Shown piece by piece: positions 1-64,000 of a stretch of 64,000 nt of DNA. The DNA comes from Pseudomonadales bacterium (GTDB taxonomy: Bacteria > Pseudomonadota > Gammaproteobacteria > Pseudomonadales > Pseudohongiellaceae). Each line of letters opens with the position of its first letter. Within the stretch, counting starts at the first letter, position 1. The translations under genes and the position numbers were made by a program. The notes below the pieces were generated by a model. That model was not told the DNA's origin. It made no database searches and saw only the letters and a program-made list of their open reading frames with translations. The stretch covers positions 86,846 through 150,845 of the forward strand of contig JAJEGU010000041.1 in NCBI GenBank assembly GCA_022819645.1, written 5' to 3'.

Positions 1-117
1 ACGGCAAAGCGCACGCCGGTCTTGCCGTTTTCGGTGTGCAGATGCGGCCCAAGCCAGCGCCAGGCGTTTTCCGCGCTGCCCTCGTTGAACAGGTAGACGT
101 CCTGCTGCGAGTGGATG
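1..117 (-). CDS. 1,4-alpha-glucan branching enzyme-like, N-terminal fragment (runs off the window edge; start codon not resolved)
   Basis: Reverse-strand reading gives DIHSQQDVYLFNEGSAENAWRWLGPHLHTENGKTGVRFAV, resembling the GlgB N-terminal segment (DVYLFNEG..., G.RFAVWAP). No clear in-frame ATG before the repeat at 138-211. Confidence 0.5.
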
Positions 118-137
118 TCCCGTGAGTTTTGTTCCCC

Positions 138-211
138 GTCATTCCTGGCGAAGTCGCAGGATCTCGCGGGGAGGGCCCCGCTTGAGATTCTGCGGCTGCG
201 CGCAGAATGAC
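138..211. repeat. Imperfect inverted repeat, GTCATTCC...GCAGAATGAC family
   Basis: GTCATTCCTGGCGAAGTCGCAGGATCTC pairs imperfectly with GAGATTCTGCGGCTGCGCGCAGAATGAC; related sequence at 42585-42690 and about 51352-51388. Confidence 0.65.
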
Positions 212-249
212 GCTTGTTCCGATGGCTGTCCTTTGGCCGCGGCATGGAA

Positions 250-1827
250 TTACCAGCCCAGCCTTTTGAGCAGATGGCTCGAGCCGGCGTCCAGCGTTTC
301 GAGTTCGGGTTCGGCGGCGAGCAGGGCATTGGCGAGTTGCTTGCCAAGCTCGACTCCCCACTGGTCGAAGGAATTGATCCGCCACAGGCTGCCCTGTACG
401 AAAACCTTGTGTTCGTAGAGGGCGATGAGGGCGCCGAAGGAATCGGGGGTCAGGCTTTCCAGCAGCAGTACATTGGACGGGCGATTGCCGGCCTGCCTGC
501 GCCAGGGCGGCAGCCCGGCGGATTGCCTGCCCATCATGAGCGCGGCGGACTGGGCAACCAGATTGGCGAGCAGGGCGCGGTGGTGCCTTGGCGCGCTGAG
601 CCGGTCCTCGGCGACGCCGATGAAATCCACCGGAACCCGATGCGTTCCCTGGTGCAGCAACTGGAAGAAGCTGTGCTGGCCATTGGTTCCGGTCTGGCCC
701 CAGACGATGGGCCCTGTGGCGCCTGCCACGGCTTCACCGGTCAAGGTCACGGACTTGCCATTGCTCTCCATGTCGAGCTGCTGCAGATAGGCAGGCAACT
801 GCCCCAGCCGCTCGCAGTAGGGAATGACGGCCTGGCTTTCCGCCTTGAGGAAACTGGCGTACCAGACGCCGAGCAGGGCCATGATGACCGGCATGTTCCG
901 CGCTGCGGGCGCGGTGCGGAAATGCCGGTCCATGTTTCGCGCGCCGGCGAGCATCGAGCTGAAATGCTCGAAACCGATTCGGATGGCGATGCTGAGCCCG
1001 ATGGATGACCACAGCGAATAGCGACCGCCGACCCATTCGCCGAATTCCAGCAACTGGTCCCGGGGAATTCCCGCCTGCATCGCCTTGCCCGGCGCCGCGG
1101 TGACGCCGATGAAATGCGGCGAGGCGAAGGGGTTTTCCAGACCAAGCCGCTCCCGGAACCAGGCGGCCGCGGTGTGCGCGTTGAGCAGGGTCTCCGAGGT
1201 GGTGAACGACTTGCTCGAAACAATGACCAGGGTGGTTTCCGGGTCGAGGCCCGCCAGGGTCGAGCGGATCGGCTCGCCATCCACATTGCTGAGAAAATGG
1301 CTGCGAATCTCCTTGTGGGCGTATTCCTTCAACGCTTCACAGGCCAGTTTCGGCCCGAGGTCCGAACCGCCGATACCCAGATTGACCACATCGCGAATCG
1401 GTTTGCCGGTGGCGCCAGGCCATTGGCCGGCGCGGATTCTCGCGCTGATTGCCTTGATTCGCCCGAGCTGCGATTCGATTTCCCTCGCCAATTCACCCAG
1501 CCCGTCGGCCTCCATCTCCCCGGCGGTGGCGCGCAGGGCGGTGTGGAGCACGGGCCGCCGCTCGCTGGCATTGATCGCTTCGCCGCGGAACATGCTTTCC
1601 CGGTGTCCCGCCAGGGGAGAATTTTCCGCAAGCGCGAGCAGGACATCCATGATCTCGTCGCTCACCAGATTGCGGGAATAGTCGAGATACAGACCCGCGG
1701 CGGAAAGCTGATAGCGGCTGGCGCGGTCCGGCCCGAGCAGCGGGCGAAAGTCCGCCTGCCCCTGACTTTCGGCGAGGTCGATCAGTTGCCGCCACTGGCG
1801 GGTTTCGGCAATGCTGGATGTTTCCAC
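250..1827 (-). CDS. pgi: Glucose-6-phosphate isomerase
   Basis: 525 aa; VNLGIGGSDLGPKLACEAL, VIVSSKSFTTSETLLNA, GGRYSLWSSIGL, WGQTGTNGQHSFFQLLHQGT, NSFDQWGVELGK. Confidence 0.97.
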   Translation of the reverse strand: METSSIAETRQWRQLIDLAESQGQADFRPLLGPDRASRYQLSAAGLYLDYSRNLVSDEIMDVLLALAENSPLAGHRESMFRGEAINASERRPVLHTALRATAGEMEADGLGELAREIESQLGRIKAISARIRAGQWPGATGKPIRDVVNLGIGGSDLGPKLACEALKEYAHKEIRSHFLSNVDGEPIRSTLAGLDPETTLVIVSSKSFTTSETLLNAHTAAAWFRERLGLENPFASPHFIGVTAAPGKAMQAGIPRDQLLEFGEWVGGRYSLWSSIGLSIAIRIGFEHFSSMLAGARNMDRHFRTAPAARNMPVIMALLGVWYASFLKAESQAVIPYCERLGQLPAYLQQLDMESNGKSVTLTGEAVAGATGPIVWGQTGTNGQHSFFQLLHQGTHRVPVDFIGVAEDRLSAPRHHRALLANLVAQSAALMMGRQSAGLPPWRRQAGNRPSNVLLLESLTPDSFGALIALYEHKVFVQGSLWRINSFDQWGVELGKQLANALLAAEPELETLDAGSSHLLKRLGW

Positions 1828-1840
1828 GGGGAGATCTTGC

Positions 1841-2593
1841 CTAGGGCAAATTCCAGTTGAAGCGGTGGGTGACGCCTTCCACGGCTACCGCTTCATTATC
1901 CACGACACGGGGCTGGTAGCGCAGGCGGGATGCGGCGCGCAGGGCGGCCTGTTCGAAAATCGCCGGCGGATTGGCTTCGATCACCATGAGATCGCGCACG
2001 CCGCCGTTTTCGGTGATGGTGAATTCCACCACCACATGGCCTTCAAGTCCCTGCTTCCGGGCGAATTCGGGATACTGTGGCGTGACGAAACTCGCCGACA
2101 GGTACTCCCGGAAATTCGGCTCCTCGGGCGGAGCGTCCACGAGCAATTCTTCGCGATTGTCCAACTTGAACTGGAAAACATAGCGCACGTCGCGCACCAT
2201 GCGGTTGAGAATATTGTCGAAATTCATCCGCCGGGCGGCATTGATCGCGGCGCGCTCAAAATACCCGGTGGGCTGCTGATTGATCACGTCGATGGTGTCG
2301 GGGATGACCGTGCCGCTTTCGTCCACGGTGAAGGCGAGCATGACCCAGCCTTCTATGCCCAGGGTGCGGGCCTGGAGCGGGTAAACCGGCTGCGGCGCAT
2401 CGAACACCACCAGGCCCCGGGTGGAATTGGGCGGCGCGTTGGCGGTGGAAGGCGAAGTGGACAATCCGTCGAGGCTTACGCCGCCGCATCCGGCAAGCAC
2501 GGCAAGGCCGAAGGCCAGACACGCGCCTCGCAATCGTCTGCGCCCGGTTCTCGTGATGAATCCGCCGGGCTTTGCCTGGGCCGCCTGGAACAT
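1841..2593 (-). CDS. Putative lipoprotein with two tandem TonB C-terminal-like domains
   Basis: Signal/lipobox AFGLAVLAGC; two copies of P.YP..A...G.EG.V...FT(V/I)...G.V.D..VI....P...FE.AA..A..R.. Confidence 0.8.
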   Translation of the reverse strand: MFQAAQAKPGGFITRTGRRRLRGACLAFGLAVLAGCGGVSLDGLSTSPSTANAPPNSTRGLVVFDAPQPVYPLQARTLGIEGWVMLAFTVDESGTVIPDTIDVINQQPTGYFERAAINAARRMNFDNILNRMVRDVRYVFQFKLDNREELLVDAPPEEPNFREYLSASFVTPQYPEFARKQGLEGHVVVEFTITENGGVRDLMVIEANPPAIFEQAALRAASRLRYQPRVVDNEAVAVEGVTHRFNWNLP

Positions 2594-2629
2594 GGCCAGT
2601 CTTTGCGTCCGGAAACTCTGCGCAATGGA

Positions 2630-4786
2630 TCAGAAGGTGGCGCTTACCCGAAACGCCAGCTCCATGCCGCTGCTGTTGCAATAGTGTTCGATCTCCTCGA
2701 CGACGCCGTCCGCGGTGGCGCCGAGGAAGCGGGTCCGCTTGCGGCAGTACTCGCCTTCGGTAATATTGCGCGATTCGAGCCGAAAGGTGAAGTTTTCAAA
2801 GGCCTTCTTTTCCACGAAGGCGGTCAGGAAAGGGTCTTCGATCCGCTCTTCAATGTCGATGATGTCGATCTCGGTGCGTCCGCTGCCGCCATTGGAAGAG
2901 TGCGAATAGAACATGCCATAGGTCAGGCCCTGCTCGACCATGTCATTGCGGAAGCCCACATTGGTTGACCAGCGCTCGCTGCCGGGCTGGCGTCGCCTCT
3001 GGCCGAGAAAGGGATCGATGAACTCCGAATCCCGCAGGCGAATGCCGGTGGTGAGCAGGGCATTGGGCATGCCGAGCATGGGCAGCCGGGTGCTCAGGTC
3101 GAGATTGAGGCCGTAGCGCTTGCCGTCGCCCGCATTGCCCCGGGCGGAGCGCAGCATATCCGGGCCTGGCGACACGTCCACCCTTTCAATCAGGTCCCGC
3201 AGGTCGCGATACCAGAACTGGGAGTTGACCACGCCGAGATTGTTGGGCAGGCGCATTTCCAGGTTCAGTTCATAACGCCAGGACTGTTCCTGGCGAATCT
3301 CGGGATTGCCCGCCTGGGTGTTCTGGTCGTCGTCGCTGTAATCGGTGGAGGCGCTGAAATCGGAAAAGCTCAACTGCTGGATGTCCTTCTCGACCCGGGC
3401 CCGCAATTGCAGGCTCGGCGTAATGTCGAAGCGATAATCCACCTTGGGCCGGAAGAACTGGAAATCCCGGGAGTTGAACACGTCGCCGGTCTGGGAGATG
3501 GCCGAGGATTCCAGCACCACCGAGCTTTCCAGCGACATGCGCTGGTTCAGTTGCCAGTTGTGCACCGCGAAGCTTTCGTAGCGCGTTTCCTCGACCTGGG
3601 AATCGCTGTTGTCGATGGCCACCGGCACCAGATTGGCGTACTCCGGCGAAGGCTGGCCGGGGATGTCGAGCCCCATGCGCAGGCCGTTGTCGCGAATCGT
3701 CTGGGCGCCTTCGATGCCGACTTCGAGGCCCTGTTGCGGCGCCACATTGAAAGTGTAGGAAGTGCGGGCGATGCGTTCCCGGTCGCGACCGAGATCGTCG
3801 AGAAACAGGTTGGGTTCCCGTTCGCCGTCGATCAGGTCCGAGCGGGTGCGGCTGAACCGGAATTCCCGATCGTTGACGATGAACAGGAAGCGATAGGTGC
3901 CGGCGCCGGTGAAATCGCGCTCGTAGTCGCCGCCGATCTCCCAGGAATAGCGCCGGCTGGTATTGTCCTCGCGCTGCAGGCGAATCCGGTCGTTGACCAG
4001 GTCGTGAATGCTGCGGTCGCGCCAGGAGGGGGAATCGCCCCGGGTCTCGTAGAGGCCGTTCAGTTGCAGCACCTGATTGTCGAAGCGGTAGCCGAAATTG
4101 CCGCTGACCTGGTATTCGAGTTCGTCGCGGACACTGTCCTCGTAGCGGATTTCCTGCAATTCGTAGTCCGGGTCGTAGCTGAATTCGCGGCCCCGGGAAC
4201 GGTTGTAGCGGGGATTGGCCTCGAAATGCAGCAGGTAGTTCAGATCGCCGCTCTGGCCGCTGTGGGAAAGCTGGCCGCCGGTGTCGATCTTGCCGTCGTT
4301 GGAGCGGTCGGTCTGGACTTCCACCGTGGTGCTTGAGGTCGACATCACATCGAGCAGGACCACATTGACGATCTGGGCGCCGCCGCGAATCTCGATATCC
4401 CCGGAAGTGCCGCGGATGATTTCGATGTAATCCACCTGGTCCGCCGCGATGCGCTGGAGCTGGTCGCGGCCGCCGGAACTCTTGCCGGTGATGCGCTGGC
4501 CATTGATCAGCACTTCGCCTTCGCCGGAGCCGAGGCCACGCCGGCCGCGATTGCCGCGTCCCGAGTTCCCGCCACGACCCATGGCGAGATTGATGCCGGG
4601 AATCCGGTTGAGCATGTCATTCACCGAAACCGGCAGGAACTCGGCGAAATAGGAGGCCGGATAGACAATGGTGGAATTGTCGGTGGCGTCTTCCGGGCCG
4701 GGGACCTGCTGGGCCTGAAGCGGCAGGCTGAACATCGACAGCAGCACCGCGGCGGCGATGAATGTGCGGTTTGACTTGAACTTCAT
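2630..4786 (-). CDS. TonB-dependent outer membrane receptor (start set at MKFKSNRTFIAAAVLL)
   Basis: Signal peptide; plug domain (VSVNDMLNRIPGINL...GEVLINGQRITGKS...DYIEIIRGTSGDIEIRGGAQIVNVVL); beta-barrel repeats; terminal FRVSATF. Longer ORF to 5110 probably overextended. Confidence 0.85.
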   Translation of the reverse strand: MKFKSNRTFIAAAVLLSMFSLPLQAQQVPGPEDATDNSTIVYPASYFAEFLPVSVNDMLNRIPGINLAMGRGGNSGRGNRGRRGLGSGEGEVLINGQRITGKSSGGRDQLQRIAADQVDYIEIIRGTSGDIEIRGGAQIVNVVLLDVMSTSSTTVEVQTDRSNDGKIDTGGQLSHSGQSGDLNYLLHFEANPRYNRSRGREFSYDPDYELQEIRYEDSVRDELEYQVSGNFGYRFDNQVLQLNGLYETRGDSPSWRDRSIHDLVNDRIRLQREDNTSRRYSWEIGGDYERDFTGAGTYRFLFIVNDREFRFSRTRSDLIDGEREPNLFLDDLGRDRERIARTSYTFNVAPQQGLEVGIEGAQTIRDNGLRMGLDIPGQPSPEYANLVPVAIDNSDSQVEETRYESFAVHNWQLNQRMSLESSVVLESSAISQTGDVFNSRDFQFFRPKVDYRFDITPSLQLRARVEKDIQQLSFSDFSASTDYSDDDQNTQAGNPEIRQEQSWRYELNLEMRLPNNLGVVNSQFWYRDLRDLIERVDVSPGPDMLRSARGNAGDGKRYGLNLDLSTRLPMLGMPNALLTTGIRLRDSEFIDPFLGQRRRQPGSERWSTNVGFRNDMVEQGLTYGMFYSHSSNGGSGRTEIDIIDIEERIEDPFLTAFVEKKAFENFTFRLESRNITEGEYCRKRTRFLGATADGVVEEIEHYCNSSGMELAFRVSATF

Positions 4787-5015
4787 GTCCTTTCCATTAC
4801 GCCGGGGGCACACGTTCCCCAGGCGACCACGGGTACTCTCTGAATAACAAAAACGCGGGGCAGTATACCCAGCACAACCGCCTGTTTCTGTGACATTTTG
4901 TGGAACGGCGATGATATTCCCGGGAAAGCCGCATACTTCCAGAGTATCGGCAGACCCACGCCATGATTTTGTCCTTTTTTGTCCTCTAGCCTGCAAGGAC
5001 GCGAACTCGGCGCTT

Positions 5016-5336
5016 TCAGAACTGAAATTCCGGCGTGGTGACCACCAGTCCGTCGAGTTCCTCGCTGAGGTTGATCTGGCACGAAAGGCGGGAATTGTCC
5101 CGGCGGGCATCGGTCATGTCGAGCATGTCGTCCTCATCCTCTTCCATGGGCGGCAGGCGGTCGAGCCATTCGGCATTGACGAAAACATGGCAGGTGGCGC
5201 AGGAGCAGCAGCCGCCGCAGTCGGCGTCGATGCCGGGCACCTTGCCGGAAACCGCCGTGAGCATCAGCGAATTGCCCGCGACACCCTCCACGGTGCGTTC
5301 GGTTCCGTCGTGTTCGATGAATTTGACCCTGATCAT
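5016..5336 (-). CDS. 2Fe-2S ferredoxin
   Basis: 106 aa; DADCGGCCSCATCHVFV cluster motif; RLSCQINLSEELDGL. Confidence 0.92.
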   Translation of the reverse strand: MIRVKFIEHDGTERTVEGVAGNSLMLTAVSGKVPGIDADCGGCCSCATCHVFVNAEWLDRLPPMEEDEDDMLDMTDARRDNSRLSCQINLSEELDGLVVTTPEFQF

Positions 5337-5478
5337 TTACTGTGGCCCCTGAAAGAACGGCGCAAACATACCAGCAAGTCACCCGGAGGGAAAGTGCGTA
5401 GCGTGTTGGTGGTGGAGGGATTCGCGACAACGGCCTACGGCACTCCCTCTGCGTACTTGAACCCCAAATACGAGGCCT

Positions 5479-6801
5479 TCACAGGCTCCGGGGCACCGGG
5501 ATGTTGAATTGGCGCAGAGTGCCTTCGACGGAAGGTTTGGCGAGACGGATTCGCTCGGCGTCCAGCAGGAAGGAGAAAATGAGACCAAGCCCGAGGATGA
5601 GCATGCCGATCAGGAAGCAGTAGATTACCGCCCGGTCCGGGAAAACATCCTTGTAGTAGCCCACATAGAGCGGGCCCACAATGCCCGCCGCCGCCCAGGC
5701 GGTGAGCATGGCGCCGTAGATGGCGGACATGTTCTTGCTGCCGAACACGTCGATGATGAAGGAAGGCATGGTGGCGAAACCGCCGCCGAAACACAGCAGG
5801 ATATAGCAGACCAGCGCCGAGAAGATCCAGGGGTCGCGTTCGGTCATGAGAATCGCGAACACCACCATCTGGGTTGCCAGCAGCAGGCGGAACACGGTAA
5901 CGCGGCCGATGAGGTCGGACAACAGCCCCCAGAGCAGCCTGCCCAGACCATTGAAAAGCGAACTCACGGCGATGAGCATGGCGCCGTATTCGGCGAGCAT
6001 CTGGGGGTCGAGCCCCGGTTCGGCAAGCCCCCAGACATCCTGCAGCAAGGGCGACTGGAAGCTGATGACGGAAATGCCCGCCGAGATATTGAAGAAAAAA
6101 ATCAGCCAGATAATGATGAATTCCCGGGACCGGAGGCAGCGGCGCACGAAACGGGGGTGATCGGCGCCCACCGGCTCGGGAGCGGCTGCGGAGCCGGCGC
6201 CCGCGGTCACCGGCGCATAGTTCTCCGGCGGGTTGCGGATGAACAGGCTGATCGGAATCAGGATGGCGGCGAAGATGATCCCCAGCCACATGAAAATCTG
6301 CGGCAGGTCTTCCGCGGTCTGCACCACCAGAAAAGGCGCCAGCAGGCGGCTGAAGAGAAAGGCGCCGATGCCGAAACCCATCACTACGATGCCCGTGGCG
6401 AGGCCTTTCCGGTCGGGATACCACTTGGCCACGGTCGCCACGGGGGTCACATAGCCCAGGCCGATGCCGGCGCCGCCGATCACGCCGTAGCCGAAATAGA
6501 ACAGCGGCAGATTGTTGTGTTCCAGCGCCGGCGCGGCGATGAGATAGCCCAGGGAAAACAGGATGCTGCCGCCCAGGGCGAGCTTGCGCGGGCCCAGCCG
6601 CGGCAATGCCATTCCCGCCCAGGCCGCGGCGATGCCCAGCGAGAAAATCGTGACGCCGAAGGCGATTGCCGTGTCGGTATTGCTCCAGCCGAGCTGGTTT
6701 ACCAGCATGGTCTGGAAAAAACTCCAGGCGTAGACCGTTCCCAGGCAGAGTTGCAGCCCCGCGCAAAGCAGGACGACAACGAATCGCGGAACGCCGATCA
6801 T
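5479..6801 (-). CDS. MFS transporter, oxalate/formate antiporter (OFA)-like family
   Basis: Start set at MIGVPRFVVVLLCAGLQLCLGTVYAWSFFQTMLVN; 12-TM-like; GGAGIGLGYVTPVATVAKWYPDRKGLATGIVVMGFG. Confidence 0.85.
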   Translation of the reverse strand: MIGVPRFVVVLLCAGLQLCLGTVYAWSFFQTMLVNQLGWSNTDTAIAFGVTIFSLGIAAAWAGMALPRLGPRKLALGGSILFSLGYLIAAPALEHNNLPLFYFGYGVIGGAGIGLGYVTPVATVAKWYPDRKGLATGIVVMGFGIGAFLFSRLLAPFLVVQTAEDLPQIFMWLGIIFAAILIPISLFIRNPPENYAPVTAGAGSAAAPEPVGADHPRFVRRCLRSREFIIIWLIFFFNISAGISVISFQSPLLQDVWGLAEPGLDPQMLAEYGAMLIAVSSLFNGLGRLLWGLLSDLIGRVTVFRLLLATQMVVFAILMTERDPWIFSALVCYILLCFGGGFATMPSFIIDVFGSKNMSAIYGAMLTAWAAAGIVGPLYVGYYKDVFPDRAVIYCFLIGMLILGLGLIFSFLLDAERIRLAKPSVEGTLRQFNIPVPRSL

Positions 6802-6817
6802 CTTGCGGCGGCGCGGG

Positions 6818-7573
6818 TCAGGATGCTTCCGGCTGGGCGAGCGCGCCGGCTTTTTCCGGATCGGCCACCCTGGAGAAGTACAGCAACAGGCGGGCAAGCT
6901 GGCCGGCTTCATCGTCGCGCTCAAGCAATGCGCCGGGGGCCGGCTCCCCTTCCCGTTCGGCCCTGGCAAGCTGCACGGCGTAGGCGAGCAGATGCTCCAC
7001 GGGGCGGGCCGCGAGATTCATGAGCATGATGGCTGCGATGATGCCGACCAGAAAGATCGACGAAATCAGATACATCTGGCGGCCCACGGCCTGCTGGATC
7101 TTGAGGGTGATGACCGATTTGTCCATGCCGATATGCACCGACCCGGCGACGCCCGCAAGAATCGGGCTACCGACCTCCACGAAGCTGTCGGCGCCGGCAA
7201 GCACACGCTCCACGGTGTCGGTATTGGCCGGATCCGAGGCGAGAATCTCCCCGGGAATGCCGGGAACGAAAGTATGGGCGAGAAACTCGCCGTCTTCGTT
7301 GACGATGTAGATATAGCTGATGCCCTGAATCTCCAGAAACTGATCGATCAGGGACTGCAGGGCGGACAGGTCGCGGTTGAGAATGATGTCCACGCTGGCG
7401 TCGGCGATGGTCTGGGCGATGCCCCGGCTGTTGGATTCGTATTCTTCGGAAAGCTGGGAGTCCACCGTGGCGATGCACACCCAGGAAGTGGAGACCGCGA
7501 TGATTCCAAACAGCAGGAATATCCCGAACAGCGGCCTGCGAAACAGTTTCTGCACGTTCATGTTCAATTTCAT
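6818..7573 (-). CDS. Membrane sensor-like protein: periplasmic cache-like region + HAMP-like segment, no output domain
   Basis: Start MKLNMNVQKLFRRPLFGIFLLFG; TM, periplasmic DRDLSALQSLIDQFLEIQGISYIYIVNEDGE, second TM, HAMP-like tail; ends at 251 aa. Confidence 0.6.
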   Translation of the reverse strand: MKLNMNVQKLFRRPLFGIFLLFGIIAVSTSWVCIATVDSQLSEEYESNSRGIAQTIADASVDIILNRDLSALQSLIDQFLEIQGISYIYIVNEDGEFLAHTFVPGIPGEILASDPANTDTVERVLAGADSFVEVGSPILAGVAGSVHIGMDKSVITLKIQQAVGRQMYLISSIFLVGIIAAIMLMNLAARPVEHLLAYAVQLARAEREGEPAPGALLERDDEAGQLARLLLYFSRVADPEKAGALAQPEAS

Positions 7574-7574
7574 C

Positions 7575-8873
7575 TTATCCAAACCTCGCCTGCCAGTCGT
7601 CGAGTGGCACAAACCGGCCCTTGTCCACCACGGTGTAGTACAGCCGCTGCATACCCTGCCGCCGCTGCTCGGAAAATGAAACCATCTCGCCAATGCCCAG
7701 ATCGTAGTCCCGCACGGTGAAAACCGCCTGTTCCAGCCGGGCGCGACCAGGGGAGTCGCCCATGCGGTTGAGAATTTCCACGAGCATTTTCGCGTTCACA
7801 AAGCCTTCAAGGCTGACGAAGCTGCGGTCAAAGGGCACATAATCCGGCTGGCGCAGGGGTTCCGGGACTTCCGGCTGGTACCGGTCCATCAGTTCGGCGT
7901 ATTCCCTGACCACGGGAATGCTCTCGTCTTCGTAGCTCGGCACCACCTGGGAATTCACCAGATAGCGGGTATAGCGTTCGCTGTCGTCGACGCTGTCGGT
8001 GATGAGTTGCAGCAGGTTCTCGCTGCCGACAAAGGACAGGTTGGCGATGGGGACTTCGAGGCCGAAGTCGATGGCATCTCGCAAAAACGCCGCGCAGGCG
8101 CCGTAGGCGCCGATACAAATCACCGCGTCGGGGCTGACATTGCGCAGAATCTCCACCTGTTCACCCATGCTACGGCCATAAGCGGCGCCCCGGGTGTAGG
8201 TCGCTTCGCCCACAATCTGCTCCCCCCGGGCGCCAAGGGCTTCGCGGACTCCCGCCCAGCCGCTGCGCCCGTAGGCGTCCGCCTGATAGAAGACGGCAAT
8301 CCGGCGGCGGCCGATACGGAGGAAATTCTCCACCAGGCCCGCGGTTTCCTCGCGGTAGGAGGCGCGCAGGTTGAATGCGAACTCTCCGTATGGCGGCTCC
8401 CGCTGGGGTTGGGCGCCGGTGAATGGAAAGAACATGTATACATTCTCTTCCTGGAACTTCTTGAGAATCGGTAGCACCCGGGTGACCGTGGGCGTGCCCA
8501 CATAGCCGAACAGGGCAAATACCTGGTCCTGAAGCAGCAGTTCCATGGTGTTCTGCACCGAGGGAACGGGCTGGTAGCCATCGTCATAAAGCCGCAGCGC
8601 AATGCGCCGGCCGCCGACTCCGCCCTGCTCATTGACCCGGTTGAAGAAGGCCTGGGCGCCGCGATACAGCTCGATGCCGAGACCGCGGGAGGGGCCGGAA
8701 AAGGCGGCGGAAGTACCGAGCAGGATTTCGTCGTCGGATATGCCTTCGTGGAAACCCGCCGCGGAACCGACGGTTTCATTCTGGGCAAAAGCCGCACCTC
8801 GGCCAAGCCAGGGTGCGGCCAGACCGCCCAGGATGCCGGTCCGCAGAAACTTGCGCCTGGTCAGTACTCTCAT
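7575..8873 (-). CDS. ABC-type branched-chain amino acid/amide substrate-binding protein with Tat-like signal
   Basis: MRVLTRRKFLRTGILGGLAAPWLGRGAAFA; DEILLGTSAAFSGPSRGLGIELYRGAQAFFNRVNEQGGVGGRRI typical of the LivJ/AmiC fold. Confidence 0.87.
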   Translation of the reverse strand: MRVLTRRKFLRTGILGGLAAPWLGRGAAFAQNETVGSAAGFHEGISDDEILLGTSAAFSGPSRGLGIELYRGAQAFFNRVNEQGGVGGRRIALRLYDDGYQPVPSVQNTMELLLQDQVFALFGYVGTPTVTRVLPILKKFQEENVYMFFPFTGAQPQREPPYGEFAFNLRASYREETAGLVENFLRIGRRRIAVFYQADAYGRSGWAGVREALGARGEQIVGEATYTRGAAYGRSMGEQVEILRNVSPDAVICIGAYGACAAFLRDAIDFGLEVPIANLSFVGSENLLQLITDSVDDSERYTRYLVNSQVVPSYEDESIPVVREYAELMDRYQPEVPEPLRQPDYVPFDRSFVSLEGFVNAKMLVEILNRMGDSPGRARLEQAVFTVRDYDLGIGEMVSFSEQRRQGMQRLYYTVVDKGRFVPLDDWQARFG

Positions 8874-8941
8874 GGGGCTGAATTGTGCATGGATTTCGAG
8901 CAGCGGAAAAGATGCCAGAGTACCGAAAGTTCACAGCTTTG

Positions 8942-9022
8942 TCGATTGGGCGAGGCCGGGCGTGTACCAAGCGCAGCCTCATGCGCAGGCCGAGCGACAC
9001 CGAGCCATGCCCGGCCGACCGT
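8942..9022 (+). repeat. Degenerate copy of the two-hairpin repeat (family 2)
   Basis: gggcgaggccgggcgtgtaccaagcgcagcctcatgcgcaggccgagcgacaccgagccatgc aligns by eye with 18483-18580. Confidence 0.4.
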
Positions 9023-9039
9023 GCCAACCGCGCCCCACA

Positions 9040-9816
9040 TCAATCGACCTCAAGGTCCATTTCGTAGCGGAAGTGCTCGGGGTTGTAGAGCGCCCGCAGG
9101 TAGTCGTGCATGCGCTCGCCTTCGGCGCTCTTGTTGTAGGAGCGGCGGGTCAGGCTCAGCAAGGGGCTGCCCTCGGCCACGGCCAGCACCCTGGCGGCCT
9201 CGGCGCCGGCGGCTTCTGCGCTCAGGGTCTGCTTGACATGAGTTACTTCGAGGCCCTTCTGACGGAAATAAGAAAGCCTGGGCGTCGTCTCGAATATCGC
9301 CGGTTTCGAAGGCATCTCCACTCCAGCGGTCCAGCTCGTGTAATAGCCGAAGTCGAGCCGGTCCCGCTGCCGCACCCGAACCAGGTGCAGGGCCTTCTCT
9401 CCCGGGTCAAGGTCCAGTTCGTCCCGCACCGCCTGGGGCGGTTCTTGCCAGCTGCAGCGGATTACCCGGGCGCGGCTGTTGCGCGCCATGGTCTCGATCT
9501 CCTGCAGCATGCCCACCAGGGGCGCCTTCACCGGTCGTGGCGAATACTTGTAGATGACATGGGTGCCCTTGCCCCGGCTGCGCGCAAGCAGACCCTCGCC
9601 GGCAAGATCGTCCATGGCGCGCTTGGCGGTGATCCGGGAGACCTTGAACAGATTTGCCAGCACTTCCTCGGTGGGCATACGGCTGCCGAATGGCAGGGTA
9701 CCGTCGAGTATCATCGTCTTCAGCAGGCTGTAGAGCTGGAAATACAGCGGCGTTGGCGAAGACTTGTCGAGTTCCTTGAAGCGGGACTCGTCGCTCAGGG
9801 TGTCGAAAACGTTCAC
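9040..9816 (-). CDS. GntR-family transcriptional regulator with UTRA-like ligand domain
   Basis: N-terminal PLYFQLYSLLKTMILDGTLPFGSRMPTEEVLANLFKVSRITAKRAMDDLAGEGLL; UTRA-like C-terminus. GTG start. Confidence 0.9.
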   Translation of the reverse strand: MNVFDTLSDESRFKELDKSSPTPLYFQLYSLLKTMILDGTLPFGSRMPTEEVLANLFKVSRITAKRAMDDLAGEGLLARSRGKGTHVIYKYSPRPVKAPLVGMLQEIETMARNSRARVIRCSWQEPPQAVRDELDLDPGEKALHLVRVRQRDRLDFGYYTSWTAGVEMPSKPAIFETTPRLSYFRQKGLEVTHVKQTLSAEAAGAEAARVLAVAEGSPLLSLTRRSYNKSAEGERMHDYLRALYNPEHFRYEMDLEVD

Positions 9817-9826
9817 GGCGGGCCCG

Positions 9827-9858
9827 TTTGATATAGAAAGTTATAATGATATATCAAA
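9827..9858 (-). promoter_or_regulatory. Inverted-repeat operator/promoter upstream of the GntR gene
   Basis: TTTGATATA-14 nt-TATATCAAA perfect 9-bp arms; on the minus strand TTGATA-16 nt-TATATC resembles a sigma70 promoter. Confidence 0.6.
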
Positions 9859-9861
9859 GGT

Positions 9862-10030
9862 CCCTAGGAGTCTGCGCCACAGGAATTCGCGAAAGCGAAA
9901 ATTCGCTATCGCCGCGCCCCTGGCCGATCGATTGAGGCGAATATTGGTGAATATGCAACGAAATCGAACGGCCAGGGGCGTGGATGAGAGCGGATTTGCA
10001 GCCGTGAATTCCTACGGCGCAGGCTCCCGG
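9862..10030. repeat. Nested imperfect inverted repeat, possible MITE-like or long-hairpin element
   Basis: Outer arms CCCTAGGAGTCTGCGCCACAGGAATTC (9862-9888) vs GAATTCCTACGGCGCAGGCTCCCGG (10006-10030); inner arms CGCCCCTGGCCGATCGATT (9915-9933) vs AATCGAACGGCCAGGGGCG (9962-9980). Confidence 0.6.
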
Positions 10031-10139
10031 GGACAAATCCCGCTGCATTTGCATCCGGCAATTCTCATTATGGCAATGGGCGCGCTCACATCGGTGATCC
10101 TGCGCGCAGGCGCGGGCTCTCATCGCGTGGCCACTGCAA

Positions 10140-10224
10140 GGGAAGCTCTGATCAAGTCAGAGCTTCCCTGCGGCACATGGAAGATAATGAAAAACTCCAC
10201 GGATGGAGTTTTTCAGAGAATACC
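10140..10224 (+). repeat. Multi-hairpin repeat family 1, short form (HP1 + HP5, middle modules missing)
   Basis: GGGAAGCTCTGA-TCAAG-TCAGAGCTTCCC then TGCGGCACATGGAAG then GAAAAACTCCA-CGGA-TGGAGTTTTTC. Confidence 0.85.
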
Positions 10225-10275
10225 AGGAGATTCTGCGACTGCGCTTCGCTTCTTATCGGCTGCGCCGCCCGGGCC

Positions 10276-12549
10276 TCACCCCAGTTTCTCCAGCAGCTTT
10301 TGCTGAACCCCGGCTTCGCCGGGCTGGTTGGCGGTGAGCGGCAGGTATTCGCCGTCGGACTGGAGTTCCCAGCTTTGCACCCGCTCTTCGAGGTAGAGGT
10401 CTAGTTCGTCGACCACCCGCTTGGCGAGTTTGGGGTTGAGGATGGGAAAGCAGACTTCGATGCGGTTGGAGAGGTTGCGCTCCATCCAGTCGGCGCTGGA
10501 ACAGTAGACGCCGGGCTCGGAATTGCGGAAGCAATAGACCCGGGAATGTTCGAGGAAGCGACCGACGATGGAGACCACGCGGATATTCTCGCTGATGCGG
10601 GGCAGGCCGGGGCGCAGGCAGCAGATGCCGCGCACCACCAGGTCGATCTTCACCCCCGCCCGGGAAGCCGAATACAGCGCCCGGATCATTTGCGGGTCGG
10701 TAAGCGAATTCATCTTGGCCCTGATATAGGCGGGCTTGCCGGCCCTGGCGGCGCGCTTTTCCGCGTCGATCATCCTGATCATGGCCTTGCGCAGCCGGAA
10801 GGGCGCGTGAATCAGCAGCCGCGGCTGGATTTTCTTGCCCATGCCGGTGATCTGCTGGAACACCTTGTGCACGTCGGCGCAGATCGTTTCCTCCGCGGTG
10901 AGCAGGCTGTAGTCGGTGTACAGCAGCGAGTTCTTGCGGTGGTAGTTGCCCGTGCCGAGATGGGCGTAGCGCTTGAGCCCGCCGTTCTCCCGGCGCACGA
11001 AGAGCAACATCTTGGCGTGGGTCTTGTAGCCGAGCACGCCATACACCACCACCGCGCCGGATTCCTGCAGGATGCTGGCGAACTCGATATTCTCCTCTTC
11101 GTCAAAACGCGCCCGCAATTCGATCACCACGGTCACTTCCTTGCCCTTGTGGGCCGCTTCGGCGAGGGCTTCCACGAGTTCCGAGGATTCGTTGGTGCGG
11201 TACAGGGTCTGCTTGATCGACAGCACCGAAGGATCCTTGGCCGCCTCCCGCACCCACTGGATGATGGGCAGGAAGGACTGGAAGGGATGCAACAGCAACT
11301 GGTCCTCCTTGCCCACCGCGCTGAAGATATCCTGGCGCTTGCCGGCAAGCGCCGGCGGCAGCCCCGGCGAGAATTTGGGAAAGTGCAGCTCGGGCCGGTC
11401 GATCATGCCGAACAGGGCCACGAGCCGCTGCAGATTCACCGGGCCGTCGAGTTCAAACAGTTCGCTCTTGGCGAGGTCGAAACGGTCGAGCAGGAAATGG
11501 GTGAGCCGTTCCGGGCAGCCGCTGTCCACCTCAAGTTTGGTGGCCGCGCCAAAGCGGCGGCTGTGCAGCTTGTTGCGCAGCGCCGTCGCCACATCCTCCA
11601 CTTCCACATTGGACATTTCCAGATCGGCATTGCGGGTCACGCGGAACTGATGGCAGGCGGTGACTTCCATTCCGGGAAAGAACTCGCCCACGAATTCATG
11701 AATGATGGACGAAAGGAAAACGAAATTGTCGCCTTCCGGCGCGAATTCCGGGGGAATCTTGATCAGCCGCGGCAGGGAGCGGGGCGCCGGCACAATGGCC
11801 AGCCCGCTTTCCCGGCCGAATGCGTCCTTGCCTTCCAGCGACAGGATGAAGTTCAGGCTCTTGTTCACCAGGCGCGGAAAGGGGTGGGCCGGGTCGAGCC
11901 CGAGCGGGCTGATGACGGGAACCACTTCGTTGTCAAAATAGCCCTTGGCCCATTTCGCCAGTTTGGCGTTCCAGTCCTGGCGGCGGATGAAACGGATATT
12001 CTCCTGGGCCAGCGAGGGGAACAGATCCTCATTGAGAATGCGGTACTGCTCGTTCAGCGCCGCCCGCACCTGCTCGTGAATCTGGTTGAGAATCTGTTCG
12101 GGATACTTGCCGTCCGGGTCGGGCTTCTGCATGTCGTACTGGAGGCGCTTCTTCAGCCCGGACACGCGGATTTCAAAGAATTCGTCCAGATTGGAACTGA
12201 AAATCAGCAGGAACATCAGCCGCTCAAGCAGCGGATGCTCCCGGTTGCTCGCCTGGGAGAGCACCCGCAGATTGAACTTGAAATAGCTCAGCTCGCGGTT
12301 CTCGAAATAGCCGCCATGGCTCAGGTCGATGTCCTCGCCCTTGCCGAGATCATCGGTATGCAGATTGTCCAGCCCTTCGCCGGGATGTTCCGCCTCATTG
12401 GAAACAAGCTGCAAAGCTGGCATGGCGTCCGCCACGGTCATGTCTGGTCTCGCATTTCCTCCCATCCGGCGGGACATACTAGCACCATCGGGGCAGTCTC
12501 CTGAAATTTCCAAGGACTTCACGACTTCACAGGACATCCATCCGGGCAA
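10276..12549 (-). CDS. ppk1: Polyphosphate kinase 1 (start may be internal)
   Basis: 757 aa; ENRELSYFKFNLRVL..., SIKQTLYRTNESSELVEALAEAAHKGKEVTVVIELRARFDEE, RYAHLGTGNYHRKNSLLYTDYSLLTA. Confidence 0.96.
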   Translation of the reverse strand: MPGWMSCEVVKSLEISGDCPDGASMSRRMGGNARPDMTVADAMPALQLVSNEAEHPGEGLDNLHTDDLGKGEDIDLSHGGYFENRELSYFKFNLRVLSQASNREHPLLERLMFLLIFSSNLDEFFEIRVSGLKKRLQYDMQKPDPDGKYPEQILNQIHEQVRAALNEQYRILNEDLFPSLAQENIRFIRRQDWNAKLAKWAKGYFDNEVVPVISPLGLDPAHPFPRLVNKSLNFILSLEGKDAFGRESGLAIVPAPRSLPRLIKIPPEFAPEGDNFVFLSSIIHEFVGEFFPGMEVTACHQFRVTRNADLEMSNVEVEDVATALRNKLHSRRFGAATKLEVDSGCPERLTHFLLDRFDLAKSELFELDGPVNLQRLVALFGMIDRPELHFPKFSPGLPPALAGKRQDIFSAVGKEDQLLLHPFQSFLPIIQWVREAAKDPSVLSIKQTLYRTNESSELVEALAEAAHKGKEVTVVIELRARFDEEENIEFASILQESGAVVVYGVLGYKTHAKMLLFVRRENGGLKRYAHLGTGNYHRKNSLLYTDYSLLTAEETICADVHKVFQQITGMGKKIQPRLLIHAPFRLRKAMIRMIDAEKRAARAGKPAYIRAKMNSLTDPQMIRALYSASRAGVKIDLVVRGICCLRPGLPRISENIRVVSIVGRFLEHSRVYCFRNSEPGVYCSSADWMERNLSNRIEVCFPILNPKLAKRVVDELDLYLEERVQSWELQSDGEYLPLTANQPGEAGVQQKLLEKLG

Positions 12550-12558
12550 GATCGCGCC

Positions 12559-13638
12559 GTGCCGGAGTTATCGGGATCCTGGTCGGCGTTTTCCGCGCTT
12601 TGCCTGGATGTCTTACACTATGGCGCTGAGTTTTCGCCTTGGGTATTGCCATTGAATCTGCCTGGTACGCTTTGCCTGTGCTGGCTTTTGCTGCTGGCGG
12701 CGGCGCCCTATGCGGCTTTGGGGGCTGAGGATCTGGAGGAGTATCAGGCGGTGAGCGGGGTCTCCGGGACCTTGTCTGCGACTGGCTCGGATACGGTTGC
12801 CAATCTGATGACCTTGTGGGCCGGGGAATTCCGGCGGATTTATCCCAATGTCAATATCCAGATTCGGGCCACGGGCTCTTCCGCCGCGCCCACGGCGCTC
12901 ACCGAGACCACCGCGAGCATCGGCCTGATGAGCCGCAACATGCGACGCAATGAAGTCGAGTCATTCACCGCTCGCTATGGTTATCCGCCCACGCCGTTGC
13001 CGGTGGCGCTGGATGCGCTGGCGATTCTGGTGCATCGCGACAATCCCCTGCCGAGCATCAGCCTGGCCGAGATCGATGCGGTTTTTTCCGCGACCCTGCG
13101 TTGCGGCGCGAACCGCCGCCTGGAACGCTGGGACGAACTTGGGCTGTCCGACTCCTTTGGGTTGGCCGGGGGGGAAATACTCGCATTCGGCCGCAATTCG
13201 GTTTCAGGCACTTACGGCTTCTTCAAGGAGACCGCCCTGTGCCGTGGTGATTTTTACTCTGGCGTCAACGAGTTGTCGGGCTCGGGCGCCCTGGTGCAGG
13301 CGATTGGCTCGACGCGAAACGGGATTGGCTATGCCAGCATCGCCTTCACAACGCCAGGCGTTCGCATGACGCCCGTGCGCTGGCTCCGGAACGGCTTGGA
13401 GAGTACTGCCATGCCGAGTGAGGCGACGGCGGGTGGCTATCCCTTTTCCCGCTACCTGTTCTTCTACGTCAACCAGCCTCCCGGGGGGGTGCTGCCGCCG
13501 TTGGAGCGCGAGTTCATCCGTATGGTGCTGTCCCGGGATGGCCAGCAGATCGTTTCCCGCAGCGGTTATATTTCCCTGCCTGCGGCGCTGGCGGCGGAAT
13601 CCCTGGCCGGTATCGCCAATTCCCGGGCGACCGAATGA
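12559..13638 (+). CDS. pstS: Phosphate ABC transporter substrate-binding protein (start uncertain)
   Basis: GTLSATGSDTVANLMTLWAGEFRRIYPNVNIQIRATGSSAAPTALTETTASIGLMSRNM; precedes pstC. Confidence 0.88.
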   Translation: MPELSGSWSAFSALCLDVLHYGAEFSPWVLPLNLPGTLCLCWLLLLAAAPYAALGAEDLEEYQAVSGVSGTLSATGSDTVANLMTLWAGEFRRIYPNVNIQIRATGSSAAPTALTETTASIGLMSRNMRRNEVESFTARYGYPPTPLPVALDALAILVHRDNPLPSISLAEIDAVFSATLRCGANRRLERWDELGLSDSFGLAGGEILAFGRNSVSGTYGFFKETALCRGDFYSGVNELSGSGALVQAIGSTRNGIGYASIAFTTPGVRMTPVRWLRNGLESTAMPSEATAGGYPFSRYLFFYVNQPPGGVLPPLEREFIRMVLSRDGQQIVSRSGYISLPAALAAESLAGIANSRATE

Positions 13639-15947
13639 ACGCTGGAGTGAAGCGCAAGCGGCAGAATGAATCGGCAGCGAATGGCGGCGCCGCCGGCAAG
13701 CGCAAGCCGAAAGCCAAACGGGCGCGGCAGCGGCTGCTGCGTTACGCCGCCCGCCGCCGGCTCTGGGACCGGGCGGCGAGAGCCGTGGTTTCCATTGGCG
13801 GCTTGGGCATTATCAGTTCTATTTTGCTGATTTTCTTTTATCTCGTGTACGAGGTGCTGCCGCTGTTTGGCGGCGCCGATGCGGGAGACGCGGAAATCCT
13901 GCCGCAAGTCGTGGCGGGCGAGGCGGTATGGCTGGAAGCCGACTCCGGCGCCGGAGTGGCCTTGCGGGTCGACGAGCAGGGACTGGCGTCCTTCTTTGAC
14001 CTGAATACGGGGAATCTGCTGGATACCGAGGCGCTTGCCGCTCCTTCCGGCGCCGCGCTGACCGCCATGGCCCGGGATTCCGCGGGAAGCGGCCTGTTCG
14101 CTGCGGGTTTCGATGACGGCAGCGTGGTGGTGGCCGGCTGGGATGCGGCGCCGGAAGCGGGTTCGATTGCCCCGCGGCTGGAATATCCCCTGGGTCCGCG
14201 ATCCCTGGCGGTGCTGGACGGTCGGGCGGTGAGCGCCGTGGGATTACGCAGCGTCCAGGGTGGCATCAGCATCGCTGCGGTAGGCGATGACGGGCCGGTC
14301 GCGCTGCTGGAACAAACCTTCGATAGCGGCCCACCGGGTTTGCCGGCGTTGCCGCGGACCGGCGCCGAAAACCGGCGTCGGGAGTTTTTCGTCGGCAATA
14401 TTCAGCCAGAAAATATCCTGTTGCCCCAGGACCCGCGCTGGATGTTGCTGCTGACCGCAACGGGCGAACTCAATCTGCTTGCCATCGGCGCCGGAAACCA
14501 GGCGGAAATTGTCGATGCCGCGTCGCTGGTCCCCACTTCCGGCAGCCTGGGCGAAGTGCGCCTGCTCGCCGGTGGCATGTCCCTGATTGCAGCGGACCAC
14601 AGCGGTCGCGTGACCCAGTGGTTCATTGTGGTGGAAGACGGCCGGGCAAGTATGGAGCCGGTACGGGAATTCGCCCTGTTCGACAGCGCCATAGCCGCCC
14701 TCGATGGGGAGCGGGGCCGTCGGGTCTTTGCGGCGGTCAGCGCCAGCGGCGAGATTGCCCTGGTCAACGTTACCGCCGAAACCGTGAGTTTTCCCGGCCA
14801 GTGGGACAGCCCGGGGGTGCGCGCCGCGGCGCTTGCTCCGGCGGGTGATTTGCTGTTGCTGGAGGACGTTGCGGGAAGTCTCGCAAGCTGGCGCATCGAC
14901 AATCCCCATCCAGAATTCTCCCTGTCGGCGCTGTGGAGCGAAACCTGGTACGAGAATTATCCCGAACCGGCCCTGGTTTGGCAGACTACGGCGGCGGACG
15001 ACGCCCTGGAGCCAAAATACAGCTTGGCGCCATTGACTTTCGGCACCCTCAAGGCCGCCCTGTACGCCATGTTGTTCGCGGCGCCCCTGGCGATTTGCGC
15101 CGCGGTGTTCACCGGCTATTTCATGCCGCCCGGCGCGCGGCGCCAGATCAAGCCGTTGATCGAACTCATGGAAGCCCTGCCCACGGTGGTGATCGGCTTT
15201 CTCGCCGGGCTTTGGCTGGCGCCGCTGGTGGACGCCAATCTCATGGCCCTGGCGCTGGGGGCCCTGCTGTTGCCGCTGGGGGTTCTGCTGGCGAGTCTGG
15301 CCATGGCGCGATTGCCGGAACGCCTTGACCTGGAGTGGCGGGAAGGCTGGCAGGCGCTGGCCCTGGCGCCGGTATTGCTGCTGGCCGGCGCACTCGCCTG
15401 GCTGCTCGCGCCAAGTGTGGAAGAGCTGCTCTTCGCCGGCGGCCTCAAGGACTGGCTATTGCAGCGCTGGGGGCTGGATTATGTCTCGCGCAATGCCCTG
15501 ATCGTCGGCGCCGCCATGGGGTTTGCGGTGATTCCGGCGATTTACTCCATCGCCGATGATGCCATATTCACCGTGCCCCGCCACCTCAGCAACGGCGCCC
15601 TGGCGATTGGCGCCAATCGCTGGCAAACCCTGAGCTGGCTGATCCTGCCGGCGGCGGCGCCCGGCATTCTCAGTGCGTTGATGATCGGTTTCGGCCGCGC
15701 CATCGGAGAAACCATGATCGTGCTCATGGCCACGGGCAATACGCCGATCATGGACGCCAACCTGTTCGAGGGCATGCGCAGCCTGGCGGCCAATCTGGCC
15801 ATCGAGATTCCCGAATCCGAAGTCGGCAGCAGCCACTACCGGATCCTGTTTTTCGCCTCCCTGGTGCTGCTGCTGTTCACCTTTGTCATCAACTCGGCGG
15901 CTGAACTCGTGCGCCAGCGCCAGCGCCGGAAGTACCGGATGATATGA
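13635..15947 (+). CDS. pstC: Phosphate ABC transporter permease PstC with large N-terminal extracytoplasmic domain
   Basis: 770 aa; C-terminal permease MEALPTVVIGFLAGLWLAP... LSWLILPAAAPGILSALMIGFGRAIGETMIVLMATGN. Confidence 0.92.
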   Translation: MNAGVKRKRQNESAANGGAAGKRKPKAKRARQRLLRYAARRRLWDRAARAVVSIGGLGIISSILLIFFYLVYEVLPLFGGADAGDAEILPQVVAGEAVWLEADSGAGVALRVDEQGLASFFDLNTGNLLDTEALAAPSGAALTAMARDSAGSGLFAAGFDDGSVVVAGWDAAPEAGSIAPRLEYPLGPRSLAVLDGRAVSAVGLRSVQGGISIAAVGDDGPVALLEQTFDSGPPGLPALPRTGAENRRREFFVGNIQPENILLPQDPRWMLLLTATGELNLLAIGAGNQAEIVDAASLVPTSGSLGEVRLLAGGMSLIAADHSGRVTQWFIVVEDGRASMEPVREFALFDSAIAALDGERGRRVFAAVSASGEIALVNVTAETVSFPGQWDSPGVRAAALAPAGDLLLLEDVAGSLASWRIDNPHPEFSLSALWSETWYENYPEPALVWQTTAADDALEPKYSLAPLTFGTLKAALYAMLFAAPLAICAAVFTGYFMPPGARRQIKPLIELMEALPTVVIGFLAGLWLAPLVDANLMALALGALLLPLGVLLASLAMARLPERLDLEWREGWQALALAPVLLLAGALAWLLAPSVEELLFAGGLKDWLLQRWGLDYVSRNALIVGAAMGFAVIPAIYSIADDAIFTVPRHLSNGALAIGANRWQTLSWLILPAAAPGILSALMIGFGRAIGETMIVLMATGNTPIMDANLFEGMRSLAANLAIEIPESEVGSSHYRILFFASLVLLLFTFVINSAAELVRQRQRRKYRMI

Positions 15948-17632
15948 AGCGATCCCTTGCCAACTGGCTGGACAGCGGCGCCCCCTGGGTCTGGATCAAT
16001 GCCGGCGCGGTGACCCTGTGCCTGGCCATGGTGTTCGCCCTGCTGCTCCTGCTGGGGGTGAAGGGGCTGGGACATTTCTGGCCGCGCCCCGTATTGCAGG
16101 CCACGTATCTTGCGGCGGAGCCTCCGGCAACCATTATCGGTGAGCTTGCCGCAAGCGAAACCATTGCCGCCGGCGAGTTGAATCCCGTTGCGCCGGAGGA
16201 AGATCAAGACGAAATCGAGCGGCAACTGCTCAAGCTCGGCAACCGTGACATCACCGGCAGCAATTTCGCCTGGGTGTTTACCGGGCTCCTGGAGGATGTC
16301 AGCTTTCCCGCCGAACTGGCCGTGCTGGAACGCAGGGAATGGGGCAATCTGTACGGCTATCTGGACGGATTGCGGCAGGCGGGCGCAGCGGTACTGCCTG
16401 CGGGAGCGTCGGACGGGACCGGCGAGGCCCGCTGGAGTGAGTTGCATGTGCGCCTCGACCGGGCGCGGGATTTGCGCCGGGAAATCGAGCGCATTGAACG
16501 ATCCATCATCGCGGACATCAATTTCGGCATGGAACGCCTGCGGCTGGAGGAACGACGGCTTGCCCTCGCCGGCGGCGACAGCGCCGGCGCCCTGCGGGAA
16601 AACGCCAGGCAGCGCGAAGCCTTTGACGCGCAGTACGCCGAAATTCGCCTGCGGCTGCTGGAACTCAACCGGCAGATTCAGCGCGATACGGCGCTGTTCC
16701 GCATCGCCGACGGCAGCGTGGTGGAAATTCCCGTAGCCGATATTGTCCGGGCGTATCGCCCCAATGCCATGGGCTGGGCGGAATCGTTGGGGATGTATTT
16801 TGAGCGGCTGATGGAATTCCTCAGCGGCAATCCCCGGGAGGCCAACACCGAGGGGGGATTGCTGCCGGCGCTATATGGCACCGCCATGATGGTGATGTTG
16901 ATGTCGGTGATTGTAACGCCGCTTGGCGTGGTGGCGGGAGTGTATCTCAGCGAGTACGCCCCCCGGGGCTGGCTGACGCGGATCATCCGGGTATCGGTGA
17001 ACAATCTGGCCGGGGTGCCTTCCATTGTCTACGGCATGTTCGGCCTGGGTTTTTTCATCTATCTGGCTGGAGGCGAGATCGACCGGCTGTTTTATGCCGA
17101 ATCCCTGCCGGCGCCGACATTCGGCACCCCGGGTCTGCTCTGGGCTTCCCTCACCCTGGCGCTGCTTACCCTGCCCGTGGTCATCGTCGCCACCGAGGAG
17201 GGCCTGGGCAATGTTCCCGCTTCCTTGCGGGAAGCGAGCCTGGCGCTTGGCGCGACCCAGTTCGAGACCCTGTGGCGGGTGGTGCTGCCCCTGGCGCGGC
17301 CTTCCATGCTCACCGGGCTGATTCTCGCCGTGGCCCGGGCCGCGGGGGAAGTTGCCCCGCTCATGCTCGTGGGGGTGGTCAAGCTGGCGCCTTCGCTGCC
17401 CCTGGACACCCAGTTTCCCTACCTGCACCTGGAACAGCAGTTCATGCACCTGGGCTACCATGTGTTCGACCTCGCCACCCAGAGCCCCAATGTGGAGGCC
17501 GCCATGCCACAGGCATTTGCCACCGCCTTTCTGCTAGTCGCCGTGGTGACCGCGCTGAACCTGAGCGCGGTGGTGTTGCGCGGGCGGCTGCGGGAACGCT
17601 ACCGGGCCATGGACACCGGAGCCTGGGTATGA
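15944..17632 (+). CDS. pstA: Phosphate ABC transporter permease PstA with N-terminal extension
   Basis: 562 aa; [40 protein letters not shown]... [32 protein letters not shown]. Confidence 0.93.
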
Positions 17633-18438
17633 ACGGCGGGGAATTCAGTGAACTCAATCCGGATGCGGACGGCGTAAGGCCCGAGCCCTGCCTGGAAACG
17701 CGCAATCTCAGCCTGCGCTATGCCGGCAACCGGCGCGCCCTGAACAAGGTCAGGCTGACGATTCCCCGGCAAAGGGTGACCGCGCTGATCGGGCCGAGCG
17801 GCTGCGGCAAGACCAGCCTGCTGCGCTGCTTCAACCGGCTCAATGATCTGGTGGATGATTGCGTGATCACCGGCAGGGTGCGGCTTGATGGCAAGAATAT
17901 CTATGCCGCCAAGGTCGATGTGACCGAGTTGCGGCGACGGGTGGGGATGGTGTTCCAGAAACCCAATCCCTTTCCCAAGTCGATCTACGAAAATGTTGCC
18001 TTTGGCCTGCGCATCCGCGGCATCAAATCGCGCCGCCGGCTCGATGAAATCGTGCAGGAATCGCTCAGCGCCGCGGCGCTCTGGGACGAAGTCAAGGACC
18101 GCCTGCACAAGAGCGCCCTGGAGCTTTCCGGCGGCCAGCAGCAGCGCCTGGTCATTGCCCGCACCCTGGCGGTTGCGCCCGAAGTCTTGCTGCTCGATGA
18201 ATCCGCCTCGGCGCTGGACCCGATTTCAACCCTGAAAATCGAGGAACTGATCAGCGAACTGAAAAAGAACTACACTATCGTCATCGTCACCCATAATCTG
18301 CAACAGGCGGCCCGGGTCGCGGACTACACAGCCTTCATGGACATGGGCGAACTGGTGGAGTTCGATACCACAGCCAGAATCTTCACCAACCCGGTAAAAC
18401 GCCGCACAGAAGAGTATGTAACTGGTAGGTATGGGTGA
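17629..18438 (+). CDS. pstB: Phosphate ABC transporter ATP-binding protein
   Basis: Walker [10 protein letters not shown]; signature [61 protein letters not shown]. Confidence 0.95.
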
Positions 18439-18461
18439 GGCCCGGTCGGCGCAGCCGATGA

Positions 18462-18580
18462 GAAGCGCAGCTTCTCAAGGGCCGAACGGCTCGCCATGGG
18501 CGAGGGCAAGCGTTTACGAAGCGCAGCTTCGTGCGCAGTCCCGAGCGGCGCCGGGCTATGCTCGGCGGCTGGACTGGCGA
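18462..18580 (+). repeat. Two-hairpin repeat family 2, with variant arms
   Basis: GAGAAGCGCAGCTTCTC and CGAAGCGCAGCTTCG hairpins followed by GGCGCCGGGCTATGCTCGGCGGCTGGAC. Confidence 0.6.
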
Positions 18581-18670
18581 GATGTCAATTTCAATACGAC
18601 GCCCCTTGAGACCAAATCCGTTCAGATGCACAATGCCGCCCAACCCAATCCCGCAACCAAGCCAAGCAAA

Positions 18671-19621
18671 ATGTCAGTCAACCTGGGCGTCGTGATGGAC
18701 CCCATTCCGTCCATCAACCCAAGAAAGGACACCACCCTCGCCATGTTGCTAGCCGCCCAATCCCGGGGCTGGCGCATGGAATACATGCTTCCCGCAGACC
18801 TCCACCTTGGCCCGGGAGTATGCCGCGCCATCACCAGCGAACTCACCGTGCGCGACGACCTCGGGGACTGGTTCAGCCTCGGCGAAACCAGGGACATCGA
18901 CCTTGCCGAATTCGATGTCATCCTCATGCGCAAGGACCCTCCCTTCGACATGGACTACGTCAATGCCACCTACCTGCTCGAACACGCCCAGGCGGCTGGG
19001 GTTCTCGTGGTCAATGAGGCGCGCGGCCTGCGCGACTACAACGAGAAAATGGCCGCCACCCTGTTCCCGCAATGCTGTGCTCCTTTCCTGGTGTCGGCCA
19101 ATGGGGAACTGCTGCGGGAGTTTCACCGGGAACACCGGGACGTGGTGTACAAGCCCCTGGACGGCATGGGCGGCGCCGATATTTTCCGGGTGCGCCCCGA
19201 CGACCCCAATCTTTCGGTCATCATCGAATCCCTGACCCGCAACGGCCACCGCCAGATCATGGCCCAGCGCTTCATCCCCGAGATTGCCGAAGGCGACAAG
19301 CGCATTCTGCTGATCGAAGGCAAACCCGTTCCCTGGTCGCTTGCGCGGATACCCGCCGCCGGCGAAACCAGGGGCAATCTGGCTGCCGGTGGCACCGGCG
19401 TCTGCCGGGAACTGAGTGATCGCGACCGTTGGATCTGCGGCCAGATCGGACCTTCGCTGGCCGCGGCGGGAATGCTGTTCATCGGCATCGACGTCATCGG
19501 CGACTATCTCACCGAAATCAATGTGACCAGCCCCACCTGCATGCGGGAAATCCAGCAGGAGACCGGACTCGATATTGCAGGCGACCTGATGGACTGTATA
19601 CTGGACAGGTTATCCGGCTGA
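18671..19621 (+). CDS. gshB: Glutathione synthase (start set at MSVNLGVVMDPI)
   Basis: GVVMDPIPSINPRKDTTLAMLLAAQSRGW; MRKDPPFDMDYVNATYLLE; KPLDGMGGADIFR; EINVTSPTCMREI. Confidence 0.95.
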   Translation: MSVNLGVVMDPIPSINPRKDTTLAMLLAAQSRGWRMEYMLPADLHLGPGVCRAITSELTVRDDLGDWFSLGETRDIDLAEFDVILMRKDPPFDMDYVNATYLLEHAQAAGVLVVNEARGLRDYNEKMAATLFPQCCAPFLVSANGELLREFHREHRDVVYKPLDGMGGADIFRVRPDDPNLSVIIESLTRNGHRQIMAQRFIPEIAEGDKRILLIEGKPVPWSLARIPAAGETRGNLAAGGTGVCRELSDRDRWICGQIGPSLAAAGMLFIGIDVIGDYLTEINVTSPTCMREIQQETGLDIAGDLMDCILDRLSG

Positions 19622-19630
19622 CTTCATCCC

Positions 19631-20200
19631 ATGACTGCCACCAGCACACTGGAAAACCAGTTCCTCGTCGCAATGCCGCGCCTGACCGGCACCTATTTTG
19701 GCCGCACGGTCACCTACCTGTGGAAACACGACAAGTCCGGCGCCATCGGCATTGTGGTCAACAGGCCCATGAAGACCAGCCTTGCCGATATCTTCGACGA
19801 ACTCGCAATCAGCAGCAGCGCGGGCGAGGGGGATTTCCGCGCCCGTCAGGTACTCGCCGGAGGCCCGGTGGAACGGGACAAGGGATTCATCCTGCACGAT
19901 GCCGGGGGAAAGTGGGATTCCTCGATTCGGGTCACGCCCGACATCACCGTAACCACCTCCAAGTCGATTCTCGAAGCCATCGCCTCGGGCGACGGCCCGG
20001 ACAATTACCTGATTGCCCTGGGTTGCGCCGGCTGGGGGCCGGGGCAACTGGAGCAGGAAATACTCAACAACTCCTGGCTGACCACGCCGGCGAGCAGCGA
20101 GCTGATCTTTTCCGAAGACTATACCGGCAAGCCTGGCGCGGCGGCAGCGCAGCTCGGTATCGCCCTGGAAAAAATGTCGCCGGAGGCGGGCCATTCCTGA
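19631..20200 (+). CDS. yqgE: YqgE/AlgH family protein
   Basis: LENQFLVAMPRLTGTYFGRTVTYLWKHDKSGAIGIVVNRPM; ALGCAGWGPGQLEQEILNNSWL. Confidence 0.95.
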   Translation: MTATSTLENQFLVAMPRLTGTYFGRTVTYLWKHDKSGAIGIVVNRPMKTSLADIFDELAISSSAGEGDFRARQVLAGGPVERDKGFILHDAGGKWDSSIRVTPDITVTTSKSILEAIASGDGPDNYLIALGCAGWGPGQLEQEILNNSWLTTPASSELIFSEDYTGKPGAAAAQLGIALEKMSPEAGHS

Positions 20201-20209
20201 ACGACCGCG

Positions 20210-20683
20210 ATGAGCCTGAGCCTGTTTCCAGACGATCTGAGTTCCCATTTTTCGGCGCTGGCGTTTGATTTTGGAACCCAGCGCATCGGCGTCGCCTTCG
20301 GCCAGACCCTGAGCGGCACCGCCAGCGCGGTAACCGTGCTCAAGGCCCGGGACGGTCAACCGCGCTGGAATGAAATGGCCCAGCTTGTGGAACTTTGGAA
20401 GCCCGACGTTTTTCTCGTCGGCCTGCCCTACAACATCGACGGTTCGGTGAGCGAGTTGCTGGGTCGGGCGGAGAAATTCGCGCGCCGCCTCCAGGAACGC
20501 TTCGAAAAACCCTGCTACGGCATGGATGAGCGGCTCTCCTCCCGGGAAGCCATCGAGCGGCTGGTGGAAGCCAATGCCACCATGATGGTGAAGAAAACCG
20601 CCATCGACCATATTGCCGCCCAGATCATACTGGAGAACTGGTTCAACGAAATCCGCGTCAAGGCGCCGGATTCCGGGCAGTAA
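20210..20683 (+). CDS. ruvX: Holliday junction resolvase-like RuvX (YqgF)
   Basis: LAFDFGTQRIGVAFGQTLSGTA; PDVFLVGLPYNIDG; GMDERLSSREA. Confidence 0.94.
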   Translation: MSLSLFPDDLSSHFSALAFDFGTQRIGVAFGQTLSGTASAVTVLKARDGQPRWNEMAQLVELWKPDVFLVGLPYNIDGSVSELLGRAEKFARRLQERFEKPCYGMDERLSSREAIERLVEANATMMVKKTAIDHIAAQIILENWFNEIRVKAPDSGQ

Positions 20684-20684
20684 C

Positions 20685-21761
20685 TCAATACCTGAAACTC
20701 CCGGTTTGTCCCCGCGTTTCCCATATCGCCGGGTCCCTGGCGTGAAGCAGGGCTTCCTCCCGGCCCACCTGTCCCGCTGCGAGCAATTCCGCCAGACTCT
20801 GGTCCAGGGTGGCCATTCCCTGGGACGCGCCGGATTGCATGCAGGAATAGATCTGGGCGATCCGGTCCTCCCTCACCAGATTGCGTACGGCGGTGCTGGC
20901 CAGCAGAATCTCCCGGGCGGCCACGCGTCCGCCGCCGGGTTTGCGCAACAGGGTCTGGGCGATCACCGCCTGCAGGGATTCGGCAAGCTGGGTCCGAACT
21001 ATGGCTTTTTCCGCCGCGGGAAAGACATCGATAATGCGATTGATGGTTTTCACCGCCGAGGCGGTGTGCAGGGTGGCGAGCACCAGATGGCCGGTTTCCG
21101 CGGCGGTCAATGCCAGGCGAATCGTTTCCGGGTCGCGCAGTTCTCCAAGCAGAATAACGTCCGGGTCTTCCCGCAGAGCCGCCCGCAGGGCCGCCGCGAA
21201 GCCGCGGGTGTGCCGTTTCGCCTCGCGCTGGGTCAGCAGGCAATGGCGGCTGGGATGGATGAATTCGATGGGGTCTTCGATCGTGAGGATGTGGCCGTGG
21301 AGTTTGCGGTTGATGTGATCGACCATGGCCGCCAGGGTGGTGGACTTGCCCGAGCCGGTGGGTCCGGTGACCACCACGAGACCGCTTGGAAATTCGGCGA
21401 TTTGGGCAATGTTTTCGCCCATGCCGAGCTGCTCCAGACTCGGCGCCGCCGCGGGAATCGCCCGGAACACCGCCGCCGGGCCGTTGCGTTGCAGGAAGGC
21501 GTTAAGCCGGAACCGCGCCGCGTCGGGCGCCTCGATGGCAAGATCGATTTCCTCTCCGGCGAGGAAGTCTTGCCGCTGGTTGTCGTTGAGGCAGGAATCG
21601 ATGCAGGCCTGCACCTGGCCCTGATCCAGCGGCTCCAGCGAAGCCGGGCGCAATTCGCCATCGATCCGCAGCCAGGGCGGCAGCCCGGCGGCGAGATGCA
21701 GGTCGGAAGCGCCCTGTTCCTTGCACAGAGCCAATAATTTTCGAAGTTCCATGGAGAGCAT
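20685..21761 (-). CDS. pilT: Type IV pilus twitching motility ATPase (PilT/PilU family)
   Basis: GLVVVTGPTGSGKSTTLAAMVDHIN; ILTIEDPIEFIH; GELRDPETIRLALTAAETGHLVLATLHT. Confidence 0.9.
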   Translation of the reverse strand: MLSMELRKLLALCKEQGASDLHLAAGLPPWLRIDGELRPASLEPLDQGQVQACIDSCLNDNQRQDFLAGEEIDLAIEAPDAARFRLNAFLQRNGPAAVFRAIPAAAPSLEQLGMGENIAQIAEFPSGLVVVTGPTGSGKSTTLAAMVDHINRKLHGHILTIEDPIEFIHPSRHCLLTQREAKRHTRGFAAALRAALREDPDVILLGELRDPETIRLALTAAETGHLVLATLHTASAVKTINRIIDVFPAAEKAIVRTQLAESLQAVIAQTLLRKPGGGRVAAREILLASTAVRNLVREDRIAQIYSCMQSGASQGMATLDQSLAELLAAGQVGREEALLHARDPAIWETRGQTGSFRY

Positions 21762-21785
21762 TCTTTCCCTCTTTTCGGCTGGCTA

Positions 21786-21806
21786 GGAGCCTGCGCCGCA
21801 GGCTCC
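21786..21806. repeat. GGAGCCTGC-GCC-GCAGGCTCC hairpin (family 4)
   Basis: Perfect 9-bp stem; related hairpin at 41803-41823 and in the arms of the 9862-10030 element. Confidence 0.65.
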
Positions 21807-21862
21807 CGGTGGGCAATTATTGATGGTAGACTTTCGCCGCCGCATCTTTTTGCAACCTGATC

Positions 21863-22543
21863 GTGACCGGTATCGCCCCCAGGCTGGAGCAACTCCGCGC
21901 CCGCATCCGCGAATGCGAGGGCCGCCATGGCCGCCCGCCCGGCTCGGTGCGCCTGTTGCCGGTGAGCAAGGGGCAAAAGCCGGCAAGAATCGCCGAAGCC
22001 AGACGACTCGGCATCACCGGGTTTGGCGAAAGTTACTTGCGGGAAGCCCTTGACAAGATGAATCGGGCGCCGGATTGCCAGTGGCATTTCATTGGTCCCC
22101 TGCAATCAAACAAGACCCGCGGCATCGCGGAAAACTTTCACTGGGTGCAGAGCGTTGCGCGGTCGAAGGTCGCCCGGCGGCTGAATGACCAGCGTCCGGC
22201 GGATTTGCCGCCGCTGAATGTCTGCGTGCAGGTCAATCTGTCGGGAGAAGAGAGCAAGTCCGGCGTGGCGCTGGCCGATGCCGAAATGCTGTGCCGGGAA
22301 GTCAACCGGCTGCCCCGGCTGCGCCTGCGCGGCCTCATGACGATTCCGGCCCGGGTCGCGGAGGAGAACGCCCAGCGCCTCGCATTCCGCAAACTGGCGG
22401 CGGAGTTTCAGCGATTGCGGCGCATGATTCCCGAAATAGATACCCTGTCCATGGGAATGAGCCATGACTTTGAAGCCGCCATTGCCGAAGGCGCCACCAT
22501 GATCCGCCTCGGCACTGCCCTGTTCGGCGCCAGGAAAGGATGA
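21863..22543 (+). CDS. yggS: YggS family pyridoxal phosphate-dependent protein (GTG start)
   Basis: LLPVSKGQKPARIAEARRLGITGFGESYLREALDKM; WHFIGPLQSNKTR; LSMGMSHDFEAAIAEGATMIRLGTALFG. Confidence 0.95.
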   Translation: MTGIAPRLEQLRARIRECEGRHGRPPGSVRLLPVSKGQKPARIAEARRLGITGFGESYLREALDKMNRAPDCQWHFIGPLQSNKTRGIAENFHWVQSVARSKVARRLNDQRPADLPPLNVCVQVNLSGEESKSGVALADAEMLCREVNRLPRLRLRGLMTIPARVAEENAQRLAFRKLAAEFQRLRRMIPEIDTLSMGMSHDFEAAIAEGATMIRLGTALFGARKG

Positions 22544-22615
22544 AATTTCATCGGCGCGGGCCCCGGCTTATGGGATAGAATGGCCGCTTTCCCGGAATCC
22601 GCCTGGAGCGGCGTC

Positions 22616-23443
22616 ATGTCGGCACGACACATCGGCTTCATCGGCAGCGGCAACATGGCCGGCAGCATCGTACCCGGCCTGCTCGACAAGGGCTGGCAGG
22701 CATCGCGGATTTCCGTGGCTGACATAGATCCCGCCAAAGTGTCGCGGCTTGTGCACAAACACAGCGTTAATTCATCGAGCAGCGAACAGATCGGCCAGGA
22801 CTGCGACCTGATCGTGCTTGCGGTCAAACCCCAGTCCATGGCGGATGCCTGCGCGACATTGCGACCCGCCCTCGGCAGCCGCAGGCCGCTGGTCATGTCG
22901 GTGGCCGCCGGGGTGACCCTGGCGCGGCTCGCCGAATGGCTGGGTGACCGCCTGCCCATCGTGCGCTGCATGCCCAATACCCCGGCCCTCATCGGTTGCG
23001 GCGCCTCGGGCCTCTTCGCCAATGCCCTCGCTGACGCGGGCCAGCGGCAAAGCGTGGAGGAATTGATGCGCGCCGTGGGCATCTGCCTGTGGTGCGAAAG
23101 GGAGGCCGATCTCGATATCGTTACCGCGTTGTCCGGCTCGGGCCCGGCGTATTTCTTCCTGTTCATGGAAGCCATGCAAGACGCCGCGCGGAAGCTTGGG
23201 CTCGATGCGGCCCTTGCCAGTCAACTCACCTGTCAGACCGCCCTGGGCGCCGCCCGGCTCGTGGATAGCAGCGAGCTGGAACTGAAAACCCTTCGCGCCC
23301 AGGTGACCTCGCCCGGCGGAACCACCGAGGCGGCGGTCAGGCAATTCGAAGACAATGGCCTGCGCCGGCTCGTGGAAACCGCCATCGCCGCCGCCGCCGA
23401 GCGCGCCGGCGAGTTCGCCCGGGCCGGGGGACCAGCGCCATGA
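22616..23443 (+). CDS. proC: Pyrroline-5-carboxylate reductase
   Basis: MSARHIGFIGSGNMAGSIVPGLL; VRCMPNTPALIGCGASGLFAN; VTALSGSGPAYFFLFMEAMQDAA; VTSPGGTTEAAV. Confidence 0.95.
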   Translation: MSARHIGFIGSGNMAGSIVPGLLDKGWQASRISVADIDPAKVSRLVHKHSVNSSSSEQIGQDCDLIVLAVKPQSMADACATLRPALGSRRPLVMSVAAGVTLARLAEWLGDRLPIVRCMPNTPALIGCGASGLFANALADAGQRQSVEELMRAVGICLWCEREADLDIVTALSGSGPAYFFLFMEAMQDAARKLGLDAALASQLTCQTALGAARLVDSSELELKTLRAQVTSPGGTTEAAVRQFEDNGLRRLVETAIAAAAERAGEFARAGGPAP

Positions 23444-24027
23444 ATGAAGCAATGGCCGCGATTTTCAATGCCCTGGGCGGGCTCTATCTGCTGGCGGTCC
23501 TGCTGCGCTTCCTGCTGCAAGTCGCCCGGGCCGATTTCTACAACCCCGTATCCCAGGCCGTGGTGCGGGTGACCGACCCCATGGTGCGGATTTTCCGCAA
23601 CTTCATTCCCGGTTACCGCAATTTCGATTTCGCCACCCTGGTGCTTGCCTTCGTGGTGGAAGGCGTCGCCATCTGCGTGCTGCTGATGATTTACAACGTC
23701 AGCATACCCGGCGCCGCTTTCGTGATTACCTGGTCGGTGCTCGGCGTGGTCTACTTCATCATCAACATCTACTGGTACGCCATTATCGCGTCCATCATCA
23801 TGTCCTTCGTGATGATGTTTTCCGGCAACGTGAATCCGCACCCCCTGCTGATGCTCGTCTGGCAGTTGACCGACCCGGTCATGGCGCCTTTCCGCAAGGT
23901 GCTGCCGCCCATGGGCGGGCTGGATTTTTCGCCCATTTTCGTTTTTATCCTGATTCGCTTTATTCTGGATTTTCTCAACACCACATTCGGATCGCAGCAG
24001 GTTTCGCTGATCGTGATCGGCATCTAG
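23440..24027 (+). CDS. yggT: YggT family membrane protein
   Basis: Two YggT-like hydrophobic halves: [30 protein letters not shown] and ...[32 protein letters not shown]. Confidence 0.93.
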
Positions 24028-24067
24028 TGTACTGTCCCGCAACACCAGCCGACGAAACATTCGAGCC

Positions 24068-25267
24068 ATGAGCAAGAACGACAGGTCAGACAGCCTTGGA
24101 CTGGTGCGCCCGCAACGCCTCGCATTCGATGAGCCGCTGGCGCTGCGCAGCGGCAAGTCGCTACCGGCCTATGAACTGATGGTGGAAACCTATGGCGAAC
24201 TCAACCCGGATCGCTCCAATGCCATACTGATCTGTCATGCTCTCAGCGGCGATCACCACGCCGCTGGTTATCACAGCGAGGATGACCGCAAGCCCGGCTG
24301 GTGGGACAATTGCATCGGCCCGGGCAAGGCCATCGACACCAACCGGTTTTACGTGGTTTGCCTGAACAACCTCGGCGGCTGCGGCGGCAGCACCGGGCCG
24401 GTATCCATCAATCCGGAAACCGGCAAGCATTATGGCCCCGATTTCCCCATCATCACCGTGCGCGACTGGGTCAACAGCCAACTGCGGCTGATGGACCGGC
24501 TCGGCATCGGCAAATGGGTCGCGGTGATCGGCGGCAGCCTTGGCGGCATGCAGGTGCTGCGCTGGGCGATCAGCTATCCCGAGCGCCTGCACCACGCCAT
24601 CGCCATTGCCGCCGCGCCCAAACTTTCGGCCCAGAACATCGCCTTCAATGAAGTCGCCCGGCAGTCCATCACCAAGGACCCGGATTTCCACGACGGGCGC
24701 TACCTCGAACACGGCGTGTATCCCAAGCAGGGCCTGATGCTTGCGCGCATGGTGGGGCATATCACCTATTTGTCCGATTCATCCATGCGCGCCAAGTTCG
24801 GCAAGGCCCTGGCGGGACTGGAAGCGGAGCAGGGCAATTTCGGCCGGGATTTGCGCAGCGGCTCCCTGAGCTTCGGGTTCAATGTGGACTTTGAAGTGGA
24901 GAGCTATCTGCGTTACCAGGGCGAGCAGTTTTCCGAAAAGTTCGACGCCAACACCTATTTGCTGATGACCAAGGCGCTCGATTACTTCGACCCCTCGGTG
25001 GACTACGACGGCGACCTGTCCCTGGCCTTCGCCAACTCGGATTGCCGGTTCCTGCTGATGTCTTTCAGCACCGACTGGCGTTTTCCGCCTGACCGTTCCC
25101 GGGAAGTCGTCAATCAGTTGCTGCGGGCGGGCAAACGGGTGAGCTATCTGGAAATCGACGCGGACCAGGGCCACGACGCCTTTCTGCTGCCGATTCCGCG
25201 CTATATCCATGCGCTGTCGGCCTATCTCGGCAATGCCCACCGGGAGATCTGCGGTCATGCGTCCTGA
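24068..25267 (+). CDS. metX: Homoserine O-acyltransferase (MetX family)
   Basis: [49 protein letters not shown]; paired with metW. Confidence 0.95.
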
Positions 25268-25850
25268 CCAGGAAATCATCCGCCGCTGGATCGAACCCGG
25301 CAGCCGGGTGCTCGACCTTGGCTGCGGAGACGGCGCCCTGCTCGCCTGGCTGCAGCGCGAGCAGGACGCGCATGCGGTGGGCCTTGAGATCGATCCGGCC
25401 AATATCGAGCAATGCCTGGCTTCGGGAGTGGCGGTAATCGAGCAGAATCTGAATCAGGGCCTGTCCAATTTCGAATCCGACAGCTTCGATACCGTGCTGC
25501 TCGCCCAGACCCTGCAAGCGTTGGACAATCCCGCGGAACTGGTGCGGGAGATGCTGCGCATCGGCAGGAAGGGCATCGTTACCTTCCCCAATTTCGGCAA
25601 CTGGAAAAGCCGGCTCGACCTGCTGCTGCGGGGGCGCATGCCGGTGTCGGACTTCATGCCCCACCAGTGGTACGACACCCCCAATATCCACTTCTGCACG
25701 GTGAGGGATTTTGACGCCCTCTGCCGCGAAGGCGATATCCGCGTGCTCGCCCGCACCGTGGTCAATTCCCGCCATGAAGGCAGTTGGGCCATGCGCGCCT
25801 GGCCCAATTTTCTCGGCGAAATCGCCATCTACCATCTGAGCCGAAACTGA
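25257..25850 (+). CDS. metW: Methionine biosynthesis protein MetW
   Basis: [71 protein letters not shown]. Confidence 0.95.
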
Positions 25851-26452
25851 TGTCTCGCATCGTGCTCGCCAGCGGCAATGCCGGCAAGCTTGCGGAGCTG
25901 CGCGCCCTGCTCGCGCCAAGGCGGGTGGAATTGCTCTCCCAGGACGCATTCGAAATCGCGCCGGCCGAAGAGAACGGGCTGAGTTTTGTCGAGAACGCCC
26001 TGCTCAAGGCGAGGCACGCCTGCCGCGAGAGCGGCCTGCCCGCCATTGCCGATGACTCCGGGCTTGCGGTGGACGCCCTCCAGGGCAGGCCGGGCATCTT
26101 CTCCGCGCGCTATGCCGGGGTCGATGGCGCCGGGGCCGATGAAGCCAACAATCAGAAGCTTCTCGCGGAACTTCGCCAAATCCCCGCCGCCGGGCGCGGG
26201 GCCCGCTTTCACTGCGTCATCGTGTTCCTGCGCCATGCGGAAGACCCCATGCCCCTGGTATGCCAGGCAAGCTGGGAAGGGCGGGTCCTGTTCGAGCCCC
26301 GGGGGGGAAACGGCTTTGGCTATGACCCCCTGTTCTTCCTGCCCGGGGAAAATCGGAGTTCGGCGGAATTGCCGTCGGAGCGCAAGAATGTCCTCAGCCA
26401 CCGGGCCCAGGCTATCGGCAAGCTGCTGTCATGCTGGAACTACCCCCCCTAG
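25850..26452 (+). CDS. rdgB: Non-canonical purine NTP pyrophosphatase (RdgB/HAM1)
   Basis: [63 protein letters not shown]. Confidence 0.95.
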
Positions 26453-27564
26453 GGCTGTATGCCCACATCCCCTGGTGCGTTCGCAAATGTCCCTATTGCG
26501 ACTTCAATTCCCATGAAAGGCCGGGCGCCGGGATTCCCGAGACTGCCTATGTGGACACCCTCTGCGCCGACTTGACCGCAAGCCGGCAAGAAGACGCCAG
26601 GCAAGCGGAAACGGTCTTTTTCGGCGGCGGCACGCCAAGCCTGTTCCAGGCCGGGTCCTTCGCCCGCCTGCTCGATGTGCTGCGGGACAGCGACGGCCTT
26701 GCGCCGAATGCCGAGATCAGCCTGGAAGCCAATCCGGGAACCGCCGAGGCGAGGCGGTTCGCGGGATACCGCGGCGCCGGAATCAACCGGCTTTCCATCG
26801 GCGCGCAAAGTTTTGACGACGACGCCCTGGGCCGGCTCGGCAGAATCCACAACGGCGCCGAGGCCCGGGGAGCAATGGCCATGGCGAGAAAAGCGGGCTT
26901 TGACAATATCAATCTCGATCTGATGTTCGGCCTTCCCGGACAGCGTCATGACGAGGCCTTGCGGGATCTTGCCAGCGCCATCGAATTGCAGCCCGAGCAT
27001 ATCTCCTGGTATCAACTCACCCTGGAGCCCAACACGGTTTTCTGGCGGCGGCCGCCTCCCCTGCCGGAAGACAGCGCGGTGGAAGCCATGCAGGAAGCCG
27101 GTCTTGCCATGCTGGAAAAAGCCGGCTATGCGCGTTACGAGATTTCCGCTTTCGCCAGGCCGGGGAAACAGTGCCGGCACAATCTGAATTACTGGCGCTT
27201 TGGCGACTATCTGGGTATTGGCGCGGGCGCCCATGGCAAACGGAGTTTTCCGGGCCGGAACCGCATCCTGCGCAGCCGCAAGACGCGCCGGCCGGAACAT
27301 TACCTCGAAGCGGGCAGTCAAACGATTGCGGTGGAAGTAAGCCCGGCCGAGCGGCCGCTGGAATTCCTGATGAACGCCCTGCGCCTCGTGGAAGGTTTTG
27401 CTCCCGCCGATTTCGCCAGCCGCACCGGGCTTGCTTTGCGCGCCATCGAGGACAGGCTAGAATGCCTCGCTCGCCAGGGTTTGCTGGAACAGGACGATGT
27501 TTCGGTGCGCGCGAGCAGCAGGGGCTACCGCCTGCTGGACAGCATCCTCGGAGAATTCACGTGA
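26431..27564 (+). CDS. hemW: Radical SAM heme chaperone HemW
   Basis: [58 protein letters not shown]. Confidence 0.95.
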
Positions 27565-27923
27565 AGCAATCACTCGATACCCTGTCCTGCGAGCCCTGCC
27601 GCATTGGCGGCGAGACCGTGACGGAAACCCAGGCCGGAGAATGGCTCGCGGACTTGCCCCACTGGCGGCAGCTAACGGACGAGGGCGTCAACAAACTTGC
27701 GGGCGAGTTCCGCTTTCCCGACTGGGAGGCGGCGATGCGCTATGCGAACCGGATTTCCGAGTTGGCCGGGGAGCAGGACCATCATCCGGCCATGACGGTT
27801 GAATGGGGCAAGGTCACCCTGCGCTGGTGGACCCACAAGATCGGCGGCCTGCACCGGAACGACTTCATCATGGCGGCCAAAAGCAGCGAAATCGCCCGGG
27901 AACTGAACCCGGCCGGGAGTTGA
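27561..27923 (+). CDS. phhB: 4a-hydroxytetrahydrobiopterin dehydratase (GTG start)
   Basis: KLAGEFRFPDWEAAMRYANRISELAGEQDHHPAMTVEWGKVTLRWWTHKIGGLHRNDFIMAAK. Confidence 0.9.
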   Translation: MKQSLDTLSCEPCRIGGETVTETQAGEWLADLPHWRQLTDEGVNKLAGEFRFPDWEAAMRYANRISELAGEQDHHPAMTVEWGKVTLRWWTHKIGGLHRNDFIMAAKSSEIARELNPAGS

Positions 27924-27925
27924 GC

Positions 27926-29083
27926 ATGGCCGGGGAATCCCGCGAACTGCTGGCCGGGCTCGGCAGGATGATTGGTCTTGCCAGCGTCAGCTCCACCGAC
28001 CCCGGCATCGACATGAGCAACCGGCCGGTGGTCGAGTTTCTGGCGGAGAAGCTCGATTCGCTCGGTTTCGCCTGCGAGGTGGTGCAATCGCCTTCCACCA
28101 CCGGCAATGAGAAATGCAATCTGATTGCGACATATGGCAGTGGCCCCGGCGGCATGGTGCTCGCGGGCCATACCGACACCGTTCCCTTCGATGAGCACCT
28201 GTGGAGCGGGGACCCCTTGCGAATGACCGAGCGCGACGGACGCCTGTACGGCCTCGGCGTCACCGACATGAAAGGCTTTTTCCCCATCGCCATCGAGGCC
28301 GTGCGGTCCCTGCTTGATGAGGAATTTCGCCAGCCGCTGATCATTCTCGCCACCGCCGATGAAGAAACCTCGATGCAGGGCGCCCGCAGTCTTGCGGAAA
28401 TGGGTTGGCCCCGGGCGCGCTCGGCAATCGTCGGCGAGCCCACCGGAATGCGGCCCATCCGCAGCCACAAGGGCATCATGATGGAATCGGTGCGCCTGCA
28501 AGGCAGCAGCGGTCATTCCTCCGACCCATCCCTGGGCCGCAACGCACTCGACGCCATGCACGCCGTCATCGCCGACCTGATCGCCTTCCGCGGGCAGTTG
28601 CGCGAGCGCTACCGCGGCGATTTTTTCGAGATCCCCCATCCCACCCTGAATCTCGGCGTGATTCACGGCGGCGACAATCCAAACCGCATCTGCGGCCATT
28701 GCGAGTTGCAATTCGACATTCGCCTGATGCCGGGAATGGAAGTGGAAAGCATCCGGCACGAAATTCGCCGGCGCCTTGCCGCGGTAACCGGGCCCTTGCG
28801 GGTCGAGGCCGAACTCGTGCCGCTGTTTCCCGGCACGCCGGCGTTTTTCGCCCGGGAACAGAGCGCCCTGTTGCGCGCCGCGGAGAAAATCACCGGCCAC
28901 CAGGGCGAAAGCGTGGCTTTCGGCACCGAAGCGCCATTCCTGCAGCAACTCGGCATGGACACCATCGTGCTCGGCCCGGGGAATATCGATCAGGCGCATC
29001 AGCCCGATGAATACCTGTCCCTGGACATGATCGATCCCTGCATCCGAACCCTGCGGGAACTCGTGGCACAGCATTGCCTGTGA
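27926..29083 (+). CDS. argE: Acetylornithine deacetylase
   Basis: M20 peptidase motifs VLAGHTDTVPFDEHLW, YGLGVTDMKGFFPIA, ATADEETSMQGAR; adjacent to argA. Confidence 0.92.
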   Translation: MAGESRELLAGLGRMIGLASVSSTDPGIDMSNRPVVEFLAEKLDSLGFACEVVQSPSTTGNEKCNLIATYGSGPGGMVLAGHTDTVPFDEHLWSGDPLRMTERDGRLYGLGVTDMKGFFPIAIEAVRSLLDEEFRQPLIILATADEETSMQGARSLAEMGWPRARSAIVGEPTGMRPIRSHKGIMMESVRLQGSSGHSSDPSLGRNALDAMHAVIADLIAFRGQLRERYRGDFFEIPHPTLNLGVIHGGDNPNRICGHCELQFDIRLMPGMEVESIRHEIRRRLAAVTGPLRVEAELVPLFPGTPAFFAREQSALLRAAEKITGHQGESVAFGTEAPFLQQLGMDTIVLGPGNIDQAHQPDEYLSLDMIDPCIRTLRELVAQHCL

Positions 29084-29093
29084 GGTTGAGAAT

Positions 29094-30392
29094 ATGAACA
29101 GGGCAGGGGAAATGATCGAACTGTTCCGTTCCGCGGCGGCCTATATCAATGCCCACCGCGGCGGCACTTTCGTCATCCTGCTCCACGGCGAGGCGCTGGC
29201 CGGGGACAATCTGCCCAATATCGTCTTCGACCTGAGCCTGCTGCACAGCCTTGGGGTGCGCATGGCCGTGGTGCATGGTCTGGAGGCCGGCGCTGCGGAA
29301 CCCGCTCCCGGAGAGCAGGCCCGGGCGCTTGACGAGGCGGCGATGGGGCGGATTCGGCAACAGGCAGGCGGGCTTGGCGTGGCGATAGAGGCGATGTTTT
29401 CCCAGGGCACGAGCAAATCCCCCCTGCATGGCGCCGATATCCCGGTGCGCCGGGGTAATTTTGTCGCGGCAAGACCCGCCGGCGTGGTGGGAGGGGTTGA
29501 TCTGCAATACGCGGGGAAGGTCAGAAAAATCGACGCGGCGGCCATCCGCGAAGAACTGGCCCGGGGCAAGATCGTGCTGCTGCCGAGCCTTGGTTATTCG
29601 ATTACCGGAGAGGTCTTCGCCCTGGCGCCTGGCGAGCTGGCCACGGAAACCGCCGCCGCCCTGGAAGCCGACAAGCTCATCCTGTTCGTCCCCGGCGATG
29701 GCGCAAGCAATGCCGATGGCGCCGTGCTGCCCAACCTGAGCCTTGCCGAGGGCGAAGCCTGCAGGGACCGGCTGCTGGCCCGCAGCGATGCTGATTCCCG
29801 CTGCGCCGGCCTTGCCCTGCAGGCGGCCCTGCGGGCCTGCCGGGGGGGAGTCCACCGTTGCCATCTGATCAGTTGCCGCCGGAACGGCGCGTTATTGGAG
29901 GAATTGTTCACCCGGGAGGGCAGCGGCAGCCTGCTCAGCCGCGACGAACCGCATCTGTTGCGCCCGGCGCAGTTATCCGATGTGCCTGGCATCCTGCAAC
30001 TCATCGCCCCGCTCGAAGCCGACGGTTCCCTGGTGCGCCGTTCCCGGGAATTGCTTGAAAATGAAATCGGCAATTTCAGCATCATCGAATGGGAAGACAC
30101 CCTCGTGGCCTGCGCCGCGCTGTATCCGGTGGATGACCGCCACGGCGAGATCGCCTGCATCGCCATCGACCCGGCGCACCGCAACAATGGTCTCGGCGAA
30201 CGCCTGCTCGCCAGCCTCGAAGCCGAGGCCCGCGGCAAAGGCATGGACACCCTGCTCGCCCTGACCACCCGCGCCGAACACTGGTTCCAGCGCCACGGTT
30301 TCGAGGAAAGCCGGGTGCGGGACCTGCCTGCCAACCGCCGCGAGTTCTATAACTTCCAGCGCAATTCCAAGGTGCTACGGAAGGCTTTGTGA
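29094..30392 (+). CDS. argA: Amino-acid N-acetyltransferase
   Basis: AAK-like N-terminus (GGTFVILLHGEALA) plus GNAT C-terminus (IACIAIDPAHRNNGLGERLLASLEAEAR). Confidence 0.94.
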   Translation: MNRAGEMIELFRSAAAYINAHRGGTFVILLHGEALAGDNLPNIVFDLSLLHSLGVRMAVVHGLEAGAAEPAPGEQARALDEAAMGRIRQQAGGLGVAIEAMFSQGTSKSPLHGADIPVRRGNFVAARPAGVVGGVDLQYAGKVRKIDAAAIREELARGKIVLLPSLGYSITGEVFALAPGELATETAAALEADKLILFVPGDGASNADGAVLPNLSLAEGEACRDRLLARSDADSRCAGLALQAALRACRGGVHRCHLISCRRNGALLEELFTREGSGSLLSRDEPHLLRPAQLSDVPGILQLIAPLEADGSLVRRSRELLENEIGNFSIIEWEDTLVACAALYPVDDRHGEIACIAIDPAHRNNGLGERLLASLEAEARGKGMDTLLALTTRAEHWFQRHGFEESRVRDLPANRREFYNFQRNSKVLRKAL

Positions 30393-30404
30393 AGCTGGGC
30401 CCGC

Positions 30405-31712
30405 TCAGCCGTCGAACTGTGGGCGTAGCGAGTTCAACTCTTCCGGGAATTGTTTCTCCAATCCTTCAAAGGCCAGGTCATTCAGAAATTGTCGACGCCA
30501 TAGCAGTCTCCGGTCCGCATCGCCAAGCTGCGCTTCATCGCAGGCCCCATGCCACATTTCGGCGATGACTGTTACTTGGTTTCGCATGATCGACAGGGCT
30601 TTTTCTTCGGAGATCAGGAACTTGCTTGCCGCTGCGAGGCAGAGCAGCAGTTGGCTGCGCCGTTCCCGATTGTGGACCAGCATTGCCTGGGAAGCTTCGC
30701 GTCCGGTTCTTGATTGCGGGCAAATGTCATAAGCCGGCGTCATTGTGAGGCTGTCGCCATTCCAGAATGCCGCGTGATTCCGAGCGTGATCATCTGTATT
30801 GCCCACGAGTATATTGAACGTCATCCGCGAAAACAGTTCCCTCAGCGTTTCGGTTGGCTCGGTGAAGCGCCCCCGGATAATGTCCGCAAGTTCTTCATAG
30901 GAAGCGTAGGCGGCGAACATCGCGTTCAAGCCGAAAAGTGTGAGTGCGGAGACCATTGCGCGGCGGGTCCAGCCAGCGTCCGTCAGTTTGCGGTCAAAGC
31001 GCTGGATGAGTAGTACATCTTTCCCCATTGCCTTGCAAAGCTTGACCGGCGCCACGCTGAGCCCCGCCAGACTCGCTAGACGCATGGCGATATACTCGGC
31101 TTTCAGCACGCTGCAGGTATCGGACGAGGAGGAGAATTTCGCGACGTACTTGTATTCGCCGTCCTGAATCAACGCCTTGGGCCTTGCCCCTCCGATTGCC
31201 GTTCCATGCTGCAGGGCCTCGGCCAGGTCAAGCGACAGCGGGAGCCCCCGGTCGACGCGGTCAGCTGATTCAAGTAATCGGTCGAGTGTTTCGTTTTCGG
31301 CAGCGCGGGGAACGTATTCCTGTGAAGATTTCTGGAAGTCAAGCGCTCCAATTCGATCCGAGCCAGACTTGAGCATAAAGGTAAGCTCATCAAGGTCGTC
31401 GATTATGCCCGCGCCGGTGCGGTCGCCTCCAAGTCGGTGGGCGATCACCCGGCGACCCCAGGCATCCGGTGAGGCGTCTCGCAGAGAATTGGCAATGTCA
31501 AGAGGTGGTTCGGGTGCGAAGGATCCACGACCCAGGGGAAGTTCGGGCGCATAAATAGGGATTGCGTTCTTACGGGCCAGGTAAGAACGGCCATAGGTGA
31601 ACTCGAAGTGATCGCTTTCTGCACGGATACGGCCCGCAACCACCGGTTCGGTTTGTTCAGGTAGCCAAATCCAGACGTAAGCTTCGCCAGGGTGAGTTGA
31701 GTTAGAAGTCAT
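30405..31712 (-). CDS. hipA: HipA-type serine/threonine kinase toxin
   Basis: YVAKFSSSSDTCSVLKAEYIAMRLASLAGLSVAP; VLLIQRFDRK; FNILVGNTDDHARNHAAFWNGDSLTMTPAYDICPQ. Confidence 0.93.
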   Translation of the reverse strand: MTSNSTHPGEAYVWIWLPEQTEPVVAGRIRAESDHFEFTYGRSYLARKNAIPIYAPELPLGRGSFAPEPPLDIANSLRDASPDAWGRRVIAHRLGGDRTGAGIIDDLDELTFMLKSGSDRIGALDFQKSSQEYVPRAAENETLDRLLESADRVDRGLPLSLDLAEALQHGTAIGGARPKALIQDGEYKYVAKFSSSSDTCSVLKAEYIAMRLASLAGLSVAPVKLCKAMGKDVLLIQRFDRKLTDAGWTRRAMVSALTLFGLNAMFAAYASYEELADIIRGRFTEPTETLRELFSRMTFNILVGNTDDHARNHAAFWNGDSLTMTPAYDICPQSRTGREASQAMLVHNRERRSQLLLCLAAASKFLISEEKALSIMRNQVTVIAEMWHGACDEAQLGDADRRLLWRRQFLNDLAFEGLEKQFPEELNSLRPQFDG

Positions 31713-32037
31713 CGTTAACCTCGTGTCGTGGTTTCCGAATTGAACCGGGCATCAGGGTGAGTTTGTCATCGATCAGCAACAACTGCGGGGCCAGGGACGT
31801 CGCTTCCGGAGCGAACAGGCTGACACCCGCAAGCGTGGCGGTTTCCAGCACCAGACCGATCGCCACCGATGGATTTCCCTTTTCGATGAGTTGCAATGTG
31901 CTCCGGGCTATACCGACCCGGGCAGCGAGATCGTGTTCGGACATACGCCGCCGTTTTCGGGCAAGCCTGATCTGCTTTCCCAGCAGAAGCAGCGCTTCCC
32001 GAGTCAGGCGCGAATAGGCGCGCAATGTAGTTTTCAT
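31702..32037 (-). CDS. hipB: HipB-like XRE antitoxin/autorepressor
   Basis: LLLGKQIRLARKRRRMSEHDLAARVGIARSTLQLIEKGNPSVAIGLVLETATLAGVSLF; overlaps hipA. Confidence 0.88.
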   Translation of the reverse strand: MKTTLRAYSRLTREALLLLGKQIRLARKRRRMSEHDLAARVGIARSTLQLIEKGNPSVAIGLVLETATLAGVSLFAPEATSLAPQLLLIDDKLTLMPGSIRKPRHEVNDDF

Positions 32038-32047
32038 AATTATTTAA

Positions 32048-32095
32048 TGACCGAAATAAAAGTCATAAAGATACATATGACTGGAATATCGGTCA
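32048..32095 (-). promoter_or_regulatory. Probable hipBA operator: near-perfect 20-bp inverted repeat with 8-nt spacer
   Basis: TGACCGAAATAAAAGTCATA-AAGATACA-TATGACTGGAATATCGGTCA just upstream of hipB. Confidence 0.7.
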
Positions 32096-32168
32096 ATAAC
32101 TGATTGTCAGAATTTTGACCTGTGAATTGCCTCAAGGCGGGAAGCGTAAAAATGCCTCCAAACCATGA

Positions 32169-32230
32169 GGGAAGCTCTGATCCAGTCAGAGCTTCCCTGC
32201 GGCACATGGAAGTGCCACCGAATTCGATGG
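32169..32230 (+). repeat. Multi-hairpin repeat family 1, 5' modules (HP1, HP2, half of HP3)
   Basis: GGGAAGCTCTGA-TCCAG-TCAGAGCTTCCC, GCGGCACATGGAAGTGCCACC, GAATTCGATGG. Confidence 0.8.
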
Positions 32231-32312
32231 GTGAAGACAAGCGTTTTCGAAGCGCAGCTTCGAGCGCGGCCGGAACGGCGCAGGGTTATGCTCTGCGACT
32301 GGAGGGAAATAC
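32231..32312 (+). repeat. Two-hairpin repeat family 2, fused directly to family 1 modules
   Basis: GTGAAGACAAGCGTTTTCGAAGCGCAGCTTCGAGCGCGGCCGGAACGGCGCAGGGTTATGCTCTGCGACTGG. Confidence 0.7.
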
Positions 32313-32828
32313 CTGGGCATTTTGTTTCCGGCGGGCCAGGCAACAGATACTGTAATCGTAAGGATTCTCGGTGTCGCTGCCGAAGTCCCGCCGGGAAATC
32401 TCTTTCCATTCTGTCTCGATGAATCCTTCGAGCCGGGTGTCGCCGGCGATGTTGGCGTGGATTCTGGTGAGGTGGAACCGGTTCGCCCGGGGCAGGGCCA
32501 GGCGGTACAACTCGGCGCCGCCGATGACGAAAGCCTGTTCGGCGCCGTCAATGGCGGCGATGCTTTCCGCAAGACGCAGGGCGGCTTCCAGGGAGTCCTG
32601 CACCCGCACGCCTTCGGCTTCGTAGTCCGCCCGCCGGCTGACAACGATATTGCTGCGCCCCGGCAAGGGCCTGCCGATGGACTCGAAAGTCTTGCGGCCC
32701 ATGATGATGCTGTGCCCCATGGTGGTGCGGCGGAAGTGGCGCAGATCCTCCGGCAGGCGCCAGGGCAGGGCGTTGTTGTTGCCGATGATGCCATTGCGCG
32801 CCATGGCGCAGATCAGGGCAAGTTGCAT
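32286..32828 (-). CDS. folA: Dihydrofolate reductase
   Basis: MQLALICAMARNGIIGNNNALPWRLPEDLRHFRRTTMGHSIIMGRKTFESIGRPLPGRSNIVVSR; AFVIGGAELYRLAL. Confidence 0.95.
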   Translation of the reverse strand: MQLALICAMARNGIIGNNNALPWRLPEDLRHFRRTTMGHSIIMGRKTFESIGRPLPGRSNIVVSRRADYEAEGVRVQDSLEAALRLAESIAAIDGAEQAFVIGGAELYRLALPRANRFHLTRIHANIAGDTRLEGFIETEWKEISRRDFGSDTENPYDYSICCLARRKQNAQVFPSSRRA

Positions 32829-32832
32829 TCGA

Positions 32833-33684
32833 CTACACCGAGAAAGGATAGGCAATCGGCGGGTGGTGCCGGTAGCCTTCCACGCTGAAATCATCCAGGC
32901 TTGCCCGGCTTTCCAGGTCTTCCAGCGTGCGAATGTCGGGATGGATATGCAGGCGCGGCGGGGGATACGGCTCCCGGGAAAGCTGCACATCCCGCAGCAG
33001 TTCGAGCTGGTCTTCGTAGATATGGGCATTGACGATCTTGTGCCAGGCCCGGGCGGGGCGCTTGCCGGTGATTCGCGCCATCAGGGCGAGCAGGGCGAAG
33101 ACCTGCACCTGATTGAAATTGAGCCCGAGAGGCACATCGCAGGAGCGCTGGTAGCTCGTCAGGTACAACTCATCGCCAAGCAGGGAGAAGGTGTGTGAAT
33201 ACATGCATGGGCGCAGGCAGCCGAGATGCAGTTCGCCAGGGTTGTAGAAGGTGAGAATCTCGCCCCGGTCATCAATCCCGGCGGCAAGATGCTCGACGAT
33301 GCGGCGCAACTGGTCCACGCTGCCGCCGTCGGGCCGGCGCCAGCGTCGGCCCTGAACGCCATAGACCCGGCCCATGTCGTCCTCGCCCTTGCGCGCGGGA
33401 TTTTCCAGCCAGTCGCGATTCTCGTTGGCGTTGGCGTCCCAGGTCTTCGTACCCAGCGCCCGGAAATCCGCGGCATTGTCGTAGCCGCGCAGATAGCCGA
33501 GCAATTCGGCGATGGCGGCTTTCCAGTAGCTCTTGCGGGTGGTGATCAGCGGGAATTCATTCGCCGCCACATCGTATTCGAGGTCGGCGTTGATCAGTGT
33601 CAGGCAGCGTTTGCCCGTGCGGGCATTGGTGACCCATTCACCTTCATTGATGATCCGGCGGCAGAGGTCGAGATACTGCCGCAT
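32833..33684 (-). CDS. thyA: Thymidylate synthase
   Basis: [92 protein letters not shown]. Confidence 0.96.
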
Positions 33685-34484
33685 CAGCCGCTTACCGCTT
33701 CCCGCACCGGCCGGGACCGCGCCAGCCACAGCAGCAACAGGCCGAACGCGAGCATGGGAATGCACAGCACCTGGCCCATGGTGAGCCAGTCGAAGGCGAT
33801 AAAGCCGATATGGGCGTCGGGTTCCCGGGCGAATTCCACCATAAAGCGGAAGCCGCCATAGCCGAGCAGAAACATGCCGGATACCGCGTATTTCGGTCGC
33901 GGTCGCGACGAGAACCACCACAGCAGCGCAAACAGCGCAAGCCCTTCCAGCGCCATCTGGTAAAGCTGGGAAGGATGCCGGGCGAGCCCGTCCACATGCG
34001 GGAACACCATGCCCCAGGGCAAGTCCGTGGGCCGCCCCCAGAGCTCGCCGCCGATGAAATTGCCCAGCCTGCCCGCGGCAAGCCCCAGCGGCACCGCCGG
34101 GGCGACGAAATCGGTCACCGTGAAAAAATCCCGGTCGATCTTGCGGCCATACAGCCAACTCGCCAGCAATACGCCGAGCAGCCCGCCGTGAAAGGACATG
34201 CCGCCTTCCCAGACCCGGAAAAGCCATAGCGGGTCGGCCGCGAAGCGGTCGAAATTGTAGAACAACACCGATCCCACGCGCCCGCCGAGCACCGCCCCAA
34301 GCGCGCACCAGAACACCAGATCGGAAACCTGCTCCGCGCTCCAGCCCACGCGCCTGGCCCGCCGGTTGCCAAGAAACCACGCGGCGCCGAACCCGACGAT
34401 ATACATCAGCCCATACCAGTGAATACTGACCGGCCCGATGGACAGGGCGACAGGATCAATCTGCGGAAAAGTCAGCATCGGCAA
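33684..34484 (-). CDS. lgt: Prolipoprotein diacylglyceryl transferase
   Basis: [75 protein letters not shown]. Confidence 0.96.
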
Positions 34485-34823
34485 GCTGGCCCCAAGGTCT
34501 CAAAAAAGCTCTCGAAAGCGGTCAAAAATCCCACAGCGATGGTAACACCCGGCCGTCGGCCCCTGCCATTGCAAGTTGGCTTGAACAATCGAATCAAGTA
34601 CCGGAAGTACCTTGGGCGCATGCTATTATTTCCGCCGAGACTCCTCCACGCAAAAGCTCCAGACTCTCATCATCCCCGCTCCGGTTGTTCCGTCCGGGCA
34701 GCGGAGTGGAGCCGCCTTTGCTGGCTGGCCGGGCTACGCCATTACAGGAACTCAAGCTGCTCCTCTCCAACGCGACGGAAATCGGCAATCTGCTTCAGAG
34801 GTTGCGACCAGACGAGCTTGGCG

Positions 34824-35447
34824 TCAAGGCGCCGCTGCTGGGCGAGGCGCAACTGCGCTGCGCGAGTCGATTTCCTTCCCATTGTGGATCAGGCGGGTGG
34901 ACCAGGGGATGGGGTTGCGGAGGGCGTGGTGGGCCATGCAGGCGCCTTCGGCTTCTTCGAGGAGGGCGTGGATTTTTTCGCTCGGCTCGGGGCTTTCGAT
35001 GATGACGTGGGTTTCAACCATTTCGCAGGCGCCCCGGGTGCGGTGGCCGAGTTCGCGCATGGTGCCGAGATTGGTCATGAAGCGAATTCGCTGTTCGAGA
35101 CGCATGGAGGTCACTTCGATTCTGCGCGTATTGAGGATGTCGGTCATGTGGGTCATCAGGCAGAAGCCGATTCCGGCGGCGAAGAAGGCGAGCGGTGGCG
35201 GGGCGCGGTCGTCGCCGACGGGTGGTTGTTCGTCGCAGTAGAGCGTGACCGGGCTGAAGCCGGGGATATTGACCTGGACCGTGCCCGTCTTCTGTTGCTT
35301 GCCATGGGCCTCGGCCACGAGGTTTACCTCGAAATGCAGCGGCTCCGGCGGTCGGGATTTGCGGAACGGTCCCGGCTCGAATTGTTCGGGGGACGGCGCC
35401 ATCTTTGCCTGTTCGCCGACCTGGTAGTGTTCGTCATGGAATTTCAT
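34824..35447 (-). CDS. OsmC-like family protein
   Basis: PPPLAFFAAGIGFCLMTHMTDILNTRRIEVTSMRLEQRIRF...; C-terminal EKIHALLEEAEGACMAHHALRNPI. Confidence 0.65.
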   Translation of the reverse strand: MKFHDEHYQVGEQAKMAPSPEQFEPGPFRKSRPPEPLHFEVNLVAEAHGKQQKTGTVQVNIPGFSPVTLYCDEQPPVGDDRAPPPLAFFAAGIGFCLMTHMTDILNTRRIEVTSMRLEQRIRFMTNLGTMRELGHRTRGACEMVETHVIIESPEPSEKIHALLEEAEGACMAHHALRNPIPWSTRLIHNGKEIDSRSAVAPRPAAAP

Positions 35448-35474
35448 GCTGCGGTTCCTTTAGTATTGCCACCC

Positions 35475-36299
35475 ATGTGCCTGATCATTATTGCCCATCG
35501 CATGTCGCCGGACTACCCGCTCGTGCTGGCGGCCAATCGCGACGAGTTCTTTTCCCGGCCCACGAAGCAGGCCCATGAGTGGCCTGATGCGGCGATTATC
35601 GCCGGCAGGGACCTGCGCGCCGGGGGAACCTGGCTGGGGGTTGGCCGGGGAGGGCGCTTCGCCGCGGTAACCAATATCCGGGAACCCGATGGAAATGGGG
35701 CGGGCAAGCGCTCCCGGGGCGAATTGCCGCTTGGATTTCTGTTCGGCGACGAGACACCCGAAGAGTATCTTGCGGGGCGTTCGGCTGTCTTTGGGGAATA
35801 CGCCGGATTCAATCTGCTGGTGGGCGATGTGGATTCGGTTTGCCATGCCAGCAATCGCTCGCCGGGGATTCACACACTCGAACGGGGAATTTACGGCCTT
35901 TCCAACGGCGCGCCCGACTCGAACTGGCCCAAGGTGCTGCGCGGAAAAGACAAGATGGCGGAAATTTTTTCCGGCGATGCCGCAATAGACGCTGACGCGC
36001 TTATCGCCCGGATGCGCGACGAGCGGCGGGCGGGAGAGTCCGAGCTGCCGGAAACCGGGATTCCGGATACGCAGGAAAAGTGGCTGTCCTCCATGTTCAT
36101 CCCCGCGGGAGAAGGAAACTACGGCACTCGCTGCATCAGCGCATTCATCCGCCGGGGCGATGGCGCCTGTGAGTTTAGCGAGCAGAATTTCTCCGCCAAT
36201 GCCGAATGCGCCGGTCGCCATGACTTTGCATTTTCCTTGCCGCGGTTCGCGGCCTCCTCTGCCCTGAAAGGGACAAGCACTCTTTCCGCAGTCGGCTGA
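35475..36299 (+). CDS. NRDE (TANGO2-like) family protein
   Basis: MCLIIIAHRMSPDYPLVLAANRDEFFSRPTKQAHEW; GRDLRAGGTWLGVGRGGRFAAVTNIRE. Confidence 0.9.
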   Translation: MCLIIIAHRMSPDYPLVLAANRDEFFSRPTKQAHEWPDAAIIAGRDLRAGGTWLGVGRGGRFAAVTNIREPDGNGAGKRSRGELPLGFLFGDETPEEYLAGRSAVFGEYAGFNLLVGDVDSVCHASNRSPGIHTLERGIYGLSNGAPDSNWPKVLRGKDKMAEIFSGDAAIDADALIARMRDERRAGESELPETGIPDTQEKWLSSMFIPAGEGNYGTRCISAFIRRGDGACEFSEQNFSANAECAGRHDFAFSLPRFAASSALKGTSTLSAVG

Positions 36300-36435
36300 T
36301 CAGAGCTTCCCTGCGGCACATGGAAGTGCCGCCGAATTCGATGGCGTAAGCCATTGAATTCGTAAGCAAAACAAAACCACGCTTTTGTTTTGCGATAATG
36401 AAAAATTCCAAGGAGGGAATTTTTCAGAGAATACC
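36297..36435 (+). repeat. Multi-hairpin repeat family 1, HP2-HP5 (truncated HP1), between convergent genes
   Basis: GCGGCACATGGAAGTGCCGC; GAATTCGATGGCGTAAGCCATTGAATTC; GCAAAACAAAACCACGCTTTTGTTTTGC (36366-36393); GAAAAATTCC...GGAATTTTTC (36400-36425). Confidence 0.9.
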
Positions 36436-38708
36436 TAGTTGATCCGCTGGGACCGCAGCAGCCGGTCCACGCCGGCATCATAGAGCGCCATGTCCACGGC
36501 GTTGCGGATCAATTGCTCGTCTTCCATCTGCATGACCTTGCCGAGCAACTCCCGGCCGGCTTCGAGGGTCATGCTGCGAATCACCGATTTCACCCGCAGC
36601 AGGGCGGCGGCGTTCATCGACAGGATATCGAAGCCCATGGCCACGAGCAGCACCGCGGCGCCGGGGTTGCCCGCCATCTCGCCGCAGATGCTCACCGGCT
36701 TGTTCTCGGCGTGGGCCTGGTCGACCACATGCTGCAGCGCATTGAGCACCGCGGGGTGATACGAGGAAAACAGATTGGCGACCCGGGGATTGTTGCGGTC
36801 CACGGCGAGCAGGTACTGGGTCAGGTCGTTGCTGCCGATGGAAACGAAATCCACCATGCGGGCGAGCGCCCGGGTCTGGTACACCGCCGCGGGCAGTTCG
36901 ATCATCACGCCGATGGGCGGAAAGGGCAGGTCCGCGCCTTCCTGCAACAGTTCGTGGTAGGACTTGCGAATCAGGCTGACGGCGGTTTCCACCTCGCGCA
37001 CATTGCTCACCATGGGCAGCATGATCTGGAGATTGTCGAGGCCGATGCTCGCCCGCATCATGGCGCGAACCTGGGCGGTGAAGATTTCCGGATGGTCCAG
37101 GGTGACGCGAATGCCGCGCCAGCCGAGGAAGGGGTTGGCCTCCTCGATGGGGAAGTACGACAGCGCCTTGTCTCCGCCGATGTCCAGCGTGCGCATGGTC
37201 ACCGGCTTGGGCGCGCAGGTGTCGAGTTGTTCGCGGTAGATGTCGGTCTGCTCCTGCTCGCTGGGGAATCGTTCGGCGAGCAGAAAAGGCACTTCGGTGC
37301 GGAACAGGCCGATTCCCTCGGCGCCCTGGTCGAGCGAGCGCAGCACGTCGGACATCAGGCCCGTATTCACCCATAGCGAAACCCGGTGATTGTCGGCGGT
37401 TTCGCAGGGCAGGTCCTTGAGGCCGGCGAGGTCCCGGTTCAACTCTTCCTCTTCACGAATCGTGGCGCGGAACTGCTCCAGCAGATGCTCCGAAGGATTG
37501 GTCACCACCTCGCCCTTGTAGCCGTCGACAATCAACGGCTTGCCGTCGAGTTGATGAAAGGGCAGGTCGACGGCGCCCATGACCGTGGGCGTGCCCATGG
37601 TTCGCGCCAGAATCGCCACATGGGAATTGCCCGAACCTTTCACCGAAATCAGCCCCTTGAGCTTGTTCTTGGGCACTTCCACGAGCATGGATGCAGTAAG
37701 TTCCTCGCCTACCAGGATGGTGTCATCGGGATACTCCGGCTTGTCGGGTTTTTCCTGTTGCAGATGGGACAGCACCCGGGCGCAGAGGTCGCGGATATCC
37801 ACCGCGCGCTCGCGCATGTACTCGTCTTCCATGGATTCGAAGGCGCGCAGGTGTTCGTTGGCCACATGGCCCAGCGCCCCCTGGGCCCAGTGGCCCATGC
37901 GGATTCGCTCCACCACTTCGTTGCCGAGGGCGTCGTCGTCGAGAATCCGCACGTAGGCGTCGAACAGCAGCCTTTCCTCCTCCGCGAGCCGGCCGCCCAC
38001 CTGTTCGTTGAGTTCGCGCATTTCCTCGCGCACGGCATTGAGGCAGGCGTTGAAGTAGTCGACTTCGGCCTCGACATCTTCAATCAGGCGTTCCGGGATA
38101 TGGCTCAGGTCGGCGTGGGGGTAGACCACCACCGAAGTGCCGATGGCGACGCCGGCGCAGCCGGACACGCCGCTGAATGCCGTATCGAAGATGCGATGCC
38201 CGGATGGGCTGATGCCTTCGATGGCGCCGGTGGCCTCGGCGTGGGCGATCACTCCCGCAAGCTGGGCCGACAGGGTCACCAGAAAGGCCTCTTCGCCTTC
38301 GTCGAAACGGCGCCGCTCGCGATGCTGCACGATAAGCACTCCGAGCACTGAGCGGTGGTGAATGATGGGTACGCCGAGGAAAGCGTGGAAATCCTCCTCG
38401 CCGGTATCCGCAAGGTACTGGAAATGGGGATGCAGCGGCGCATCGCGCAGATTGACGGGCTCGGCATGCTTCGCCACCAGACCCACCAGGCCTTCGCCGA
38501 GTTCGAGGCTGACCCTTCCCACCGCATCCTTGTTGAGGCCCTCGGAGGCCATCAAGACATGGCAGTGGAATTCCTGGTCGAGCAGATAGATGGAACAGAC
38601 CTGGGTGTGCAGGGCTTCCCGCACCCGGTTGACGATGATGTCCAGCGCCGATTGCAGGTCCTTCGCCGTGCTGACTTCCTGGACAATGCTGCGGAGTCGG
38701 TCGAGCAT
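36435..38708 (-). CDS. ptsP: Phosphoenolpyruvate-protein phosphotransferase, nitrogen PTS (EI-Ntr, GAF-containing)
   Basis: N-terminal GAF domain; ISVKGSGNSHVAILARTMGTPTVMG; EGIGLFRTEVPFL; IGSNDLTQYLLAVDRNNPRVA. Confidence 0.95.
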   Translation of the reverse strand: MLDRLRSIVQEVSTAKDLQSALDIIVNRVREALHTQVCSIYLLDQEFHCHVLMASEGLNKDAVGRVSLELGEGLVGLVAKHAEPVNLRDAPLHPHFQYLADTGEEDFHAFLGVPIIHHRSVLGVLIVQHRERRRFDEGEEAFLVTLSAQLAGVIAHAEATGAIEGISPSGHRIFDTAFSGVSGCAGVAIGTSVVVYPHADLSHIPERLIEDVEAEVDYFNACLNAVREEMRELNEQVGGRLAEEERLLFDAYVRILDDDALGNEVVERIRMGHWAQGALGHVANEHLRAFESMEDEYMRERAVDIRDLCARVLSHLQQEKPDKPEYPDDTILVGEELTASMLVEVPKNKLKGLISVKGSGNSHVAILARTMGTPTVMGAVDLPFHQLDGKPLIVDGYKGEVVTNPSEHLLEQFRATIREEEELNRDLAGLKDLPCETADNHRVSLWVNTGLMSDVLRSLDQGAEGIGLFRTEVPFLLAERFPSEQEQTDIYREQLDTCAPKPVTMRTLDIGGDKALSYFPIEEANPFLGWRGIRVTLDHPEIFTAQVRAMMRASIGLDNLQIMLPMVSNVREVETAVSLIRKSYHELLQEGADLPFPPIGVMIELPAAVYQTRALARMVDFVSIGSNDLTQYLLAVDRNNPRVANLFSSYHPAVLNALQHVVDQAHAENKPVSICGEMAGNPGAAVLLVAMGFDILSMNAAALLRVKSVIRSMTLEAGRELLGKVMQMEDEQLIRNAVDMALYDAGVDRLLRSQRIN

Positions 38709-38711
38709 GGC

Positions 38712-39203
38712 TTACCCGTGGCCGTTGACGTACTTGTCCCGCGCGCCGCGGAATTGCCGCAGCGCCTTCCGGTACACATCGCGTTTGAATGCGATCACTT
38801 TTCTTGCCGGCTCCCAGTAGTTGACCCAGCGCCAGTCGTCGAACTCGGGTTGGGCGGAATGGACAAGCTGAATCCGGCTCTCGTCCGAATCGAGGCTGAG
38901 CAGAAACCACTTCTGCTTCTGGCCGATGCAAAGCGGCCCCGGGCCGCGCCGGATCAACCGCTCCGGAAGGCGATACCGCAGCCAGCCCCGGGTGCGCTTG
39001 AGAATGCTGACATCATCCTCCGACAGCCCGACTTCCTCGTGCAATTCCCGGTACAGGGCCTGCTCGAATGACTCGCCGGGCCGCATTCCGCCCTGGGGGA
39101 ACTGCCAGGCGTCCTGGCCGATTCTCCTGGTCCAGAGCAGCTTCCCGGAGGGATTGCAGATGATGATGCCTACGTTGGATCTGAATCCGTCCGCGTCGAG
39201 CAC
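38712..39203 (-). CDS. rppH: RNA pyrophosphohydrolase (GTG start [12 protein letters not shown] proposed; ORF extends to 39242)
   Basis: [58 protein letters not shown] Nudix box. Confidence 0.92.
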
Positions 39204-39333
39204 TTTCCCGAGTTCCTGTCCGCAAAGCGGGCATTGTTTCACAGTCCCCGGTGCTCAAGCAAACTTCCGATTGGCCCGCGCCCGGATAAAATTTATAATT
39301 TTCAGTATGTTAAACGAAACTATGGTAAAGGCC

Positions 39334-40023
39334 ATGAATCAGCGGCTGGCGCTTTTCGACCTCGACAACACCTTGCTCGCCGGCGACAGCGACCATGCCT
39401 GGGGAGAATTCCTGATTTCCCGCGGTCTGGTGGACGAAAGCGAACACCGCAGGGCCAATGACGGTTTTTATGCCGATTATCTGGCTGGGCGGCTCGATAT
39501 CCACGCCTGGCTCGCTTTCACCCTGGAGCCGGTGCGTGGCTTCAGCGTCGCCGGGCGCGACTCCCTGCTCGCGGAATTCCTCCACGAGCGGGTGCGGCCC
39601 ATGGTGCTGTCTGCCGGGCGGGAACTCGTGGCGCGGCACCGGAGGGCGGGAGACCGGTGCCTGATCCTTACCGCCACCAATGATCTGATCACCCGCCCGA
39701 TTGCGGCGCTGTTCGGCATTGATGAACTGCTGGCCACCGAAGCCGAACTTGCGGACGGCAGGATTACCGGGCGCATCCGCGGCACGCCCTGTTTCCGCGA
39801 AGGCAAGGTGGCCAGACTGTGCGACTGGCTCGCCCGGAGCGGCGCCGATGCGAGCATCGCCAACAGCGTGTTCTATTCCGATTCGATGAACGACCTGGCC
39901 TTGCTCGAACTTGCCGGCGAAGCCGTGGCGGTGGACCCGGACGAAGGTCTTCGGCAAGTCGCCCGTGAGCGTGGCTGGAAAATCATCAGCCTGCGCCCGC
40001 CGCAGGCGGCGGGGGAGGCCTGA
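39334..40023 (+). CDS. HAD-IB family hydrolase (SerB-like)
   Basis: MNQRLALFDLDNTLLAGDSDHAWGEFLISRG; LILTATNDLITRPIAALFGID; NSVFYSDSMNDLALLELAGEAVAVDPDEGLR. Confidence 0.9.
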   Translation: MNQRLALFDLDNTLLAGDSDHAWGEFLISRGLVDESEHRRANDGFYADYLAGRLDIHAWLAFTLEPVRGFSVAGRDSLLAEFLHERVRPMVLSAGRELVARHRRAGDRCLILTATNDLITRPIAALFGIDELLATEAELADGRITGRIRGTPCFREGKVARLCDWLARSGADASIANSVFYSDSMNDLALLELAGEAVAVDPDEGLRQVARERGWKIISLRPPQAAGEA

Positions 40024-40034
40024 TCCAACCCGTT

Positions 40035-41198
40035 TCAGATCGTCAGCGTGCGCGGGAACTGGGCGTAGTTTTCCCAGCGGCTCACTTTCTCCGGGAATTC
40101 ATCCGCGGTGGGCTGCACATTGCCGTTCACGTCGGTCGCCCGGGATACGATCATATGTTCGCCGGGCGCCGGATTTTCCCAGTTGAAGTTGAACAGCTTC
40201 CAGGAATAGCGGGTGTTTTCCCCGCTCAGTTGCGCGGGCTGCCAGGGGCCGCCGTCAACGCTGACCTCGACGCTTTGCAATGGCGTACCGTCATTGAGTA
40301 CGAAGCCGAGTACATTGTATTCCCCGCCGCGTTCCGTGACCCGGACAATCGCCGACTTCAACTGGATTGCGGTGACCGAATTCTCCACCCAGCGCTCTTC
40401 GCCTCCCACCATGACCCGCTTCAGGGTAACGTAGTCGCGGCCCATGAAACGGCCCATGTAGCGGGTGTCCTGCACATGAATCTGGGTCAGCCACTTGACA
40501 TTGGCCACGCCATACCAACCCGGCACCAGCAACCGCAATGGCTTGCCGTGGTACACCGGCAATGGCTCGCCGTTCATTTCCCAGGCGAGCAGATTGGCCG
40601 GGCGCATGGCGTCGGCGATGGACATGCTGCGGGCGAATGCCTTCTCGACTTCCCGCTCGCGGATTTCTTCCATGCCCACATCGGCGCCGAAGAAAACGAC
40701 TTCTTTGGCGCCGTCCTGGACGCCGGCCTCGTTCAGCAACTGACTCAGCGCGCAGCCGCGCCAGTTGGCGTTGCCGATGAGACCGTTGAACAGGCCGGGG
40801 CTGTTGCCGCCGCACTCGAAACCCGCCTGCAGGTCCACCGCCTCGCGCTGCATCAGCTCCGCCAGGGAGAGATCGAGTTCCCGGTCCACCATGCCGGTGA
40901 CCCGCAGGCGGTAGCTGTCGTTGTCGACTTCCGGCTGGCCATAGTGCTGGACGACGTAGAAATCATCGTTCGAAGTGATATGCGAAGTGATTTGCCGGGT
41001 GTCCTGATAGTGGGTTACCCCGGGGCGTTTCTCCCGGACCTGGAAAGCTTCGGGCACATCGGTGAAAGGAACGAGGGTTTCGCCCTGGGCCAGGGCCGGC
41101 AGCACCCAGCCCGGGAGCGTCGCCGCGCCCGCGGCGAATACGCCGGCGCCCTTGAGCATTTGCCGCCGGCTTTCGTCCTGAATGTCGTGTGGGTTCAT
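40035..41198 (-). CDS. Sulfite oxidase-like molybdopterin-dependent oxidoreductase (Tat-like signal)
   Basis: ESRRQMLKGAGVFAAGAATLPG; VDLQAGFECGGNSPGLFNGLIGNANWRGCALSQLLNEAG; LRLLVPGWYGVANVKWLTQI. Confidence 0.87.
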   Translation of the reverse strand: MNPHDIQDESRRQMLKGAGVFAAGAATLPGWVLPALAQGETLVPFTDVPEAFQVREKRPGVTHYQDTRQITSHITSNDDFYVVQHYGQPEVDNDSYRLRVTGMVDRELDLSLAELMQREAVDLQAGFECGGNSPGLFNGLIGNANWRGCALSQLLNEAGVQDGAKEVVFFGADVGMEEIREREVEKAFARSMSIADAMRPANLLAWEMNGEPLPVYHGKPLRLLVPGWYGVANVKWLTQIHVQDTRYMGRFMGRDYVTLKRVMVGGEERWVENSVTAIQLKSAIVRVTERGGEYNVLGFVLNDGTPLQSVEVSVDGGPWQPAQLSGENTRYSWKLFNFNWENPAPGEHMIVSRATDVNGNVQPTADEFPEKVSRWENYAQFPRTLTI

Positions 41199-41457
41199 AT
41201 CGCATTCTCGATTCGGGGAGTTCGGAGACAGACCATATCACATCGTTTCCGGTTTGTACTGACCGCCTCAGGACGAGAATATCCCTCGCTGAAGCATGAT
41301 TTGCCAACATTTTTGGCAGTTTTCCCCCGACTTGGCAATGTGGGCATTACGCTTTGTCCCGCTTTATGTTAGTTTCCGTTGTCGTGTGGTTCGGGACAGC
41401 TATACAGGCGAACCGCATACGTGGACCATTGCTCGCAGTGGTTCGACAACAAGAACC

Positions 41458-41796
41458 ATGCAAAAAGTCGACAAGAAGATGAGTAGCAGAACAAATGCCA
41501 AGTTTTCTCCGGTAACCGTAGATGTCAAGAAGAACATCCGGAAGTTGCGTCTCGACGCTGGCTATTCCATGAATGAGGGCGCCAGGCTTCTCAATATCTC
41601 TCGCAAGCAGCTTGAGGATATCGAGACCGGGCGCAACTATGGTTGCCACGTCGAGCTCGAGTTGCTGGCCAAGATCAAGGTGATCTACGGCGCTTCGGTA
41701 GATGATCTGATCGGGGATCTGCCGAAGAAGGCCGATTCGGAGTATTTTTCCAGGCCACGCAAGCGCATCGGCTCTCGGGGCAGAAAGAAGAAGTAG
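41458..41796 (+). CDS. XRE-type helix-turn-helix regulator (start 41458 or 41479)
   Basis: VKKNIRKLRLDAGYSMNEGARLLNISRKQLEDIETGRNYGCHVELELLAKIKVIYGASVDDLIGDLP; basic C-terminal tail. Confidence 0.8.
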   Translation: MQKVDKKMSSRTNAKFSPVTVDVKKNIRKLRLDAGYSMNEGARLLNISRKQLEDIETGRNYGCHVELELLAKIKVIYGASVDDLIGDLPKKADSEYFSRPRKRIGSRGRKKK

Positions 41797-41802
41797 TAGC
41801 CA

Positions 41803-41823
41803 GGAGCCTGTGGCGCAGGCTCC
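41803..41823. repeat. GGAGCCTG-TGGCG-CAGGCTCC hairpin (family 4)
   Basis: 8-bp perfect stem immediately downstream of the XRE gene. Confidence 0.6.
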
Positions 41824-41966
41824 CAGGTCGCCTGCTGCCGCCTGAAACTCTCCCGAACATTTCGCCTGTCCTCGGGTCGGGCGCGATTCGTCATGGCTTC
41901 CCGATTTGGCCGCAACGGGAGGGCGGTGTATACTCCGCCGCTTTGATCTGAACCAGCGAGGAACTG

Positions 41967-42146
41967 ATGGCATCCAAATCGAAGAAAAAGGTGGCTGCGG
42001 AGACCAGCCGCGAAGACTTGGCGAAACATGTAGCGGCTTTCCTGAAAGCGGGCGGAAAAGTACAACAAATCCCCACCGGAGTGAGTGGCCAGACCACCAC
42101 CAGCGGCCCGCGCCAGATCGTTCTGAGTCACAAATCCAGTTCCTGA
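41967..42146 (+). CDS. Small basic protein (59 aa) with FLKAGGKVQQIPTGVSG motif; resembles the conserved segment of SutA-like small regulators
   Basis: MASKSKKKVAAETSREDLAKHVAAFLKAGGKVQQIPTGVSGQTTTSGPRQIVLSHKSSS, read directly from DNA; below the ORF-track cutoff. Confidence 0.65.
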   Translation: MASKSKKKVAAETSREDLAKHVAAFLKAGGKVQQIPTGVSGQTTTSGPRQIVLSHKSSS

Positions 42147-42195
42147 ATCAGCCCGACTCCATTCCCGACAAACCGTTCGGGCGTGGTGAGCCGTG

Positions 42196-42558
42196 ATGTC
42201 AAAACTGCTGTTTCGCCTGCGCCATGTGCCCGAGGATGAAGCCCGGGAAGTGCGCGACCTGCTGGAAACCAACGAGATCGAATATTTTGAGACCTCGGCG
42301 GGTCTGTTCGGTATTTCATTACCCGCCATCTGGGTGAACCGGGACGAGCAGTTCGAGGTCGCGCGGCGGCTGCTCGACGAATACCAGACGGAGCGGCGCG
42401 AGCGCGTTCGCAGCGAGTATCAGCTCGCCCGGGAACGGGGCGAAGCCAGGACCATGTTCGACTTTTTCCGGGAAAATCCGGCCCGTTTCCTCGGCAGCCT
42501 CGTCATGGCAGCCCTGGTGCTGTACTTTTCCCTGCGGTTTTTCTTCAGCTTTTCCTGA
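42196..42558 (+). CDS. DUF6164-like small membrane protein
   Basis: LLFRLRHVPEDEAREVRDLLETNEIEYFETSAGLFGISLPAIWV; C-terminal TM helix. Confidence 0.7.
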   Translation: MSKLLFRLRHVPEDEAREVRDLLETNEIEYFETSAGLFGISLPAIWVNRDEQFEVARRLLDEYQTERRERVRSEYQLARERGEARTMFDFFRENPARFLGSLVMAALVLYFSLRFFFSFS

Positions 42559-42584
42559 AAGTGTCCATTTGTGTGGTCATCCCA

Positions 42585-42690
42585 TGAGATTCTGCGACTG
42601 GGCGCAGAATGACGGGGAGGGCGCCACCCTGCGAGAAGGAAAGCCCGGATGTCATTCCGCGCGTAGCGAAGCGTAGTCGCGAAATCTCAG
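42585..42690. repeat. Imperfect inverted repeat, GCAGAATGAC...GTCATTCC family (family 3)
   Basis: GAGATTCTGCGACTGGGCGCAGAATGAC (42585-42612) and GTCATTCCGCGCGTAGCGAAGCGTAGTCGCGAAATCTC (42653-42690). Confidence 0.7.
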
Positions 42691-45600
42691 GCAGAAGGCA
42701 GTTTGCGAGATTGCGGGTACCGGCCCCGACGCGGATTGGCGCTTGATTCAGGAAGACTGGCAGGCGGCGCGGAAACGCTGACGATCATCTGCCGCAAGCG
42801 CCATTGTTCCCCGGCGGCGACCTCCCCAAGAAAGCTGATTTCGCCGGAGATCAGCACCGCCAATGGAACGCCGGCGCGATACAGCGCGCGGTTTCGCGTC
42901 AGCCGTGGCAGCGAGCGTTCCGGCAGCAGCAGGTGCAGCAGGTTGAGCGGGTCCGCGGCCGACAGCACGAAATGCCGTTCAGGGCGCTGTTCGCGGCTGA
43001 ACTTGCGCAACTCATCGACGGTTTCCGCGCGGGCGAACTGCTCGCCCTGCAATCCCGCCACAAACCGGCCGCCGCGCAGCCTGCCGCGCAGCTCTTCCTT
43101 GCGCAGCACCGCAAGCAGTACCCGCCAGGGCGGCACCAGTGATTCTCTTGCCAATAGCGAGCGGCAGATCACGCCCCAACGGTCCAGATAGATTTCCACC
43201 AGCCGCTGGAGCTGGTCTTCGTCCAGCGCGCGCCAGGGCGCGGGTCTGTGCCGGGGTCGGGAAGGCGAAGTCCCCGGTGGGTCTTCCGCGGAGCGGGAGT
43301 TGTCCAGCAGACTCCAGCGACCGGCGTCTTCCACTCCGAATGTGGGCAGCCGCTTGCGCCTGCCGCCGGATTTCCTGTGCTCGGGCAGCAACAGGGCGCG
43401 CAATCCGGTAAAGCTGTCGCTGCAAACCCGGCCAAGGCTGACGAGTTCCGCCAGCCCCTGTTCAAGCTGGGTGCGAAGCATCCCGTTGCGGGACAGGATT
43501 TCATCGAAAAAGCTTGCGCCGTGTGATTCCAGGTCCTGTTCCACCCGGAGCGCCATGGCGCCCGGTTCCGCCGCTTCCCGCTCTTCGGCGGCAACCCGCG
43601 CGAGGGCTTGCCAGATATCGAGACTACTGCGCAGGGCCATGGTGATGGGGGTTGTCCTGATGGGGCTGCCGCCCCGCAGGCGGTTCGCCGGCAAACTGTA
43701 GCGGCCCCAGGCGAGCCGCCCGCTGATGCTGAGCAGATCGAGCCATTGTGGATCGTAATTGCCGATGCGGGCGGGATAGATGCTGCCTTCCCAGGCCGCC
43801 GCCGGGGCGCTGGCGCCGTCAAGCAATCGGACACAGTTCTGCAGCCGGGTCTGGCCGTCCAGCGCCAGGGAAGATGAGTCGGCTTCGCAGGCGCGCAGGC
43901 CATGGCGTTCAAACAGGAATTCGGTATAGGTGGCCAGCGAAACCGGCTTGATGTTCCTGCGGTGCTGGTCGATGGTATAGCGGTGGATGCGTTGCAGCAA
44001 TCGTCGCTCGCACCACTGTACCGGACCTGGACTGGCGCTGTTGCTGGAGCCGGGCAGGAAATGCCCCTGCATGGCAAAGCCTTCGCCCTGCAAGACGAGC
44101 AGGGCGGCTTCCACCGCGCTTTCAGCGACCGGGTCCGGAAAGTCATTCGCCAGATCGGTCGCCGTCACCGGACCAAGTCCGCTCAGGCGTCCCCGGATCA
44201 GGTCCCTCAGGGCGTCCTCCGGGGTCCATTGTTCCTCGCGCAGGAAATCGGGAAGCTCGAAACCGGTTCCGGCGTCCGGGACCAGCGCGGCAAGCCGGGG
44301 CAGCATTTCCGTCGCCAGCCAAAGCGATCCGCACTGGCGGATTCTGCCCTGCTCAAGCAGTTGACCGCCGTGGACTTCCAGTTCGCCGAATTCCCGGGAA
44401 GTCATGAAACCCAGGGTGAGGAGGGCATCGTGCAATTCCTCGGCGTTGCTTGCCGCGGGCCAGGCCTCGGCCTTGACCCGCTCGATGGCTTCCCGATCGA
44501 GCAGGCTGAAGTCTTCCACTTCCCCCGGGTCGAGCCAGGAGCGGTTGCGAATGGCGTTGGTGCGGCGTTCCTCAAACGGCGCGTCGTCGAGGAAGGCGTA
44601 AGGCCGGGCATTGATGATTTCCTGGGCAAAGGGAGAAGGCTCCCGCAGGTCGCGGCTGACGAGTTCGAGCCGGCCCTGTTCCATGTTCTTGAGCAGAGAG
44701 ATGAGTTCCGCCACGTCCATGGCTTCGGTGAGGCAGTCATGGATGGTCTGCTTCACCAATGGGTGATCGGGAATCTCGCGCTGGCCGGTGATGTTCTCCT
44801 GACAGGCGATCTGGTCCGGAAAAACGTGGGCCACCAGGTCCTCGGCGTCCATGCGCTGCCATTGCGGCGGCACCCGCCTGCCGTTGCGGTTGCGCTGGAT
44901 CGCCAGCGAACGGGTGGCGTTCCAGCGCCAGCGCACCTCGAACATGGGCGCGTCGAGCATGGCCTGGATCACCACATCGCGCACGGTCCTGCTGTTGAGG
45001 TAGCGGAAAACTTCTTCCAGGGGAAAGCTGTGCACCGAGCCCAGGGACAGCACGATATTGTCCTCGTTGGCCGCGGCCTGCAGTTCGAAGTTGAATGACT
45101 TGCAGAATCGCTTGCGCAGGGCAAGGCCCCAGGCCCGGTTGAGACGGCTGCCGAAAGGCGCATGGATGACCAGGTGCATGTCGCCCACTTCGTCGAAAAA
45201 GCGCTCCATGACGATGGTCCGCCGCGTCGGCATCACGCCGAGGCTGGTCATGCCGGCGTTGAGATATTCCACAAGCTGGCTGGCGGCGGCTGCGTCGAGC
45301 CCCGCATCGCTTCCCAGCCAGTCCATGGCGGCTTCGGGGCCGCCCTCCCGCAACAGGCCCGCCAGACGTTCCCGCAAGCCGGAAACCGCCTCGGAAAGCT
45401 CCCGGCTACGGCCCGGGCCTTCGCCGAACCAGAACGGAATCGTCGGGCTTGCCCCCTGGGCGTCCCGCACCCGTACCTTGAGGCCGTCGATGCGGATCAT
45501 CTGCCAGCTATGGCTGCCCAGGGTGAACACGTCTCCGGGCAGGGATTCGAGGGCGAAATCCTCGTTCAGTGTCCCCACCACCACATCCTGGGGATCGAGC

Positions 45601-47102
45601 ACGACCTGGTAGTCGAACATGTCGGGAATCGCCCCGCCATTGGTGAGGGCGGTAAGATTGGCGCCGCGTCGGGCCCGCACTTGCCCGTTGATGGCGTCGA
45701 GATGCAGCAGCGCGCCGCGCCGGCCGCGCCGGGTCGTGTAGCCTTCGGCGAGCATGCGGATGATGTCGTCGAACTCGCCGCGCTCGAGACCGCGGTAGGG
45801 ATGCGCCCGGCGAATCAGTCCGTACAACTCATCGAGTGCGAGACCGTCGCCATGCATGGCGGTTTCCGCCACGATCTGCTGGGCGAGGATGTCGAGTGGC
45901 TTTTCCGGCGCGTGGATGCGGTCGAGCTCTCCGGCGCGGATCGCCAGGAGCAGGGCGGCGGCTTCGCACAGGTCATCGCGGCTCAGGGGAAACAGCACCC
46001 CCCTGGGGGTGCCGTCGATGGAATGGCCGCTGCGCCCCACGCGCTGCAGGAATGCCGCGATTCGCTTGGGCGAGGAAAACTGCACCACCAGATCCACATG
46101 GCCGATATCGATACCGAGTTCCATGGAAGCCGTGGCCACCAGCACCTTGAGCTTGCCGGTCTTGAGCTGCTGCTCGGCGGCAAAACGGTGATCGCGGCTC
46201 ATGCTGCCATGATGGGCGCTGACCACGCCTTCGCCGAGCCGTTCTCCCAACGCCAGCGCCAGCCTCTCCGACAGGCGCCGGGTATTGACGAAAACCAGGG
46301 TGGTGGTGTGCGCCAGAATCAGTTCCACCAGCCGCTGGTACAACTCATCCCAGACTTCCGCGCTCATCACCGCGGACAGCGGCGAGCCCGGCACTTCCAC
46401 GGCAAGTTCCATCTGCCGGCGGTGGCCCGAGTCGATGATTTCGCAGTGGGCGTCCCCGGCAAGAAAGCGCGCAACCCCGGCGATGGGCTTCTGGGTGGCC
46501 GACAGGCCGATACGCTGCACGCGCCCGCCACCGGACCCGGCCACAAGATTTTCCAGCCGCTCGATGGAAAGCGCGAGATGCGAGCCCCGCTTGTCGCCGA
46601 GCATGGCGTGAATCTCGTCGACGATCAGCGTCGACACCGAGGCGAGCATGGCGCGTCCGCTGGCGCTGGTCAGCAGCAGATAGAGCGATTCGGGGGTCGT
46701 GACCAGGATGTGCGGCGGATGCGTGGCCATCTTGCGGCGTTCGGCGGCGGGGGTATCGCCGGTGCGAACCGCGATCCGGATTTCGGGCGCGGCATCCCCG
46801 CGCGCCTCGGCGATGCCGGCGAGCGGAATCTGCAGGTTCCGGTGTATGTCGTTGTTCAGCGCTTTCAGCGGAGAAACGTACAGAATCTGCACGCCCGACG
46901 ATAGCGCGTCGCCCTGGCTTACAAGACGATCAAGACCCGCATAGAACGCCGCAAGCGTCTTGCCGCTGCCGGTGGGCGCGGCAATCAGCGTATGACTGCC
47001 CCGCCGAATCGCCGCCCAGGCATCGGCCTGCGCAGGAGTCGGCGCCGTGAACTGCGCCTCGAACCAGCGCCGGCAAGCCGGATGAAATTCCTCAAGCGAC
47101 AT
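42687..47102 (-). CDS. lhr: Lhr-type large DEAD/DEAH-box helicase
   Basis: 1471 aa; TLIAAPTGSGKTLAAFYAGLDRL; ILYVSPLKALNNDIHRNL; VDEIHAMLGDKRGSHLALSIERL; LQRVGRSGHSIDGTPRGVLFPLSRDDL. Confidence 0.95.
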   Translation of the reverse strand: MSLEEFHPACRRWFEAQFTAPTPAQADAWAAIRRGSHTLIAAPTGSGKTLAAFYAGLDRLVSQGDALSSGVQILYVSPLKALNNDIHRNLQIPLAGIAEARGDAAPEIRIAVRTGDTPAAERRKMATHPPHILVTTPESLYLLLTSASGRAMLASVSTLIVDEIHAMLGDKRGSHLALSIERLENLVAGSGGGRVQRIGLSATQKPIAGVARFLAGDAHCEIIDSGHRRQMELAVEVPGSPLSAVMSAEVWDELYQRLVELILAHTTTLVFVNTRRLSERLALALGERLGEGVVSAHHGSMSRDHRFAAEQQLKTGKLKVLVATASMELGIDIGHVDLVVQFSSPKRIAAFLQRVGRSGHSIDGTPRGVLFPLSRDDLCEAAALLLAIRAGELDRIHAPEKPLDILAQQIVAETAMHGDGLALDELYGLIRRAHPYRGLERGEFDDIIRMLAEGYTTRRGRRGALLHLDAINGQVRARRGANLTALTNGGAIPDMFDYQVVLDPQDVVVGTLNEDFALESLPGDVFTLGSHSWQMIRIDGLKVRVRDAQGASPTIPFWFGEGPGRSRELSEAVSGLRERLAGLLREGGPEAAMDWLGSDAGLDAAAASQLVEYLNAGMTSLGVMPTRRTIVMERFFDEVGDMHLVIHAPFGSRLNRAWGLALRKRFCKSFNFELQAAANEDNIVLSLGSVHSFPLEEVFRYLNSRTVRDVVIQAMLDAPMFEVRWRWNATRSLAIQRNRNGRRVPPQWQRMDAEDLVAHVFPDQIACQENITGQREIPDHPLVKQTIHDCLTEAMDVAELISLLKNMEQGRLELVSRDLREPSPFAQEIINARPYAFLDDAPFEERRTNAIRNRSWLDPGEVEDFSLLDREAIERVKAEAWPAASNAEELHDALLTLGFMTSREFGELEVHGGQLLEQGRIRQCGSLWLATEMLPRLAALVPDAGTGFELPDFLREEQWTPEDALRDLIRGRLSGLGPVTATDLANDFPDPVAESAVEAALLVLQGEGFAMQGHFLPGSSNSASPGPVQWCERRLLQRIHRYTIDQHRRNIKPVSLATYTEFLFERHGLRACEADSSSLALDGQTRLQNCVRLLDGASAPAAAWEGSIYPARIGNYDPQWLDLLSISGRLAWGRYSLPANRLRGGSPIRTTPITMALRSSLDIWQALARVAAEEREAAEPGAMALRVEQDLESHGASFFDEILSRNGMLRTQLEQGLAELVSLGRVCSDSFTGLRALLLPEHRKSGGRRKRLPTFGVEDAGRWSLLDNSRSAEDPPGTSPSRPRHRPAPWRALDEDQLQRLVEIYLDRWGVICRSLLARESLVPPWRVLLAVLRKEELRGRLRGGRFVAGLQGEQFARAETVDELRKFSREQRPERHFVLSAADPLNLLHLLLPERSLPRLTRNRALYRAGVPLAVLISGEISFLGEVAAGEQWRLRQMIVSVSAPPASLPESSANPRRGRYPQSRKLPSA

Positions 47103-47214
47103 CGAACCACTCGTGATGAATTCGGAAAATTCAAAGTAGAGAACGCCGGCCGGTTTTGCAACCCAGACCGCCGGCGTCGCCAGGGCCGGAGAGCGCGGGA
47201 TGTGCCTGCGCCGG

Positions 47215-47513
47215 CTCGCGGGGCGCGCGCGGGATGTGCCTTCCGGCTAAATCTCAGCTCAACAGTCCAGCCGCCAAGCACAGCTTGGCGTCGTTCGGCC
47301 TGCGCTCGAAGCTGGCGCTTCGAATACGCTTGTCCTCACCCATGTTGAGCTTCGAATCGAGCGCTCGTCGCTTTCGATCCAGTCGCCGAGCATAGCTCGG
47401 CGCCGTTCCGGCTGCGCGCGAAGCTTACGCTTCGCAATCGCTTGCCTCCACCCATCCATGGCACGCTCGTCGCTTACGACGCCTCCAGGCACATCCCGCG
47501 CGCGCCCCGCGAG
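47215..47513. mobile_element. Candidate non-autonomous element with perfect 27-bp terminal inverted repeats
   Basis: CTCGCGGGGCGCGCGCGGGATGTGCCT (47215-47241) is the exact reverse complement of AGGCACATCCCGCGCGCGCCCCGCGAG (47487-47513); no transposase inside. Confidence 0.6.
47268..47460 (-). repeat. Two tandem family 2 hairpin-repeat units (minus orientation)
   Basis: CCGCCAAGCACAGCTTGGCG...GCGCTCGAAGCTGGCGCTTCGAATACGCTTGTCCTCACCCAT then CAGTCGCCGAGCATAGCTCGGCGCCGTTCCGGCTGCGCGCGAAGC...CGCTTGCCTCCACCCAT. Confidence 0.75.
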
Positions 47514-47622
47514 CAGGAAAGATCGTACAGGCGCTCTCCGCGTAGTAAACTCGCAACCCTAGACGTTTCGGATTCCGGTTGGTGACACAACATCCCATTC
47601 CGGAAAATGACAGGAGGTTAAC

Positions 47623-49134
47623 TTGTCTGCGCAAGAACTCGTTATTCAGTCTGACATTGCCATCGACGACTATAGTCAGGGTTTCATGCCCGCAATTTGC
47701 CAACTCATTGGTGCCATTGCGACGCATGACGGTGTGGTCACCGCAGAGGAATATCAAGCTGTAGTCATCGTTAACAAACGACTTGTATCTATCGTCGACA
47801 GTCCGCTATTGATCAATACGTTGACACTTCGCTCAATTCTCGAACCTTCAAGCTTCAATGACGCAGTCAAACAAATCAGGAAGGCTGCAAAGGACCAGGA
47901 TCCGGAACTCAAGCAATATGTATTTCAGAGTCTTCAACCTCTGCTGTCCATACAAAGGGCGGATCAGGGGAAGACATTGCGATCAATACAAAGAGCACTG
48001 GAAATCGAAAAATCGGATTCACTGAGTGAACTCGCCGAATCGTTCCGTTCAGGATTAAAAGGCGTCTTGGACCGACGAACATCGTATGACAGGATCAGAG
48101 ACTTCGCTCTTGTATTCGACGACAAGCAGTTGCTCGAAGTGCTTGAAGAATGCGGCCGTGACGCTAATGGCGAAAGGTTGCAACAAGCATTGATAGTTTC
48201 CAAGGCTAGTGCAATCGAATCATGTCGAAAGCTGGAAGACAGAAATCACGATTTGGATTTACTAGAAATAGCGAATCAGCAACTGTCATCCATGGCAGAA
48301 ACCATGATCGAACAGACCAGAAAGCGGCTTCACGTGATTCAGAGGAGAGCTGACAAACAAAAGATGCACTTCGAAGAAGACGTAAACGCAATGCTGGAAG
48401 ATACACAAGTGGAACTGGAGAAAACCTGGAAAGATCGAGTTGCTCGCGCGGCTCGTGACAAACAGGCAGCCTTGCACAAATTACGAGATGACGAAGCAGT
48501 GCTGATTCTGAGTCAGAGAATTGACAAGGTTCGAAACCGCTACGATTCCGTAATGTCCGACTGGGGTGTGGAATACGAATCCTTTTGTAACGAACTTGCG
48601 GATTCAAGGAAAATCTTTTCCTTCAGTTTGAGTCGCAGGGAATTCACTGAATTGATTCCTTCCGCGTCAATTCAATCGCGTCTAATGTCATCTCTCGACT
48701 CCGTAACGTCGACTATCCTCAAGACTGGTGGCGTGGCTGGTGTAGCCACTGCAGCGATTGCTGGAGTGATGGGAGTCGGCACAGCCGCAGGGCTTCTCAT
48801 GACTCCCGTCGGATTGGGCGTGGGCGCAGGCGTCGCTTTGTCTGGAATCTACAAATTTTTTTCAAAGCCGCAGGAGCGCATTTTGCGGGAAGCTGAGGTC
48901 AAGGCCGAAGAGACCGTCCGAAATCTGGGAAAGCTTTGTGAAGAAGCAATAGGTGAACATTGTGACGCCGTGGACGAATTGGTCGGACAATTCTACCGTG
49001 CGGCGGAATCCATCTATTCCCCCATAGCGAAGGAAGTGGCGATATCAGCCATGTGCTGCGACTATCAACGGAGGGTGATCGCCGAGATTTCGAAGAACAC
49101 TGAGCAATACGTGGAGAACATGCTTGAGCACTGA
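47623..49134 (+). CDS. Uncharacterised 503-aa protein: possible TerB-like N-terminus, coiled coil, Gly/Ala-rich hydrophobic hairpin, helical C-terminus (TTG start)
   Basis: Strong SD (ACAGGAGGTTAAC) before TTG; GFMPAICQLIGAIATHDGVVTAEEYQAV; long charged helix; GGVAGVATAAIAGVMGVGTAAGLLMTPVGLGVGAGVALSGIYKFF. Composition less GC-rich than neighbours by eye. Confidence 0.75.
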   Translation: MSAQELVIQSDIAIDDYSQGFMPAICQLIGAIATHDGVVTAEEYQAVVIVNKRLVSIVDSPLLINTLTLRSILEPSSFNDAVKQIRKAAKDQDPELKQYVFQSLQPLLSIQRADQGKTLRSIQRALEIEKSDSLSELAESFRSGLKGVLDRRTSYDRIRDFALVFDDKQLLEVLEECGRDANGERLQQALIVSKASAIESCRKLEDRNHDLDLLEIANQQLSSMAETMIEQTRKRLHVIQRRADKQKMHFEEDVNAMLEDTQVELEKTWKDRVARAARDKQAALHKLRDDEAVLILSQRIDKVRNRYDSVMSDWGVEYESFCNELADSRKIFSFSLSRREFTELIPSASIQSRLMSSLDSVTSTILKTGGVAGVATAAIAGVMGVGTAAGLLMTPVGLGVGAGVALSGIYKFFSKPQERILREAEVKAEETVRNLGKLCEEAIGEHCDAVDELVGQFYRAAESIYSPIAKEVAISAMCCDYQRRVIAEISKNTEQYVENMLEH

Positions 49135-49240
49135 ACCTTTGCAACAATTCGGGGACACTCGTGTTGTTTGGTTTTTGATTGGGGCCACTTGCCGTATTAA
49201 CTGCATCTTGGTAGATTGACAGCATTGAATGAATTGAGGG

Positions 49241-49501
49241 GTGTTGACTGTGGCGGTACTGACTGTGCGGAACGTGCCTGATGAGGTGCATCGCGCCCTG
49301 CGGGTGCGGGCGGCCCGGCGAGGCCGCAGCACCGAGGCTGAAGTGCGCGTCATCCTTGAGGAAGCAGTGTTGCCGGAAGGTCGGGTCGGATTGGGCTCGC
49401 TGCTGACAGCTATCGGTCGTCGTATAAAGTTGACAGACGACGAGATGGCGGATTTTGTTCGACGTGATAACTCTCCGGGCCGACCGATTGATCTCGAATG
49501 A
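49241..49501 (+). CDS. FitA/VapB-like antitoxin (RHH)
   Basis: LTVRNVPDEVHRALRVRAARRGRSTEAEVRVILEEAV; overlaps a PIN-domain gene. Confidence 0.88.
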   Translation: MLTVAVLTVRNVPDEVHRALRVRAARRGRSTEAEVRVILEEAVLPEGRVGLGSLLTAIGRRIKLTDDEMADFVRRDNSPGRPIDLE

Positions 49502-49914
49502 TTCTGGTTGACACTAATGTGGTGTCGGAACCACTGCGCAAAGATCCGGAACCGCACGTTGCCGACTGGCTCGACGCGCAGGCGTTGGAGACACTGCATT
49601 TGTCCGCCATCACCGTCGCCGAACTGCGTTTCGGTGTTCAGGCGTTGCCCAAGGGCCGCCGCAGGGACCGGCTGCGGGAACAACTGGAGCGGCAGATACT
49701 GCCGCTGTTCGCCGGCCGGATATTGGTATTCGATCTGGCGGCTTCGCAAGCCTACGCCGAGCTGATGGCGAAGGCACGGTCTGCCGGGCGGGCGATCTCT
49801 GTCTCGGATGGCTATATCGCGGCGACTGCCGCCGCCAATGCAATGCTTGTGGCAACACGGGATACGTCGCCATTTGAAGCGGCCGGATTGGAGACTGTGA
49901 ATCCCTTCGGTTGA
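49498..49914 (+). CDS. PIN-domain toxin (FitB/VapC family)
   Basis: MILVDTNVVSEPLRKDPEPHVADWLDAQ; LHLSAITVAELRFGVQALPKGRRRDRL; ISVSDGYIAATAAANAMLVATRDTSPFEAAGLETVNPF. Confidence 0.93.
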   Translation: MILVDTNVVSEPLRKDPEPHVADWLDAQALETLHLSAITVAELRFGVQALPKGRRRDRLREQLERQILPLFAGRILVFDLAASQAYAELMAKARSAGRAISVSDGYIAATAAANAMLVATRDTSPFEAAGLETVNPFG

Positions 49915-49978
49915 CAAGCGGGCGGCCGGTCGGCAACCTTTGCGCGTTGAGTGGAACTGAACGGTAAGGATTTGAGCG

Positions 49979-50671
49979 ATGAATGAACCGGCGCCGCCGG
50001 TCGGCTTTTCCGAGCGATTTTCCGGCTGGCTGGGCAATGTCTGGCGGGAGAATCGCAACTTTCTGTTGCTGCTTTGCGCCATCGTGTTTTTCAAGAGCGC
50101 GATTGCGGATCTGAGTTCGATTTCCGGCGCGTCCATGTTGCCGACGCTCGTAGACGGCGACAAGGTCTGGGTCAACAAGCTCGCCTACGACGTGAAAGTT
50201 CCGTTTACCGATGTCACCCTGGCCAAACTGTCCGATCCGACGCGCGGCGATATCGTGATCATCGACAGCGCCCAGGCCCGCAAGCGGCTCGTGAAGCGCA
50301 TCGTCGGCGTACCCGGGGACCGGATCGAAATTCAGAACAACGCGCTGATCATCAACGGCGTCTCGGCGGACTATGAGGTGCTGTCGCGGGACGGCGGCGC
50401 CATGATTATCGAAGAGGCTCTGCCCGAGCGCAATCATCAGGTGCGGCTGACGCAATTCCCGGGTTCCAGCCGCAGTTACGGGCCTGTGGTCGTTCCCGAG
50501 GATCGCTATTTCGTACTCGGCGACAATCGCAACAGCAGCGCCGACAGCAGGGTTTACAGTTTCATACCCAGAGAAGAAATCATGGGCCGCTCGCGTTCAG
50601 TGGTTTTTTCGCTGGACAGTGACAATTATTTCCTGCCCCGCGGTAGCCGGTTCATGTCCGGGCTGGAGTAA
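49979..50671 (+). CDS. lepB: Signal peptidase I
   Basis: SISGASMLPTLVDGDKVWVNKLAYD; RGDIVIIDSAQARKRLVKRIVGVPGDRIEIQNN; YFVLGDNRNSSADSRVYSFIPREEIMGRS. Confidence 0.92.
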   Translation: MNEPAPPVGFSERFSGWLGNVWRENRNFLLLLCAIVFFKSAIADLSSISGASMLPTLVDGDKVWVNKLAYDVKVPFTDVTLAKLSDPTRGDIVIIDSAQARKRLVKRIVGVPGDRIEIQNNALIINGVSADYEVLSRDGGAMIIEEALPERNHQVRLTQFPGSSRSYGPVVVPEDRYFVLGDNRNSSADSRVYSFIPREEIMGRSRSVVFSLDSDNYFLPRGSRFMSGLE

Positions 50672-50723
50672 GGACCAAGGGGACCGCGAGCCCTCTACTG
50701 GTGTAAGATTCGCTGACACGAGA

Positions 50724-50739
50724 GCTACGCATGCGTAGC
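50724..50739. promoter_or_regulatory. Perfect 16-bp palindrome upstream of the redoxin gene
   Basis: GCTACGCATGCGTAGC. Confidence 0.35.
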
Positions 50740-50760
50740 CCGAGACTATGGAGATACGGC

Positions 50761-51324
50761 ATGCAAATCCGATATTCACTGGCCGGAATGATTCTGGCCC
50801 TGTTCCTTTCCGGAACCGCTTTCGCCCAGGATTTCGACTGGGCGTCGGAATTTCCGGCAGGTGCGGCGTTGCCGCCGATTTCGGCGGAAGACCAGAACGG
50901 CGAAGTTCGCACTTTCGATGACCTCGTGGGCGCCAACGGCATGTTGTTCATGCTCAGCCGCTCATTCGACTGGTGACCCTATTGCATTTCTCAGCTCGTG
51001 CAGCTGACAGAGATTGCGGAACAGTTCGAGGAAATGGGTCTGTCCGTGGTGGCGATGACCTACGATTCGGTCGAAACGCTGAAGGAAGTCGAAGAAGACC
51101 AGGGCATCGAATTCACCTTGCTGCATGACGAGGCCATAACCCACGTCAATGCGCTGGGCATTCTGAATACCGATTACGAACCGGATTCGCGCGCTTACGG
51201 CGTTCCTTATCCGGGCATTTTCCTGATCGATTCGGATGGCGTGATCCAGGCGAAATTCGCCGAGGAAGACTATCGTGACCGGCCCGACTTCGCCTTCGTC
51301 CTGGAAGCCGCCGCCGATTTGTAA
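50761..51324 (+). CDS. Secreted redoxin/peroxiredoxin-like protein, probable selenoprotein (in-frame TGA 50974-50976 read as Sec)
   Basis: MQIRYSLAGMILALFLSGTAFAQ...GMLFMLSRSFDW-[TGA]-PYCISQLVQLTEIAEQFEEMGLSVVAMTYDS...PGIFLIDSDGVIQAKF; both halves in the same frame; TGA at the usual redox Cys of W-C-P-Y-C. Confidence 0.85.
50984..51017 (+). promoter_or_regulatory. Candidate bacterial SECIS hairpin
   Basis: GCATTTCT+CAGCT-[CGTGC]-AGCTG+AC bulge+AGAGAT+T bulge+GC; loop starts 20 nt after the TGA and contains GU. Confidence 0.7.
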
Positions 51325-51402
51325 CGCAAACGATTCCCGCGGCAGACGCCTGTGATGCGTTTGCTGCGACTGCGTGCGGAATGACGGGGTGTTTCCAGCG
51401 CA

Positions 51403-51472
51403 GCAAAACAAAACCATGCTTTTGTTTTGCGATAATGAAAAACTCCACGGATGGAGTTTTCCAGGGAATACC
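51403..51472 (+). repeat. Multi-hairpin repeat family 1, HP4 + HP5 only, between convergent genes
   Basis: GCAAAACAAAACCATGCTTTTGTTTTGC and GAAAAACTCCACGGATGGAGTTTTCC. Confidence 0.85.
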
Positions 51473-51478
51473 TGGGAG

Positions 51479-52645
51479 CTAATCCCCCCGCAGTGCGCGG
51501 GTAATGGGTAATCTCGCGGCCTGCAGCGCGGGGAACAATCCTCCCGCAAGGCCGAGGGTGAGAGCCCAGACAATCCCGGTGATGAGGATGTCGGGGCCCA
51601 CGGCGAAATCAAAAGCCACCTGGGAAAACGATCCCTGGTTCAGGGTGGACACGGTATAGCCATTGAAGCCGAACCAGGCCACGGCGGCGCCGAGCAGGCC
51701 GCCGATGAGGGCGAGCGCCACCGATTCCACGAGCACGGAAATCACCACCGGCGCCGAACCAAAACCGAGCGCCCGCAGGGTGGCGATTTCCACGGTGCGG
51801 GTGGACACCGCGGCGTACATGGTGTTTAGCGCGGCAAACATGGCGCCCACCGCCATGATCAGCGCCACGCCATAGCCGAAGCCGGTGATCAGCGTGGTGA
51901 GGAATTCCGACTGGCTGCGGAAGAACTCTTCCTCGGAAGTAATCGACAGATCCACCGCCGGGTTGTTCTCGAAATCGCCGCGCACCGACTCGATGGCGCC
52001 GGGTTCTTCGAGTAGCACCCGCATGGAGCTGATCAGGCTGAAACGCCGGAAAGCCGATTGCGCCGTGGCCAGGTCGGCCCACAGCTCGGATTCGTAGGCT
52101 GAGCCGCCGGATTCGAAAATGCCCACCACGGTCCAGTCGGACTGCCGCAGTTCCACGGTTGCGCCGAGGTCGATGCCGAGAAACTGGGCGCTGGCGCCGC
52201 GGCCGGCGATCAGTTCATTGCGCCCTGGCGTGAAATTGCGACCCTCGATAATGCGCAGCTCGGGCCGCACTTCGAAGGCGGATTGCTCCACCCCGCGGAT
52301 GACCACATTGGAAGGCAGCAGGGTGGCGCGCTTGGGAATGTCCGCCACGGTGTACAACTCGCCGCTTGCCAGCCGCACACCGTCGAGCGTGGCGACGTAC
52401 TGGCTGCGCTGGAGGTCGATGGTGCTGCTCAACTCGGCGGAGGAACTGCCGCCCCGCAGCACGATGGCGCGGTCCGGCGCGCCGGCGCGATTCAGCGTTT
52501 CGGAAAACCCCGCCGCCATGGCGAGAATCGCCACCAGCACCGTAACAACGCCGCCGATGCCCACCACGATGACCGAGGAACTGCCAAGCCGGGAAGGCAG
52601 ATTGCGCAGGTTGAGCAGGGTGATCTGGAATATTTGCCCCAACAT
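51479..52645 (-). CDS. ABC transporter permease (MacB/FtsX-like)
   Basis: MacB_PCD-like region; C-terminal FtsX-like (TRTVEIATLRALGFGSAPVVISVLVESVALALIGGLLGA). Confidence 0.88.
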   Translation of the reverse strand: MLGQIFQITLLNLRNLPSRLGSSSVIVVGIGGVVTVLVAILAMAAGFSETLNRAGAPDRAIVLRGGSSSAELSSTIDLQRSQYVATLDGVRLASGELYTVADIPKRATLLPSNVVIRGVEQSAFEVRPELRIIEGRNFTPGRNELIAGRGASAQFLGIDLGATVELRQSDWTVVGIFESGGSAYESELWADLATAQSAFRRFSLISSMRVLLEEPGAIESVRGDFENNPAVDLSITSEEEFFRSQSEFLTTLITGFGYGVALIMAVGAMFAALNTMYAAVSTRTVEIATLRALGFGSAPVVISVLVESVALALIGGLLGAAVAWFGFNGYTVSTLNQGSFSQVAFDFAVGPDILITGIVWALTLGLAGGLFPALQAARLPITRALRGD

Positions 52646-52671
52646 GATGAGAATTCCTGCGGCACCGGCTC

Positions 52672-53829
52672 CTAGCGCCGCAGCGCCTCGACCACCTGCA
52701 GGCGTCTCGCGCTCAGGGCCGGATTGAGCCCCACCACGATGCCGAGCAATACCGCGATGCCAAGGCCGCCAAAGGTGGTCATCGCGGACATTTCCACCTG
52801 GCCGAGGAAAGCCGCCAGATCCGGCGCGATGGCGCCGAGAACCAGCGTGGCAAGCGCAATGCCCAGGGCGCCGCCGATGCCGCAGAGCAGCACCGATTCG
52901 AGCAGCACGAGCAGGGCCACGCGGCGGTCGGTAAAGCCCAGGGTTTTCAGCACCGCAAGCTCCGGAACGCGCTCCCGCAGGGCCTGGGCCATGGTGTTGC
53001 CCGTGAGCAGCAGAATCGTGAAGAACACGGCGCTGAGGATGCTGTTCATGATCAGGCCGATATCGCCCACCTGGGCGGCGAACTGGCGGTTGGCCTCGGC
53101 TTCGGTGGCGGTGCGGGTGGGATTGATGGAATTCTCGAACTGGGCGTCGATAAGGGCCGACACTTCGGCGGCTTCGTCCGGATCGGATACCCGCACCGAA
53201 AAGTTGCTGATGATGCCCTCGGTTTCCGGGATGCGCGCTTCGTCGAAGTAGTCGTAGTTGAACAGGAAGCCGGCGAACATGTTCTCGTCGTCGCGAATGC
53301 GGTAGGTGCCCACGAGTTCGAATTCCCAGCGGCGGCTGCCGTCCTCGCGCAGCCAGATGTCGCCCTCGATGGGAATCCGGTCGCCGACCTGCCAGCCATA
53401 TTCTTCGGCGAGGTCAGCCGGGGCCACGGCGGCGGTGCGGATGCGCTCGAATTCATCGAGTTGGGCCGGGTCGATGATGTACTCGTCGAACATCTCGAAG
53501 TAGGCCCGTGGCTCCACGGGAAACTTGGGGAAGAAATTGGCCGTGCTCTGGTAGGTGCCGCCGAACCAGGTGCTGTGGGTGACGCCGGCCACTCCCGGCG
53601 TGGCCAGGATTTGCGACATGTGGCTCACGGGCAGGCCGTCGATGATGGAGTACTTTGGCGACACCGTCAGCCGGTCCACGCCGGCGACTTCCACGCCGCT
53701 GTCGAAGGCGTCCGCCACCGAACGCAGCAGACCGAACAGCAGGAAGGCGGCGATAATGGAAAACAGCGTCAGGAAGGTTCGCACCCGGCGGCGGAACAGA
53801 TTGCTCCAGATCAGGGAAAAGCTGTTCAT
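52672..53829 (-). CDS. ABC transporter permease (MacB/FtsX-like)
   Basis: NLFRRRVRTFLTLFSIIAAFLLFG; LRERVPELAVLKTLGFTDRRVALLVLLESVLLCGIGGALG. Confidence 0.88.
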   Translation of the reverse strand: MNSFSLIWSNLFRRRVRTFLTLFSIIAAFLLFGLLRSVADAFDSGVEVAGVDRLTVSPKYSIIDGLPVSHMSQILATPGVAGVTHSTWFGGTYQSTANFFPKFPVEPRAYFEMFDEYIIDPAQLDEFERIRTAAVAPADLAEEYGWQVGDRIPIEGDIWLREDGSRRWEFELVGTYRIRDDENMFAGFLFNYDYFDEARIPETEGIISNFSVRVSDPDEAAEVSALIDAQFENSINPTRTATEAEANRQFAAQVGDIGLIMNSILSAVFFTILLLTGNTMAQALRERVPELAVLKTLGFTDRRVALLVLLESVLLCGIGGALGIALATLVLGAIAPDLAAFLGQVEMSAMTTFGGLGIAVLLGIVVGLNPALSARRLQVVEALRR

Positions 53830-54506
53830 GCCGCCTCCCGCACAAGGCTGCCCTTGTCGAGATAGAGCGTGCGCCGGGCGTGAGTCGCCGCCTTGGGGTC
53901 GTGGGTCACCATGATGATGGTCTTGCCATGTTCGCGGTTGAGTAATTCGAGCAGGTCGAGAATTTCGTCGGCGGTTTCCCGGTCGAGGTCGCCGGTGGGT
54001 TCATCGCAGACGAGGATGCGCGGGTCGGCGACGATGGCCCGGGCGATGGCCACCCGCTGTTGCTGGCCGCCGGACAACTCGCCGGGTTTGTGTCCCGCCC
54101 GGTCCCCAAGGCCGACAATGGCCAGCGCCACATCGGCATTGCGCCTGCGCTGGCGGCCGCCTAGCCTGGTGAGCAGCAGCGGCAGTTCCACATTGCGCCG
54201 GGCGCTGAGAATCGGCAACAGGTTGTAGAACTGGAAGATGAAGCCGATATTGCGCGAGCGCCACTGGGCGAGCTTGCGGCTGGACAACCCCACAAGTTGC
54301 CGCCCCGCCACTTCGACGCTGCCGGCAGTGGGCTGGTCAAGCCCGCCGATGAGATTGAGCAGGGTCGTCTTGCCGCTGCCGGATGGCCCCATCAGGGCGA
54401 GAAAATCGCCTTCTTCGATTTCCAGATCAAGGTCGTTGAGGACTTCGACCTTCTGCCGGCCTTTGGTGAAATGCCGGGAAACCTGATTCAATTGGATGAT
54501 GCTCAC
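53826..54506 (-). CDS. ABC transporter ATP-binding protein (LolD/MacB-like; GTG start [13 protein letters not shown] proposed)
   Basis: [65 protein letters not shown]. Confidence 0.92.
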
Positions 54507-54525
54507 TTGGTGTTCGCCTCTGCTC

Positions 54526-55791
54526 TCAATAAGCCGCAAGCTCCACGGATAGCCCGTCCCGCAATTGTTCGCGCAGAGCCGGCTCCAGTGCGCTCACCAC
54601 CCGTTCGCCTTCGTCGAGGCCCGCGAGCACCAGGGTACTGGCGCCATTTGCGGGACCGAGCTCCACGACTCGGCGGCTGATGCGGCCATCGGTGACGACC
54701 CAGACGTGGGCCCGGCCGTCCTGGCGGACAATGGCCGAACCCGGAACGAGTACGCCCGCGATGGGTTCTTCGCTGGCGGGCGCCATGATGGCGGCGGCGC
54801 CGGAGTCTTCCATGAAGGCGACTTTCACCCCCATTTCGGGCATGACCCGTTCGTCGCGGTTGCTGAAGCCGATTCGCACCCGCACCGTGGCCTGGTTGCG
54901 GTTGGCGGCGGGAATAATCGCGATGACCTCGGCCTGGTAGGGATCATCGGGCCAGGCATTCAGCGTGATGGTCGCTTCCTGTCCGGCACGGACGCGGTTG
55001 ATATAGGCCTCGTTGACGTCGACTTCGACTTCCAGGGACTCCATGTCGACGATGGTGCAAATGCCGGTGGCGGTGAAGCCGCCGCCCGCGGCGACGGGAG
55101 AGATCATCTCGCCGGGCTGTGCCGCCTTGGCGATGACCACACCGGAAAAGGGCGCGCGGATTTGCATGTCCGCAAGCAGTTGCCGCTGGATCTGCAAGGC
55201 CCGCTCGGCGACTTCGATATCGCGTTCGGTTTTTTCCAGCCGCGCCCGCAGGGCCGCAAGGCTCAGCTCGTCCCGGTCGAGATCCGCCTGACTCGCGAGC
55301 CGGTTGGCGGCCAGGTCCCGGGTGCGGCCGACATTCAGCTCCGCCTGGCGAATCTGCACCTCAAGCTCCTCCACCGAGGCCCGGGCCGAAGCCACCTGGG
55401 CTTCCTCCATTTCAAGCTGGGCGCGGTTGACGCTGTCATCGAGCCGGGCAAGCACCTGACCTTCCTCGACCCGCATGCCTTCTTCCACCAGCACTTCCAT
55501 CACCTTGCCGGTCACCTTGGAACTCACCGTCGCCATGCGCCGGGCGATGACATAGCCGGTGGCGTCGAGCACACTTTCGGAATTCTCCGCAAGCCGCTGC
55601 CGGGGCGCCACGGCAATGCTGGTATCCACCGCAAGCGCCTGGGCCTGCTGCACGGGCCGGAAATTCCAGAACACAAAGCCCGCGCCGGCAATGAAGGCGA
55701 TCAGCACGAACCAGCGCAGGGGCCGGAACCCCCCATCCGCCGAGTCATCCCGGTCAATCTTCAACTCATTGAGCAGCGATTGCTTGTCCAC
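54526..55791 (-). CDS. Efflux periplasmic adaptor (membrane fusion) protein; GTG start VDKQSLLNELKID proposed
   Basis: Single TM (WFVLIAFIAGAGFVFW); ARRMATVSSKVTGKVMEVLVEEGMRVEEGQVLARLDD; coiled coil; IRAPFSGVVIAKAAQPGEMISP. Confidence 0.88.
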   Translation of the reverse strand: MDKQSLLNELKIDRDDSADGGFRPLRWFVLIAFIAGAGFVFWNFRPVQQAQALAVDTSIAVAPRQRLAENSESVLDATGYVIARRMATVSSKVTGKVMEVLVEEGMRVEEGQVLARLDDSVNRAQLEMEEAQVASARASVEELEVQIRQAELNVGRTRDLAANRLASQADLDRDELSLAALRARLEKTERDIEVAERALQIQRQLLADMQIRAPFSGVVIAKAAQPGEMISPVAAGGGFTATGICTIVDMESLEVEVDVNEAYINRVRAGQEATITLNAWPDDPYQAEVIAIIPAANRNQATVRVRIGFSNRDERVMPEMGVKVAFMEDSGAAAIMAPASEEPIAGVLVPGSAIVRQDGRAHVWVVTDGRISRRVVELGPANGASTLVLAGLDEGERVVSALEPALREQLRDGLSVELAAY

Positions 55792-55931
55792 TTCAGGGCC
55801 ATCATTCGAAAACCCGTTCAGTGTACTACAGGTCCCCCGAATTATCGCCGGGCAGGTTCGCAAACAAATTTCCCGTTTTCCTGTCACAGGAGTATGATCG
55901 AAGCATTCATTGAATCGAGTGGAGGTGTGAC

Positions 55932-56546
55932 ATGACTCAGGCAAGATGGTTTGTTTCGGCGGTGCTTGCCGCCGGCATCACGGCTGGCCTGTTCTACTTC
56001 ATGCAGTATCTGATCGAGACCGGCGACCGGTTTGCCGATCCGGTACGGGTTGTGCGGGTGGTCGATTCGACCATGCCGGAGTTCGAGCCCGAATTGATAA
56101 AGGATGTCGATAAACCGGTGCCGATCGAGCAAGTCGAGGAAGAGGAGGAAGATCGTCCCGAGCGACGGCCAACGCTCGACCCGACTCCGTCGGTCGGCAT
56201 CGTCGGCACCGGCGTGGAGGCTGATAGCATCGTTGACCTTGTGCCGACCCATGTCGATACGGGCAATACCGATCTCGTCCCGCTCGTGGCTATCCAGCCC
56301 CAGTATCCCACCCGGGCCGCCCAACGCGGCCTGGAAGGCTGGTGCCTCGTCAGCTTCACGGTGGATGGCCAGGGCAACGTGATCGAAGACAGCATCACTG
56401 TGCTCGACTCCGAACCGCCCGACATATTCGACCGTGCATCTACACGCGCAGCGGCGAGATTCAAGTTCCAGCCCAGGGTGGAAGACGGCGAAGGCATCGA
56501 AGTAGCAGGAGTCCAGTACCTGTTCCGCTACGACCTGAATGACTGA
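55932..56546 (+). CDS. tonB: Energy transducer TonB
   Basis: N-terminal TM; acidic/Pro-rich linker; LVAIQPQYPTRAAQRGLEGWCLVSFTVDGQGNVIEDSITVLDSEPPDIFDRASTRAAARFKFQP. Confidence 0.88.
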   Translation: MTQARWFVSAVLAAGITAGLFYFMQYLIETGDRFADPVRVVRVVDSTMPEFEPELIKDVDKPVPIEQVEEEEEDRPERRPTLDPTPSVGIVGTGVEADSIVDLVPTHVDTGNTDLVPLVAIQPQYPTRAAQRGLEGWCLVSFTVDGQGNVIEDSITVLDSEPPDIFDRASTRAAARFKFQPRVEDGEGIEVAGVQYLFRYDLND

Positions 56547-56778
56547 TGGTCGCTGCAGTTCCCGGCGGCGAGAGGACTGTCTGCCGTATCGCGCGCCAAA
56601 GCCATGGCAGTCATGCAACCCGGCTCTCCCATCATTCTGTTTGCGACAGGGAGAGTCAGGGCAACATTTCTCTCTGTAGCCTTCGCCTGCACGGCCACAT
56701 TTATGCTTGCATTTCAGGCATTAAGCGCCGATGGCGCAATAATCCTGACTCTGGGTTTCCAGGAAGCTGTGCGAACTG

Positions 56779-56806
56779 TTGAAAAAACATATTGTATTTT
56801 ATAAAT
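56779..56806 (+). promoter_or_regulatory. Possible sigma70-like promoter upstream of the large secreted protein
   Basis: TTGAAA-16 nt-ATAAAT in an AT-rich intergenic patch. Confidence 0.3.
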
Positions 56807-56875
56807 TATGGAACATATGTACAGATAAAGGGTTCATGACCAGGAAACAATCCTTGGTCCTGAAAGGGATCCCCC

Positions 56876-59800
56876 ATGCAAAACACCCTTCTTGCGCCCG
56901 TTCCATCTTTCTCTCGGGCATCGATCCGCCGTGCTTCCGCCCTGGCGATTTTGTCGCTACTACTGTTGCTGCCGTCCCTGGCCGCCCAAGCCCAGGACGA
57001 GTCGGGAGGGCAGAACAACCCGGCTGGTCAGCAACAAGACCCGGACGACGGCGGGTCGAACGATCCCGCGGAAGGAGAGGAGGAGTTCGAGCCCGTATTC
57101 CTCGCCACATCGGTCACGCCTGCCCGGGTTCCGATCGCTTCCGGGACGGCAACCCTGACCTGGAGCGCGACCGGCGCGAGATATTGCACGGTAGACGGAG
57201 TTGCCCGGGCCACTTCCGGTAGCATTACCGTTGGTCCGTGGACTACCACTGGCGCGAAAAGCATACTGATCGAGTGCTACAACAACGGCAAGGCCGGCTA
57301 CGCGGCGAGCGCCGAAAGCGTCACGGTTTATGCTGTGTCCAAGCCGGTGATCACCACCACGCTTTCAAAATCTCTTCTGGAAGCGGGCGTGGACAAGTTC
57401 ACCGTCAGCTATTCGGCCACCAACGCAACATCCTGCATGCTGGCGGGCACGAAGTATCCGACCAGCGGCTCGGCGACACTCGGGCCGTATCCCGTGGGCA
57501 AACACTCGCTGACCTTCTCGTGCTCCGGTGACGGTGGCTCTACATCGCACACGATCAACTGGGAGGCGATCAAACGGGTTACGGTCAGCGCCAGCGCTTC
57601 CCCGGCGACAGTGAAAGCCAATGGTTCCAGCCGGGTGCGGGTCTCCTGGACCGGCGCCGACGCCGACTCCTGCGCGCTGGACGGCGCAACCGCCACCAAA
57701 TCGGGTTCCAAGAACTTCGGCCCCTATTCCTACAGCGAAGCGGGCAGCAAATCCGCCACGGTTTCCTGCACCAATCGCCTCGGCTCCAAATCTTCCACCG
57801 CGACATGGGCCGTGGACGCGCTCGCACCGACGGTTTCCGCCACGCTGTCGAAGAACACGGTGATCGCGGATACCGACCGGGTGAATCTTTCGTGGACCAG
57901 CAGCAACACAGATTCCTGCACCTACGGCGGCAGCAGACGGGCCACCAGCGGCACGATCGGAAATCTCGGCCCTTTCACGGCGGGCGCGCACAGTTTCACG
58001 GTAAGCTGCACGGGAACGGGCGGCACAAGGAGCGACACCGCCACGCTCACGGCGACGAAGCCCGACCCCGACACCGACGGCGACGGCATTCCGGATTCCC
58101 GGGATACGGACGACGACAATGACGGCATGCCGGACACCTGGGAAGTGGCGAACAAGCTCGACCCGCTCAAGGACGACTCCGGCGGCGACCCGGACGGGGA
58201 CGGCGACACCAACCTGACCGAATACAATAACGGCACCAATCCCAAAATCCACGAAACGCCGCAATTGCTGACAGCATCGCTGTCGAAACCCGCATCTACG
58301 AAAACGAAAGCGCGACCTTCACCTGGAGTTCGAAATACGCGACGGCCTGCCGCCCGGAGTGGAAAAGCAGCACCGCCCGCGATTTTTCGAACAACAGCGA
58401 CTGGGCGCCGGGCGGCAAGGTGACTTTCAAGGGAGCGGATTTCGATCCCGGAACGCACACCTATGAGTTCTATTGCAGCGGCGGTGGAAAGGATTCGGCC
58501 CGGAAAACAATCATGCTGACGGTGGTGGCATGGGTGGATACCGACGATGACGGCATCCCCAACGACCAGGACACCGACGACGACGGCGACGGCATGCCGG
58601 ACACCTGGGAAGTGGCGAACAAGCTTGACCCGCTGAAGGACGACTCCGGCGGCGACCCGGACGGGGACGATGACAGCAACCTGACCGAATACCGCAACGG
58701 AACCGATCCCCAAAAACACGAGGTCGCGCAGTTGCTGAACTTTCGCCTCGCGCGGGCGAACATCCACTCCGACGAAGCCGCCGAATTCAACTGGAATTCG
58801 CGTTACGCCGAATATTGCCGTTTCTCGGGCGATTCCATGAACCTTGCGACCAGCGGCCCATTGACAAGCAGCAAAGGCGATTTCGCCGCCGGAACCTGGA
58901 ATATCGCCATGTATTGCGCCGGCCCCGGCGGACGATCGCCCGAACAGACGGTAACCCTGACCGTCACCGACCGGCCCGGGGACCCCGACCCTCCCGTTGC
59001 GGCGGATCCCGGAGGATTCACCGCGGACTACCATCTTTACCGGGTAAGATTCGTCAACGAAACCGACGGGGAAGCCACGCTCGCCCCGCAGCATCTTATG
59101 GTGCAGAATACCAACTCGAAGTCGAACGCGGAGATTCGGGATTTCGCCATGAAGGAATCGCTCACATCCACCGACTTTGGATTGTATTCCGCAAAGGCGC
59201 CCTGGCTGACCCCGAACGACCGCGTCACCAAGCTGCCCATCAGTCCGGTTCTCGGCGACTTCAACCATGACGGTTACACCGACCTGGCGATCATAAATCT
59301 TTCGCGGGTGCAGTTCTCCGGCGTGGACCGCATTGTGTACGCCCAGCCGGACGGCGAGAATTACGTGCCTTCCCACGCGACCGGTTTTGACGCGAACACA
59401 ACCGATTTCTTCCGCAAACTCGCGGACTGGACAGGTGGGCTCGCGGACGTCGACGATGATTTCGACTTTGATTTCCGTTTGCACGAGGACGGGGACGAAG
59501 ACGCGCTCAGGGGCGGTGAGGGCGAAATCGAAAAGCCGCGCATCTCCATCGAACTCGACAAGGCCAAACTGCAATCACTGAGCGGGGATCAATCCTTCAC
59601 GGACCCGAGCAAGCCGCCCCCGAATTCGGCCTTGCCCGCGGAGTGCGGGACACATCTGCGTTTCTGCTCGCTGAAGTATGTACCGAAGGGCACGAAAGCA
59701 CTGGAGTTGCGATTCGGCCGGGAGGAATTTCCGGGCACTGTGTATGAGCCTTCGGACGCAATTTCCGGCCTGAACGAGGAAGATGTCGTGATTGCAATCT

Positions 59801-61407
59801 GGAAGTTTGCAACCAGCGAGGTCTCCGCTGCCTCGGGAAACTGGGTCGTAATCGTGGTCGACCTGGTCGTGCAATGGTTGCTGGGCAGCGGCTCAAGCGC
59901 CTCCCCTCCCTCGCTGGGGGCGCAGGACGCGGCGCTGCTGTGGGAGACAATACTGCGGCGGGTCGGCAATTCGGGAACGATCGAGTCCGGCTCTCCGGAG
60001 GCGGTGAAGCTGGAAAGGTTGCTGGAGGCGTATCTTGGCGTGGAGGTTCTCGAAGGCGCGCTGTCGGACGCGACCCTGGAGAGTTTGCCGGAATTGATCG
60101 AGAATCCCGCCGAGGCCCGGGAAGGGTCGTTGGGGGACATCCTGACCGTGATCGAACATGTGCGGGGGCGTCTGGCGCCGCCACGAAAACCGACCTCGCC
60201 GGTTCCTCCCGGAACGGTTGTTTGCGAAGGAGACCATTGCATCCCGATCGGTTGCGACGATGAAGGCAACTGTCTCAACAAGGCCTGCGAGGCAACGCCG
60301 GACAATCTGGCCGCCCAGCGCTCGCAAGATACCGAGACGGATGAGGAAGTAAAGACCTGCCTCACCGAAACCGACATCGTCGAAATCTGCCAAAGCGGCA
60401 GGGCCAACCCGGAGATGCGGAAAGACCCCCGCTACAAGAAGTTCTGCGACGGAGACGGGAAGCCAATCGGCATCCCGATTTGTTCGATTGAAATTACCTC
60501 GATCACGTCCGCGGACAATTTTGTGATTCGATCAAGCGGCTCCACCCAGACTCTATTTGGTGGCCCGGTGATGCCAAGAATCCGCGCCGAGGCAACGACT
60601 GTTCCGGCGAATGCGACTGTTTCCTGGAAGGCATCAATTACATACGAGATTGAGGAACCAACGTATTGCTCTGGCGCGACTTATCCGATCGTTTCGCCGG
60701 AAGTGGAAGACGACGGCAAGATTCTGGAACTAGGCGCCACCGCGTTCGGTGGAATCTTCGGCGGCAACTTGACCGTGATGGCCTCCTGCTCGGCGACAGG
60801 CATGTTTGCCAGCCGGGTCGAAGTGGAGCACGAGATCACCGCTCAGGAACCCACGCCGGCACAGAAGAACAGGGCGTTCGCCGATTTCTATCCGGGCGCT
60901 CCGTTCATCAAGGGGCTCGAAACCGGCAGGCCGAGCAGCGGGGAGCAGGCCATTTCTGATTTGAAGCGGCTTTCGTGCGCGGAAAGCGATATCACCCAAT
61001 TCGAGTCTGGGCTTCCATTCCTCGGTCCCTCCTCGGATGTTGGCTTGATGCAGATTTGCTCAGAACAAACCATCGGCAGTTTCTGGAATTACAGGGCTAA
61101 CGTGGATAAGGGAGCGAACATCCTCAAGGGGAAGGTGGTTCCGGCGCGGGATTGGCTGAACACCTTTGTGGCTAATCCCAACTTGTCGGCGGAAATTACC
61201 GAAGACGCGCTACGCAAGGAAGCATTGTTCCGATATAAATGGGGCAACAGGAAGATGAGAGCATTTTCCTATTTGGAATGGAATGACATGGACAAAGAAT
61301 GGGTCGCCATTCCCGGCAAAGATAATGAGTATAGGGGCGTGTACATGGATGGTTCCAACGGGATCTTGAACAAGTATGTCGACGGGGTGTGTGGAAGCAA
61401 TGTTTAG
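56876..61407 (+). pseudogene. Very large secreted protein split by an apparent frameshift near 58262-58275: Ig-like repeats, two TSP3 calcium repeats, FG-GAP-like segment, C-terminal lysozyme/SLT-like region
   Basis: ORFs 56876-58423 and 58420-61407. Reading frame 1 upstream of 58420 gives [60 protein letters not shown], continuous with the downstream ORF and paralogous to its next repeat. Confidence 0.75.
58121..58200 (+). repeat. Near-identical internal DNA repeat encoding a TSP3-type segment (copy 1)
   Basis: ggcatgccggacacctgggaagtggcgaacaagct.gacccgct.aaggacgactccggcggcgacccggacgggga; copy 2 at about 58591-58670. Confidence 0.85.
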
Positions 61408-62524
61408 GCGCGCAATTTGTTTTTTTCTGGCCGGATGCTGTCTACATTCGAGTGTACAGGCAGCCTGCGGCAACATCGTGGTGATGTCGTCGGACGCGCA
61501 GTACATGGTGCTGGAGCCCAATACGCTCCGTACTTTGGAAGTCGGAAGTTTATGGTGGCTGGGCATTTATCAAAGTTACGGCGAGGAACAGGGATCGAGC
61601 CAATCATTCGCTATTATTCTAACCGACGAATTCATGGACCTGGAAAGCGGTCGATACGTGATGACGGGAGGACGATACACATCCGTTGAACCTCCGGCTG
61701 GGTTCATCCCGTTGGAAGAGTTGGGCAAGAATCTTCACACGCAGAAGGACATACCCTATGTTCAGTTCGAGCAAAACGAAGCCGCGACACGGTTTGGGCC
61801 AGGCGAAACCATTGTTTCGGAGCGTTTCTTCCCTGGTGTCGCTATCTGGGAGATTATCGAAGACGGCCATAGCATTCTCCAGTTGGTGGATCGCGGGTTG
61901 CAAGTGATTCAAACATGGGAAGACCCGAATCTGAGAGTGACTTTAAGATCGGGATTCTGTCCGGATGGAAACTTGCTGTATTTCCGGGGTGGGGATCTAG
62001 ACGCGTGGCGTCCAGTCAGGATTCTGTTGCAGGGCAGCCAGATTTCCGCTTTGCCATTGCGCGTCTGGGAACAGGAAAAATATACGATGTACGGGATAGA
62101 CCCGGATTCTTGTACTGCGGTGGCAACCAAGCGCGTTGAAAATGACGAGTTGGCAATGGACGATGTCTATTTCGATTATCGCGACGAAAGCATAATTTCC
62201 ACGGGGAGAAGATACCGATACGGGGACAGCTTTTTCTTCAACTATGGCGCAAATGTTCTGATGAGATACCAAGAGCCCACTGTAAATTACAGAAATATCC
62301 AAACAGACCGGTTCCAGACTTTCGACACGGAAAGCCTGTCCACGGTCAAAGATGTTTTACTGGATGCGGAAGGGGCGTATTTATCCGATGAATTGATATG
62401 CGAACCGGAAACGCCCCGGGCCGTGCTGATGGGGCAAGGCAAAATCGGTTTGGTCGACCCGAACGATCTTGGCTCTATCATGTGGAAAACGCTGCCATGG
62501 GAATTTTTCACGGTGTTCGAATGA
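61400..62524 (+). CDS. Uncharacterised secreted protein, paralog A
   Basis: Signal peptide MFRRAICFFLAGCCLHSSVQA; ACGNIVVMSSDAQYMVLEPNTLRTLEVGSLWWLGIY; start overlaps the upstream stop. Confidence 0.75.
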   Translation: MFRRAICFFLAGCCLHSSVQAACGNIVVMSSDAQYMVLEPNTLRTLEVGSLWWLGIYQSYGEEQGSSQSFAIILTDEFMDLESGRYVMTGGRYTSVEPPAGFIPLEELGKNLHTQKDIPYVQFEQNEAATRFGPGETIVSERFFPGVAIWEIIEDGHSILQLVDRGLQVIQTWEDPNLRVTLRSGFCPDGNLLYFRGGDLDAWRPVRILLQGSQISALPLRVWEQEKYTMYGIDPDSCTAVATKRVENDELAMDDVYFDYRDESIISTGRRYRYGDSFFFNYGANVLMRYQEPTVNYRNIQTDRFQTFDTESLSTVKDVLLDAEGAYLSDELICEPETPRAVLMGQGKIGLVDPNDLGSIMWKTLPWEFFTVFE

Positions 62525-63480
62525 ACCATATCCATGTTTCGGGTCGGGACATCACAGATTTCCGCAGCGGTACATTAGGGCATTGTGAGCAGCCGGTTCG
62601 CGGAAAGGCCGCATCCACGGTCCACCCCAAGTTCGTGTCCACGCTCGCGCTTGCAGCCGCCGTGCTGTTTGTGGGTTGGGTCGAAGCCGCATGCCAGTCT
62701 TTCGTGGTGGTTGGCTCCGACGCCTCCTACCTGGTCATCCAGCCCGAAGACTGGACGGTGTTCGAGGTCGGCAACTACTGGGGTGTGGGCATCTGGCGGG
62801 TGGACGATATAGTGCCCGGTTCCTCCCACGAAAAACCCGCGTTCAAGACTGGACGATTCGAGGATATCTTCACGCGGGAGCCTGTGGTATCACAGCCCGT
62901 ACCCGCTGACGGTCGGCCAAACGCCGTCGTTGTGCTAAAACAGTCGCCGGCGCCGCGCGATTCGGGCTGGCCACCCCATCATTACCAACTGGAAGAATCC
63001 GAAGGCGAAAATTCTCCGCTGTGGGTTCATTGGCTGGGGGAAAATACGCTGATGCGTGAGTCCGAAATCGACGATGCCACCGCAATTTATCATGTGTCGG
63101 CGGAGCTTGAAGTCCTCAACGTATGGGACATCGCCACCGAAACGATCGAATCCGAATTCGCCTCCCCCAATCCAGCCCGGAACATCCTCTTCGCCGGAGG
63201 CTCCCGCTGGCTGCAGCAACTCGCCCGGGACCCCACCGCGGAGGAGCCCGAACCCTCGACCCGATTCCGCCTGATCGACACCACCACCGGCGAAGTGCTG
63301 CGCGAAGCCGAACTCGATGCGCCCGGCGGCGCGCTGATCGAGGAAATGCAGTGCGACCCCGACACGCCCCGGGCCGTCATCGCCGGCCCGCGCCGCATCT
63401 GGCTGCTCGACCCCCAAACCCTGACCGTCATCGCCGAGAACGAAGTCCCCTTCGAACGAAACTACTTCGTATTCGAGTAA
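62521..63480 (+). CDS. Uncharacterised secreted protein, paralog B
   Basis: ATGA overlap with paralog A; ACQSFVVVGSDASYLVIQPEDWTVFEVGNYWGVGIW and C-terminal CDPDTPRAVIAGPRRIWLLDPQTL...FVFE mirror paralog A. Confidence 0.75.
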   Translation: MNHIHVSGRDITDFRSGTLGHCEQPVRGKAASTVHPKFVSTLALAAAVLFVGWVEAACQSFVVVGSDASYLVIQPEDWTVFEVGNYWGVGIWRVDDIVPGSSHEKPAFKTGRFEDIFTREPVVSQPVPADGRPNAVVVLKQSPAPRDSGWPPHHYQLEESEGENSPLWVHWLGENTLMRESEIDDATAIYHVSAELEVLNVWDIATETIESEFASPNPARNILFAGGSRWLQQLARDPTAEEPEPSTRFRLIDTTTGEVLREAELDAPGGALIEEMQCDPDTPRAVIAGPRRIWLLDPQTLTVIAENEVPFERNYFVFE

Positions 63481-63662
63481 GTAGGGCGTGTAAACACTTC
63501 TCCCCAGTCGTCAAACAGGACACCCACCCATCCAGCCAAGGTTTGTATCCTGCCCAGCCATTGTTTCGACCCCGATTGTCGGTCCCTCCCGGTTAATTTC
63601 CCCAAAAACCCGGCTTCTCGCCCATACCTTTCCCATCGGAACCCAAGGCCGGCGGAAACTCC

Positions 63663-63779
63663 ATGACACAGTCCCGTTCACAAATCGTCCAGCCTGAACG
63701 CAGCCGCTACCACTACTGCGTCGCCCGTTGCGCGCGCCGGGCCTGGGGCCGTGACGAGGTCCTCCGGCGCTGGAACTGA
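63663..63779 (+). pseudogene. N-terminal remnant of a RAYT/IS200-like (Y1) transposase
   Basis: MTQSRSQIVQPERSRYHYCVARCARRAWGRDEVLRRWN, resembling PYYHCVSRCVRRAFLCG at the start of REP-associated transposases. Confidence 0.5.
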
Positions 63780-63855
63780 TGCCGTTTCGCGGAGGATTTG
63801 CCGAATTCCGGATCAGGTCCTGTGCTAGCATATCGCGGCGCAGGGGAATGATTTA

Positions 63856-64000
63856 GGGAAGCTCTGATCAAGTTAGAGCTTCCCTGCGGCACATGGAAGT
63901 GCCGCCGAATTCGATGGCGTAAGCCATTGAATTCGGGAGCAAAACAAAACCACGCTTTTGTTTTGCGATAATGAAAAACTCCACGGATGGAGTTTTTCAG
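63856..64000 (+). repeat. Multi-hairpin repeat family 1, all five hairpins (runs to the window end)
   Basis: GGGAAGCTCTGATCAAGTTAGAGCTTCCC; GCGGCACATGGAAGTGCCGC; GAATTCGATGGCGTAAGCCATTGAATTC; GCAAAACAAAACCACGCTTTTGTTTTGC; GAAAAACTCCACGGATGGAGTTTTTC. Confidence 0.92.

What the first reader, a model, noticed from the sequence alone, without database searches (positions are those of the whole stretch)
63856..64000. Previously unnamed-looking intergenic repeat made of five consecutive hairpins
The copy at the window end contains five back-to-back hairpins (12-bp GGGAAGCTCTGA, 7-bp GCGGCAC, EcoRI-flanked GAATTC..ATGGC/GCCAT..GAATTC, 11-bp GCAAAACAAAA, 11-bp GAAAAACTCCA). Other copies carry subsets: 10140 (HP1+HP5), 32169 (HP1-HP3'), 36297 (HP2-HP5), 51403 (HP4+HP5). 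A modular architecture of this kind is unlike simple REP/BIME pairs.
Basis: partly seen in the sequence, partly recalled or inferred. Interest (0 to 1): 0.7.

Follow-up and report, generated by a model that had tools for sequence, protein, structure and literature searches.

The report
Mobile repeat with CsrA-type RNA hairpins
The repeat is a small jumping DNA element of an uncultured Pseudohongiella-type marine bacterium, present about 108 times in its genome, and its transcript would fold into five hairpins, two of which look exactly like docking sites for the global RNA-binding regulator CsrA; a DNA element that scatters such sites through a genome would be a new way to rewire or dilute that regulator.

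Summary
The sequence at 63857-64000 is the start of a 151-bp non-coding element (the contig ends inside its tail). About 108 whole or partial copies lie in the 3.1-Mb genome, mostly 94-99% identical where long. It is a miniature transposable element (MITE): 4-bp YTAR target duplications, precise empty sites in relatives, and a left end identical over 15 bp to one end of a decayed IS5-family insertion sequence in the same genome. What is unusual is the cargo. All five stems are maintained, four with compensatory changes, and the loops of HP2 and HP5 keep CANGGANG, the recognition motif of CsrA/RsmA. The N positions changed 48 times while the twelve fixed positions changed 5 times. A covariance model finds the same five-hairpin order, with unrelated stem letters and again GGA loops in HP2 and HP5, in 13 genera of the order, partly inside another MITE with different ends. 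Every element-bearing genome tested has one CsrA gene. I infer that the element spreads CsrA sites into transcripts, often just after a stop codon. Binding, expression and effect are untested. I found no published description.

The parts
63853..63856 (+). Left copy of the 4-bp target duplication (TTAG); the right copy lies beyond the contig end
   Evidence: Sequence; YTAR duplications in 23 of 45 testable own copies against 6.9 expected
63857..64000 (+). 151-bp MITE, full-length type, truncated 7 bp before its right end by the contig end
63857..63883 (+). HP1: left terminal sequence GGAAGCTCTGATCAAG with its inverted copy; the first 15 bp equal one end of a decayed IS5-family element
63887..63904 (+). 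HP2: CGGCAC-AUGGAA-GUGCCG, CsrA/RsmA-type hairpin; CANGGANG at 63892-63899
63905..63936 (+). HP3: long stem with one G.U pair (kept in 34 of 41 aligned copies), GNRA tetraloop GUAA; takes the ~72-bp insert in some copies
63939..63966 (+). HP4: 11-bp A/T-rich stem GCAAAACAAAA/TTTTGTTTTGC
63972..63999 (+). HP5: GAAAAACUCC-ACGGAU-GGAGUUUUUC, second CsrA/RsmA-type hairpin; CANGGANG at 63982-63989
10141..10223 (+). 83-bp internally deleted copy (HP1 + part of HP2 + HP5)
32169..32315 (+). Copy with HP1, HP2, left arm of HP3, then the ~72-bp hairpin insert and an AATACC-like end (right limit approximate)
36297..36435 (+). Left-truncated copy (right arm of HP1 + HP2-HP5), right limit approximate
51402..51473 (+). 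Left-truncated copy (HP4 + HP5), right limit approximate

Best explanation
A non-autonomous transposable element (MITE) with IS5-type ends carries a conserved five-hairpin RNA module. Shown: it inserted at YTAR targets, copied itself to about 100 places, and its stems are preserved by compensatory change while the apical loops of HP2 and HP5 are held to CANGGANG. Inferred: when the + strand is transcribed, usually by read-through from the gene it follows, HP2 and HP5 each present a GGA hexaloop to CsrA/RsmA. Depending on place this would titrate CsrA (a dispersed sponge of the CsrB/RsmZ kind) or put the host transcript under CsrA control. The subset copies are deletion and insertion derivatives. 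The module is older than this MITE, because other genera of the order carry it, some with other transposon ends.
For: Mobility: TSD in 23/45 copies against 6.9 by shuffling, maximum 14 in 2000; exact single-target empty sites in relatives for 151-, 99- and other forms, e.g. C83:9645 and C71:4248 at 100% identity over 76 bp, C84:75623, C26:2074; IS5-family transposase remnant (NF033581, E 6e-52) flanked by CTAG, one end GGAAGCTCTGATCAA identical to the MITE left end. RNA module: 10 pairs and 35 cells changed on both sides against 3.0 and 6.4 in shuffles, 0/500. CsrA motif: in 73 distinct copies the N positions changed 17, 9, 15 and 7 times, the twelve fixed positions 5 times in all, permutation 1/1820. 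Loops fit the published sites: ANGGAN hexaloop, AC/GU closing pairs, SELEX consensus RUACARGGAUGU (PMC7652899). Wider module: model R1 matches 23 of 392 genomes in 13 genera; GGA loops in HP2 29/37 and HP5 25/37, HP1 and HP3 0/37, HP4 2/37; 480 doubly changed cells against 142. With the stem fixed and the loop free, about 18 of about 66 hairpins outside this genome are ANGGAN, about 0.5 expected (counted by hand). CsrA is single copy in all 10 element-bearing genomes. Stop codon at the junction: sense 30, antisense 10 in the genus, p = 0.002.
Against: No binding, expression or phenotype data. HP5 has an 11-bp stem, whereas SELEX ligands mostly had four or fewer contiguous pairs. No promoter- or terminator-like site in the one copy scanned. 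The sense bias is not seen in distant loci (7 versus 11, limits uncertain) and may partly be target-orientation preference (TTAG 9, CTAA 4 away from stop codons). Alignment A2 is fitted to the model, and model hits were selected partly by their loops. Fitch counts rest on a weakly resolved tree. No intact transposase of this type was found in any of the ten genomes, and the right end (GTATTCTCTGA) matches the left only loosely.
Confidence: 0.65

Rival explanations
1. An ordinary IS5-derived MITE whose hairpins have no function beyond transposition or chance; GGA loops are inherited letters.
For: Copies are young and similar; TSDs, empty sites and IS ends are conclusive; internally deleted forms lacking HP2-HP4 exist at many sites.
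Against: N positions of both loops are among the fastest columns while GGA is fixed; compensatory change in four stems; the same loop motif in the same hairpins with unrelated stems in other genera; the IS remnant does not contain the module.
Confidence: 0.15
2. A 3'-end element: bidirectional terminator, RNase III or exonuclease-blocking hairpins (as proposed for REP/BIME and NEMIS), placed after stop codons.
For: Sits directly after stop codons in sense 30:10; very stable hairpins; HP5 has A- and U-rich arms.
Against: The terminator scan found none; end protection does not explain invariant GGA with free N positions or the restriction of GGA to HP2 and HP5.
Confidence: 0.15
3. Hairpins are kept perfect by template-switch correction of quasipalindromes or gene conversion between copies, not by selection on RNA.
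For: The process makes compensatory changes without selection; many near-identical copies could convert each other (general knowledge, not tested here).
Against: HP3 keeps a non-Watson-Crick G.U pair in 34 of 41 copies, which correction would remove; loops, which correction cannot fix, are the most constrained part at GGA.
Confidence: 0.05

Closest known systems
IS5-family MITEs (non-autonomous elements with IS ends and YTAR target duplications)
   Same: Short, non-coding, multicopy, 4-bp YTAR duplication, left end equals an IS5-family end, precise empty sites
   Different: Carries a covarying five-hairpin RNA module with two CsrA-type loops; right end only loosely matches the left; no intact helper transposase seen
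CsrB/CsrC/RsmX/Y/Z CsrA-sequestering small RNAs
   Same: Several hairpins with CAGGA(U/A/C)G- or ANGGAN-type loops (motif from PMC7652899)
   Different: Two sites per unit, about 100 dispersed mobile units, no own promoter seen, no Rfam match
TwoAYGGAY (RF01731), predicted CsrA-binding RNA
   Same: Two hairpins with AYGGAY-type loops (PMC4333381)
   Different: No Rfam match even at relaxed thresholds; not reported as a transposable repeat in the papers read
REP/BIME with RAYT transposases
   Same: Intergenic palindromic repeats near gene 3' ends
   Different: Here target duplications and IS5-type ends; five different hairpins in a fixed order
BOX, RUP, NEMIS/Correia (recalled from memory)
   Same: MITE-like intergenic repeats that form RNA hairpins; BOX is composite
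   Different: Different sequences and hosts; CsrA-type loops not known to me for these

Membership tests
IS5-family MITE | 4-bp YTAR target-site duplication | tested here: met
   23/45 identical against 6.9 expected; CTAG and TTAG dominate
IS5-family MITE | Ends shared with an IS5-family insertion sequence | tested here: met
   Left end identical over 15 bp to one end of the IS remnant in C42; the right end is weaker
IS5-family MITE | Precise empty sites in relatives | tested here: met
IS5-family MITE | Movement in trans by that transposase | not testable with these tools
   Only decayed transposase copies found, in 2 of 10 genomes
CsrA-sequestering sRNA (CsrB/RsmZ type) | Several GGA-in-loop hairpins | tested here: met
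   HP2 and HP5
CsrA-sequestering sRNA (CsrB/RsmZ type) | Own promoter and terminator, expressed as an sRNA | tested here: inconclusive
   No consensus sites in the one copy scanned; no expression data
CsrA-sequestering sRNA (CsrB/RsmZ type) | Binds and titrates CsrA | not testable with these tools
   Only the presence of CsrA was tested
TwoAYGGAY RF01731 or another Rfam family | Covariance-model score above gathering | tested here: not met
   best is ivy-DE, 26.2 bits against a threshold of 41.4
REP/BIME | No target duplication; single-strand hairpin mobilised by a RAYT (definition from memory) | tested here: not met
   Target duplications found; RAYT association itself not searched

The most novel reading that the evidence does not exclude
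A class of mobile elements, older than any one transposon family, that disperses CsrA/RsmA-binding RNA hairpins through genomes of the order Pseudomonadales, giving each insertion site CsrA-responsive transcripts and the cell a distributed CsrA sponge of more than 100 sites.
Probability: 0.4. Interest if true: 0.88.

Novelty: new variant of a known kind. Interest (0 to 1): 0.74.

Why it matters
CsrA/RsmA controls large sets of genes, and its known antagonists are single-locus small RNAs. A transposable element that carries two CsrA-type hairpins would show how a global post-transcriptional network can be rewired or diluted by transposition, a bacterial counterpart of transposons that spread regulatory sites in eukaryotes. 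It gives a directly testable prediction: CsrA pull-down should recover these repeats. It also suggests re-examining other bacterial hairpin repeats for protein-binding loops instead of treating them only as terminators or junk.

Tried and rejected
Free modular assembly: rejected, since the forms are deletions, truncations and nested inserts of one unit. REP/RAYT: rejected by target duplications. Internal promoter (extended -10-like TGCGATAAT between HP4 and HP5): rejected, because columns 112-113 vary and the scan finds none. Known RNA family: none reaches threshold. Phage or plasmid origin: no hit. Origin of the core from the IS: the IS remnant lacks it. Orientation bias as strong evidence: downgraded, not seen in distant loci. 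The first transposase search (PF01609) mostly hit other IS families; only the C42 element has matching ends.

Full report
WHAT IS THERE. The window is the right end of contig C27 of a 3.1-Mb, 85-contig genome. Related public records are Pseudomonadales MAGs and an uncultured Pseudohongiella chromosome, OX638341.1 (same length as G135). The five hairpins are real, and the folding energy is 11 standard deviations beyond shuffled sequence. The contig ends inside the element, as do many other contigs of this assembly, presumably because near-identical copies break short-read assembly. Pattern searches find 68 HP1, 73 HP4 and 66 HP5 sites and none in reversed controls. They merge into 108 clusters, which I fetched with flanks.

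IT IS A TRANSPOSABLE ELEMENT. With all copies aligned, the unit is GGAAGCTCTGATCAAG...TTTTTCAGAGAATAC, 151 bp, flanked by a 4-bp duplication of the form YTAR. In 45 testable own copies 23 duplications are identical; shuffled pairs give 6.9 on average and never more than 14 in 2000 trials. Joined flanks match relatives as uninterrupted single targets, for example C83:9645 in G097 and C71:4248 in G095 with 76 of 76 bases identical, and C84:75623 and C26:2074 at about 96-99%. A decayed insertion sequence in contig C42, also between CTAG and CTAG, has ends GGAACCTCTGATCAAG and GGAAGCTCTGATCAAC. Its transposase fragment belongs to the IS5 family (NF033581, E 6e-52; DUF772 + DDE_Tnp_1). Related remnants with similar ends occur in G098 and in C84. 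No intact transposase of this type was found in ten element-bearing genomes, two of them single-contig, so present activity is not shown; loss from assemblies or use of another helper is possible.

THE 'MODULES'. Of 47 own copies with both ends, 21 are 151 bp, seven 99 bp (HP2-HP3 deleted) and five 83 bp, with a few of 223-224 bp. The long ones carry about 72 bp of a different hairpin repeat inside the HP3 loop or the HP5 loop. The 99-bp form joins ...AGAGCTTC to GGGAGC..., where TTC is shared by both deletion ends, and its copies carry different linker letters, which suggests repeated deletion between short repeats at hairpin feet (sequence reading; inference). At one site a relative has the HP1-HP3 part in full where this genome has the 99-bp form, with the same junction (L051 against L151). 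At another site the relative lacks the HP3 insert (L061 against L067). Most 99-bp copies tested sit at sites empty in relatives, so short forms either moved as such or shrank after insertion.

DISTRIBUTION. By DNA similarity the element occurs in 10 of 137 genomes of the family, all in one genus. It is absent from the phage and plasmid collections.

THE CARGO. Seventy-three distinct full-length copies from several genomes were aligned. Stems vary by compensatory change: HP2 C-G to U-A, HP3 A-U to G-C and U-A, HP5 U-A to C-G and A-U to C-G. On a 41-sequence alignment 10 pairs and 35 cells are changed on both sides, against 3.0 and 6.4 in shuffles (0/500), and at most 3 pairs and 4 cells when partners are slid. 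HP4 has no double change. The loops tell more. HP2 reads CA-N-GGA-N-G with N1 = T, G, A or C and N2 mostly A or T; HP5 reads CA-N-GGA-N-G with N1 = C, T, G or A and N2 = T, G or A. On a tree built without these columns the four N positions changed 17, 9, 15 and 7 times; the twelve fixed positions changed 5 times together; the permutation result is 1 in 1820. This is the pattern of a CsrA/RsmA site. The review PMC7652899 gives the SELEX consensus RUACARGGAUGU, GGA in a six-base loop with the upstream AC pairing with the downstream GU, an ANGGAN loop in the RsmE structure with variable N, and repeated CAGGA(U/A/C)G in CsrB. HP2 is ACAUGGAAGU and in some species UACACGGAUGUA. HP3 has a GNRA loop and a common G.U pair on the same strand. 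All ten element-bearing genomes have a single CsrA gene.

THE MODULE IS WIDER THAN THIS MITE. A covariance model built from the 41 sequences finds matches in 23 of 392 genomes of the order, in 13 genera, with E-values down to 1e-19 outside the genus. Stem letters are largely unrelated, but the order of hairpins and the GGA loops of HP2 and HP5 recur: 29 of 37 and 25 of 37 respectively, with 0, 0 and 2 of 37 for HP1, HP3 and HP4. Pair counts on these sequences give 480 doubly changed cells against 142 in shuffles and at most 111 when slid. This alignment is fitted to the model and the hits were selected by it, so the numbers lean towards the structure. A less biased check fixes only the stem GCGGCAC/GTGCCGC and leaves the loop free. 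Outside this genome I count about 66 sites, of which about 18 have ANGGAN loops where about 0.5 would be expected; this genome has 60 sites, and the few of them listed are all ANGGAN (the listing is partial for large counts). In G207 and G428, of other families, the module sits in a MITE with other ends (CAG.TGTTGAA...TCAACAACCTG) but again YTAR duplications, three of six exact and three with one difference. None of these sequences matches Rfam. The IS remnant of this genome does not contain the module, so it was acquired, not inherited from the IS.

HOW IT LIKELY WORKS. Inferred chain: insertion by an IS5-type transposase at YTAR, a target that often includes a stop codon; transcription of the + strand by read-through; display of two GGA hexaloops that bind CsrA. 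In the genus, a coding frame ends exactly at the junction 30 times on the sense side and 10 times on the antisense side (p = 0.002; own genome 13:4, others 17:6). This fits selection for the + strand, but the same table hints at a target-orientation preference, and distant loci show no bias (7:11), so I give it little weight. With about 60 intact HP2 and 66 HP5 sites in one genome the total could titrate CsrA (a sponge); single copies in leaders or 3' UTRs could also act in cis. I cannot separate these. Evidence against is listed in the Best explanation section; the most serious points are the long stem of HP5, the lack of expression data, and the lack of any binding test.

NOVELTY. MITEs with IS5 ends are known, and CsrA-binding small RNAs are known. 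Ten full-text searches of open papers gave no report of a MITE that carries CsrA-type hairpins. Subscription papers were not searchable. I therefore call it a new variant of a known kind; if binding is shown it would deserve more.

Noticed in passing
window about 18430-18600, with related copies at about 40 places (loci L174-L203): A second family of multi-hairpin repeats with core GGCAAGCGTTTWCGAAGCGCAGCTTCG...GAGCTATGCTC; its 72-75 bp core is also found inside the HP3 or HP5 loop of some copies of the reported element, as if hairpin loops were its insertion target or a shared cassette.
   Followed up: partly
window 10100-10300 and flanks of several own copies (L095, L150, L125): Flanking sequences such as GAATTCCTRCGGCGCAGGCTCCT occur tens of times (56-68 hits among fetched loci): a further dispersed repeat into or beside which the element inserted.
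   Followed up: no
window 63664-63780: A 38-codon ORF MTQSRSQIVQPERSRYHYCVARCARRAWGRDEVLRRWN that by eye resembles the N-terminus of a Y1/RAYT-type transposase, truncated; no Pfam match.
   Followed up: partly
G000 contig C14:43726-43814 (L077): A hybrid copy in which HP5 is followed by the right arm of HP1 (TCAGAGCTTCCC) and then another element end, suggesting nested insertion or recombination through the shared TCAGAG.
   Followed up: no
L213 element, Rfam RF02999: Weak sub-threshold similarity (26.2 bits, E 0.006) of HP1-HP2 to the Rfam family ivy-DE, which also has a GUACAGGGAGUAC hairpin; ivy-DE may be another GGA-loop RNA.
   Followed up: no
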